Of a stretch of DNA of 39,866 nt, positions 1 through 39,866 are shown in pieces. The position numbers and the translations under genes were made by a program. The stretch comes from Actinomycetota bacterium. GTDB taxonomy: Bacteria; Actinomycetota; Acidimicrobiia; IMCC26256; JACPCJ01. The stretch is from assembly GCA_016179865.1 (NCBI GenBank), contig JACPCJ010000071.1:1-39866 (forward strand), given 5' to 3'. Within the stretch, counting starts at the first letter, position 1. The number at the start of each line of letters is the position of its first letter. The notes below the pieces were generated by a model. It saw nothing but the letters and a program-made list of their open reading frames with translations, had not been told where the DNA came from and did not search any database.

Positions 1-98
1 GCGAACTGGGCTGTGGTAATCCCAATTCTCCCTGGTCAGGAGGCATTTTCCGCGGATGCGCGGCTCAGCTCAGCGGCCGCTCGTCGGTGGATCCAGGC

Positions 99-761
99 TT
101 AGGGCCGCTCTTTCGGCTCCCCGCGGACCACCTGTTCCTCGGGTCGCAGGCCCTCGTCAGCTTCCGGGTCAGGGTCGACGAGGCGGACCCGAGGGTCCTC
201 GGCGAGCGAACGCAGCACGCCGGCCGGGGCCACAACGACCACTCCGAAGACGACCGGCTCGTCTGCCTCCAGGGCCTCGGCGATCCGCAGGTGGCGGTCG
301 CGATCACGCTCGTACTGGCGGACGAATTCCGGATCGCCGGCGGTGGGAATGATCTCATCGAGCGCGGCCGCCTCTTCTCGCGCCGCCGCGGCCGCCCGCT
401 CCCTCCAGTCCTCCACGTCGGCCACGCTCTCTGGCCCACCGCCCGGAGCCGCCACCAACCATCGGCGCACGTCGAGCCCGACCACATCGCCGGCGGTGGA
501 TTCGTCCAGATACCGGGTGAACGACACGACGGCGGCGTGGGTGCCGTCGAGGCCTTCGAGCTCCCGCTCAGCCTCGCGCAGGAAGTCGTCGACGTTGCGC
601 CCCGTCTCGCTCGACGTCGGACGCGTGGCGGAGTCGGGGTCGTCACCTCGCGTCGTGACGGCAACCAGCAGCCCGATGACGAACACCCCGAGGGCGATGA
701 GCAGGTTCCGGACGACGAGGAGCGACTCCCGCTCGGAGGCGGGCGTCCCCAGCTCACTCAC
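99..761 (-). CDS. Membrane-anchored protein of unknown function
   Basis: I do not recognise this 220-residue protein. Residues about 15-37 (LLVVRNLLIALGVFVIGLLV) form one hydrophobic segment, so it is probably a single-pass protein. The rest is acidic and charged. It has a helical stretch around residues 55-75 and a region rich in Ala, Arg and Glu in the middle that could form a coiled coil. The ATG overlaps the rluD stop codon by 4 bases (ATGA), so it is translationally coupled to rluD and is the last gene of the DUF167-traR-lspA-rluD run that I can see. No catalytic motif is visible. The reading frame is supported by the coupling and by codon use typical of high-GC genes. Function is not inferred. 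Confidence 0.7.
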   Translation of the reverse strand: MSELGTPASERESLLVVRNLLIALGVFVIGLLVAVTTRGDDPDSATRPTSSETGRNVDDFLREAERELEGLDGTHAAVVSFTRYLDESTAGDVVGLDVRRWLVAAPGGGPESVADVEDWRERAAAAAREEAAALDEIIPTAGDPEFVRQYERDRDRHLRIAEALEADEPVVFGVVVVAPAGVLRSLAEDPRVRLVDPDPEADEGLRPEEQVVRGEPKERP

Positions 762-1666
762 AGCAGCTCCGCACGAAGGCGGGCGAGCAGGTCCGACAAC
801 TCGTCGGGCAGGGCCTCGTCGACCACGATGCGCTCGCCGGTGACGGGATGGTCGAATGCCAGCCGGCGCGCATGGAGAAACGGGCGTTCGAGACCGAGGT
901 GGTCGCGCCCCCCGCCGTACACGGGGTCACCGACCACCGGATGGTCGATGGCCGCCAGGTGGACGCGGATCTGATGGGTCCTCCCCGTCTCAAGGGAGAC
1001 GTCGAGAAGCGTGGTGCGGGCGTGCTGTTCCACCACTTCATAACGGGTCCTGGCCTCACGCCCCGCCGGAGTCACCGCCATGCGGGTGGGCTGGCGGGCC
1101 GATCGTCCCACCGGGGCGTCGACCATGCCGCGAAGCTCGGGCACCTGTCCGCACACCAGGGCCAAGTACGCCCGCTCAACCCGTCGCGACGACAGCTCCT
1201 CGACCAGGCCCGCGTACGCGCCCGGCGTGAGCGCCACCGCGAGGAGACCGCTGGTGTCGCGGTCGAGCCGGTGCACAATCCCGGGGCGAGAACGCTCTCC
1301 CACCTCCGCGACGTGCGGCCACCGGTGGAGGACGCCGTGAACCAAGGTCCCGTGCTCGTTGCCAGCCCCGGGGTGCACCACCAAGCCGGCCGGCTTCGAC
1401 ACCACGGCCAGGAATTCGTCTTCGTACCGCACCTCGACGGGTACGGGCTCGGGCCCGGGCGGTTCAGGTGGTTCGGGCGCCCCGGTGACGGCGACGATCT
1501 CGCCCTCCCGAAGGCGCCGGCTCTTGACCGCGGCCTCGCCGTCGACCAGGACCGCGCCCCGGGCGCAGAGTGCGGCCACGTCGGCGCGCGAGTAGCCCGT
1601 GAGCAGAGCCACGGCTCGGTCGACCCGTTCCCCGGCCAGCGTCTGAGGCACGGGGAACTCGGTCAC
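758..1666 (-). CDS. rluD: RluD-type 23S rRNA pseudouridine synthase
   Basis: This is a 302-residue RluA/RluD family pseudouridine synthase, which isomerises uridines in 23S rRNA (helix 69 in the E. coli RluD case). Residues about 12-60 form an S4 RNA-binding domain. The catalytic domain follows, with the signature HRLDRDTSG at residues 132-140; the first aspartate (Asp135) is the expected nucleophile. The frame stays open a further 93 codons upstream, but that stretch is antisense-like Arg/Pro/His-rich translation lying on lspA. I therefore chose the GTG at 1666, which overlaps the lspA stop (GTGA). The lspA-rluD pair is standard in actinobacteria. The exact target uridines cannot be read from sequence, so another RluA-family specificity is possible. 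Confidence 0.93.
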   Translation of the reverse strand: MTEFPVPQTLAGERVDRAVALLTGYSRADVAALCARGAVLVDGEAAVKSRRLREGEIVAVTGAPEPPEPPGPEPVPVEVRYEDEFLAVVSKPAGLVVHPGAGNEHGTLVHGVLHRWPHVAEVGERSRPGIVHRLDRDTSGLLAVALTPGAYAGLVEELSSRRVERAYLALVCGQVPELRGMVDAPVGRSARQPTRMAVTPAGREARTRYEVVEQHARTTLLDVSLETGRTHQIRVHLAAIDHPVVGDPVYGGGRDHLGLERPFLHARRLAFDHPVTGERIVVDEALPDELSDLLARLRAELL

Positions 1667-2136
1667 GTCTGGCGGCGGAGCCCGCGGAGGATCAAGAGCA
1701 CGGCCCCGACGGTAATGGCGGAATCGGCCACGTTGAAGGTGGGCCAGGGCCCGACGTCGACGAAGTCGATGACCGCGCCGGAGAGGAAGCCCGGGGCGCG
1801 AAAGATGCGGTCGGACAGATTCCCGAGGGCGCCGCCGAGGACGACGGCGAGGGCGATGGCGGTCGCGCGATCTGCTTCCTGCCGGCCCATCCGCCACAGC
1901 ACAACGATGAGGACGATGGCGAGGATCCCGAGGATGGGCGTCCACCCCGTGAAGAGGCTGAAGGCACTCCCACTATTGCGCACGAGCCGGAGCCGCACTG
2001 CGTCGCCAACCAGGTTGGCGGGCTCGTCGGCGAGCGCGGCGACGGCCCACGACTTTGTGGCCTGGTCCAGGGCGACGATGGCCCCGGCCAGGGCCAGCCG
2101 GCGGGTTACCGGCGACGCTCCTGGCGGGACTTGCAC
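1663..2136 (-). CDS. lspA: Lipoprotein signal peptidase (signal peptidase II)
   Basis: LspA is an integral membrane aspartyl protease that cleaves the signal peptide from diacylglyceryl-modified prolipoproteins. With the GTG at 2136 the protein has 157 residues and four hydrophobic segments. The family motifs are present: RNSGSAFS, GGALGNLSDR and FNVADSA, which place the catalytic aspartates at residues 109 and 138. The start is uncertain. The longer open frame begins at an ATG at 2199 but would lie entirely over the zinc finger of the upstream traR-like gene. The GTG at 2136 leaves a 31-base overlap. A good AGGAG lies 8 bases before a GTA codon at 2109, exactly where family members would start, but GTA is not a normal start codon. 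The gene is coupled to rluD downstream. Confidence 0.92.
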   Translation of the reverse strand: MQVPPGASPVTRRLALAGAIVALDQATKSWAVAALADEPANLVGDAVRLRLVRNSGSAFSLFTGWTPILGILAIVLIVVLWRMGRQEADRATAIALAVVLGGALGNLSDRIFRAPGFLSGAVIDFVDVGPWPTFNVADSAITVGAVLLILRGLRRQT

Positions 2137-2750
2137 TCGATGCAGAGTGAAGCCTGGGGGACGGCCTCCAGCCGGGCGATCGGGATCTTGCTCCCACACC
2201 GCTCGCAGTAGCCGTACGTGCCCGCCTTGATTCGGCCCAGGGCGGCTTCGATTTCTTCGACGGACTGGCGGGCCGACGCGGAGAGGGCAAGATCGCGCTC
2301 ACGTTCGACGTTGATGGTGTCGCCCTCGCCCGACTCCTCGTCGAACTGCGTGTCGCCGGGTTCGCGATCGGCCATGAGCGCCTCGGCCTCGGCGGCGAGG
2401 TCCTCGGCCTGGCGCCGGTAGGTGGCGCGCTCTTCTTCGAGGCGCGCCTTCAACTTCTCGAGCGTCCGCCCGGCGACGGCGGGGGCTCGCTTCGTCTTCA
2501 CGGCTGCTGCTGGCTTCACGGTGCTCCTGGTGACGCTGGCTTTGGTTGCGGTTTTGGTGGGCGTCTTGCTCTCCGCCTTGGCGGCGACCTTGCTCGTCGC
2601 CTTCGGGCTCGCCGTGAGCTTGGCGGCGACCTTTCCTGTGGCCTTTGCTGTGGCCTTTGCTGTGGCCTTTGCCGTGGCCTTGCGGTCGCCGCTGCCCGGC
2701 GCGCGAGCCTTGGCAGCCACCTTCGAGTCGGGTTTCGCTCGGCTGGCCAT
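2106..2750 (-). CDS. DksA/TraR-family zinc-finger protein with Lys/Ala-rich tail
   Basis: This 214-residue protein ends in a DksA/TraR C4 zinc finger: Cys182, Cys185, Cys203 and Cys206, in the family frame GTYGYCERCG and CIECKSRQERR. Residues about 95-175 form the coiled-coil region that in DksA enters the RNA polymerase secondary channel. Residues 1-90 are unusual, made almost only of Lys, Ala, Thr, Ser, Pro and Arg, with a KATA repeat at residues 24-37, resembling histone H1-like or HupB-like tails. Actinobacterial relatives next to lspA are usually described as TraR/DksA-type. The ATG at 2750 is preceded by GAGGGGG about 10 bases away; the open frame upstream of it only mirrors other genes. 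A transcription-related role, possibly with DNA or RNA binding by the tail, is inference. Confidence 0.88.
   Translation of the reverse strand: MASRAKPDSKVAAKARAPGSGDRKATAKATAKATAKATGKVAAKLTASPKATSKVAAKAESKTPTKTATKASVTRSTVKPAAAVKTKRAPAVAGRTLEKLKARLEEERATYRRQAEDLAAEAEALMADREPGDTQFDEESGEGDTINVERERDLALSASARQSVEEIEAALGRIKAGTYGYCERCGSKIPIARLEAVPQASLCIECKSRQERRR
2638..2682. repeat. 12-bp tandem repeat coding for KATA
   Basis: There are three consecutive copies of the plus-strand unit GTGGCCTTTGCT at 2638-2673 (the last ends in C), followed by a decayed partial copy. On the minus strand the units encode Lys-Ala-Thr-Ala repeats in the tail of the DksA/TraR-family protein. The array is in frame, so copy-number change would lengthen or shorten the tail without breaking the gene. 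Confidence 0.85.
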
Positions 2751-2838
2751 CTTGCTTTGCCCCCTCGGCCGTTCCGGCCTCGCTCGCTTGTCGCCGGGCA
2801 AACGGGTGGGTGATGGTAGCAAGGCCGCGCCCCCGCAG

Positions 2839-3168
2839 CTACGTAGGACGCGGGCGGTTCTCCGGTGCCACCAGCAAGTGCAGGCGGCGCTCGAAGTCTT
2901 CGACGTCCACTTTCGACAACTTGAACCGTTTCGACCGCGACGTCTCGCCACTCGTGAGTTCAACTTGCTTGTCCTTGAGGTCGAAGGTCTCGGCCAGGAG
3001 CGAGCGAGCGGCATCGTTGGCCCGACCCCCCACCGGGGGGGCCGCCACCCGCACCTTGAGGGCATCGCCGTGCCGCCCGACGACGGCACTCCGCCCCGCG
3101 CCGGGCGCGACGTGCACGTGCAGGGTCACCACGTCGCCGTTCAATTCGTACAGAGGAGAGAGGTCCAT
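2839..3168 (-). CDS. DUF167 (YggU family) protein
   Basis: This 109-residue protein belongs to the DUF167/YggU family, small alpha/beta proteins of unknown function found across life. The family pattern is clear: PGAGRSAVVGRHGDALKVRV, then APPVGGRANDAA and a C-terminal segment around TSGETSRSKRFKL. The ATG at 3168 has GGAG five bases upstream. It is divergent from ileS, with only 43 bases between the two start codons, and it is first in the minus-strand run leading to the traR-like gene, lspA and rluD. In many actinobacteria a DUF167 gene sits near yggT and divIVA, which fits here. Confidence 0.9.
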   Translation of the reverse strand: MDLSPLYELNGDVVTLHVHVAPGAGRSAVVGRHGDALKVRVAAPPVGGRANDAARSLLAETFDLKDKQVELTSGETSRSKRFKLSKVDVEDFERRLHLLVAPENRPRPT

Positions 3169-3198
3169 GAGGGCTCCGGGGCCGATTCAGGCCCCGGG

Positions 3199-3205
3199 TA
3201 GTGTA
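3199..3205. promoter_or_regulatory. Overlapping divergent -10 elements for ileS and DUF167 gene
   Basis: TAGTGT (3199-3204) on the plus strand fits the actinobacterial -10 pattern TANNNT. Its end lies 7 bases before the ileS GTG, which would put the transcription start at or next to the start codon. The same bases read on the minus strand give TACACT (3205-3200), a -10 for the DUF167 gene. No good -35 hexamer is visible for either direction. Assignment is by pattern only. Confidence 0.45.
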
Positions 3206-3211
3206 CGAGCC

Positions 3212-6200
3212 GTGCACCCCGTCGAAGGCGACCTGGATCTTCCCGCGCTTGAAGAGCGGGTTCTGGCCGCCTGGAGGGAGCACGACGTCTTCCACCAGAG
3301 CCTCGAGCGCCGGCGCGGCGCACCCGAGTGGGTGTTCTACGAGGGGCCGCCCACCGCCAACGGGCGTCCCGGCATCCACCACGTGTGGGCGCGGTGCTTC
3401 AAGGACCTGTACCCCCGCTTCCAGACCATGCGCGGGCACTACGTGGCCCGCAAGGCGGGCTGGGATTGCCACGGACTTCCGGTCGAGGTGGAGATCGAGA
3501 AGGAACTGGGGCTCGCCTCCAAGCCCGAGATCGAGGAATTCGGGATTGAGGAGTTCAACCGGCGCTGCCGGGAGTCGGTGCAGCGCTACGTCGAGGACTG
3601 GGGCGCCCTCACCACGCGCATCGGCATGTGGCTCGACACCGCCGACGCCTACTGGACGCTGACCAACGAGTTCATCGAGAGCGTCTGGTGGCAGCTCAAG
3701 CAGATTTGGGACCAGGGCCTGCTGTACGAAGACTTCAAGGTGGTGCCCTACTGCGCCCGCTGCGGCACCGCCCTGTCGAGCCACGAGGTGGGCCAGCCCG
3801 GCGCCTACCGCGACGTCACCGAGCCGTCGGTCTACGTGCGCTTCCCCCTCCAGGGTGACGACCTCGACCTGTTGGTCTGGACCACCACGCCCTGGACCCT
3901 CGTCTCCAACGTGGCCGCCGCCGTCAGCTCGAGCATCCGCTACGTGCGAGTGCGGCGACCGGGGCGCGACGTGGTGATGGCCGCCGACCGGGTGGCGGCC
4001 GTGTACGGCGAGACCGCCGAGATCGTCGGCGATGTCGCGGCCGCCGACTTGGTTGGGCGCACCTACGAACGGCCCTTCACCTTCGTCCCCCTCCCCGGCC
4101 CCGACCCAGAAGGCGTCCGGGTGGTCGAAGCTGCATTCGTCACCGTGGAGGACGGCTCCGGCGTCGTGCACCTTGCCCCTGCCTTCGGCGAGGTCGACCG
4201 GGAGGTGGCCGATCGCGAGGGGCTGCCCACGATCAACCCCGTCGACCTCGACGGCGCCTTCACCGACGCCGCACCGCCGTACGCCGGTCGATTCGTCAAG
4301 GACGCCGACGCCCTGATCAGGACCGACCTCGAGACGACCGGGAAGCTCGAGAAGGTCGAGGAGTACACCCACTCCTACCCCCACTGCTGGCGCTGCGACC
4401 GGCCCCTCATCTACTACGCCAAGCCCTCGTGGTTCATCCGAACCACCGAGAAGCGCGACGACCTCATGACCCAGAACGAGGCCATCGGGTGGCACCCTGC
4501 CCACATCAAGCACGGCCGCTTTGGCAACTGGCTCGAGAACAATGTCGACTGGGCTCTCTCGCGCGACCGCTATTGGGGCACGCCGCTCCCCGTCTGGCGC
4601 TGCTCCGAGCGACACGACACCTGCGTCGGCTCGGTCGAGGAGCTGACCAACCTCACGGGCAGCGACCAGAGCGGGCTCGACCTCCACCGGCCCTACGTCG
4701 ACGCCGTGACCTTCCCGTGCCCCACGTGCAACAAGCCCACCCGGCGCCTCGAACCCGTCCTCGACGCCTGGTTCGACTCCGGCGCCATGCCGGCGGCGCA
4801 GTTCCACCATCCGTTCGCCAGCGGCGGAGAGGACGGAGAGGACGGAGAGGACGGAGAGTTCGAGCGTCGGTTCCCGGCCGACTTCATCTGCGAGGCCATC
4901 GACCAGACCCGCGGGTGGTTCTACTCCCTGCTCGCCGTCAACACACTCGTGTTCGGATCGACCCCATACCGGAACGTCGTCTGCCTGGCCCACGTCGTCG
5001 ACAAGGACGGCCAGAAGATGTCGAAGTCGAAGGGCAACGTCATCGACCCGTGGGAGGTCCTGGCGTCGAAGGGTGCCGACGCACTGCGCTGGTACTTCTT
5101 CTCCTCGGGCTCACCGTGGATCAACCGACGCGTCTACGAGGAGGGCATCGACGAGGCCGTTCGCAAGTTCCTGCTCACGCTCTGGAACACGTACAAGTTC
5201 TTCGTCACCTACGCCATGCTCGACGACTGGGAGCCGGGGCCGGCCCTCGGGGATCACGTCCTCGATCGGTGGGTCGTGTCTCGCCTTCAGGACACGATCA
5301 CCGAGGTGACCGAGGCGCTGGACGACTTCGACGCCCTGCGAGGAGCGCAGGCCCTCGAGCGCTTCGTGGACGACGTTTCGAACTGGTACGTCCGCCTCTC
5401 CCGCCCACGCTTCTGGCAGGCGAGCGACCCCCGGGCCCACGCCACCCTGCACACGGCGCTCGTGACCGTGGCCAAACTCTTGGCCCCGTTCTGCCCGTTC
5501 ATCGCCGACGAGATCTTCGGAAACCTGGGCGGAGTTGAGTCAGTGCATCTCGAGGACTGGCCGACCGCCGACCCGGCGGCGGCCGACGCCGGACTCGAAG
5601 CCGAGATGGCCCTCGCCCGTCAACTGGTGCAGCTCGGCCGAGCCGCCCGCACCGACGCCAAGGTTCGGGTGCGCCAGCCCCTGCCTCGCGCCTTGCTCCT
5701 GGCGCCGGGCCACGAGCTCGGGCCTTCGGTCCTCGACCTCGTGGCCGCCGAACTCAATGTCAAAGCCGTGGAGGTGGTCGGTTCGCTGGCCGGACTGATC
5801 CGGTACACGGTGGTTCCGAACTTCCGCGAGCTCGGCCCCCGCCTCGGCCCGAAGATGCCGCTCCTGAAGCGGGTACTCGAGCAGGTCGACGGCGTCGACG
5901 TGCGCCGAGCCCTCGACGAGGAGGGCGGGTACCGCGTGGAGGTCGACGGCGAGTCGGTGAGCCTCGGCCCTGGCGACGTCGAGATTCGCGCCGCTGAGCA
6001 CGAGGAATTTGCCCTGGCCCAGGAAGGACCGCTCGCCGTCGCCCTCGACCTCGCCGTGGACGACGACCTCCGCCTCGAAGGCCTGGCTCGGGAGGTGGCT
6101 CGGGCGCTGAACGACCATCGCAAGGCGGTGGGCCTTCAGATCGCGGATCGAGTGGCGGTCGAGTTCGCCGCCGAGGGTGAGCTGGCCCGAGCCCTTGAGC

Positions 6201-6334
6201 GCCACGGGGACTGGATCGCGGGCGAAGTGCTGGCCGTCAGTTGGGGCACCGGCGCGGGCGAACCGGCCGTGCAACTCGACATCGACGGATCACCCCTGCG
6301 CGTGAACCTCGCGAAGGCGGCCGGCCCGGCCTAA
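3212..6334 (+). CDS. ileS: Isoleucyl-tRNA synthetase, IleRS2 type with GXHH motif
   Basis: IleRS charges tRNA-Ile with isoleucine and edits misactivated valine. From GTG at 3212 the protein has 1040 residues, the size of the eukaryote-like IleRS2 class. Features in order: the N-terminal class I signature region PPTANGRPGIHHV, the typical GWDCHGLPVE, a CP1 editing domain with the expected WTTTPWTL, the Leu/Ile/Val zinc-type CxxC regions, DQTRGWFYSLLA, and KMSKS at residues 602-606, then the anticodon-binding domain. The usual HXGH signature is replaced by Gly54-Ile55-His56-His57, the swapped GXHH form. The long open frame upstream of 3212 has no synthetase content and covers the divergent gene. 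No Shine-Dalgarno precedes the GTG, consistent with a leaderless mRNA. A 9-bp repeat adds a Gly-Glu-Asp insert. Confidence 0.97.
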   Translation: MHPVEGDLDLPALEERVLAAWREHDVFHQSLERRRGAPEWVFYEGPPTANGRPGIHHVWARCFKDLYPRFQTMRGHYVARKAGWDCHGLPVEVEIEKELGLASKPEIEEFGIEEFNRRCRESVQRYVEDWGALTTRIGMWLDTADAYWTLTNEFIESVWWQLKQIWDQGLLYEDFKVVPYCARCGTALSSHEVGQPGAYRDVTEPSVYVRFPLQGDDLDLLVWTTTPWTLVSNVAAAVSSSIRYVRVRRPGRDVVMAADRVAAVYGETAEIVGDVAAADLVGRTYERPFTFVPLPGPDPEGVRVVEAAFVTVEDGSGVVHLAPAFGEVDREVADREGLPTINPVDLDGAFTDAAPPYAGRFVKDADALIRTDLETTGKLEKVEEYTHSYPHCWRCDRPLIYYAKPSWFIRTTEKRDDLMTQNEAIGWHPAHIKHGRFGNWLENNVDWALSRDRYWGTPLPVWRCSERHDTCVGSVEELTNLTGSDQSGLDLHRPYVDAVTFPCPTCNKPTRRLEPVLDAWFDSGAMPAAQFHHPFASGGEDGEDGEDGEFERRFPADFICEAIDQTRGWFYSLLAVNTLVFGSTPYRNVVCLAHVVDKDGQKMSKSKGNVIDPWEVLASKGADALRWYFFSSGSPWINRRVYEEGIDEAVRKFLLTLWNTYKFFVTYAMLDDWEPGPALGDHVLDRWVVSRLQDTITEVTEALDDFDALRGAQALERFVDDVSNWYVRLSRPRFWQASDPRAHATLHTALVTVAKLLAPFCPFIADEIFGNLGGVESVHLEDWPTADPAAADAGLEAEMALARQLVQLGRAARTDAKVRVRQPLPRALLLAPGHELGPSVLDLVAAELNVKAVEVVGSLAGLIRYTVVPNFRELGPRLGPKMPLLKRVLEQVDGVDVRRALDEEGGYRVEVDGESVSLGPGDVEIRAAEHEEFALAQEGPLAVALDLAVDDDLRLEGLAREVARALNDHRKAVGLQIADRVAVEFAAEGELARALERHGDWIAGEVLAVSWGTGAGEPAVQLDIDGSPLRVNLAKAAGPA
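4826..4858 (+). repeat. 9-bp tandem repeat inside ileS
   Basis: Three full copies of GGAGAGGAC (4826-4852) and six bases of a fourth encode EDGEDGEDGE. The repeat sits between the segment ending HHPFASGG and the conserved FPADFICEAIDQTRGW region, so it lengthens a surface loop of the catalytic core without touching known catalytic motifs. Confidence 0.85.
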
Positions 6335-6340
6335 CGGGCC
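6323..6340 (+). terminator. Possible weak stem-loop at the ileS 3' end
   Basis: GGCCCG (6323-6328) and CGGGCC (6335-6340) form a 6-bp stem with a 6-base loop spanning the ileS stop codon. There is no T-tract. It lies in the 18-base gap between convergent genes and could act weakly in either direction. In GC-rich DNA such a short stem can arise by chance. Confidence 0.25.
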
Positions 6341-6352
6341 AGGAGCCTGCTT

Positions 6353-7135
6353 CTAGCGAGAGGAAAGTTCGGCCTCGATCTTGTCGAGGACACCCTTCCG
6401 ACTCTTCTTCCGCTTCTCGTAGGTGCGGACCTGCTTCAGCTCGTCGGATCCGAGCTTCTTCAGGGCCTTGGCCACGTCGGTCACCGACAGGGCGTCGTAG
6501 CCGGCAATCGGGAAGCTCTTGGCCGCCGCGGGCTTGGCCGCCGCGGGCTTCTTTGCCGCGGGCTTCTTGACGGGAGCGGGCGGAGCCTCGCCGAGCAGGT
6601 CGTCGATCTTGTTGAGGATGCTGGCACGGGCACGCCCCGACGCCTCGCGCTCGCGCACCACGTCAAGCTCGTCGTCGTCGAGCTCGGGGAGGAGCGGCAC
6701 GATCTCGCCGACCTTCAGGTCGTCGTAGTCGGCGATCGGGAACTCGCCCTCTGCTTCCTCCTCCTCACTCTCACCCTCACCCAACAGCTCGTCGATGCGG
6801 CCGAGGATGGTGGCTCGCGCCTTTCCGCCCTCCTCATGGGCGCGCACCGACTCGAGTTCGTCGTCGTCGAGCTCGGGGAGGAGGGGGACGATCTCGCCGA
6901 CCTTCAGGTCGTCGTAGTCGGCGATCGGGAATTCGCCCGCGGCGGCGGGGGGCGGCGGGGCGGCGAGCGGCTCGGCCTTCGGCCGGTCGCGCATCACCGT
7001 CAGGATGAGGAACACGCCGGCCAGGAAGCTCGAAGCGATGGAGACGATGACCAGCGGGAGCCCGGAACTCAGGAGACCAATGACGAGCGTGACCGCCGCC
7101 ACGATCACCAGCACGAGGCTTACGTAGAAGAACAC
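6353..7135 (-). CDS. Two-helix membrane protein with three repeats of an acidic helical domain
   Basis: The protein has 260 residues. Residues 4-22 and 27-47 are two hydrophobic segments with a short turn. The soluble part contains three copies of one domain of about 50 residues: 69-118, 132-181 and 208-257. Each begins FPIxxYD and continues with a Leu-rich segment, an acidic DDDEL-like turn and a C-terminal ARxxIxxxIDxLL helix. The linker at 183-206 is Lys/Ala/Pro-rich. Copies one and two are nearly identical in DNA, spaced 189 bases apart, so the duplication is recent; copy three is diverged and basic. Comparable domains of unknown function occur in actinobacterial membrane proteins; I cannot name the family securely. 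The GTG at 7135 is preceded by AAGGAG ten bases upstream. It lies beside divIVA, which hints at an envelope role, but this is only context. Confidence 0.85.
   Translation of the reverse strand: MFFYVSLVLVIVAAVTLVIGLLSSGLPLVIVSIASSFLAGVFLILTVMRDRPKAEPLAAPPPPAAAGEFPIADYDDLKVGEIVPLLPELDDDELESVRAHEEGGKARATILGRIDELLGEGESEEEEAEGEFPIADYDDLKVGEIVPLLPELDDDELDVVREREASGRARASILNKIDDLLGEAPPAPVKKPAAKKPAAAKPAAAKSFPIAGYDALSVTDVAKALKKLGSDELKQVRTYEKRKKSRKGVLDKIEAELSSR
6668..6936 (-). repeat. Recent 189-bp in-frame duplication
   Basis: About 80 bases around 6668-6747 recur almost unchanged around 6857-6936, offset by exactly 189 bases (63 codons). Most of the first two domain copies of the membrane protein are therefore the product of a tandem duplication that has not yet drifted far. 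The third protein domain copy is much less similar in DNA. Confidence 0.8.
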
Positions 7136-7208
7136 GGTGCACGCGCTCCTTCTTCTTCGAGTGTCACTTCGACAACTGGCCGCACGACGCGGAGCATCCT
7201 AGCCAGAG

Positions 7209-8147
7209 TCAGGTGCGGGCTCGCTGGTCGTCGGACTGGTCGCGTTCGTCGGAGAGTGCGTCGCTCGGACCGAGCGGCGTGTCATCCTGAACGGCCTGCC
7301 GCAGCTCATCGAAAAAGCGGTCATCGGGTGGGCCGATGTCGGGCTCGGGTTCGCGGAGGCGCCAGCGACGGCGCTTGGCGGGCAGCAAATCGACAGGCTC
7401 GGACGGATCCCGGTCCTCGATCGACTCGTCGAACTCGTCGATCGCGTCGATTTCGTCGACCTCGTCGATGACATTGATCGCGTCCTCGACCGGCGCCTCG
7501 ACCGGCGCCTCGACCGCTTCCTCAAGCGTCAGGGACTCAGCCTGCTCGTGGGCAAACTCCTCGGTCGCCTCGCCCGCTGGTGGGGGAAACTCCGACGCTT
7601 CAGGGCCGAAGGCCGTCTCGGAAAATGCGCCCTCAGGAACGGAGCGGGCATCGACGCGAGCCAGCTCCGCGGTGAGGAAGTCGCGCAGTCGGCGGCGGTG
7701 GTCCCGTGCCGCTTCCTCGAGCGCTTCGACGTCGGCCACCAGGGCGTTGCGCTGGCGCGACAACTCGCGGATCTCGTTCTCGATCCGTTGCCGCTCGGCG
7801 ATGGCGATGCGGCGCGCCTCTTCTTCCGCGGTGGAGACGATGGAATGAGCGTGGGCTTCGGATTCCGACACGACCCGCCGGGCCCGCTCCTGCGCTTCGG
7901 AAACGGCGGCGTCGGCCGTGCGCTGGGCGAGAAGCAGCGTTCGGCGCAGCATTTCGTCGGCCTCGCGGCCGAGCCCAGCCTCGCCTTCCGCCTTCGTGAG
8001 GCGCCCCGAAAGGCGCTCGACCTGCGCCTGGAGCCGTTCGATCGTGCCGGCGACCCGGTCGAGAAGCTCGTCGACGTCGTCGGGTCGGTACCCGCGCCAC
8101 GCCTCGCGTAGCTCGACGGTGCGCAGCTCGTGCGGCGTCACATCCAT
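7209..8147 (-). CDS. divIVA: DivIVA/Wag31 polar growth and division scaffold
   Basis: DivIVA (Wag31) is a coiled-coil protein that binds curved membrane at poles and septa and directs cell wall growth in actinobacteria. The 312-residue product starts MDVTPHELRTVELREAWRGY, the family N-terminal lipid-binding domain, with GYRPDDVDELLDRV after it. Residues about 30-165 are a long coiled coil. From about 175 on the protein is acidic and low complexity, with APVE repeats and a run of alternating Asp/Glu/Ile near residues 220-245, then a short basic patch (KRRRWR). The gene is in its usual place after sepF and yggT. A TACGAT -10 element ends 8 bases before the ATG, suggesting its own nearly leaderless transcript. 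Confidence 0.95.
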   Translation of the reverse strand: MDVTPHELRTVELREAWRGYRPDDVDELLDRVAGTIERLQAQVERLSGRLTKAEGEAGLGREADEMLRRTLLLAQRTADAAVSEAQERARRVVSESEAHAHSIVSTAEEEARRIAIAERQRIENEIRELSRQRNALVADVEALEEAARDHRRRLRDFLTAELARVDARSVPEGAFSETAFGPEASEFPPPAGEATEEFAHEQAESLTLEEAVEAPVEAPVEDAINVIDEVDEIDAIDEFDESIEDRDPSEPVDLLPAKRRRWRLREPEPDIGPPDDRFFDELRQAVQDDTPLGPSDALSDERDQSDDQRART

Positions 8148-8155
8148 GTCGTGCG

Positions 8156-8161
8156 ATCGTA
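8156..8161 (-). promoter_or_regulatory. -10 element just upstream of divIVA
   Basis: TACGAT on the minus strand (8161-8156) matches TANNNT and lies 8 bases before the divIVA ATG, so transcription would start about 2 bases before the start codon. There is no Shine-Dalgarno and no convincing -35. It suggests a near-leaderless divIVA mRNA separate from yggT read-through. Confidence 0.4.
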
Positions 8162-8190
8162 ACGGTCGCCCCCGGGCGGCCGGTGGACCC

Positions 8191-8448
8191 TCACGTACAG
8201 ATGGCCCGTTGGAGGATGATCAGCGCGATGAACACGATGATCGGAGAGAGATCGAAAGCCATGGGTCCGGTGCGAACGGGCGGGACCAAGCCCCGCACCG
8301 GCGCCAGGACCGGCTCGGTGACGTCGTAGAGGATGCGGTGGATGGCGGCGATCGGGGAGCCGGGCTCGACCGGGAACCACGAGATGATGATCCGGGCGAA
8401 GAGCACGACGTAGTAGACGGTGAGGAAGGCGCAGACGAGGTTTCGCAC
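8191..8448 (-). CDS. yggT: YggT family membrane protein
   Basis: This 85-residue protein has two hydrophobic segments, at residues about 3-24 and 64-83, with the YggT pattern between them: ARIIISWFP, then ILYDVTEPVLAPVRGLVPP. YggT proteins are small inner-membrane proteins of poorly defined function; in many bacteria, including actinobacteria, the gene sits between sepF and divIVA, as here. GTG start at 8448; sepF ends 18 bases upstream, so co-transcription with sepF is likely. Confidence 0.92.
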   Translation of the reverse strand: MRNLVCAFLTVYYVVLFARIIISWFPVEPGSPIAAIHRILYDVTEPVLAPVRGLVPPVRTGPMAFDLSPIIVFIALIILQRAICT

Positions 8449-8466
8449 GGCGGCAGAGGCGCGGTC

Positions 8467-8982
8467 TCAGGCGCTGTACAGACCCCGAGACTGGAGGCGC
8501 TTCTTCTCCTCAGCCGAGATCTCGACGTTCGCAGGGGTCAACAGGAAGACCTCGTCGTGCACCCGGGTCATCGAGCCCCCGAGGGCGTAGGTGAGGCCGG
8601 ACGAGAAATCGATGAAGCGCCGCTGGAGTTCACGGTCGAGGCCCTGAAGGTTCAGGATCACGGGCTGGGTGACCTTGAGGCGGTCGCCGACCTCCTGGGC
8701 GTCGTTGAAGCTCCCCGGCTCCACCACGTGCACCTTGGCGGACGCCTGATTCATGGTGCGGACCACCGACGGGCGCTGGGCCGGGGGCAGCGTCGCCGTG
8801 GCCTGTTCGGGCGGCGCCACCGTGCGGACCGCCGACGACGGCTCGGAACTGCGGGTCTGCGGCTCGGCGGCCGCTGCCCTTGGCTGCGGCTGTTCCTCGT
8901 AGCCGTAGTCGTACTCGTAGTCGAGCTCTTCGTCGTCCACGAGGCCGAGATACACCATGGCCCGGCGCCACAGGGAAGCCAT
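8467..8982 (-). CDS. sepF: SepF, Z-ring membrane anchor
   Basis: SepF binds FtsZ polymers and tethers them to the membrane; in actinobacteria, which lack FtsA, it is the main candidate anchor. The 171-residue product has the N-terminal amphipathic segment (MASLWRRAMVYLGLVDDEE), an acidic Tyr/Asp/Glu linker at about 20-30, a Pro/Ala/Arg linker, and the C-terminal SepF core from about residue 80 (VHVVEPGSFNDAQEVGDRL, LQGLDRELQRRFIDFSSGLTYALGG). The ATG at 8982 is certain from the amphipathic helix. The start codon and the purine-rich bases before it lie within the 3' arm of a strong hairpin (8977-9016), so initiation may depend on unfolding. Confidence 0.96.
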   Translation of the reverse strand: MASLWRRAMVYLGLVDDEELDYEYDYGYEEQPQPRAAAAEPQTRSSEPSSAVRTVAPPEQATATLPPAQRPSVVRTMNQASAKVHVVEPGSFNDAQEVGDRLKVTQPVILNLQGLDRELQRRFIDFSSGLTYALGGSMTRVHDEVFLLTPANVEISAEEKKRLQSRGLYSA

Positions 8983-9016
8983 CAGGACGCCGCCTGCGGC
9001 GGCGACCCTGATGGCT
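8977..9016 (-). promoter_or_regulatory. Hairpin enclosing the sepF start codon
   Basis: AGCCATCAGG (8977-8986) and CCTGATGGCT (9007-9016) are exact inverted repeats, and inside them CGCCGCC (8988-8994) pairs with GGCGGCG (8998-9004) around a 3-base loop. The total is 17 base pairs with a small 1/2 internal bulge. The sepF ATG (8982-8980) is inside the outer arm and the only Shine-Dalgarno-like bases (AGGCGG) are in the inner arm. No T-tract follows, so this is not a classic terminator. Confidence 0.7.
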
Positions 9017-9066
9017 GGGCCGCCCGTTCTCCGGTTCGCTCGCGAGGCTCGCTCACTTGAAAGAGA

Positions 9067-9666
9067 CTAGCGAGGTCGCGGCCCGAAAAGGATGCTTCCC
9101 AAACGGACGACGGTGCTCCCCTCCTCGACCGCCACCTCGAAGTCGCCCGACATCCCCATCGACAATCCGGCGATCCCGGCGTCGGCCGCCAGGCGTGCGA
9201 GCGCCGCGAAATGCGGCTGGGGGTCGCCCTCGATCGGGGGCACCGTCATCAAGCCCACCACCCGCAGCCCCAGCGCGTGACAGCGAGCGACCAGCCCCGC
9301 GGCCTCGGTCGGACGACACCCACCCTTCTGCGCTTCGCCCGCCACGTTCACTTGCACATGCACTCGGGCACCCTGCGCCTCGTCGGCGATGGCCTCGGCC
9401 ACTTCGATCCGATCGACCGAGTGCCAGACCGCGACGAGAGGCGCGAGGGAGCGCACCTTGTTGCGCTGGATGCGCCCCACGAAGTGCCACTCGCGAGGTT
9501 GCACTTCCGTCGCCTTCGCCAGGAGCTCTTGAGCGCGGTTCTCGCCGATCAGCGTCAGGCCTGCGTTGACGGCCTCGGTCACCGTCGACACCGGGAAGCC
9601 CTTGGTCACGGCCACGAGGCGCTCGCCGATCGCCCGTTGCCTGATTCGCTCGCTGCCCTCGCTCAT
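9067..9666 (-). CDS. yggS: YggS-type PLP homeostasis protein
   Basis: YggS/PLPBP proteins bind pyridoxal 5'-phosphate and buffer PLP and amino/keto acid pools. The 199-residue product has LVAVTKGFP with the PLP lysine at residue 22, then LIGENRAQELLAKA, WHFVGRIQRNK, the SVDR region, QVNVAGEAQKGG, GLMTVPP and the C-terminal LSMGMSGDFEVAVEEGSTVVRLGS. The ATG at 9666 overlaps the pgeF stop (ATGA). At 199 residues it is some 25-30 shorter than usual, because the helix before the PLP lysine is trimmed; the open frame upstream of 9666 is only a shadow of pgeF. Position between pgeF and sepF is standard in actinobacteria. Confidence 0.94.
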   Translation of the reverse strand: MSEGSERIRQRAIGERLVAVTKGFPVSTVTEAVNAGLTLIGENRAQELLAKATEVQPREWHFVGRIQRNKVRSLAPLVAVWHSVDRIEVAEAIADEAQGARVHVQVNVAGEAQKGGCRPTEAAGLVARCHALGLRVVGLMTVPPIEGDPQPHFAALARLAADAGIAGLSMGMSGDFEVAVEEGSTVVRLGSILFGPRPR

Positions 9667-10382
9667 GGCCGCCTGCCGACCAGGAGCGCCTGCCTGCCGG
9701 TCGGATCGCCGTCGCGCCGGTACGAGAAGTAGGCGGGCGAACAAGAAGTGCAGATTCCCAGATCTGACACGTGCACCACGCCCGCGGCGCGCAACGCCGC
9801 CGCCGCCGCCGCCGGAATGTCGAGCGCGGGCGTTCCCTGCGCCGTGCTTGCGCGCACGGCGGGGCCGAACCGGTCTTCGAAGTCGGCCAGCTTGTCCTCT
9901 CCGAACTCGTAGCAGCACGGTCGGATGCAGGGGCCGAGGAGGGCTCGGCGGGGCTCGACTCCAGAGGCACGAAGCGCCTCGGCACTTGCTTCGACCACAC
10001 CAGCGAGGAGGCCGGGCCAGCCGGCGTGAACGGCGGCCACACCCCCTGGTCCAACCAGCGCTACGGGGGCGCAGTCGGCGGTGAGCACGGCGCCCACGTG
10101 CTTCGGGTCGATCACCACCACCGCGTCGGCCTCGGCCGGCGCAGCCCCGTCGATCGACCCGGCGTCGACAACGGCCGCGCCGTGGACCTGGCGCATTGGC
10201 ACCCACGTTCCCGACAGGCCCAGGGCGCCAAGGGCGCGGCGGCGATTCTCGACGACGGACTCAGCGGGGTCGTCGCCCCCCGTCGTGAGGTTCAGCGACG
10301 AGTACGGCGGAGCCGACACACCCCCGTGGCGATCAGTGAAGAGGACGCGCGCCCCGAATACGTCGGCGCGGAACCAACCCAT
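9663..10382 (-). CDS. pgeF: Peptidoglycan editing factor PgeF (YfiH/laccase-domain)
   Basis: The 239-residue protein belongs to the YfiH/DUF152 family, once called polyphenol oxidase or multicopper-like. In E. coli PgeF removes wrongly incorporated L-Ser from UDP-MurNAc precursors. Conserved features: FTDRHGGVSAPPYSSLNL near the start, the metal-binding QVHG, TADCAPV and AAVHAGWPG triad, then GPCIRPCCYEFG and the C-terminal DLGICTSCSPAYFSYRRDG. The ATG at 10382 lies 47 bases after ftsZ. Its role next to mur and fts genes agrees with peptidoglycan quality control. A purine nucleoside phosphorylase activity reported for some family members cannot be excluded from sequence. Confidence 0.94.
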   Translation of the reverse strand: MGWFRADVFGARVLFTDRHGGVSAPPYSSLNLTTGGDDPAESVVENRRRALGALGLSGTWVPMRQVHGAAVVDAGSIDGAAPAEADAVVVIDPKHVGAVLTADCAPVALVGPGGVAAVHAGWPGLLAGVVEASAEALRASGVEPRRALLGPCIRPCCYEFGEDKLADFEDRFGPAVRASTAQGTPALDIPAAAAAALRAAGVVHVSDLGICTSCSPAYFSYRRDGDPTGRQALLVGRRP

Positions 10383-10429
10383 GACTCCCAGAGTCGCGTG
10401 GGACCGAGGCCCCCGCTACTTGAGGCCGG

Positions 10430-11485
10430 CTACTTGAGGAACGAGGGCACGTCGAACTCGTCGGAACCGAGGTCGAAGTCCTCGTCCTCGAGTTCCTCAC
10501 CCAGCCCCATGCTGGTGCGCTCGGTTCGACCACCCTCGAAGCGGTCGAACCCCGCGGCGATGACGGTGACCCGCACCTCCTCGCCGAGGGCGTCGTCGAT
10601 GACCGCCCCGAAGATGATGTTGGCGTCGGGGTGGGCGGCCTGGGCGATGATCTCGGCGGATTCGTTGACCTCGAACAGCCCGAGGTCGGACGGGCCCGAG
10701 ATGTTGAGCAGGATGCCTCGGGCTCCCTCGATGCTCGCCTCGAGCAGCGCGCTCGAGATGGCGGCCCGGGCGGCGTTGACGGAACGGGCCTCGCCGGACG
10801 CGTAGCCGATGCCCATCAGGGCCGAGCCGGCGTTGGTCATGATCATCTTGACGTCGGCGAAGTCGGTGTTGATCAGGCCCGGCGTCGTGATGAGGTCGGT
10901 GATCCCCTGGACTCCCTGGAGGAGGATCTCGTCGCACATCTTGAAGGCGTTGAGCATCGACGTCTTGTCGTCAGAGATCTGGACGAGGCGATCGTTGGGA
11001 ATGACGATCAGGGTGTCGAGCTTGTCCTTCAGGGACCCGATTCCCGTCTCGGCCTGCACGGCCCGCCGTCGACCCTCGAAGTTGAACGGACGCGTGACGA
11101 CGCCGATGGTGAGGGCACCCAGACTCTTGGCGATCTCGGCGACGATCGGTGCCCCGCCGGTGCCGGTGCCGCCACCCTCGCCGGCGGTGATGAAGACCAT
11201 GTCGGCACCCTTGAGGACCTCTTCGATCTCCTCGCGGTGCTCCTCGGCCGCCGCCCGGCCCACCTCGGGGTCGGAGCCGGCTCCGAGGCCGCGCGTGAGC
11301 TGCCGGCCGATGTCGAGCTTGACGTCGGCGTCGCTCATGAGCAGGGCCTGGGCGTCGGTGTTGACGGCGATGAACTCGACGCCCTTCAAGCCGGCGTCGA
11401 TCATCCGATTGACCGCGTTGCAGCCACCGCCGCCGATGCCGACGACCTTGATGACCGCGAGATAGTTCTGGGGCGCTCCCACCAT
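10430..11485 (-). CDS. ftsZ: Cell division tubulin homologue FtsZ
   Basis: FtsZ is the GTPase that forms the division ring. The 351-residue protein has the nucleotide-binding [20 protein letters not shown], the tubulin signature GGGTGTGG at residues 104-111, the T7-loop region [15 protein letters not shown], and a C-terminal linker ending in DVPSFLK, the conserved peptide that contacts SepF and other partners. The frame is open 14 codons upstream, but ATG 11485 is preceded by AAGGA at good spacing (8 bases) and fits family length. A 166-base gap to ftsQ contains a promoter and dyad, so ftsZ is likely transcribed on its own as well as by read-through. Confidence 0.98.
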
Positions 11486-11530
11486 GACAGGATCCTTCAG
11501 CAAACCCGGCGTCCCGGGATCGAGCAAGAG

Positions 11531-11553
11531 ACCCTCAACTTGTGGTTGAGAGT
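11531..11553 (-). promoter_or_regulatory. Dyad in the ftsZ leader
   Basis: ACCCTCAAC (11531-11539) and GTTGAGAGT (11545-11553) pair as nine base pairs including one G-U, around a 5-base loop. It lies 46 bases upstream of the ftsZ ATG and 27 bases downstream of the predicted -10, so it is in the transcribed leader. It could be an operator or an RNA hairpin. Confidence 0.55.
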
Positions 11554-11579
11554 TATGTCAACCTGCACTGTGGGGTTAA

Positions 11580-11607
11580 AGTATCACATTGTGGCCCCCG
11601 TGGTCAA
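11580..11607 (-). promoter_or_regulatory. Predicted ftsZ promoter
   Basis: On the minus strand TTGACC (11607-11602) is followed after 16 bases by GATACT (11585-11580), preceded by TGT as in extended -10 promoters. The expected start is near 11573, giving a leader of about 90 bases. This is the best sigma-70-type promoter in the dcw cluster apart from that of mraZ, and it agrees with the common finding that ftsZ has its own promoter. Confidence 0.6.
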
Positions 11608-11651
11608 TGAGACCAGCCCTCACGCTCATTTCCCGCACGCCTGACGCACGA

Positions 11652-12452
11652 TCAGGGAGGAGGCGGCGAGGAGGTCGAGGAGGTCGAGGAACTCGAGGCG
11701 GGGGGAACGGTCGTCGTGGTCGGCAGGGATTTCTCCTCCCGGACGGCGGGCACCGAGGGCACCCGGACGTCGATGAGGTAGACCTCGCGCTCCCCCAACC
11801 GCTCCACCACGGCCTCCAGAGCTGCCCACTTCCGGTCCACCTCGTCCGCTTCGCCAAAACGGACGAGGGCCACCGTGTCGAGTTCGAGCACCCAGCCTCC
11901 GCGAGCGGGCCGGACGCCGCGGACTCGCCTCGCCAGGCCTTCGGGCGCGGCGGCCGCAATCCGCAGGGGCCCGCGGAACCCCGTCGCCGTCTCGCCCGGA
12001 TTGGGGACGCGCGCCCCGTCGGGTGCATCGATCTCCATCAGTCCTTCGGGCGGCAGGAAGCGCACGTCGAGCACCCTCCCGTTGGCGTCGACGAGTGCAA
12101 TCTCCTCGCCCGCCCGTGAAACCCAGGCCACCGGTGTCCGCTCCGTGACCGTCACCACCAGGGTGGCCGGGAGCGAGAACGACGCGTCGGCGTCGTCGAC
12201 CCACGGCAACCGCTCGACCCGGCGTGCCGCCGCCCCCCGGTCCACGAGCAGAAGCGGCTCGCCGATCCTCACCGCCACCGCCCGGCGCACGTCAGCCGCC
12301 GAGGTGTGCTGTGCGCCGACGACCCGGACCTGCTCCACGTCAAGCAGCGACGATTGCGCCAGAAGCCAAGCGCCACCGGCGAGGGAGAACAACGTCAGGA
12401 ACACCAGCACGACGCGGGTACCCGGACGTGTGCCTCGCGACCGAGCCGTCAC
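11652..12452 (-). CDS. ftsQ: Divisome protein FtsQ
   Basis: FtsQ is a bitopic divisome protein that links early and late division components through FtsL and FtsB/DivIC. The 266-residue product has a short basic cytoplasmic N-terminus, one membrane segment at about 13-33, a POTRA domain beginning LLDVEQVRVVGAQHTSAADVR, and the FtsQ domain with LPWVDDADASFSLPATLVVTVTERTPVAWV. The last 30 residues are Ser/Thr/Pro-rich (TTTTVPPASSSS...) and look disordered. The GTG overlaps the murB stop (GTGA), so it is coupled to murB; this murB-ftsQ-ftsZ order is usual. Confidence 0.93.
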   Translation of the reverse strand: MTARSRGTRPGTRVVLVFLTLFSLAGGAWLLAQSSLLDVEQVRVVGAQHTSAADVRRAVAVRIGEPLLLVDRGAAARRVERLPWVDDADASFSLPATLVVTVTERTPVAWVSRAGEEIALVDANGRVLDVRFLPPEGLMEIDAPDGARVPNPGETATGFRGPLRIAAAAPEGLARRVRGVRPARGGWVLELDTVALVRFGEADEVDRKWAALEAVVERLGEREVYLIDVRVPSVPAVREEKSLPTTTTVPPASSSSTSSTSSPPPP

Positions 12453-13375
12453 GCGCTGAAGCCCACCAACGTCAGCTCGGGAACCAGCTTCACGCCGACC
12501 TGTTCCTCGACCAACCGCTGAACCTCGCGGACCAGGCGGTGGACGTCGTCGGCCGTGGCCCCCGCCTCGGCTTGGAAGAAGTTCGCGTGCTTCTCCGAGA
12601 CCACGGCGCCCCCGATCCGGAAGCCCTTCAAGCCACAGCCATCGATGATCCGCCCCGCCGAGTCGCCCGGCGGATTGGTGAAGACCGACCCCGCGTTCGA
12701 ACCGCCGGGCTGGTGTTCACGCCGCCAGCGCACGATCTCGTCGAGGCGCGCCTCGCACGATTCGCGGTCGTCCGCGGCCGTCACGAACGACGCCCTCGTC
12801 ACGACGTGCCAGGGCGTCAGGTTGGAATGGCGATACCCGAGGTCGAGCTCGGCCGCGGCGCGGCGCACCGCGGACCCGCTCCCTCCCGGTGAGAGGTCGA
12901 AGACCCACGCTGCCTCGAGGACCTCACGCGTCTCCTGACCATGGCCGCCGGCATTCATCCGCACCGCCCCGCCGACCGATCCCGGAATGCCTACAAGGAA
13001 CTCCAGCCCGGTCCGAGAGGCGGCGGCCGCCCGGCGGGCGAGTACAGGGAGCGCGACCGCGCCGCCCGCCGTCACCAATTCATCCTCGATCTCGACGTCT
13101 TCAAAATCGCCGCTCAGATGGACGGCCACGCCCGGGAAGCCGGCGTCGGCCACGAGCAGGTTCGACCCCCGTCCCACGACCAGAACCGGGGACGGCGCCG
13201 GGAGTACACCCCGCACCGCCTCGAGCTCGTCGACCGTCTCCGGTTCGACGAGGACCGCCGCCGGGCCCCCGAGCCGGTAGGTGCTGAATTCGGCAAGCGA
13301 CGCGTCGCGCCGGACGGGACGTCGGAGCCTCGGCCCGCGCTCGCGGGCCAGCTCCGTCCACGGCAATGCGGTCAC
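12449..13375 (-). CDS. murB: UDP-N-acetylenolpyruvoylglucosamine reductase
   Basis: MurB reduces UDP-GlcNAc-enolpyruvate to UDP-MurNAc with NADPH and bound FAD. From the GTG at 13375 the protein has 308 residues. FAD-binding features are STYRLGG, VLVVGRGSNLLVAD and EFLVGIPGSVGGAVRMNAGGHG; the C-terminal domain has GSVFTNPPGDSAGRIIDGCGLKG with the catalytic serine of the GS(V)FxNP motif, and SEKHANFF. I chose GTG 13375 because it overlaps the murC stop (GTGA) and has GGGGGAG just upstream; the ATG at 13411 would extend 40 bases into murC. The type I/II assignment was not attempted. Confidence 0.95.
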   Translation of the reverse strand: MTALPWTELARERGPRLRRPVRRDASLAEFSTYRLGGPAAVLVEPETVDELEAVRGVLPAPSPVLVVGRGSNLLVADAGFPGVAVHLSGDFEDVEIEDELVTAGGAVALPVLARRAAAASRTGLEFLVGIPGSVGGAVRMNAGGHGQETREVLEAAWVFDLSPGGSGSAVRRAAAELDLGYRHSNLTPWHVVTRASFVTAADDRESCEARLDEIVRWRREHQPGGSNAGSVFTNPPGDSAGRIIDGCGLKGFRIGGAVVSEKHANFFQAEAGATADDVHRLVREVQRLVEEQVGVKLVPELTLVGFSA

Positions 13376-14736
13376 CCCCGCTCCCCCGCTCCGCCCGCCC
13401 GCGCCCGCCATTCGTCGGCCACCAAGGTCACGTCGCCCGCTCCGAGCGTCAGGACGACGTCGCCGGGCCGGGTCAGCGATGGCAGTTGGGCGGCGATCTC
13501 GGCGCGGTGCGGGAGGTAGACGACCCGTCCGGAGGGCCGGGCGTCGACCACGGCCTGAAGGATGAGCTGGCCAGAAACGCCGGGCCGCGGCGCCTCACCG
13601 GCGGCATAGACATCGGTGAGGACGACGACGTCGGCGGCGTCAAAGGCGTGGGCGAAGTCCTGCCACAGGGTCGCCGTGCGGCTGAATCGGTGGGGCTGGA
13701 ACACGGCGACCACGCGGCTCCACGGTCCTGCCCGCGCCGTCTCCACGACGGCCTCGATCTCCGAGGGCAGGTGCGCGTAGTCGTCGACGATCGAGCGCCC
13801 GTCGATCTCGCCGCGGAACTGGAACCGCCGGGCTACGCCGGCGAAGCGGCCGACGGCGGCGGCCACGGCGGCAAACGGCACCCCCAGCGCGAGGGCGGTG
13901 CCCGCGGCGGCCGTGGCATTCAGGGCGTTGTGTCGACCCGGGACCGGAATGGCCAGGCGGCCCAGCTCGCCCTCGGGGCCGCGCAAGGAGAACCGGCACC
14001 CCTCCCCCCCCTGCTCGAACGAAGAGATCTGGTAGTCGCACCCCTCTGAGAACCCGTACGTAAGCGCTGCCCCCGGAGCCAGCGCCACGACCTGGGGGTC
14101 GTCGCCCCACACGAGCGCGAAGCCGGGGGTGTCGGCGAGGAACTGGCGAAAAGCCTCGGCCAGGGGCTCGAAGCCCCCCCAGTGTTCGAGGTGGTCGGGC
14201 TCGACACTCGTGACCACGGCCACCTCCCGGTGCAGCCGCAAAAACGTGCCATCGCTTTCGTCCGCCTCGACCACGAGCCACTCCCCGTCGTCGAGTGCGG
14301 CGTTGCCGCCGACCTCGTTGACGTCGCCCCCGATGATGAACGAGGGCTGCCATCCCGCCTCGCGGAGGATGAGCGCGAGGAGGGACGAGGTGGTGGTCTT
14401 GCCGTGCGTGCCCGACACCGCCACGGTGCGCCGGGTGGCGGTGATCGCCCAGAGGGCCTCAGCCCTCGCCAGCACGGCCACGCCGCGCTCCCGGGCCGCC
14501 ACGACCTCGGGGTTTGTGTCGGGGATGGCGGTCGACACGATGAGGGCGTCGGCGGACGCGGGAACGTGCCGCGGGTCGTGGCCGACGTGGACGTCGACGC
14601 CGTGGAGGCGCAGCCGGTCGAGGACGGGGGACTCCTTGAGGTCGGATCCGCTGACCCGCTGGCCCATCCCGGCCAGCACAACCGCGATGGCACTCATCCC
14701 CGACCCCCCGACCCCGACGATGTGGACGGTGTGCAC
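13372..14736 (-). CDS. murC: UDP-N-acetylmuramate-L-alanine ligase
   Basis: MurC adds L-Ala to UDP-MurNAc with ATP. From GTG 14736 the protein has 454 residues: an N-terminal Rossmann-like VHIVGVGGSGMSAIA, a linker, the Mur ligase P-loop GTHGKTTTSSLLALIL, the central EADESDGTFL and VVTSVEPDHLEHWG motifs, and the C-terminal domain with DDYAHLPSEIEA and FQPHRFSRT. The open frame runs 120 codons further upstream, but that part lies on murG. The start is not fully certain: a GTG at 14778 would add 14 residues and overlap the murG end. Neither candidate has a strong Shine-Dalgarno. The gene is in the murG-murC-murB order normal for actinobacteria. Confidence 0.95.
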   Translation of the reverse strand: MHTVHIVGVGGSGMSAIAVVLAGMGQRVSGSDLKESPVLDRLRLHGVDVHVGHDPRHVPASADALIVSTAIPDTNPEVVAARERGVAVLARAEALWAITATRRTVAVSGTHGKTTTSSLLALILREAGWQPSFIIGGDVNEVGGNAALDDGEWLVVEADESDGTFLRLHREVAVVTSVEPDHLEHWGGFEPLAEAFRQFLADTPGFALVWGDDPQVVALAPGAALTYGFSEGCDYQISSFEQGGEGCRFSLRGPEGELGRLAIPVPGRHNALNATAAAGTALALGVPFAAVAAAVGRFAGVARRFQFRGEIDGRSIVDDYAHLPSEIEAVVETARAGPWSRVVAVFQPHRFSRTATLWQDFAHAFDAADVVVLTDVYAAGEAPRPGVSGQLILQAVVDARPSGRVVYLPHRAEIAAQLPSLTRPGDVVLTLGAGDVTLVADEWRARAGGAGERG

Positions 14737-14764
14737 CGCACCCGGACCGGCGGCGAGGTCGAGG

Positions 14765-15922
14765 TCAGGGCCGCGCACGCGCCACCTGCTCCACAACGTC
14801 GGCGAGGCGGGCGGCGGCGTCGGGCCGGGCCAGGCTCCCCGCCGCCACCTCCATCGCCGCCAGCCGCTCGGGGTCGGCCAGGAGTCCGTCGAGTTCCTGC
14901 GCGAGCCGGTCCGTCGTGCATTCGGGATCGGCGACCAACACCGCTGCTCCGGCGGCGACCAGAGCCTCGGCGTTTCGGGTCTGGTGATCACCGGGGGCGC
15001 CCGGGAGGGGGACGAGAACCGCGGGCAGGCCGGCGGCGGCCAGCTCGGCCACCGTGACCGCGCCCGCCCGGCACACCGCCACCGACGCCTGCCCATACCA
15101 CCGCTCCATGGCGTCCTCGTATCCCACCAGCGTGTAGTCGAGCGAGTCGGACCCGTGGGACCCCTCCGCTCGACGGGTCACCAGGAGGGAGCGGCAGGCG
15201 TCGAGGTTGCGGGGCCCGGTGACGTGATGGATGCGCACGTCGGCGCGGCCGCGCCACACGCCGGCGAGCCCGACCATCGCCTGGTTGATCCGCCCCGCTC
15301 CGAGGCTTCCCCCGAAGGCGAGCACCAGGGGCCGGTCCGGGTCCGGATGCCGCTCCAGGGCGAACATCTCGGCCCGCACGGGGTTCCCGACCACGACCGC
15401 CCCCCGGAGCGGCGTGCCCGGAAGGGTTACGGCGGGCGTGGCTCCGAGACGGACGGCGATCCGGTTCGCCAGCCCGGGCGCCGCGTTCTGTTCGTGGACC
15501 ACGACGGGAACCCGAGCCAGGCGGGCGGCCAGCACGCACGGGAGCGAGGCGTAGCCCCCGACGCCAACGACGACCTCCGGGCGGTGGCGGCGCACCAGGC
15601 GCCAAGAACGGAGCAGGGCGACCGCCGCTCCGACCACAACGCCGGCGTTCACGGCGAGGGCCCGCGGCGACAGCGAGCGCTGCAACCCGCGCCCCGGAAG
15701 CAACTCGATGGAGAACCCGGCCGCGGGCACGGCGCGCGCCTCGAGGCCGCGGGCCGATCCCACGAAGAGAATGTCGGCGTGCGCCGTCCCCCGCCGGACG
15801 AGTTCGGCGGCAAGGGCGAGCGCCGGGTACACGTGGCCACCGGTACCACCCCCGGTCACGAGGACGCGGGCGCCCCTCCTGTCCTCCCGCACCGAACTCG
15901 CCTCAGCGAGCGGCGCGGGCAT
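14765..15922 (-). CDS. murG: Lipid II synthase MurG (GlcNAc transferase)
   Basis: MurG transfers GlcNAc from UDP-GlcNAc to lipid I, giving lipid II, on the inner face of the membrane. The 385-residue protein has the N-terminal VTGGGTGGHVYPALALA, VGVGGYASLP, HEQNAAPGLANR and, in the donor domain, AFGGSLGA, VCRAGAVTVAELAAAGLPAVLVPLPGA and HQTRNAEAL. ATG 15922 has GGAGAG 11 bases upstream and overlaps ftsW by 20 bases; a GTG at 15892 would remove the overlap and is an alternative. The N-terminal tail before the glycine loop is a little longer than average in the chosen version. Confidence 0.96.
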   Translation of the reverse strand: MPAPLAEASSVREDRRGARVLVTGGGTGGHVYPALALAAELVRRGTAHADILFVGSARGLEARAVPAAGFSIELLPGRGLQRSLSPRALAVNAGVVVGAAVALLRSWRLVRRHRPEVVVGVGGYASLPCVLAARLARVPVVVHEQNAAPGLANRIAVRLGATPAVTLPGTPLRGAVVVGNPVRAEMFALERHPDPDRPLVLAFGGSLGAGRINQAMVGLAGVWRGRADVRIHHVTGPRNLDACRSLLVTRRAEGSHGSDSLDYTLVGYEDAMERWYGQASVAVCRAGAVTVAELAAAGLPAVLVPLPGAPGDHQTRNAEALVAAGAAVLVADPECTTDRLAQELDGLLADPERLAAMEVAAGSLARPDAAARLADVVEQVARARP

Positions 15923-17207
15923 GCTGACGCGCGCTCTCCGCCCGCCGGCGCCCCGGCCCCAGCGGCCGTCCGGAGCGGGGAACGCGCGCCGGCTCGCTCC
16001 GGCGGGCGATGCTCACGAGAAGGCCCGCGGCCGCCATGGTGAACACGAGCGCCGAGCCGCCGAACGACACGAACGGCAGGGGGACGCCGGTGATCGGGAG
16101 GAGTCCGATGGCGGCGCCGATGTTGACGACCGCCTGCCCGGTGATCCAGGAGGTGAGGGCGACGGCCAAGAGAGCGCTGAAACGGTCGCGGGCGTGCACC
16201 GCAGTGCGGTATCCGAGCGCGGCGAGAGTGGCGAAGAGGAGCACCACCAGGAGCGCACCGAGGAGCCCCAACTCCTCGCCGATGACGGCAAAGATGAAGT
16301 CGGTGTGGGCATTGGGAAGGAAGAGCCACTTTTGGCGGCCCGCACCCAGGCCCACCCCGAACAGCCCACCACTCCCGAGGGCGATCAGCGACTGGGCGGC
16401 CTGATATCCGGTGTTGCCGGCATCGGAAAACGGGTCGAGGAACGCAAGCATGCGCGCCCGTCGGTAGGGAGCCGAGAAGGCGAGGGTGACCCCCGCCAAG
16501 AGGGCGGCTCCGGCGGCCGGGGCAAGCTGGCGAGCCTGGACCCCGCCGGCGAACAGGACACCCCCCACGACAAAGCTCAGCACGATCGTGGTTCCCATGT
16601 CGGGCTGGCGCATCACGAGGACGGCGAATACGGCGAATACGAGAAGGGCCGGGCGCAGGACCCGGCGCCAGTCGTCCATGTCTCCCGCCCGCCGAACGAC
16701 CAGATCAGCCAGAAAGACCGCTAGGGCCAACTTGGCCAGCTCGGCAGGCTGGAAGGTCAGGGGGCCGACTCCAATCCAGCGCGAGGAACCGCTGGCGCGC
16801 ACGCCGATACCGGGAATGAAGACGAGCACGAGGAGCACGGCGACGACGGCGAGGAGCGGAACGGCCAGAGCCCGAAGCCGCTGAGGGTCGAATCGGGTCG
16901 CGGCGACGAACACCGCCACGCCCGTCGCCGTCCACATGATTTGCCGTTGGATGTAGACCCAAGAGGATCCGTACCGCTGCTGGGACACGACGGACGAGGC
17001 CGACATGACCATCACCAGCCCGACCAGACAGAGGGCAACCACCGTCACGACCAGCATGGTGGCCGCTCCCCCGCGCCGGGACGGTGGTTGCGACCGCCGA
17101 GGCCGGGGCGCATTCTTCTTGGTGGGCCCGGTCTTCTTGGTGGGCCCGGTCTTCTTGGTGGGCGGGGTCTTCTTGGTGGGCCCGGTCTTCTTGGTGGGCG
17201 GGGTCAT
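15903..17207 (-). CDS. ftsW: FtsW septal peptidoglycan polymerase with repeat tail
   Basis: FtsW is a SEDS glycosyltransferase that polymerises lipid II at the septum with FtsI. The product has 434 residues and about ten membrane segments. Conserved SEDS features: SSRWIGVGPLTFQPAELAKLA, RQPDMGTTIVL, GYQAAQSLIALGSGGLFGVG, HTDFIFAVIGEELG and PITGVPLPFVSFGGSA. The N-terminal 30 residues are five copies of a PTKKTG hexapeptide, followed by a basic stretch, all cytoplasmic. The ATG overlaps the murD stop (ATGA); the open frame before it is a shadow of murD. The C-terminus is Arg-rich and overlaps murG. Confidence 0.95.
   Translation of the reverse strand: MTPPTKKTGPTKKTPPTKKTGPTKKTGPTKKNAPRPRRSQPPSRRGGAATMLVVTVVALCLVGLVMVMSASSVVSQQRYGSSWVYIQRQIMWTATGVAVFVAATRFDPQRLRALAVPLLAVVAVLLVLVFIPGIGVRASGSSRWIGVGPLTFQPAELAKLALAVFLADLVVRRAGDMDDWRRVLRPALLVFAVFAVLVMRQPDMGTTIVLSFVVGGVLFAGGVQARQLAPAAGAALLAGVTLAFSAPYRRARMLAFLDPFSDAGNTGYQAAQSLIALGSGGLFGVGLGAGRQKWLFLPNAHTDFIFAVIGEELGLLGALLVVLLFATLAALGYRTAVHARDRFSALLAVALTSWITGQAVVNIGAAIGLLPITGVPLPFVSFGGSALVFTMAAAGLLVSIARRSEPARVPRSGRPLGPGRRRAESARQHARAAR
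17115..17204. repeat. Five 18-bp tandem repeats at the start of ftsW
   Basis: Five perfectly spaced copies of an 18-base unit, CTTCTTGGTGGGCCCGGT or its variant with GGGCGGGG in place of GGGCCCGG, fill 17115-17204 and end directly against the ftsW start codon. Order of variants: cc, cc, gg, cc, gg. They encode PTKKTG/PTKKTP. Such an array is prone to copy-number change in steps of six residues. Confidence 0.92.
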
Positions 17208-18577
17208 TGGTCTCCGCCCTCGGTGTCGAGGAGGCCCTGGACCTCGGCGGTGAAGTCGCGCCCCCGAGCGGCGTAATCGGAGTAGGCATCGAACGAGGCG
17301 CACGCGGGCGAGAGCACGACGCTGTCGCCGGGCACGGCAACGCGGGCGGCGGCGGCGACCGCCTCGCCCATGGACGCCACCCGTTCGGCCGGGCAACGAC
17401 CCGCGAAGACAGCCTCGAGCTCGGGAGCCGACTCACCGAAGGCCACGACGTGACGGATCCGATCGGCGGCGGACGCGAGGACGGACAGGTCGAGGCCCTT
17501 GTTCCGCCCGCCGGCCATGAGGACAACCGAGTCGAACCCTGACAGCGCCGCCAGGGTCGCGTGAGGGTTGGTGGCCTTCGAATCGTCGTACCACCGCACC
17601 CCTCCAGCTTCGCCCACCAGCGTCAGGCGGTGGGGGAGCCCCTCGTGCGCGCGGAGCGCCGCCACAACGCCGTGGAGCGTGGCACCCGCGGCGAGGGCCG
17701 CCGCCGATGCGGCGAGGGCGTTGCCGATGTCGTGCGGTCGGGCCTCGTGCAGCTCGGAGACATCGGCGATGACCTCGCCGGCGGAGGTCAGGAGTACCCC
17801 GTTCTCGATCCCGAAGCAGCCGGGCAAGCCGGTCGTGCTGAACCACTCGATGCGCGCCCGGGTCCGCTCCCCCTCCCCCTCCCCCATGGGCGCGTCGCCC
17901 ATCGCAGCACAGACCGGGTCGTCGGCGTTCAGGACCAGCACGTCGTCGCCGTCCTGGTTGGCGAAGATCCGCGCCTTGGCGTCGCGGTAGTGCTCGAACG
18001 TGGGATGCCAGTCGAGGTGGTCGTCGGCCACATTCAGGATCACCGCCACCGCAGGGTGAAACGACTCGGTGAACCGGAGCTGGAACGAAGAGACCTCGGC
18101 GACGATCACGTCGGGCTGGTCGCCCTGAACCACCTCGATGAGAGGCCGGCCGATGTTCCCCGCCACACACGCGCCCCGACCTGACGCCGTGAGCATCTCC
18201 GATACCAGCGTCGTGACCGTCGTCTTCCCGTTCGTGCCCGTCACGGCCACCACGGGCACGGTTGTGGCTTGGGACGCCAGCTCGATCTCGCTGACGAGGC
18301 GGGTCCCGCCGCGCTGGGCCGCGTCGTAGACCGGATGGCTCACGGGCACCCCCGGGCTCGGCACGATCAGCTCGGCCGCGGCCACGAGGGCCTCGAGCGC
18401 AGCGGCGTCTGGCGCTTCCACCACCCGGGCACCCAGCGCCTCGGCTTCCGAGCGGAGGCGCTCATACCCCTCCCGGCCCGGGGAGTCTTCGACGACGGTC
18501 ACGTCCCAACCCTGCGAGGACCCGAAGCGACACAGGGCCGAGCCCGTGACCCCGAGTCCGATGACGAGAAGATTCAT
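17204..18577 (-). CDS. murD: UDP-N-acetylmuramoyl-L-alanine-D-glutamate ligase
   Basis: MurD adds D-Glu to UDP-MurNAc-L-Ala with ATP. The 457-residue protein begins MNLLVIGLGVTGSALCRF (the UDP-binding N-terminal domain), then has the P-loop GTNGKTTVTTLVSEML, VAEVSSFQL, LNVADDHLDWH and the C-terminal WYDDSKATNPHATLAAL, MAGGRNKG, VVLSPACASFDAYSDYAARG. ATG 18577 has GAGG about five bases upstream; the 62 codons open before it are a shadow of mraY. The gene follows mraY by 10 bases and overlaps ftsW by four. Confidence 0.96.
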   Translation of the reverse strand: MNLLVIGLGVTGSALCRFGSSQGWDVTVVEDSPGREGYERLRSEAEALGARVVEAPDAAALEALVAAAELIVPSPGVPVSHPVYDAAQRGGTRLVSEIELASQATTVPVVAVTGTNGKTTVTTLVSEMLTASGRGACVAGNIGRPLIEVVQGDQPDVIVAEVSSFQLRFTESFHPAVAVILNVADDHLDWHPTFEHYRDAKARIFANQDGDDVLVLNADDPVCAAMGDAPMGEGEGERTRARIEWFSTTGLPGCFGIENGVLLTSAGEVIADVSELHEARPHDIGNALAASAAALAAGATLHGVVAALRAHEGLPHRLTLVGEAGGVRWYDDSKATNPHATLAALSGFDSVVLMAGGRNKGLDLSVLASAADRIRHVVAFGESAPELEAVFAGRCPAERVASMGEAVAAAARVAVPGDSVVLSPACASFDAYSDYAARGRDFTAEVQGLLDTEGGDQ

Positions 18578-18587
18578 GCCTGCCTCG

Positions 18588-19622
18588 TCAATCGAGGACT
18601 CCGGGGATGGTGATGAAGTCGGCGTAGAAGAGGCCGAGCCCGAAGGCGACGAGGAGTCCGGCGATGAGCCAGAACCGCACGATGACGGTGATCTCGGGCC
18701 ATCCGAGGAGCTCGAAGTGGTGATGGATCGGGGCCATGCGGAACCACCGCTTGCCGAACCCACGGAAGGTGATGATCTGGATGATGACGGACAGGGTCTC
18801 GATCACGTAGAGGCCGGCGAGGATCGGAAGCAGCAGGTGCGTCTGGGTCAGGAGCGCGAGGCCGGCGATGGCGGCCCCGATCGCCAGCGAGCCGGTGTCA
18901 CCCATGAAGATGCGCGCCGGAGCCGCGTTCCACCAGAGGAACCCGGCGCAGGCTCCCATCATGGCGGCGGCGATGATGGCCAAGTCGAGCGCCTGGTCGG
19001 CGTCGATGCCATAGACCTCCGGGTTCCTGACCTGCCAGAAGGCGATGACCACGAAGGCGCCAAAGACCATGGCCGCCGACCCCGAAGCCAGCCCGTCGAG
19101 CCCGTCGGTGAGATTCACGGCGTTGGAGAACCCCGTGATCATGAGCACGGCCCAGATCGCCCACAGCCACACCCCGAGGTCGAGGTTCAGGTCGCGCGTG
19201 AAGGACAGGTGCGTCGACGTGTCGACCCACTGGAGGGCGAGCAGCGCGAAGCCGGTGCCGACGACGAACTGGCCCCCGCTCTTCTGGCGCTTCTTGAGGC
19301 CGAGATTCCGACGGTGACGCACCGCGAGGTAGTCGTCGAAGAACCCCACGACGGCCAGGCTCACGACGGCGAGCAGCACCGTCAGGCCGGCAGGGTCGAA
19401 AGCCCCGACCCGGAAATGAGCCACGCCGTACCCGAAGACGGCACTCCCCACGATGGCCAGGCCACCCATCGTGGGCGTCCCCGCTTTGGTGTGATGCCCT
19501 TCGGGGCCGTCCTCGCGAATCAGCTGCCCGATTTCCCGGCTGGCGAGGTAGCGGATCAGCACCGGCGTGCCGACCAGCGAGAGGACGAGGGCGGTGGCAC
19601 CCGCCAGCAACAGACCGATCAC
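18588..19622 (-). CDS. mraY: Phospho-MurNAc-pentapeptide transferase MraY
   Basis: MraY moves phospho-MurNAc-pentapeptide from UDP to undecaprenyl phosphate, making lipid I in the membrane. The 344-residue protein has about ten membrane segments and all the family landmarks: EGHHTKAGTPTMGG, FFDDYLAVR, FSNAVNLTDGLDGLASG, FMGDTGSLAIG and RMAPIHHHFELLGW, which include the catalytic and Mg-binding aspartates. GTG start at 19622 overlaps the murF stop (GTGA), so translation is coupled to murF. Confidence 0.97.
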   Translation of the reverse strand: MIGLLLAGATALVLSLVGTPVLIRYLASREIGQLIREDGPEGHHTKAGTPTMGGLAIVGSAVFGYGVAHFRVGAFDPAGLTVLLAVVSLAVVGFFDDYLAVRHRRNLGLKKRQKSGGQFVVGTGFALLALQWVDTSTHLSFTRDLNLDLGVWLWAIWAVLMITGFSNAVNLTDGLDGLASGSAAMVFGAFVVIAFWQVRNPEVYGIDADQALDLAIIAAAMMGACAGFLWWNAAPARIFMGDTGSLAIGAAIAGLALLTQTHLLLPILAGLYVIETLSVIIQIITFRGFGKRWFRMAPIHHHFELLGWPEITVIVRFWLIAGLLVAFGLGLFYADFITIPGVLD

Positions 19623-21046
19623 CGGCGCGGCCCCGTTTCTTCGGCGTCGGTGTCCGTCAGCGTGACATCACGGGTCAGGCGCGGCGGGGCGCCGTGCCCG
19701 AGCACGGTTTCCGCAACGCCCTCCAGACCCGCCGCCCGGCTCGCCTTCACCAGGACCGCGTCACCCGGGGCCGCTTCCGCGAGCACGATCGCCGCAGCCT
19801 CGTCGGCGTCTTGTACGCACACAGCCTCGGCGCCCGCTTCGTGGGCTCCCTCGGCGATGAGGCGAGCCCGCTCGCCGACGGCCACCACCCGGTCGACCCC
19901 GAGCTCGGCGGCTCGGCGGCCGACGTCTCGGTGCTCTCCGGGTGCGGCCTCCCCCAGCTCGGCCATCTCCCCGACGACCGCCCAGCGCAAGCCGGGCACG
20001 TCGAGCGCCGTCAGGGCTTCGAGTGCAGCCGCGACCGACGCGGGGTTGGCGTTGTAGGCGTCGTTGACCACGGTGATCCCGAACGACGAGCGCTCGACCT
20101 CCATCCTCCATCGTGAGCCGCGGGCGTCGCCCAGACCCTCGACCGCGTCCTCGAACCGGGCGCCGGCCGAAACCGCCGCCGCCACCGCCAGCGCCGCGTT
20201 GACGGCCTGATGCGCGCCCCGGATCTCGAGCCGGACGGCCGCGCCGCCCCAGGGGGTCTCGATCCGGAAACGGGGCCGCAGCTCGCCGTCGACCTCGATG
20301 GCAGTAACCGCCACATCGGCCGATGGGTCACGGCCCACCGTCAGCACCGGCGCGCTGCTCGCCCCGACGAGCAGCCCCGACCAGGCGTGGTCGACCCCCA
20401 CCACGGCGAACCCATCGGCGGGCAGCGTCTCCAGAAGCTCAGCCTTGGTCCGCGCCACTTCCTCGATCGAGCCGAACAGCTCGGTGTGAGCCGCCCCGAC
20501 GGTCGTGACCACGCCGACGCGCGGGCGCAACACCCTCGCCATTTTCGCGACCTGACCCCTTCCTCGGGCGCCCACCTCGGCTACGAGCACCTCGGCATCG
20601 TCGCGTGCCGACAGGAGCGTGAGGGGAACACCCAGCTCGTTGTTGAATGAGGCCGGACTGGCCGCCACCGTGAAGGCGCGCCCGAGGGCCGCAGCCGTCA
20701 GATCTTTGGTGGAGGTCTTTCCCGTGGAGCCGGTGATCGCCACCACGGTGGCGTCGAGCCGGGGGCGGGCCCAGGTCGCCAGCGCGCCCAACGCCGCCAC
20801 CGTTTCGGGAACGATCACGGCGGCGACGTCGACGGAAGGATCCCGCTCGGCCAGTACACCGGCGGCACCCTGGGCGACAGCGTCGGCAATGAAGGCGTGT
20901 CCGTCTCGGGTGCCTTGCACAGCGACGAACATCGCGCCGGCGGCGATGGTGCGGGAGTCGATACCGAAGCCGTTGACCGTGCAGCTTCCGTCGCCCAGGA
21001 CCGTCCCGGAAGTGGCCGCCGCCACCTGATCGACCGTCAGGTGCAC
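19619..21046 (-). CDS. murF: UDP-MurNAc-tripeptide D-alanyl-D-alanine ligase
   Basis: MurF adds D-Ala-D-Ala to UDP-MurNAc-tripeptide. The 475-residue protein has an N-terminal substrate domain (GFGIDSRTIAAGAMFVAVQG), the P-loop GSTGKTSTKDL, NNELGVPLTLL, VAEVGARGRGQ, the central VTTVGAAHTELFGS and the C-terminal VNDAYNANPASVAAAL and WAVVGEMAELG. The GTG at 21046 has GGAG eight bases upstream and overlaps murE by ten bases. No ddl gene for D-Ala-D-Ala synthesis is in this window. Confidence 0.96.
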   Translation of the reverse strand: MHLTVDQVAAATSGTVLGDGSCTVNGFGIDSRTIAAGAMFVAVQGTRDGHAFIADAVAQGAAGVLAERDPSVDVAAVIVPETVAALGALATWARPRLDATVVAITGSTGKTSTKDLTAAALGRAFTVAASPASFNNELGVPLTLLSARDDAEVLVAEVGARGRGQVAKMARVLRPRVGVVTTVGAAHTELFGSIEEVARTKAELLETLPADGFAVVGVDHAWSGLLVGASSAPVLTVGRDPSADVAVTAIEVDGELRPRFRIETPWGGAAVRLEIRGAHQAVNAALAVAAAVSAGARFEDAVEGLGDARGSRWRMEVERSSFGITVVNDAYNANPASVAAALEALTALDVPGLRWAVVGEMAELGEAAPGEHRDVGRRAAELGVDRVVAVGERARLIAEGAHEAGAEAVCVQDADEAAAIVLAEAAPGDAVLVKASRAAGLEGVAETVLGHGAPPRLTRDVTLTDTDAEETGPRR

Positions 21047-22443
21047 GTGTTCTTCTCCTGGGGCAAGCGCTCCAACTCCTCGGCGACGACGGTGCGGTCG
21101 TCGAACGGGAGCACCTGATCCCCCACGATCTGCCCGGGCTCGTGACCCTTGCCCGCCACGACAACCACGTCTCCGGGCTGGGCGGCCTGCAGGACTTGTG
21201 CAATCGCTTCCCGGCGATCGGGCACGACCTCGACCGTCGCTACCCCCGGCATCCCCGCCACGACGGCCTCGATGATGGCGTCCGGGTCCTCGCGGCGCGG
21301 ATTGTCGGAGGTGACGTAGACCGCGTCGGCCCCCTCGACCGCCACGCGTCCCATCACCGGGCGCTTGGCCCGATCTCGGTCACCCCCGCAGCCGAAGACG
21401 ACCAGCACCCGCCCGCGGCCAGCGACCTCCCGCGCCGCCGCCAGCGCGTGGGCGAGGGCGTCGGGCGTGTGGGCGTAGTCGACGACGACCACGAACGGCT
21501 GGCCCCGGTCGATGGGCTCGAAGCGACCGGGCACGCGAACGGGTGCCTCGAGGCCGGCGACGATGGCCTCGGCACCAAGACCCGCGGCCACGGCGGTCGC
21601 AGCCGCGGCCAGCGAATTGACGAGGTTGAAGGGGCCGACGAGGCGGGAGCGCACGGCAAAGGAACCGCCGGACATCGTCAGTTCGAAGTTGGTTCCGTCC
21701 GGCGTGTACTCCACCTCCCGGGCGCTGACGTCGGCCGGGGCACCCCCGGCGCTGAACGTCAGCAGGGGTAAGCCCACCGCGCGGCAGTGGTCGGCCACCT
21801 TCGCGCCCCACTCGTCGCCGACGTTGACGGCCGCAGACGCAGCGCGACCCTCGTCGAACAGCCGAAGCTTGGCAGCGAAGTACGCCTCGAGCGAGCCGTG
21901 AAAATCGAGGTGGTCGTGCGACAGGTTCAGGAACGTCACCACCCGGAACCACGTGCCGTCGACGCGCCCGAGCGCGAGGGCGTGGGTGGTGAGGGCACCG
22001 GGCAGGGGCGACCCCTTGACGCGCGTCTCGATGGTGCCGATCACGGCCGACGCCGACCCCGCAGCGCTGGCGATGGACTCCAGGAGATACGTGGTGGTGG
22101 TCTTGCCGTTGGTGCCGGTCACGCCGAGCACGCTCAGTGCGTGCGACGGGAAGCCGTGGACGCGAGCAGCCAGCGTCCCCATGGCATCGCGCACCTTTAC
22201 CAGGCGGACCTGGGGCAGCGGCGGCGGGACGTCGAGCCAGCGCTCCACAGCCAGCGCCACGGCGCCGTCACGAACGGCGTCGGCGGCAAAGTCGTGGCCG
22301 TCGGCGCGCTCGCCCGGAACGCAACAGAAGAGCGTTCCGGGGACGACCCTCCGGGAGTCGTGAGCGACGTCGGTCACGTCGACCTCGTCGTCACCCCGCA
22401 CGCCGAGCGTCTCGACGCCGTCGAGGAGCTCGCGCAGGCGCAC
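21037..22443 (-). CDS. murE: UDP-MurNAc-L-Ala-D-Glu: meso-diaminopimelate ligase
   Basis: MurE adds the third residue of the stem peptide. The 468-residue protein has VTDVAHDSRRVVPGTLFCCVPG, the P-loop GTNGKTTTTYLLESI, the TTHAL region, FLNLSHDHLDFHGS (with carbamylated-lysine region nearby), VDYAHTPDAL and, at residues 380-387, DNPRREDP. DNPR at this place is the signature of meso-diaminopimelate specificity, as opposed to the lysine-adding enzymes, so the peptidoglycan is predicted to be meso-DAP type. GTG start at 22443, four bases after the ftsI stop. Confidence 0.96.
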   Translation of the reverse strand: MRLRELLDGVETLGVRGDDEVDVTDVAHDSRRVVPGTLFCCVPGERADGHDFAADAVRDGAVALAVERWLDVPPPLPQVRLVKVRDAMGTLAARVHGFPSHALSVLGVTGTNGKTTTTYLLESIASAAGSASAVIGTIETRVKGSPLPGALTTHALALGRVDGTWFRVVTFLNLSHDHLDFHGSLEAYFAAKLRLFDEGRAASAAVNVGDEWGAKVADHCRAVGLPLLTFSAGGAPADVSAREVEYTPDGTNFELTMSGGSFAVRSRLVGPFNLVNSLAAAATAVAAGLGAEAIVAGLEAPVRVPGRFEPIDRGQPFVVVVDYAHTPDALAHALAAAREVAGRGRVLVVFGCGGDRDRAKRPVMGRVAVEGADAVYVTSDNPRREDPDAIIEAVVAGMPGVATVEVVPDRREAIAQVLQAAQPGDVVVVAGKGHEPGQIVGDQVLPFDDRTVVAEELERLPQEKNTCT

Positions 22444-22447
22444 CGAC

Positions 22448-24244
22448 TCAGGCTACGTCGTCGCCGGTCACGACGGGCTTGGGGGCCGGGGGCGGCTCCT
22501 CGGGCACGCCGACCCCGGGAACGGGCGGGACTCCCTCGATACGGAGCGCGTGCTGCATGATGCGGGCGAATGCGGGGGCGGCGACGATGCCGCCGTAGAC
22601 ACCGCTCGGCTCGTCGATGACCACGATGGCCGCCAGCCGTGGCTCGTCGGCGGGTGCGAACCCGGCGAAGGACGCCATGTACCGATCGTCGTAGTAGCCG
22701 CGGCCGTTCTCGAATGGCTTGCGGGCGGTCCCGGTCTTCCCGGCCACCAGGTATCCGGGGATCGCCGCCTTCGTGCCCGTGCCTTCGCGCACGACGTCGA
22801 TCAGCATCGACCGCATCAGTTCGGCCGTCTGTTCCGTGATCACGCGCCGGGTCGACCCAAGGGGGCGGTCGTGGCGCTCGCCATCGGCGTCGACGGTCGC
22901 CCGGACCAGGCGGGGCTCACGGAGGACCCCTTGGTTGGCGACGGTCGCGTACACGTCGATCATCTGGAGCGCGGTCACGGCGAGGCCGTTGCCGATGGGA
23001 ACCGTCCCGATGCTCGTCGGGTACCAGTCGTCGGGGTCGAGAAGGAGCCCGGCCGGCTCGCCGGGAAAGTCGAGCCCGGTCTCCTTGCCGAAGCCGAATT
23101 CCCGCAGGTACCGGTCGAGGCGCACCTTGCCGAGCGTCTTGCCGATCATGATGGCGCCGATGTTCGAGGACTCCACCAGGATCCTGCGCACCGAATAGGT
23201 CTCAGTGGGGTGCGGATCGTGATCTGAGAACACGTGGTCGGCGACGGCCAGGTGGTCGGGCACCACGAAGCCAGTGTCGGGTGACACCAACCCCTCCTCG
23301 ATGGCGCCGGCCACGGTGATGACCTTGTTGGTCGAACCCGGCTCGTAGACGTCGGTGACGGCCCGGTTTCGCTCCTCGTGGCCATCGGGGCCCGTGGGCC
23401 TGCCGTCGTGGCCGGCAGTGACGTTGGCCATGGCGAGGATGTCGCCGGTGCCGATGTCCACGACGACGGCCCGCCCGCCTTTGGCGCCGAACTCGTCCAC
23501 GGCGCTCTTCAGCGCCCGCTCGGCTTCGAACTGAATCCCGTGATCGATGGTGAGGACCAGGTCGGATCCGGGCTCGGGCGGTGTGTAGCGCTTCATCCCC
23601 AGCGGGATCTCTCGGCCCTGCGGGTCGCGCTCGACCACCAACTCGCCGGGGCGGCCGGACAGCAGGTCCTCGTACTTCAGCTCGAGCCCGCCGAGTCCTT
23701 CGTTGTCGGTCCCCACGAGACCGAGGGTCGAGGCGGCGAGGTCGGAGGGATAGTGCCGCTTCGACTCGGGGACGAAGTCGACCCCGGGAAGCTGCAGCGC
23801 CGCCACCTTGGCCGCCGTTTCGTCATCGACCTTGCGCTGGAGATATACGAACCCGGCGCCGCGCTTCGAGAGTCGCTCCAGGAGCGTGCGTTCCAGCTCC
23901 GCCTGCTGAACGGGGCCAACCCCCCGCTCTGAAGGGCCGCCTGGGCCCGCCAGGAGCGGGGCGAGCTGGCGCGCGTAGGCGGCCGGGTCGTCCACCAGCC
24001 GCGGGTCGGCCCACACGGTCTGCTGCGGGATCGAGAGGGCCAGCTCGTTGCCGTCGCGGTCGAAGATCGTCCCCCGTTCGGCCGCCAGCTCGACCTGGCG
24101 GACCCGCTGGGACCGTCCGAGGGCGGCGTAGCGGTCCGCCGACAGGGCTTGCACCTCGACCAGGCGCCATCCGATGGCCACGTAGGCCAGGCTCAGCGAC
24201 ACGAAGAACCAGACGACACGGCGCCGGACCGAAGCTGGCGTCAC
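22448..24244 (-). CDS. ftsI: Septal transpeptidase FtsI (class B PBP)
   Basis: FtsI (PBP3/PbpB) crosslinks septal peptidoglycan together with FtsW. The 598-residue protein has one N-terminal membrane segment (about 9-27), the PBP dimerisation domain with AAERGTIFDRDGNELAL, and the transpeptidase domain with Ser304-Thr-Asn-Lys307 (catalytic serine 304), SSN at 360-362 and KTG at 504-506. The C-terminal 30 residues are Pro-rich without a PASTA domain, as expected for a division-specific enzyme. It lies 16 bases after ftsL and four before murE. Confidence 0.96.
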   Translation of the reverse strand: MTPASVRRRVVWFFVSLSLAYVAIGWRLVEVQALSADRYAALGRSQRVRQVELAAERGTIFDRDGNELALSIPQQTVWADPRLVDDPAAYARQLAPLLAGPGGPSERGVGPVQQAELERTLLERLSKRGAGFVYLQRKVDDETAAKVAALQLPGVDFVPESKRHYPSDLAASTLGLVGTDNEGLGGLELKYEDLLSGRPGELVVERDPQGREIPLGMKRYTPPEPGSDLVLTIDHGIQFEAERALKSAVDEFGAKGGRAVVVDIGTGDILAMANVTAGHDGRPTGPDGHEERNRAVTDVYEPGSTNKVITVAGAIEEGLVSPDTGFVVPDHLAVADHVFSDHDPHPTETYSVRRILVESSNIGAIMIGKTLGKVRLDRYLREFGFGKETGLDFPGEPAGLLLDPDDWYPTSIGTVPIGNGLAVTALQMIDVYATVANQGVLREPRLVRATVDADGERHDRPLGSTRRVITEQTAELMRSMLIDVVREGTGTKAAIPGYLVAGKTGTARKPFENGRGYYDDRYMASFAGFAPADEPRLAAIVVIDEPSGVYGGIVAAPAFARIMQHALRIEGVPPVPGVGVPEEPPPAPKPVVTGDDVA

Positions 24245-24260
24245 CGCGCGCTCACCCGTT

Positions 24261-24947
24261 CTAAGGCTCGGATGCGAGAAATGGCTTGACCTCCGCCCAT
24301 GCCCGTGCCCCCTGTCCCGCCCGGTCGAGTGGCTCCCCGTGGGAGGGTGCCGTGAGCGGGACGACCGTCTCGGGGTCCACCATCCCGAGCTCGCTGCGGG
24401 CGATCTTGAGGATCCGCTCCGGCGACGACAGCTCGGCGGTCTGCAGGCGCAGCCGCTCGAACTCCTGCCGCTCCTCGTTGAGCTGCTTTTCGATCTGCTC
24501 CAGCCGGAACTGCGACTGGACGAGGAACGAGCTGAAGCCGACCAAGCCGAAGACCGCCACCACCGACACCAACCCCAGCACCGTCAGGGCGAGGCGGCGG
24601 GTGGCGGGTCGGGTGGAGAAAAGACGCGTGGCGACGGGTCGGCGGGCGGGAGCACGGCGAGCAGCGCGAGCGGGAGCCGCCCCGACTCGGGCCGGCGCCC
24701 GGCGAGCGGGGCGAGCGGGGGTTCGGACGCGGGAGGGCGCGGGGTTCCGCCGGGCCGGCGCGGGTGCGAGGGTTCGGGCGGGCGGGCGGACAACGCGTGT
24801 TCGTGTTCGGGCACCTGCGGATCGGGCCAGCACCCCGCTCTTTAGGGCGAGCGCCAGCGAGCCCGGGGACGGGCGCCCTGGCCGAGCCGGAGGCTTGGCC
24901 GCTCGGGCCCGGACTTCGCGGCGGGCGCGGACCTGGGCCGGCGTCAC
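24261..24947 (-). CDS. ftsL: FtsL-like divisome protein with long basic tail
   Basis: The gene is in the ftsL position between rsmH and ftsI. The 228-residue product has one membrane segment at residues 119-144, followed by a short coiled coil (about 145-175, FRLEQIEKQLNEERQEFERLRLQ) and the typical LSSPERILKIARSELGMVDPE segment of FtsL/DivIC proteins. The first 118 residues, cytoplasmic by topology, are almost only Arg, Pro, Ala, Thr and Gly and much longer than in E. coli FtsL; long basic tails are known in actinobacterial FtsL. ATG overlaps the rsmH stop (ATGA). FtsL, with FtsQ and FtsB/DivIC, activates FtsWI. Confidence 0.88.
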   Translation of the reverse strand: MTPAQVRARREVRARAAKPPARPGRPSPGSLALALKSGVLARSAGARTRTRVVRPPARTLAPAPARRNPAPSRVRTPARPARRAPARVGAAPARAARRAPARRPVATRLFSTRPATRRLALTVLGLVSVVAVFGLVGFSSFLVQSQFRLEQIEKQLNEERQEFERLRLQTAELSSPERILKIARSELGMVDPETVVPLTAPSHGEPLDRAGQGARAWAEVKPFLASEP

Positions 24948-25987
24948 CGCGCGCGCTCCTCGGAATCGAGCTTCTCAAGACCGCGGAGCCGCGCCGATTC
25001 GGCGCGGGGGTTCCGCTGTACCTCTTCGGGGCGGGGCCGGAGCGGGCGGCGGGTAAGCACCCGCGCCGCGCCACCGCGCACGGTCTCCTGGGTCGGCAAC
25101 CCCGGGGGGTGATGCCCACCGGTCGACCACGCTTCGAACCGACGCTTGACGATCCGATCTTCGAGGGAGTGGTACGACAGCACCGCCAGGCGGCCCCGCG
25201 GGCACAGGACGCGGAAGGCGGCGTCGAGACCGGCCTCGAGGCGGTCGAGTTCGTCGTTGACGGCGATGCGCAGGGCCTGGAACGTGCGCCGGGCGGGGTG
25301 GCCGCCGGTGCGACGGGCCGGGGCCGGAATGCCGGCCTTGACCGCCTCGACCAGCTCCCCCGTGGTCTGGAGCGGTCGGCGCCGAACGATCTGGCGGGCG
25401 ATGGCGCGGGCGAAGCGCTCCTCGCCGTACTGGCGGATGATGCGGGCCAACTCGCCCTCGGTCGCGTCGTTCACGAGGTCGGCGGCGGTGACGGGGGCGT
25501 TGGTGTCCATGCGCATGTCGAGGGGGGCGTCGTGCCGGTACGAGAAGCCGCGAGCCGGGTCGTCGAGCTGGGGACTGCTCACGCCGAGATCGAAGAGGAT
25601 GGCGACGACGACGGGTTCTTCGTGTCGGGCTGGTCCGCCTGCTGCTTCCATCTCGCCCCCCACCTCCGAGAGCAGGCCGGCAAGACGATCGAAGCCTTCG
25701 TGGGCCACGGTCGCCCGATCACCGAATCGCCTGAGGGCCCGGCGGGCGGCGGCGACAGCGGCCTCGTCTCGATCAAGGCCGAGAAGGGCCAGGTCGGGCC
25801 GGGCGGCCAGCAACTCCCCCGCGTGCCCCCCACCACCCACCGTGGCGTCCACGGCGAGTCCAGGGGGCACCGGCATCAGGAGTTCCACCACCTCCCGGAC
25901 CATCACCGGATCGTGGGCGAACCCTCCGCTGTCACCACTCACGGCCTGCTCACTGGCCTGTTCATCATTGGCTCGTGCGTGGCTCAT
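24944..25987 (-). CDS. rsmH: 16S rRNA (cytosine1402-N4)-methyltransferase
   Basis: RsmH (MraW) methylates N4 of C1402 in the 16S rRNA P-site using SAM. The 347-residue protein has HDPVMVREVVELL, the SAM-binding DATVGGGGHAGELL, LGLDRD, FDLGVSSPQLDDPARGFSYR, PLDMRMD, YGEERFARAIARQIV, FQALRIAVNDEL and the C-terminal LSYHSLEDRIVKRRF and RNPRAESARLR. An extra stretch at about 105-120 (Gly/Glu/Ala-rich) is a loop insertion. Start ATG 25987 has GGAAAG about ten bases upstream. The gene is preceded by a 261-base leader containing a strong branched RNA structure. Confidence 0.96.
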   Translation of the reverse strand: MSHARANDEQASEQAVSGDSGGFAHDPVMVREVVELLMPVPPGLAVDATVGGGGHAGELLAARPDLALLGLDRDEAAVAAARRALRRFGDRATVAHEGFDRLAGLLSEVGGEMEAAGGPARHEEPVVVAILFDLGVSSPQLDDPARGFSYRHDAPLDMRMDTNAPVTAADLVNDATEGELARIIRQYGEERFARAIARQIVRRRPLQTTGELVEAVKAGIPAPARRTGGHPARRTFQALRIAVNDELDRLEAGLDAAFRVLCPRGRLAVLSYHSLEDRIVKRRFEAWSTGGHHPPGLPTQETVRGGAARVLTRRPLRPRPEEVQRNPRAESARLRGLEKLDSEERAR

Positions 25988-26018
25988 GGGGTGCCCGCTT
26001 TCCGGTGATGCCTGCCTG

Positions 26019-26147
26019 CCACGAACCCCGTTCAGCCCCCCGCTCGGCGAAACGCCGTCCGGTTGTCTCTCCGGATCGACTCGGATGGAAGCGGGCGGAG
26101 TAGGGGCCTCCCACCGTGCCGACCGGGGGGCTGAACGGGGCTCGTGG
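26019..26147 (-). ncRNA. Structured leader RNA candidate upstream of rsmH
   Basis: Bases 26019-26042 and 26124-26147 are inverted repeats of 24 positions with one mismatch, which becomes a G-U pair on the transcribed (minus) strand. After one further unpaired position on each side, five more pairs follow (26044-26048 with 26118-26122). Between the arms, two smaller hairpins can form: 26097-26100 with 26108-26111, and TCCGG 26058-26062 with CCGGA 26071-26075. The result is a long closing stem with two branches, ending 31 bases before the rsmH ATG. No T-tract follows. A conserved actinobacterial mraW RNA motif is known in this position; whether this is that motif needs a covariance search. Confidence 0.6.
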
Positions 26148-26248
26148 ATCCCGTCCGCGCACCGGGTGCTCTTGTTTGCCGTCTGCTCCCTCGTCCTGCT
26201 CCTCTGTTCGTCCTGCCTGTCCCGTACCGGTTCGATTCCTCGCGCCCG

Positions 26249-26677
26249 TCACATCCCCAGTTCGGGGAGGTCGGCGCCCGAGGCAAGCTCGCTGTCGCCC
26301 TCGGCGCTGCGGGCCTGCCAATCGCGTGCATTCCAGATCTCGACGTGCGTGAAGGCGCCGGTCACGACGACCTCGCGGTCGAGGCCGGCGTACACGCGGA
26401 GGTTGTTCGGGATGGCCACCCGGCCCTGACGGTCGGGGGTCACTTCCGTGGCCCCGGCGAACAAGGATCGGGCTGCGGCCCGTTCCCGCTCGCCCCCCCG
26501 GGCCAGCTCTCGGGTGCGGCGCGCCACTTCCTCCCACTCGTCAGGGGGAAAGACGGCCAGGCACTGGTCGCGTCCCTTGGCGATCACCGCACCCTCCCCG
26601 ATGAGGTCACGGAACTTGACCGGGAGGATGACCCGACCCTTGTCGTCCAACGTGTGCTGAAACTCACCGAGAAACAT
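26249..26677 (-). CDS. mraZ: Transcriptional regulator MraZ
   Basis: MraZ is an AbrB-fold DNA-binding protein that represses its own dcw operon in several bacteria. From ATG 26677 it has 142 residues, the normal length, with the two half-repeats: MFLGEFQHTLDDKGRVILPVKFRD and EVTPDRQGRVAIPNNLRVYAGL, plus WEEVARR and VEIWNARDW. The frame remains open 53 codons upstream through the promoter and operator and has no MraZ homology. The promoter (26780-26808) and a ladder of GTGG boxes lie upstream, so autorepression is very likely. The gene is the first of the dcw cluster. Confidence 0.96.
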   Translation of the reverse strand: MFLGEFQHTLDDKGRVILPVKFRDLIGEGAVIAKGRDQCLAVFPPDEWEEVARRTRELARGGERERAAARSLFAGATEVTPDRQGRVAIPNNLRVYAGLDREVVVTGAFTHVEIWNARDWQARSAEGDSELASGADLPELGM

Positions 26678-26747
26678 GCTCCCTGCGCTCGCTCCCGCCT
26701 GACATTTCTCTTGGCCGTTCTGAAGGGCGGGCGGAGGGCCGCGACTC

Positions 26748-26831
26748 CCACTGACCCCCACCGCTCTCCACTTCGGTCCACCATACGCCACCATTCGCCA
26801 CCCGTCAACACCGATCCCCTCCACTCCCCAC
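26748..26831 (-). promoter_or_regulatory. MraZ operator: GTGG boxes every 10 bp
   Basis: On the minus strand six GTGG boxes start at 26801, 26791, 26781, 26771, 26761 and 26751, exactly 10 bases apart. Three more positions in phase continue the ladder upstream: GTGT at 26811, GAGG at 26821 and GTGG at 26831. E. coli MraZ binds TGGGN repeats with 5-base spacers, that is also a 10-base period. The boxes run through the spacer and -10 of the mraZ promoter and into its leader. Confidence 0.8.
26780..26808 (-). promoter_or_regulatory. mraZ/dcw promoter
   Basis: TTGACG (26808-26803), a 17-base spacer and TATGGT (26785-26780) on the minus strand form a good sigma-70-type promoter. The start would be near 26773, giving a leader of about 95 bases to the mraZ ATG. 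Two GTGG boxes fall in the spacer and one overlaps the -10. Confidence 0.7.
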
Positions 26832-26941
26832 CACAAAATCGGGAGGAATACGCCGCAACGGGACCACCCCGAGCGCGCCGCGCCGAACTTGGGTTCTTTG
26901 TGACGGTCAGGCCGCGAGGAATCGGGCCAAGAATGCAGAGA

Positions 26942-26959
26942 CGGGCGCGGTCACGCCCG
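26942..26959 (-). terminator. Stem-loop after the HNH gene
   Basis: CGGGCG and CGCCCG form a 6-bp GC stem with a 6-base loop, beginning nine bases past the stop codon of the HNH gene and followed on the minus strand by a T/C-rich stretch (TCTCTGCATTCTT). It would separate the HNH gene from the mraZ promoter. The T-tract is weak. Confidence 0.45.
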
Positions 26960-26967
26960 GGGCGAAG

Positions 26968-27483
26968 CTACGCCGAGGCTATGGCCAGGCCGTCGAGATC
27001 GAGGTAGCGCTCCCAGGCCGGATCGACTCGACCCACCGCCACCACGATCCACATGGTCTGCTTCGGAGCCACCGGGCGGCGGACCAGGTGCAGGTGCGTG
27101 TCCTCGAGAAGGCGGTCTTCCTTGGCCGAGTTGCACCGCCGGCAACACGCCACGACGTTCTCCCACTCGTGCGCACCCCCGCGCGACGTCGGAACCACGT
27201 GGTCGATGCTCTCGGCTCCCGCACCGCAGTACTGGCATCGGTGACCGTCGCGAACAAACACCGCCCGGCGGGTCAACGGCACCCGAGCCCGGTACGGCAC
27301 CCGCACGAACCGGCGGAGGCGGATCACGGACGGAATGCGAACGTTGAGGCGCTCGGAATGCATCTCGCCGTCACCCTCGTGGACGACCTCTGCCTTCTCC
27401 TTGAGCACGAGCACCACGGCGCGGCGGATGGAGACGACGCTCAGCGGCTCGTAGCTCGCGTTCAGCACCAGCGCCCTGCTCAC
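26968..27483 (-). CDS. HNH endonuclease-fold protein
   Basis: This 171-residue protein has the N-terminal pattern RALVLNASYEPLSVVSIRRAVVLVLKEKAEVV seen in a widespread actinobacterial HNH family, then VFVRDGHRCQYCG, SIDHVVPTSRGG and ENVVACCRRCNSAKEDR. The two CxxC pairs bind zinc and DHV supplies the HNH histidine. The biological substrate of this family is not established; it is not clearly part of a restriction or mobile system here. I chose GTG 27483 because GGAGG precedes it and the family starts there; a GTG at 27504 would add seven residues. A TACACT -10 (27523-27518) flanked by inverted repeats lies upstream. Confidence 0.9.
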   Translation of the reverse strand: MSRALVLNASYEPLSVVSIRRAVVLVLKEKAEVVHEGDGEMHSERLNVRIPSVIRLRRFVRVPYRARVPLTRRAVFVRDGHRCQYCGAGAESIDHVVPTSRGGAHEWENVVACCRRCNSAKEDRLLEDTHLHLVRRPVAPKQTMWIVVAVGRVDPAWERYLDLDGLAIASA

Positions 27484-27510
27484 GATTCCAGCGCCCTCCA
27501 GCACAAAGTT

Positions 27511-27542
27511 GGGCCGAAGTGTAGCGGCGCCGAATTCGGCCC
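27511..27542 (-). promoter_or_regulatory. Promoter region of the HNH gene with palindromes
   Basis: The minus strand has TACACT (27523-27518) as a -10 with expected start near 27511. A perfect 12-base palindrome GCCGAATTCGGC occupies 27529-27540, and GGGCCGAA (27511-27518) is also the inverted copy of TTCGGCCC (27535-27542). The half-site thus occurs three times around the -10, which could form an operator. Confidence 0.4.
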
Positions 27543-27543
27543 T

Positions 27544-27771
27544 TCAGCGCGGATACTCCCGGCACCAGCGCAGGTAGGTGACGACGTCGTCGGGGCGGAG
27601 CGCGCCCGGGGGCGGGTCGCCTCCGTACGCCGTCTGGAGCCGGAAGCGCAGGTAGTCCTGATCGGGCCGGGGCAGGAAGGGCGGGCGGCGCCACCACCCC
27701 CGGCGGGCGCACCGGAAGATCTGGGTGAATGCCGTGGCCCACAGGCTGGGATGGCGCAGCACGGCCGCCAT
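27544..27771 (-). CDS. Small conserved actinobacterial protein of unknown function
   Basis: This 75-residue basic, Trp/Arg-rich protein contains RHPSLWATAFTQIFRCARRGWWRRPPFLPRPDQDYLRFRLQTAYG split across a pattern I associate with small conserved actinobacterial proteins: LW, GWWRRPPFLP, YLRFR, TAYGG and a C-terminal DVVTYLRWCR. Function is unknown to me. It is part of a much longer open frame whose upstream part is only the reverse of moxR. The start is uncertain between ATG 27771 (chosen) and GTG 27798, which adds nine residues; neither has a strong Shine-Dalgarno. It is divergent from moxR and upstream of the HNH gene. Confidence 0.65.
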   Translation of the reverse strand: MAAVLRHPSLWATAFTQIFRCARRGWWRRPPFLPRPDQDYLRFRLQTAYGGDPPPGALRPDDVVTYLRWCREYPR

Positions 27772-27830
27772 CACGGCGGCCCAGGATGATCCCTTCACGG
27801 GCCACACGATGCCCGCTGGCGTGCGCCACC

Positions 27831-27836
27831 TACAAT
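27831..27836 (+). promoter_or_regulatory. -10 element of moxR
   Basis: TACAAT at 27831-27836 is a near-consensus -10. Transcription would begin near 27843, four bases before the moxR ATG (27847), so the mRNA would be almost leaderless. No recognisable -35 is present, and no Shine-Dalgarno could fit in the leader. Confidence 0.45.
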
Positions 27837-27846
27837 CCGGCCAGTC

Positions 27847-28827
27847 ATGGCAAAACGGGCAACGGCGCAGGCTTCGGCGTTCCAGCGCCGCTTTGACGCG
27901 CTCGTCGACAACGTGAGCGCCGTGATCCGGGGAAAGCGCGAGCCCATCGAGCTGATCCTGGTCGCGCTTCTGGCCCAGGGCCACCTGCTCATCGAAGACG
28001 TCCCCGGCGTCGGAAAGACCACCCTCGCCAAGGCACTCGCCCGCTCCATCAGCGGGACGTTCCAGCGCATCCAGTTCACGCCCGACCTCCTGCCATCGGA
28101 TGTCACCGGCGTGTCGGTCTGGAACCAGGCCAAGGCGAGCTTCGAGTTCCGCCCCGGGCCGGTGTTCGCCAACTTCACCCTCGCCGACGAGATCAACCGA
28201 GCCTCTCCCCGCACCCAGTCGGCCCTCCTCGAGGCGATGGAAGAGCGACAGGTCACGGTCGACGGCGTAACTTACGAACTCGCGCGACCCTTCATGGTCG
28301 TCGCCACCCAGAACCCGATCGAGCACGAGGGCACGTACTCCCTGCCCGAGGCCCAGCTCGACCGCTTCCTCATGCGCGTGGCCGTGGGCTACCCCGACCG
28401 AAGCACCGCCATCGAGATCCTCGACGAGCAGCTCGATCGCACGCTCGTCGACGACCTGTCCCCCGTCATCTCGGTCCGAGACCTCGAAAAGATGACGGCC
28501 GCAACCCGCGAGGTCCACGTGGCGGCGTCGCTCCAGGGCTACATCATGGACCTGGTCGACGGAACTCGCAGCCACCCCGACCTCACGCTCGGGGTGAGTC
28601 CACGGGGGGCGCTGTCGCTCCAGCGAGCCGCCCGGGCCCTCGCCGGCGCTCGGGGTCGCGACTTCGTCCTTCCCGACGACATCAAACACCTCGCCCACCC
28701 GGTGCTGACGCACCGGCTCCTGCCGACCCCCGAGGCCCAGCTCCGCGGGATGTCGCCTGCCGAGATCCTCGACGACGTCCTCGACGAGGTGGCGGTTCCT
28801 CGAACTCGGGCCCCCCGGCGCGAGTAG
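27847..28827 (+). CDS. moxR: MoxR-family AAA+ ATPase
   Basis: MoxR ATPases act as chaperones, often with a partner encoded next door that has a DUF58 or von Willebrand domain. The 326-residue protein has IRGKREPIELILVALLAQGHLLIEDVPGVGKTT (Walker A GVGKTT), the FTPDLLPSDVTG segment, Walker B LADEIN, RASPRTQSALLEAMEERQVT, the sensor ATQNPIEHEGTYSLPEAQLDRF and the C-terminal lid SPRGALSLQRAARA. It heads an operon with the DUF58 protein (19 bases downstream) and the transglutaminase. The substrate is unknown. Confidence 0.95.
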   Translation: MAKRATAQASAFQRRFDALVDNVSAVIRGKREPIELILVALLAQGHLLIEDVPGVGKTTLAKALARSISGTFQRIQFTPDLLPSDVTGVSVWNQAKASFEFRPGPVFANFTLADEINRASPRTQSALLEAMEERQVTVDGVTYELARPFMVVATQNPIEHEGTYSLPEAQLDRFLMRVAVGYPDRSTAIEILDEQLDRTLVDDLSPVISVRDLEKMTAATREVHVAASLQGYIMDLVDGTRSHPDLTLGVSPRGALSLQRAARALAGARGRDFVLPDDIKHLAHPVLTHRLLPTPEAQLRGMSPAEILDDVLDEVAVPRTRAPRRE

Positions 28828-28846
28828 CGCCGGATCGAGGGGACAG

Positions 28847-30121
28847 GTGCAACTCACGACCCGGGGTTGGAGCGTCGTCGGATCCGTGCTCGGGCTGTAC
28901 GCCGCCGGCCGGGCCCTCGGGACGGTCGAGCTGGCGATGGTCGCCGCCGCCGGGGTCGTCGCCCTCCTCTTGGGCGTGGTGATCGTCTGGGTCGCCCGAC
29001 CCGACGTTCGGGCCCGGCGCACGGTTCGGCCCCATCGCCTGTACGCGGGCGCGACCGCCGAAGCCAGCATCGAGCTCGTGAACCTCGGGACGCGCCACAC
29101 CCCCGTCCTCTCCGTGACCGACCGCTTCACAGGGCGGCGCGAGGCCCGCTTCGCCGTGCCCCCGCTCCGGTCCGGCGAATCGGCCCGGGGTGCCTACCGC
29201 ATCCCAACTGCCCGCCGCGGGGTGTTTGCCATTGGCCCCCTGCGGGTGGGCGTGACCGACCCACTCGGGCTCATCCGGCGCGCCGTCCAGGCCGACCCCA
29301 AGGAGCAGGTCACCGTGTATCCGCGGGTGGAGCCGGTGGCCGCGCTCCCGCTGACGGCCGGACGCGACCTCGTGGGTGGGGCCGTCAACGACTTCTCCCG
29401 GTCCCGGGCCGGGACGGAGTTCCACAGCCTGCGGGAGTACCAGGTCGGCGACGACCTGCGCCGGGTGCACTGGCGATCGACCGCTCGCACCGGACAACTC
29501 ATGATCCGCGAGCACGACGTGCCCTGGCAGACGCGGGCCACGCTCCTCCTCGACGACCGATCCGGCGGGTCGGCGCCGGCCGCCTTCGAGCGCATGGTCG
29601 AGGCGGCGGCGTCGGTGGCGACGGCCCTCCACCAGCGCCGGTCGATCCTGCGCCTGCTGACTTCGAGCGGCCTCGACACCGGCTTCGGCACCGGCCACGA
29701 GCACTTCGAGACCATCATGGAGCGTCTTGCCGTCGCCGACCCGACCGGCCAGGACCGCTTCGACGACGTGGCCGCTCGCCTCCACCGCCAGGCGGCCACC
29801 GGCGCCCTGGTCGTGTTCACAGGAGAACTCGGTGGTGACGGTGCCGGCGGCGGGCGGGCTTCCCGTCGGAGCGCAGGAGGCGACCGAGCCAAGCTCGCCA
29901 CCCTCGGGCGCCGGTACGGCTTCGTGGCTGCCGTCCGCTTCTCCCCCAACGCCCTCGACGGCACGGAGGCGCCGGCGCGGCGAACCACCCAACTCCCCGG
30001 GCTCACCCTGATCGACGTGCCTCGGGGTACGTCGTTCGCCGATGCGTGGAACGAGGCGATGGTCGTGCGCTTCGGAGTCCGGAGCATCCCGGTCTGGGTG
30101 GCACCGGGGCGAGGGACATGA
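28847..30121 (+). CDS. DUF58 domain membrane protein
   Basis: This 424-residue protein has two N-terminal membrane segments (about 7-25 and 28-48) and a soluble region with the DUF58 signature SRAGTEFHSLREYQVGDDLRRVHWRSTART at about residues 182-212, followed by a von Willebrand-like fold (ATLLLDDRSG). DUF58 proteins are regular partners of MoxR ATPases. GTG start at 28847 has GAGGGG about five bases upstream. The last codons overlap the transglutaminase start (ATGA), so the three genes are coupled. Role is unknown; envelope-related assembly is plausible from topology. Confidence 0.92.
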   Translation: MQLTTRGWSVVGSVLGLYAAGRALGTVELAMVAAAGVVALLLGVVIVWVARPDVRARRTVRPHRLYAGATAEASIELVNLGTRHTPVLSVTDRFTGRREARFAVPPLRSGESARGAYRIPTARRGVFAIGPLRVGVTDPLGLIRRAVQADPKEQVTVYPRVEPVAALPLTAGRDLVGGAVNDFSRSRAGTEFHSLREYQVGDDLRRVHWRSTARTGQLMIREHDVPWQTRATLLLDDRSGGSAPAAFERMVEAAASVATALHQRRSILRLLTSSGLDTGFGTGHEHFETIMERLAVADPTGQDRFDDVAARLHRQAATGALVVFTGELGGDGAGGGRASRRSAGGDRAKLATLGRRYGFVAAVRFSPNALDGTEAPARRTTQLPGLTLIDVPRGTSFADAWNEAMVVRFGVRSIPVWVAPGRGT

Positions 30122-32307
30122 TCTCGGCCGTGGCGCTGGCGGCGCTGACGGCGGTGGCGGCAGCCAGCTTCGTGCGCGTGTTCACGGAGCCCAGCTCCGT
30201 GGTCCCCGCCCTCGTCGGCGGGTTGCTCGCCCACGTGATCCCGCGGCTCGCCGACCGACGCTGGTCGCCGCTGGCGACGGGCATCGCCCTCGTGGGAAGT
30301 GCCGGGCTGGCGGCAGCCTGGACCGTCGCCCCATCCACGACGGTCCTGGGCATCCCGACGGGCGAGACCTTCCAGGTCCTCGGCGAGCGGTTCAGCGACG
30401 GGTTCGGAGCCCTCCGCGACGCCCGCGTTCCCATCGGCCCCCACAGCGGGATCGTGCTGGTGGCGGCGGCGGGCGCATTCTGCGCCGGCCTCGCCGCCGA
30501 CTGGGTCGCCTTCCGGGCGCGGGCCGTGCTCTCGGCGGCGATCCCCGCCGCCACGCTCTTCACGCTCACGGCGACGCTCGGAGAGGATCGGCTGGAAGCG
30601 CCGCTGACGGCGGCGTTCGTGGTGGCGGCCCTGTTGTTCCTGCTCGCCCACGCCCCCGCGCAGGCCGGCGAGGTCCACGCCTGGTTCGCCAGCGAGACCC
30701 GCACCCTCGGCCCCGCCGCCGTTCTCCGGGCCGGCCTCCCCATCGTGCTGATCGCCGCCGTGGCCGGTCCGCTCCTCGGCCCCCGGCTCCCCCAGGCTCG
30801 CTCGGCGGGCCTCATCGACCTGGCACCGAGCGAGGGGGGGCCGCGCACGCGAGTCACGGTGAGCCCGCTCGTCGACATCCGAGACCGGCTCACCCAGCAG
30901 CCGCCCGTCGACGTATTCACCGTCCGGGCCGGCCGGCCTGCCTATTGGCGGCTGGCGGCGCTCGAGACCTACGACGGCGAGATCTGGTCGTCGCTGGCCG
31001 ACTACCAGCGGGCCGGAGACGAGCTTCCCGCCGACTCCACCGCCGTCCCCACCGTCGAGTTGACCCAGGACTACCGCATCTCAGGGCTGGCCCAGTTCTG
31101 GCTCCCGGCCGCGTACCGACCGGCGTCGATCGAGCTCCCGGGAACGCGGGTCAACCGGGACTCGCTGACCCTGCTTACCGAAGCCGAGACGGCCCAGGGC
31201 CTCGCGTACCGGGTCACGTCGCAGGTTCCGAACTACGCACCCCCTGATCTGGCCTCGGAAACCGGCCGGGTGCCGGAGGGGATCCGGCCCTTCCTCGAGG
31301 TCCCTCCGCTACCGGAGCCGGTGGAGGGCCTGGCCCGGGAAGTGACGGCCGGCCACCGCACCGTCTACGACAAGGCCCTCGCCCTGCAGGATTGGTTCCG
31401 AACCGAGTTCGCCTACAGCGAGGAGGTGCCGGCCGGACACTCAGGCGACCGGCTGGTCGACTTCCTCACCACCAGTCGCGCCGGGTTCTGCGAGCAGTTC
31501 TCGGCCTCGTTCGCGGTGATGGCGCGCTCGCTTGGGATCCCGTCCCGAGTGGCGGTGGGGTTCACGCCCGGGGCGCTCGACGCCGCCACGTCGACCTTCA
31601 AGGTCACGAGCGCCGAGGCCCACGCCTGGCCTGAGATCTACATCGACCCCTACGGGTGGGTGGCCTTCGAGCCCACCCCCAACCGGTTCAACCCCTCCCC
31701 CGCCAACCACACCGGCACGTTCAACCCCGAGGCCCAGCAAGCACCCCCCGACGCCGTCGACCCCGAAGCCACCGCCACGACCGTGGTTCCCGGCGGTGCT
31801 GACGGCGCCACGGCCGGGTCCTCGGCCCCCGAAGAGGAGCCCGCCGACGACCGCACGGCCCCAACGGCCGAAGGCGGCAGCTCATGGGTGCGCCGGGTCG
31901 CACTCGTCGGCGGGCTCATCATCCTGCTGGCGGCACTCGGGCTGCTCGGGATGTTCTCGTACCGGCGCCAGCGTCGCGCTCGCCGCCTCGTCGGACTCGA
32001 TCCGCGGGGCTCGATCCTCTTGGCCTGGAACGACGTCGTGGCTCGCCTGCGCGTCGACGGGGTCCCGATTCGCGACTCGTTCACCCCCAACGAGACGGCG
32101 CTCGTGGGTGGCGCCCACAAGCCGGGCGCATTCGAGAGCCTCTCGGAACTCCGGACCCTGGTAGACGCCGCCGCCTACTCCCCGGTCGACCTCGGGCCTG
32201 GCGACGCCACTACTGCCTGGGCCACCGCTAGCGACGTCCTGGCGGTGCTCGACGAGGACGAACCCACAACCCGCCGCCTGCGCCGGAGGTTGCTCACCGG
32301 GGTGTGA
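30118..32307 (+). CDS. Membrane transglutaminase-like protein (DUF3488 type)
   Basis: The 729-residue product has several N-terminal membrane segments (residues about 1-225), then an extracytoplasmic region with a transglutaminase core: RAGFCEQFSASFAVMARSLGIPSRVAVGF with catalytic Cys458, and AHAWPEIYIDPYGWVAFEPTPN with His502. A Pro/Thr/Ala-rich linker follows (about 530-590), then one membrane segment (VRRVALVGGLIILLAALGLL, about 596-615) and a basic cytoplasmic DUF4129-like tail. ATG 30118 overlaps the DUF58 stop; the open frame before it belongs to another frame of that gene. With MoxR and DUF58 it forms a well-known three-gene actinobacterial set of unproven function. Confidence 0.93.
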   Translation: MISAVALAALTAVAAASFVRVFTEPSSVVPALVGGLLAHVIPRLADRRWSPLATGIALVGSAGLAAAWTVAPSTTVLGIPTGETFQVLGERFSDGFGALRDARVPIGPHSGIVLVAAAGAFCAGLAADWVAFRARAVLSAAIPAATLFTLTATLGEDRLEAPLTAAFVVAALLFLLAHAPAQAGEVHAWFASETRTLGPAAVLRAGLPIVLIAAVAGPLLGPRLPQARSAGLIDLAPSEGGPRTRVTVSPLVDIRDRLTQQPPVDVFTVRAGRPAYWRLAALETYDGEIWSSLADYQRAGDELPADSTAVPTVELTQDYRISGLAQFWLPAAYRPASIELPGTRVNRDSLTLLTEAETAQGLAYRVTSQVPNYAPPDLASETGRVPEGIRPFLEVPPLPEPVEGLAREVTAGHRTVYDKALALQDWFRTEFAYSEEVPAGHSGDRLVDFLTTSRAGFCEQFSASFAVMARSLGIPSRVAVGFTPGALDAATSTFKVTSAEAHAWPEIYIDPYGWVAFEPTPNRFNPSPANHTGTFNPEAQQAPPDAVDPEATATTVVPGGADGATAGSSAPEEEPADDRTAPTAEGGSSWVRRVALVGGLIILLAALGLLGMFSYRRQRRARRLVGLDPRGSILLAWNDVVARLRVDGVPIRDSFTPNETALVGGAHKPGAFESLSELRTLVDAAAYSPVDLGPGDATTAWATASDVLAVLDEDEPTTRRLRRRLLTGV

Positions 32308-32352
32308 GCAAAGGGTTGGGGAGCGCGATCGCCCGGAAACCGGACGACTTCG

Positions 32353-32793
32353 CTACCCGGAGTGGCCCTCCGCTTCCCGGAGCGTGTCCACGAAGGCCTG
32401 GCGCTCGTCGGTGAACGCACGCACGTCTGCTTCGACCTCGCGGGCCACGGAGTCGACCGAGAGGAAGAGGGCGAGCTGGCCGCCGCCGAGGGCGTCAAGG
32501 ACCTCGCCGTCGCTCCGGCACGCGAACACGCGGTCGCCGCCGCTCACCAGCCGCAGCCCGGCGAGCTCCTCGCCCGAAGACACCAGGAACTCGACCGCCT
32601 TGCGAATGCGCTGGAGCGAGAGCCCGGCGTCGAGGAGGGAGCGCACCAGGCGAAGACCGACCAGATCGCGGAAGGCGTAGCGGGCGCGGCCCGTTCCGCG
32701 GCCGGGAGAAACGAGGCCGATCTTGTCCCAGTAGCGAACCTGGGAGATCGAGCAGCCGGTGAGGCGGCTGGCCTGGATGGCGGTGAACTCCAC
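32353..32793 (-). CDS. MerR-family transcriptional regulator
   Basis: This 146-residue protein starts with a MerR winged helix: AIQASRLTGCSISQVRYWDKIGLVSPGRGTGRARYAFRDLVGLRLVRSLLDAG, followed by LSLQRIRKAVEFL. The C-terminal 80 residues have no metal-binding cysteine cluster of the CueR/ZntR kind and show no effector-binding domain I can identify. The GTG at 32793 lies 16 bases after the DUF3040 stop, so the two are probably co-transcribed from the promoter at 33213-33241. The gene is convergent with the transglutaminase operon. Confidence 0.9.
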   Translation of the reverse strand: MEFTAIQASRLTGCSISQVRYWDKIGLVSPGRGTGRARYAFRDLVGLRLVRSLLDAGLSLQRIRKAVEFLVSSGEELAGLRLVSGGDRVFACRSDGEVLDALGGGQLALFLSVDSVAREVEADVRAFTDERQAFVDTLREAEGHSG

Positions 32794-32809
32794 TCGGCGC
32801 CGGGGGTTT

Positions 32810-33175
32810 CTACGAGTCTTCGCCGCTGGGGCCGCGGCGGCGGCGCTCGAGAGCGTCGCGGAGGTTGGTGACCTTCATCGACGACGCCAGGCTCTGGAGG
32901 CCGGCCTTCCCGACCCGGCGCACGTTGCGCTCGATGAGGAACGCCGCCCACAACATGATCAGGAACCCGACGAAGCCCACGAGGATGCTGGACGCGAACG
33001 ACATGACCAGGATGGCAAGGCCGGCGAGGAAGGCCAGCACGCCCCACTTGATCATCCGGGCGCCGTGGCGATACACGGTCGTTTCCTCGACCTGCTGCAC
33101 GAGGGCAGGATCGCTCGCGTAGAGATGCGCCTCGATCTCCGAGAGGATCCGTTGTTCGTCTTCAGACAGTGGCAT
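32810..33175 (-). CDS. DUF3040 membrane protein
   Basis: This 121-residue protein matches the actinobacterial DUF3040 family: PLSEDEQRILSEIEAHLYASDPAL at the N-terminus and two hydrophobic segments (about 43-60 and 63-82). The end is basic. Function is unknown; the family is largely confined to actinobacteria. The frame is open 13 codons further upstream, but the predicted transcription start (about 33206) and the family pattern MPLSEDEQ both favour ATG 33175. The gene precedes the MerR gene. Confidence 0.9.
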   Translation of the reverse strand: MPLSEDEQRILSEIEAHLYASDPALVQQVEETTVYRHGARMIKWGVLAFLAGLAILVMSFASSILVGFVGFLIMLWAAFLIERNVRRVGKAGLQSLASSMKVTNLRDALERRRRGPSGEDS

Positions 33176-33212
33176 GGGTGCGGAGCGCCTTCCCCCGTGA
33201 TTCGACTCCTTC

Positions 33213-33241
33213 ATTGTCGCGCGAGTGCCTCAGTGCCTCAA
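33213..33241 (-). promoter_or_regulatory. Promoter of the DUF3040-merR pair
   Basis: TTGAGG (33241-33236), a 17-base spacer and GACAAT (33218-33213) on the minus strand. The spacer and -35 contain a direct repeat of the plus-strand octamer GTGCCTCA (33225-33232 and 33233-33240). The start would be near 33206. The direct repeat could be an operator. Confidence 0.55.
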
Positions 33242-33280
33242 CGCGCCGGGGCCCAGGCCCGCCGAGGCCGACCGGCACAA

Positions 33281-34330
33281 TCAGGGAAGAACGGGCGAAC
33301 CGCCTTCGGCCGCCGATCGGTAGGCAGCGTCGACGACGCGGTGGGCGGCGAGGGCGTCGGTCGAGTCCGGCCCCCGGGGGACGGCACCCGAGGCCACGTC
33401 ATCGAGAAATTCCTTGGCCGGGGTCGCGTAGAGAGCCAGGGGACGCCGAATCTCGTCGGGGAGTTCCCAGGCGTCGGACCAGGCCGGGGGCGGGCAATCC
33501 ACGACGGACGCTCCGGCGCTCGTCTCCACGTGGAGGGGACCCAGGTTGTCGTCGTCGAGCCAGAGAAGGGCGTCCTGGCAGAAGACCTCCAATCGCCGAG
33601 TCGACGGGCGAGTGCTCACGCGGTGCCACACCGACGCCAGCGTGGCGGTGGCGCCACCGGCGAGGCCGAGGGTCACCACCGCCAGATCCTCCACACCCTC
33701 GTGGCCGGCAAAGTTCGCCGTCCGCGCCGCCACCCACTCCGGCTCGCCCAGCAGCCAACGCAGGAGGTCGACGTCGTGGATCGAGTGCTCGAGCAGCGTG
33801 CCCGCTCCCGCCATCACCGCGTCCGAACGCCACGTCGAGCCGTACATCCCGCCCACCGGAAACCACTGGTCGTCGCGGAACACCGCCGTCATCGCCCGCC
33901 CGTGAGAGCCCGACATCGTCTCGGCCCGCAGGGCGGCGAACACGGGTGCCGACCGGAGCACCAGCCCCACCCGGTGCGGCACGGATTGCAGGGCCGTCGC
34001 CACGGCCGTCGCCTCGGCGAGGTCGCGCCCGAGCGGCTTCTCGCAGTAGACGGCCCGCCCGGCGGCCGCGGCGGCTTCCACAATGGCGAGGTGCACCGAG
34101 GTCGGGGCGCACACCCACACCACGTCGACCTCGTCGACCAGGGTCTCGACATCGGCGGCGACCGCGGCCCCGTGGACCCCGGCAGCCGCCGACGCCTTGG
34201 CGGGGTCGGCGTCGCACACGTGGGTTACGGCGGCGGCGGCGAGGTGTGAGTCGGTGAGAGCCTTCAAGGCGAAGGAGTGCACCGTGCCGATGAATCCGCA
34301 TCCGACGATGCCGATGCGCAGGTCAGCCAT
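33281..34330 (-). CDS. Gfo/Idh/MocA-family NAD(P)-dependent oxidoreductase
   Basis: The 349-residue protein starts MADLRIGIVGCGFIGTVHS, a Rossmann GxGxxG nucleotide-binding loop, and has the family EKP motif in YCEKPLGRD and a C-terminal GAGTLLEHSIHDVDLLRWLLGEP with the catalytic-site His. Members oxidise sugars, inositols or their derivatives; the substrate cannot be read here. ATG 34330 overlaps the dinB end by eight bases. The 90 codons open upstream of it are a shadow of dinB. An inositol or sugar dehydrogenase is the likeliest role, but myo-inositol specificity is not claimed. Confidence 0.9.
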   Translation of the reverse strand: MADLRIGIVGCGFIGTVHSFALKALTDSHLAAAAVTHVCDADPAKASAAAGVHGAAVAADVETLVDEVDVVWVCAPTSVHLAIVEAAAAAGRAVYCEKPLGRDLAEATAVATALQSVPHRVGLVLRSAPVFAALRAETMSGSHGRAMTAVFRDDQWFPVGGMYGSTWRSDAVMAGAGTLLEHSIHDVDLLRWLLGEPEWVAARTANFAGHEGVEDLAVVTLGLAGGATATLASVWHRVSTRPSTRRLEVFCQDALLWLDDDNLGPLHVETSAGASVVDCPPPAWSDAWELPDEIRRPLALYATPAKEFLDDVASGAVPRGPDSTDALAAHRVVDAAYRSAAEGGSPVLP

Positions 34331-35597
34331 TGCGGTGCTCCCCAGGGTCAGCCGCAGGGTCGGCCCCAGGGTCAGCCGCGTCCGGCCCCCACAAGTGCTC
34401 GGTGCTGCGCCGCGTCCGCAGCCCGCCCCGGTCCACCAGCGATGCCGGGGCCATGGCGTCGGGCCCGAATCGGGCCCGGACCGCGTCGACCGCCTGATCA
34501 AGTGACGCCGCCTCAGGCGCCCCTCCAGCGAGAGGCAGCGCCTCCTGTTGGTGTTCTGGCCGTTCGATGTTCGACACGCCGACGCCGAGGAGCCGGAGAC
34601 CATCGGCCGGGTCGACGGCGGCCAAGAGCTCGGCCGCCGCCTTCACCACGGCCCGGCTCGAATCGGTCGCCTCGGGGAGCGTCGTGGACCGCGTGATGGT
34701 GCGAAAGTCGCCGTAGCGGGCCTTCAGGGTCACGGTTCGGCCCCGCAGGCCCGCCCCGCGCAGCCGGGCCGCCGTGCGGTCGGCCAGACGGCGCACCTCC
34801 CGGTCGAGGTCGGCGGGGTCGACGAGATCACGGGCGAAGGTCTCTTCGGCGCTCACCGACTTCGTCTCATGCTCCGGCGTCACCCCGCGCTCGTCACGAT
34901 TCCACGCCAGGGCGTGGAGGTGGGCTCCGACCTTCTTGCCGAGACCGGCGACGAGCGTCGTCTCCGGCACAGCCGCCAGTTCGCCGATGGTCTTCACACC
35001 GAGGCGTTGGAGTTTGCGCTGGGTGGCGGGGCCGACGCCCCACAACCGTCCCACGGGCATGGGGTGCAGGAACTCGAGCTCCGTCCCCGGCTCCACCAGC
35101 AGGAGGCCGTCGGGCTTCGAGAGGTCACTGGCGAGCTTGGCGAGCAACTTCGTGCTCGCCACACCGACCGAGCACACCAGACCCGTCTCGTCCCGCACCC
35201 GTTCGCGGATCCGTCGAGCCACCTCGGGGCTGGGCCCGAACAGGCGCACCACCCCCGCCACGTCGAGGAAGGCCTCGTCGAGCGAGATGGGCTCCACGAG
35301 CGGGGTGAAGGAGCGCAGGATGGCGAAGACCCGATCTGAGTACTCGCGGTAGACACCCAGGCGCGGGGGCAAGAACGCGCCGTCAGGGCAGAGTCGCCGG
35401 GCCCTTACCGTCGGCATCGCCGAGTGCACCCCGAACCGGCGAGCTTCGTAGCTGGCTGCCGCCACTACGCCGCGGGTCCCGGTGCCGCCCACGATGACCG
35501 GCCGGCCCCGGAGGGCGGGGTCGAGGAGCTGTTCGACGGAAGCGAAGAAGGCGTCGAGATCGACGTGGAGGATGTCCGGGGAGGAGGGGGCGGTCAC
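34323..35597 (-). CDS. dinB: DNA polymerase IV (Y family)
   Basis: DinB is an error-prone translesion polymerase. The 424-residue protein has ILHVDLDAFFASVEQLLDPALRGRPVIVGG, VAAASYEARRFGVHSAMP, EPISLDEAFLDVAG with the catalytic acidic residues, CSVGVASTKLLAKLASDLSKPDG and the helix-hairpin-helix region LWGVGPATQRKLQRLGVKTIGELA, then the little-finger domain. QEALPL near residue 365 could be a clamp-binding motif (inference). The C-terminus ends with short ADPG-type repeats. GTG start overlaps the NUDIX stop (GTGA). No LexA box was identified upstream, because the start is inside the NUDIX operon. Confidence 0.95.
   Translation of the reverse strand: MTAPSSPDILHVDLDAFFASVEQLLDPALRGRPVIVGGTGTRGVVAAASYEARRFGVHSAMPTVRARRLCPDGAFLPPRLGVYREYSDRVFAILRSFTPLVEPISLDEAFLDVAGVVRLFGPSPEVARRIRERVRDETGLVCSVGVASTKLLAKLASDLSKPDGLLLVEPGTELEFLHPMPVGRLWGVGPATQRKLQRLGVKTIGELAAVPETTLVAGLGKKVGAHLHALAWNRDERGVTPEHETKSVSAEETFARDLVDPADLDREVRRLADRTAARLRGAGLRGRTVTLKARYGDFRTITRSTTLPEATDSSRAVVKAAAELLAAVDPADGLRLLGVGVSNIERPEHQQEALPLAGGAPEAASLDQAVDAVRARFGPDAMAPASLVDRGGLRTRRSTEHLWGPDAADPGADPAADPGEHRNG
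34343..34378. repeat. 12-bp tandem repeat at the dinB 3' end
   Basis: Three consecutive 12-base units, CAGGGTCAGCCG, CAGGGTCGGCCC and CAGGGTCAGCCG, encode the Ala-Asp-Pro-Gly-type repeats at the DinB C-terminus. They end 13 bases before the start of the overlapping oxidoreductase gene. Confidence 0.8.
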
Positions 35598-36091
35598 CCG
35601 ATCCGCTCGACGTGCAGAGTGCCGAGGTCGGTCCCCCGGATCTCGTACTCGTAGAGGCGGGAGTCAGCGGGCCCCCAGCGCTCGCCGAGCCACTCGCCCA
35701 GCGGCTCTCGCACCCAGGCATAGGAGTCGGCCAGCAGCTCGGCGCACCGCTCGGGCTCGACGAACAACGCCTCGACGACGATCCCGTCGGGGTCGTCGAC
35801 CACCAGGTCGCCCTCGAAGGCCGTAGCGATGAACACCTGCACCCGCATGTGCCAACCCATGTCGAGGGCCTTGGTCGAAACCTCGTACACAGGCCCAGTC
35901 CAGCCCGACACCCTGATGCCCGTTTCCTCCAGCACCTCCCGGCTGAGCCCCGACTCGACGCCGTCGTCCTCGTCGTCGATCACCCCCCCGGGTGGGGTCC
36001 ACTGGAACCCGCCCCACCGGGGCCGGTTGCACACGAGTAGGAGCCGGCCCCCGTCCTCGACGAGCCCGCCGGCGACGGTCCACTCACGCAT
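35594..36091 (-). CDS. NUDIX hydrolase
   Basis: The 165-residue protein has a NUDIX domain: TVAGGLVEDGGRLLLVCNRPRWGGFQWTPPGG followed by the NUDIX helix with REVLEETGI. One extra residue lies between the conserved Gly-Gly and the REVxEExG core, and the first Glu of the box is replaced by Asp, so the box is slightly irregular. Such enzymes hydrolyse nucleoside diphosphates linked to other groups; the substrate is unknown. ATG 36091 overlaps the glycosyltransferase by eight bases and the stop overlaps dinB, giving a tight three-gene unit. Confidence 0.88.
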   Translation of the reverse strand: MREWTVAGGLVEDGGRLLLVCNRPRWGGFQWTPPGGVIDDEDDGVESGLSREVLEETGIRVSGWTGPVYEVSTKALDMGWHMRVQVFIATAFEGDLVVDDPDGIVVEALFVEPERCAELLADSYAWVREPLGEWLGERWGPADSRLYEYEIRGTDLGTLHVERIG

Positions 36092-36821
36092 CGACTCGCC
36101 CCCGGCGGAGCTTGCGCAGCCGGTCGCGGATTCCCCATCGGCTCACCAGCCACATCGCCTCGACCACGATCCGTCCCGACATCTTGGACTTCCCATGCGT
36201 GCGGTCCCGGAAGGTGATGGGTACCTCGGCCCCTCTCGCACCCGAGCGCTGAAACCGGTACAGCATCTCGATGAGAAACCCGTACCCGTCGGCCCGCACC
36301 GTCTCGTAGTCGACCCGCTTCAGCAGGTCGGTTCGTACGGCGCGGAACCCAGAGGTGGCGTCGTGCCCTGACAGGCGGAGCATCAGCCGTGCGTACCGAT
36401 TCCCCCAACGCGAGAGGGCCCGGCGATACCAGGGCCAGTCCGGAATCGCGCCACCCGCGATATAGCGGGCTCCGATGGCGTAGTCGGCGCCGGCCTCGAC
36501 CTCGGCGACAAGATCGGGAATGACCTCGGGATCAAACTGGAGGTCGGCGTCCATCTGCACCACGACGTCGTAGCCATGGTCGATCGCCCACGAGAAGCCG
36601 GCCTTGTAGGCGGGGCCGAGCCCGTCCTTGCCGGGACGCCGGAGCACGTGGACGCCGCCCACCTCGGCCCCCGCGGCCTCGGCCACCTCGGCGGTGCCGT
36701 CGGGGCTGGCGTCGTCAGCGACGAGGATCTCGCCCTCGGGCAAGGCGGCTCGCGCCCGGCTCACCACCTCGCCGATGTTCTCGGCTTCGTTGTAGGTCGG
36801 GGTCACGACGAGCACCCGCAT
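36084..36821 (-). CDS. Polyprenol-phosphate mannosyltransferase-like GT2 enzyme
   Basis: The 245-residue soluble protein resembles dolichol/polyprenol-phosphate mannose synthases (DPM1, Ppm1): RVLVVTPTYNEAENIGEVV, ILVADDASPDGTAEVAEAAG, the metal-binding QMDADLQFDPEVIPDLV (DAD), IGARYIAGGAIPDWPWYRRALSRWGN and the C-terminal VPITFRDRTHGKSKMS. It would transfer mannose from GDP-mannose to polyprenyl phosphate for lipoglycan or glycoprotein synthesis; the sugar itself is inferred. No C-terminal membrane domain is present. ATG 36821 gives the family-like N-terminus; the open frame extends 14 codons further up. It is first in the unit with the NUDIX gene and dinB. Confidence 0.9.
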   Translation of the reverse strand: MRVLVVTPTYNEAENIGEVVSRARAALPEGEILVADDASPDGTAEVAEAAGAEVGGVHVLRRPGKDGLGPAYKAGFSWAIDHGYDVVVQMDADLQFDPEVIPDLVAEVEAGADYAIGARYIAGGAIPDWPWYRRALSRWGNRYARLMLRLSGHDATSGFRAVRTDLLKRVDYETVRADGYGFLIEMLYRFQRSGARGAEVPITFRDRTHGKSKMSGRIVVEAMWLVSRWGIRDRLRKLRRGRVDA

Positions 36822-36870
36822 GATGGGGCGAAGGCTACAGGCGGGTGCGCCGCGCCTGGCCAAGCACTCC

Positions 36871-36876
36871 TACGAT
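36871..36876 (+). promoter_or_regulatory. -10 element with leaderless start
   Basis: TACGAT at 36871-36876 is followed by six bases and then the GTG of the 93-residue membrane protein at 36883. Transcription would start at that GTG, so the mRNA is predicted to be leaderless. No -35 is obvious. Confidence 0.45.
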
Positions 36877-36882
36877 CGGACC

Positions 36883-37164
36883 GTGGACCCCACGCCCGAC
36901 GACGTGAGCCTGAGCCTTCGTCCCCCGCGCAAGGCGTTCGTGCTCGCCTACGTGGCGGTGGTCGTCTCCGGGCTCCTCGGCGCCGCCATCGGAGCCGGTC
37001 TCGTCGACTCGATGTGCCACGGAGCCTGTGGCGGCAACGTGGCCGCCGGGGCCCTGATCGGCGGCCTTGGCGCCGCCGCCGGGGTTGCCGTGGTCGCCGT
37101 GCTCGCCTTGCGGGCGATGCACGAATGGAACGAGTACCGGGCCCGCCCACCCGACGCGACCTAA
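36883..37164 (+). CDS. Small two-helix glycine-rich membrane protein
   Basis: I do not recognise a family for this 93-residue protein. It has two hydrophobic Gly/Ala-rich segments, at about residues 18-38 and 51-73, with MCHGACGG between them (two Cys, one His), then a short C-terminal helix with MHEWNEYRA. The open frame begins earlier (36820), but the GTG at 36883 lies 6 bases after TACGAT, so I chose it. It is divergent from the glycosyltransferase and convergent with the PIG-L gene, with one base between the stop codons. The Cys/His turn could hold metal or a disulfide; this is a guess. Confidence 0.75.
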   Translation: MDPTPDDVSLSLRPPRKAFVLAYVAVVVSGLLGAAIGAGLVDSMCHGACGGNVAAGALIGGLGAAAGVAVVAVLALRAMHEWNEYRARPPDAT

Positions 37165-37165
37165 T

Positions 37166-37891
37166 TCAACCAAAGGACAGGCGGCGGAAGCCTTCGGCGT
37201 ACCGGACTCCGGCCTGACGACCGGCGTCCTCGGCCCGCTCGCGAAGGAAGTCGCGAAACCACTCCCCCGTGTCGGTGAGCTGGCTCTCGTGGCAGAAAAG
37301 GGCGTCGATCTTGTGGTCGATGGTGGCGCCGATGTCGACCCAGCAGTTGGGCTCGAAGGTCCCCGAGAGGAAGACCTCGCCCACGTGATGCACCTCGAGC
37401 CCTCGTTCGAGCTGGTCTCGGAAGTAGTGGGGGTTCCCCGCCGCCGGTGACACGGCGTCGAGCGTCGCCCAGCCCGTCACCCGGTGGTCACGGTGGTTGT
37501 AGTAGCGGTCGCCGAAGAACACCGACGTCGGATCCGGACACATCACCGCCGTGGGCCGGACCTTCCGGATGTGCTCCACGATCTCGCCCCGCAGTCGGTG
37601 GTCGTTGTCGAGTTCGCCGTCGAGGTGGTCAAGGTGGAAGTTCCCGGCGAAGCCGAGCGCCGCCGAGGCGCGTCGGCTCTCCTCGGTTCGGGTGCGGGCC
37701 ACCGCATCAGGATCCGCCAACGGATCCTGGGATCCCTTCTCTCCCTGGGTGCAGATGAGCAGGTACACCTCGGCGCCTCCGGAGGCCCAGCGGGCGAGGG
37801 TGCCGCCCGCCGAGATCTCGGCGTCGTCGGGGTGGCCGTAGACGGCGAGGACGCGCTCAGGCGTCTCCTCGGAGAGCACCGGCTCGCTCAC
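37166..37891 (-). CDS. PIG-L/LmbE-family deacetylase
   Basis: This 241-residue protein has the PIG-L signature VLAVYGHPDDAEISAGGTLARW with zinc ligands in HPDD (residues 20-23) and the second site YYNHRDHRVTGWATLDAV. The family removes acetyl groups from GlcNAc derivatives; in actinobacteria MshB (mycothiol biosynthesis) and Mca (mycothiol S-conjugate amidase) belong here. The protein is shorter than MshB and Mca (about 290-300), so it may be another N-acetylglucosaminyl deacetylase. GTG start at 37891, eleven bases after the 2-hydroxyacid dehydrogenase stop, implies one operon. Confidence 0.9.
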   Translation of the reverse strand: MSEPVLSEETPERVLAVYGHPDDAEISAGGTLARWASGGAEVYLLICTQGEKGSQDPLADPDAVARTRTEESRRASAALGFAGNFHLDHLDGELDNDHRLRGEIVEHIRKVRPTAVMCPDPTSVFFGDRYYNHRDHRVTGWATLDAVSPAAGNPHYFRDQLERGLEVHHVGEVFLSGTFEPNCWVDIGATIDHKIDALFCHESQLTDTGEWFRDFLRERAEDAGRQAGVRYAEGFRRLSFG

Positions 37892-37902
37892 CTTCGGCTC
37901 AC

Positions 37903-38889
37903 TCAGGCCTCGACGCCGTTCACCACGTAGAGGGGCGGCTCCCCCCGCACGACGCGACCGAGGTTCTCCTGGGCGGCCTGGAGGATGCGTCCCACCGCCT
38001 CGGTGGCGGTCCCGGCGGTATGTGGCGACAGGAGGACGTTCTCCAGCTCGGCCAGCAGGTGCCCGGTGGGCAGCGGTTCCTCGGAGAACACGTCGAGCGC
38101 CGCCGAGTGGATCTTGCCCGCCCGCAGCGCATCCACCAGCGCCTCCTCGTCGACCACCTCGCCGCGAGCGACGTTGATCAGGTAGGCCGACGGCTTCATC
38201 CGTTCAAGGGCGGCGGCGTCGATCAGATGGTGGGTGGCCGCCGTGAGCGGCGCGTGCAGCGACACGACGTCGGAGCGTTCGAGGAGGTCGTCGACCTCGG
38301 AGAACTCGACGCTCAGATCCTCTTCCACCTCCGGCGGAGCCTTCACCACGTCGAAGTAGAGGGCGGTGACGTCCCACCCCTGGAGCCGCTGAGCCACCTC
38401 ACGGCCGATGCGGCCGAAGCCCACGATCCCCCACGTCTTCCCGGCCAGCTCGAAGTGCCCTCGCGCTCGGACTGACTGCTGGGGCCACTCGCCCTTACGC
38501 ACCTCGGCGTCGAGCCACACGAGCTGCTTCATGAGGGAGAGGGCCGCCATGATCGTGTGCTCGGCGACGGCGATGGCGTTGGCCCCCCCGACACTCGCCA
38601 CCGGGATCCCCCGGCGAGCGGCGGCGTCGACGTCGATCTGCTGATACCCCGCCGATGGCTGCTGGATGAGGCGGCACCGGGTCATCGCCTCGATCACCCG
38701 GGCCGAGATGGGCACGTGGAACTCGTAGTCGCCGATGACGATGTCAGCGTCGGCGCACGCCTCGGCGGCGGCGTCTTCTGTCCGGGGCTCGAGGACGCTG
38801 ACTTCGACGTCGGCGTCTTCGGGGAAGAAGCCCCGAACGATTTCAGCCGGGAGCGGCATCGTCGAGACGACCCGCCATGGGCTCGGCAT
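37903..38889 (-). CDS. D-isomer 2-hydroxyacid dehydrogenase
   Basis: The 328-residue protein has the two-domain fold of D-2-hydroxyacid dehydrogenases: a catalytic domain (RLIQQPSAGYQQIDVDAAARRGIPVASVGGANAIAVAEH) and a NAD domain with KTWGIVGFGRIGREVAQRL, the Arg in NVARGEVVDEEAL, and the C-terminal catalytic His in LLSPHTAG. It resembles phosphoglycerate dehydrogenase-like enzymes without an ACT domain; substrate is unknown. The frame opens with a GTG at 38949 directly after the previous stop; I preferred ATG 38889 because of GGAAG nearby and family length. It is followed by the PIG-L gene. Confidence 0.87.
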   Translation of the reverse strand: MPSPWRVVSTMPLPAEIVRGFFPEDADVEVSVLEPRTEDAAAEACADADIVIGDYEFHVPISARVIEAMTRCRLIQQPSAGYQQIDVDAAARRGIPVASVGGANAIAVAEHTIMAALSLMKQLVWLDAEVRKGEWPQQSVRARGHFELAGKTWGIVGFGRIGREVAQRLQGWDVTALYFDVVKAPPEVEEDLSVEFSEVDDLLERSDVVSLHAPLTAATHHLIDAAALERMKPSAYLINVARGEVVDEEALVDALRAGKIHSAALDVFSEEPLPTGHLLAELENVLLSPHTAGTATEAVGRILQAAQENLGRVVRGEPPLYVVNGVEA

Positions 38890-38949
38890 TTCTTCCGATC
38901 GTTCCACCGCCTGACCCTGCCTTTCCGCCAACGGCCCTCGGGCTCGCAC

Positions 38950-39366
38950 TCACACGAGCCCGAGTTCGGAGCGCACCTCTCGGTACAGGTTGAGCAGCCG
39001 CCCCGCTTCCGACCCGGCGATGAGCGTGTGGACGCGCACGTTCTGGACCGTGGCTCCCGCCCGCAGAAGCAGGCGCTGGAACCACTCCTCCCGGCGCAGG
39101 GCGTCCAACTCCTCCCGACGGCCTTCGAGCACGAAGAAGCCGGCCACGTCACCGAGCTGGCCGTCGGCGAAGAAGAAGGGCTTGAAGCTGCTGATGGTGC
39201 CCGCCGTCAACAGTCGCCCGAAGGCGCGTGAGGCTTCGGTGAAGGCTTCGAGCGCCAGCGGCTCGCGACCGGGGAACACGGCGCCGAAGCTGACCATGAG
39301 CGCGCCGTCGACGTGGTCGTGGCTGACCGGCTCCTCGGGGAGAGCCTCGTTCTCGGCGTCAGGCAT
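38950..39366 (-). CDS. Protein of unknown function beside H-NOX
   Basis: I do not recognise this 138-residue protein. It is soluble, with an acidic N-terminal tail of about 20 residues. It then has alternating strands and helices: ALMVSFGAVFPGREPLALEAFTEASRAFGRLL, FKPFFFADGQLGDVAGFFVLEGRREELDALRREEWFQRLLLRA and VQNVRVHTLIAG. That pattern is reminiscent of a dimeric alpha-beta barrel such as those in antibiotic biosynthesis monooxygenase-like proteins, but no motif proves it. It is divergent from the H-NOX gene, with 32 bases between the ATG codons, and its stop abuts the dehydrogenase frame. It may be regulated together with H-NOX; function is not inferred. Confidence 0.75.
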   Translation of the reverse strand: MPDAENEALPEEPVSHDHVDGALMVSFGAVFPGREPLALEAFTEASRAFGRLLTAGTISSFKPFFFADGQLGDVAGFFVLEGRREELDALRREEWFQRLLLRAGATVQNVRVHTLIAGSEAGRLLNLYREVRSELGLV

Positions 39367-39378
39367 CAGGGGCCAACC

Positions 39379-39384
39379 TAGTGT
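39379..39384 (+). promoter_or_regulatory. Possible -10 of the H-NOX gene
   Basis: TAGTGT at 39379-39384 fits TANNNT and would start transcription near 39391, eight bases before the ATG at 39399. The same hexamer sequence precedes ileS. No -35 is clear and the gap between the divergent genes is only 32 bases. Confidence 0.3.
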
Positions 39385-39398
39385 GCGATGATGCGGTC

Positions 39399-39866
39399 AT
39401 GAAGGGGGTCATCTTCAACCTCCTCGAGCAGGTGGTGACCGACGCCCACGGCGAGGCAGCTTGGAACGCCCTGCTCGACGACGCCGGACTCGACGGCGTG
39501 TACGCCGCCGTGGGGAGCTATCCCGACGCCGACCTGCTCGCGCTCGTCGAAGCGGGGTCGAAGCGTCTCGGCGTCGAGCAGGTCGCCCTCGTGCGCTGGT
39601 TCGGCGAGGCCGCACTGCCGCTCCTCGCCGACCGCTACCCGGAGTTCTTCGAGTCCCACACGTCGCTCTTCACCTTCCTCCCGACCCTCAATGACGTCAT
39701 CCACGCTGAGGTCCGCAAGCTGTACCCGGAAGCCGACGTCCCGGAGTTCGGATTCGTCGCCACGGGCGGCGAGGCCATCTCCATGGACTACCGGTCACCG
39801 CGGCGACTTTGCGCCCTTGCCGAGGGCTTCGTGGTCGGCGCGGCGCGGCATTTCGGCGAGGAGGTA
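39399..39866 (+). CDS. H-NOX heme gas-sensor domain (partial)
   Basis: The first 156 residues of an H-NOX (HNOB) protein, truncated at the window end. It begins MKGVIFNLLEQVVTDAHGEAAW and aligns in numbering with the Thermoanaerobacter H-NOX: proximal heme ligand His102 in DVIHAEVRKLYP, Pro115, and the heme propionate-binding YxSxR motif as Tyr131, Ser133, Arg135. Residue 140, Tyr in the O2-binding enzyme, is Leu here, so a preference for NO over O2 is predicted. H-NOX proteins are soluble NO sensors that act on kinases, cyclases or chemotaxis partners; no partner is encoded in the visible part, and any C-terminal output domain is beyond the edge. Confidence 0.92.
   Translation, partial: MKGVIFNLLEQVVTDAHGEAAWNALLDDAGLDGVYAAVGSYPDADLLALVEAGSKRLGVEQVALVRWFGEAALPLLADRYPEFFESHTSLFTFLPTLNDVIHAEVRKLYPEADVPEFGFVATGGEAISMDYRSPRRLCALAEGFVVGAARHFGEEV

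Follow-up and report, generated by a model that had tools for sequence, protein, structure and literature searches.

A structured leader RNA occupying the gap between mraZ and rsmH was identified in the class Acidimicrobiia through analysis of a 39.9-kb stretch of DNA, referred to here as the window. From its covariation and its placement, the element is almost certainly a structured cis-acting RNA as such, and the balance of the evidence from sequence comparison leads us to favor a role for this class-specific RNA in controlling rsmH at the level of translation. The gene rsmH stands at the head of the dcw cluster, a conserved group of division and cell-wall genes, and the base that its product methylates, C1402 of 16S rRNA, is located in the ribosomal P site. 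In the window, the mraZ–rsmH gap spans 261 nt and holds the structured leader, and rsmH is followed downstream by a DivIC/FtsL-like gene and a gene for an FtsI-type transpeptidase (Table 1). Upstream of mraZ, a sigma-70-like promoter is present (TTGACG-17-TATGGT, 26808–26780, − strand), around which many TGG/TGGGG repeats resembling MraZ operator boxes are found (26780–26840, − strand).

Table 1. Features of the mraZ–rsmH region in the window, with the evidence on which each assignment is based
Feature	Position	Strand	Evidence
Complete structured leader RNA, P1-P2-P3	26019..26147	−	MFE fold, covariance model R1, class-wide presence
P1 5′ arm, CCACGAGCCCCGUUCAGCCCCCCGGUCGGC	26118..26147	−	Inverted repeat and helix map; covariation
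P1 3′ arm, GCCGAGCGGGGGGCUGAACGGGGUUCGUGG	26019..26048	−	Inverted repeat and helix map; start-codon register of relatives
P2 hairpin, stems 26114–26116/26082–26084 and 26106–26111/26087–26092, 13-nt loop 26093–26105	26082..26116	−	Pairs covary in relatives
ACUCCGCCCG, near-invariant, candidate recognition element	26092..26101	−	Class alignment; 16S comparison
CUCCGCCC, core of ACUCCGCCCG	26093–26100	−	Class alignment
P3 hairpin, stem 26071–26080/26054–26062, loop 26063–26070	26054..26080	−	Helix map, covariation; missing from several class lineages
rsmH (mraW), 16S rRNA C1402 N4-methyltransferase	24944..25987	−	Pfam PF01795, E = 1.2e-104
mraZ, same strand and cluster, upstream of rsmH	26249..26677	−	Pfam PF02381, E = 2.9e-35

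No well-matched inverted repeat in the window is longer than the one made by the arms of P1 (30 nt, 93% complementary, 69 nt apart), which form 29 pairs with one interruption (24 + 5 bp). A preliminary description of this DNA had reported two 24-base arms whose single mismatch becomes a G-U pair on the transcribed strand, followed by five extra pairs beyond one mismatch; both observations are confirmed by the helix map, with G26141-U26025 as the sole non-Watson-Crick pair within the outer 24. Regarding the two interior hairpins proposed in that description, the one placed at 26058–26075 exists and corresponds to P3, but its extent was drawn too narrowly (26054–26080), and the one placed at 26097–26111 (GGAG/CUCC) represents a local alternative within P2, for which comparative evidence favors the pairing at 26082–26116. 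The transcribed-strand fold of positions 26010–26155 (146 nt) has a minimum free energy of −93.3 kcal/mol (z = −7.2), a value equaled by none of 200 shuffles. A covariance model termed R1 scores the window 114 bits at 26023–26145, the window itself being among the 35 sequences from which the model was built. Pairing between the P2 and P3 loops (CUCC with GGAG) is feasible, and both sides are nearly invariant; lineages without P3 nevertheless keep the P2 loop.

The preliminary description had suggested covarying pairs in this gap of related genomes as a check, and covariation there is strong. When the leaders of 50 genomes were aligned, P1 was found to be kept, with 31 of the 35 predicted pairs changed on both sides. 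Across 35 sequences aligned on the three-way structure, 92.4% of cells were paired and 28 of 48 pairs displayed double changes, a result that was out of reach of all 500 shuffles and far above the slid controls. P1 exceeds 20 bp throughout the class, and toward its outer end it is the pairing that is maintained rather than the sequence. Among 90 sense-strand class sequences, G-U outnumbered A-C combinations by 191 to 80 in P1 and by 384 to 126 overall, a count that leans towards the structure since the alignment was fitted to it; the count was also redone on 104 rows, 14 of which are antisense matches to the same places. This excess of G-U over A-C is what would be expected of an RNA transcribed in the rsmH direction. 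Taken from these substitutions, the pattern indicates that the structure, comprising P1, P2, and usually P3, is under selection as RNA in the rsmH sense.

The distribution of the element follows that of a single locus. A blastn search with a 146-nt query retrieved it from 49 of 61 relatives, and R1, which recovers divergent loci held out of model building, matched 193 of the 296 class genomes searched (148 of 209 when only good genomes are counted) and nothing outside the class in a phylum-wide sample of 247 genomes. All 40 divergent-family loci lie between mraZ and rsmH. Across approximately 85,000 species genomes, the 19-nt loop string GCCCCTACTCCGCCCGCTT was present in at least 119 genome records, with all listed matches falling in the mraZ–rsmH gap, and the named records are mostly Acidimicrobiia MAGs, which makes Acidimicrobiia very probably the class concerned. 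The other actinobacterial classes sampled display mostly a short mraZ–rsmH gap or an overlap and no such loop hairpin, and the plasmid collection searched contained no match to the element. Judged by these placements, the element belongs to rsmH only. In five class members that lack the leader (L360, L361, and L363–L365), mraZ and rsmH overlap or almost touch. Assemblies also tend to break in or beside the hairpin: two contigs of one genome (G024, contigs C290 and C169; loci L035/L030) begin inside it and overlap there, and a contig of another (G056; locus L033) begins 58 bases before its rsmH match. Given these breaks, the element is probably under-counted.

The relationship between P1 and the rsmH start points to the step that may be controlled. 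With the start called as the first plausible in-frame RsmH start having a Shine-Dalgarno sequence, the start codon falls within the P1 3′ arm in 25 of the 40 loci L126–L165, which lie outside the taxonomic order of the window, and in one locus inside that order (L075). Of the 25 in-arm starts, 24 occupy an identical position (−6) relative to the element, and the G-rich Shine-Dalgarno sequence roughly 6 nt upstream of the start in those loci is the P1 G-run itself (GGGGGG, GGGAGG, or GAGGAG). With ribosome-binding site and start codon both within the P1 3′ arm, a closed P1 would hide the two together. With many relatives using this arm as the ribosome-binding site, initiation of rsmH translation is the likely target; any effect on the downstream cluster as a whole would be speculative. 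The preliminary description had proposed a cis-regulator that decides how much of the dcw cluster downstream of mraZ is made; the cis-acting RNA is upheld by the covariation, and the likely level of control is sharpened here to rsmH translation initiation.

Members of the window's own order depart from this arrangement in that the start has moved some 15–140 nt downstream and has its own Shine-Dalgarno sequence in most cases, with P1 and the loop kept. In the window itself, the rsmH start lies outside P1, either 31 nt (ATG) or about 76 nt (GTG) downstream. The distance of 31 nt to the ATG at 25987 had been given correctly in the earlier account, but this codon is doubtful as the true start; the GTG at 25942 (residue 16, VSGDSGGFAHDPVM...) may be used instead. 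The GTG is favored because the proteins of relatives have a few residues ahead of the H-x-P-V motif, as an N-terminus at the GTG would give; the ATG is disfavored because no clear Shine-Dalgarno sequence precedes it. The start outside P1 in the window's own order and the existence of class genomes without the leader both count against cis-control of rsmH translation.

A mechanism that would accommodate these features is one in which the leader RNA in the mraZ–rsmH gap sets the amount of RsmH translated. In many class members, the closed P1 would conceal the rsmH ribosome-binding site and start codon, and a factor recognizing the P2 loop would shift P1 between a closed and a usable state. In the window's order, the RNA would act beside, rather than within, the initiation region. 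The stability of P1 counts against so simple a model, as it is hard to see how P1 opens.

No part of the element is better conserved than the P2 loop. It survives the loss of P3 in lineages that also retain P1, which makes it the likely recognition element. Its core, CUCCGCCC, occurs in 86 of 90 class members, with CUCCACCC in three and CUUCGCCC in one, the 90 rows having been picked by these loop patterns after one motif-free check; some lineages have CCACCCG, CCGCCCU, or CCGCCCA, a variation that counts against the preferred explanation. In P3-less loci (L126–L130, L132, L133, L157–L160, L164, and L165), a mostly unpaired (G)CCAGCG is conserved between P2 and the P1 3′ arm; GCCAGC also occurs in the 530-loop region of 16S rRNA, and it is short enough for chance.

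The factor acting on the loop could be RsmH itself, which would give feedback control of the enzyme. RsmH is the favored candidate ligand in view of a likeness between the loop and the C1402 region that the enzyme targets in rRNA: ACUCCGCCCG matches 16S positions 1396–1405 (ACACCGCCCG) at 9 of 10 positions, and this interval is the single best site for the 10-mer in the 16S rRNA of four class members. The string GTACACACCGCCCGTC is found exactly in the 16S rRNA of eight relatives. In 16S rRNA (h44), a C-G helix pair can directly follow at G1405, as it can at the counterpart of this base in the leader. With the 10-mer, 0.4% of shuffled loops match equally well at C1402; the figure is 10.6% with the invariant 8-mer and 20–50% when the full 13-nt loop is used. 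The choice of the 10-mer was made once the match had been seen, and p varies between 0.004 and 0.5 according to the stretch. Base composition accounts for part of the resemblance, and following this shuffle control, the rRNA match was withdrawn as decisive evidence. A copy of CTCCGCCCGC in the mraZ leader of the window (26727–26736) was set aside as not conserved, given that CTCCGCCC was found in one of 51 mraZ leaders, the window's own, and in none of the 50 others; this near absence from mraZ leaders speaks for the preferred explanation. RsmH is reported to require assembled 30S subunits, not naked 16S rRNA (PMC5053481, PMC6821322), which counts against RsmH as the ligand, and METTL15, a human relative of RsmH, displays RNA binding with little sequence preference (PMC10828496). 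Class-wide autoregulation of RsmH through a loop imitating 16S 1396–1405 and a stem hiding the rsmH ribosome-binding site is proposed here as a tentative and somewhat doubtful step.

Translational control could instead be exerted through another ligand, for which ribosomal proteins, factors that assemble the 30S decoding site, and the 30S subunit are candidates. This alternative, which is also unlikely yet deserves serious consideration, is compatible with the translation-level part of the preferred explanation and competes with it at the ligand step. It draws on the same anatomy, namely the structure and the ribosome-binding site in P1, and a different binder might just as well be the one for which the loop mimics the h44 top. 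The location of the element at rsmH, essentially one place per genome, fits autogenous control better.

RNase III processing is the main mechanistic rival to translational control. The GC-rich P1 duplex would be cut, separating the mraZ from the rsmH mRNA or freeing the rsmH ribosome-binding site, and the loop would be conserved on account of a tertiary contact within the RNA or of a factor involved in processing. A P1 of such length across the class, with an outer part maintained by pairing, would suit this enzyme, and the downstream start found in the window's order would tolerate cleavage. In Corynebacterium, RNA-seq 5′ ends fall within the analogous mraW motif or close to it, though they were read as transcription starts (PMC3890552, PMC5784534). 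Processing leaves unexplained, however, why all lineages keep a near-invariant 8–10 nt loop and why the start codon occupies one set place within P1, and we consider it improbable.

An RNA has been described for this genomic position, namely, the mraW motif (RF01746; Weinberg et al. 2010, PMC2864571), whose function is stated as unknown (PMC5640933). It was the only described RNA for the mraZ–rsmH position that our literature search returned. Like the present element, it lies between mraZ and rsmH in actinobacteria and has a long closing stem. The mraW loop UACUUCCCC and the loop of the element, UACUCCGCC, have in common a C-rich, pyrimidine-rich apical loop with a UACUYC(G/C)CC-like core, features that would be expected if the element were a divergent member of the RF01746 family. 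The two differ in several respects: mraW loci of the phylum carry a CUUCCCC loop where the element has CUCCGCCC, their starts lie outside the stem whereas those of many element members lie inside it, and the three-way junction with P3 seen in many members is not a feature of the mraW motif, which is known from Actinomycetales and not from Acidimicrobiia.

The preliminary description had entertained identity with the Rfam mraW family, with a novel element as the alternative. The RF01746 model gave no match in the window at the gathering threshold (50 bits), none at E ≤ 10 within 25950–26300, and none above the cut-off in the 61 relatives. Conversely, R1 returned only weak or antisense matches at mraW loci L080–L088, with a best sense-strand E-value of 0.64. 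The whole of Rfam, searched with the window at gathering and permissive thresholds, yielded nothing beyond microRNA models, to which any long stem scores well, and ten relatives gave nothing of note. With RF01746 and R1 failing to recognize each other's loci and no Rfam family matching, the reading as a novel element is better supported than identity with mraW, and divergent membership in RF01746 strikes us as rather unlikely. A 35-bit RF01746-like match in one genome (G031, contig C210; locus L076, 1501–1603) was rejected, as it lies away from rsmH between two unrelated genes, which we read as ligase-like and membrane-protein genes; its hairpin is probably terminator-like.

A long inverted repeat with a short interior could also belong to a MITE/REP-like mobile palindrome or to an intrinsic terminator, readings of negligible probability. 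The mobile unit, which the preliminary description had named as an outcome that would refute its proposal, is itself refuted by a single copy in its own genome and an invariably orthologous placement at rsmH with no visible flanking duplication. The terminator is opposed by the lack of a U-run after the stem and of any − strand terminator call there.

Translational autoregulation of a 16S methyltransferase gene, sgm, was reportedly described by Kojic et al. in 1996 (J Bacteriol 178:5493), and a CCGCCC string common to its leader and 16S rRNA is said to have been proposed. As an autoregulated 16S rRNA methyltransferase acting at G1405, three bases from C1402, Sgm offers a precedent in kind; the difference is that sgm is a resistance gene encoding a different enzyme family and has no class-wide structured leader. 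Ribosomal-protein leaders that imitate rRNA have been described as well (PMC7247131). If the RsmH hypothesis is right, the present leader would resemble those of S15, L20, S4, and others in imitating an rRNA site and hiding a ribosome-binding site, although those leaders precede genes for ribosomal proteins, whereas rsmH encodes an rRNA-modifying enzyme that is a candidate binder only.

Why the dcw cluster should have an rRNA methylase at its head, and how that enzyme is controlled, are questions to which the element contributes a well-conserved, probable control point and a concrete candidate for the ligand. If RsmH does bind, a copy of its target would govern the output of a housekeeping enzyme of rRNA modification, and the mraW motif might be viewed in the same light. 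Such control, if true, would tie the maturation of ribosomes to the opening step of the cluster of cell-division genes.
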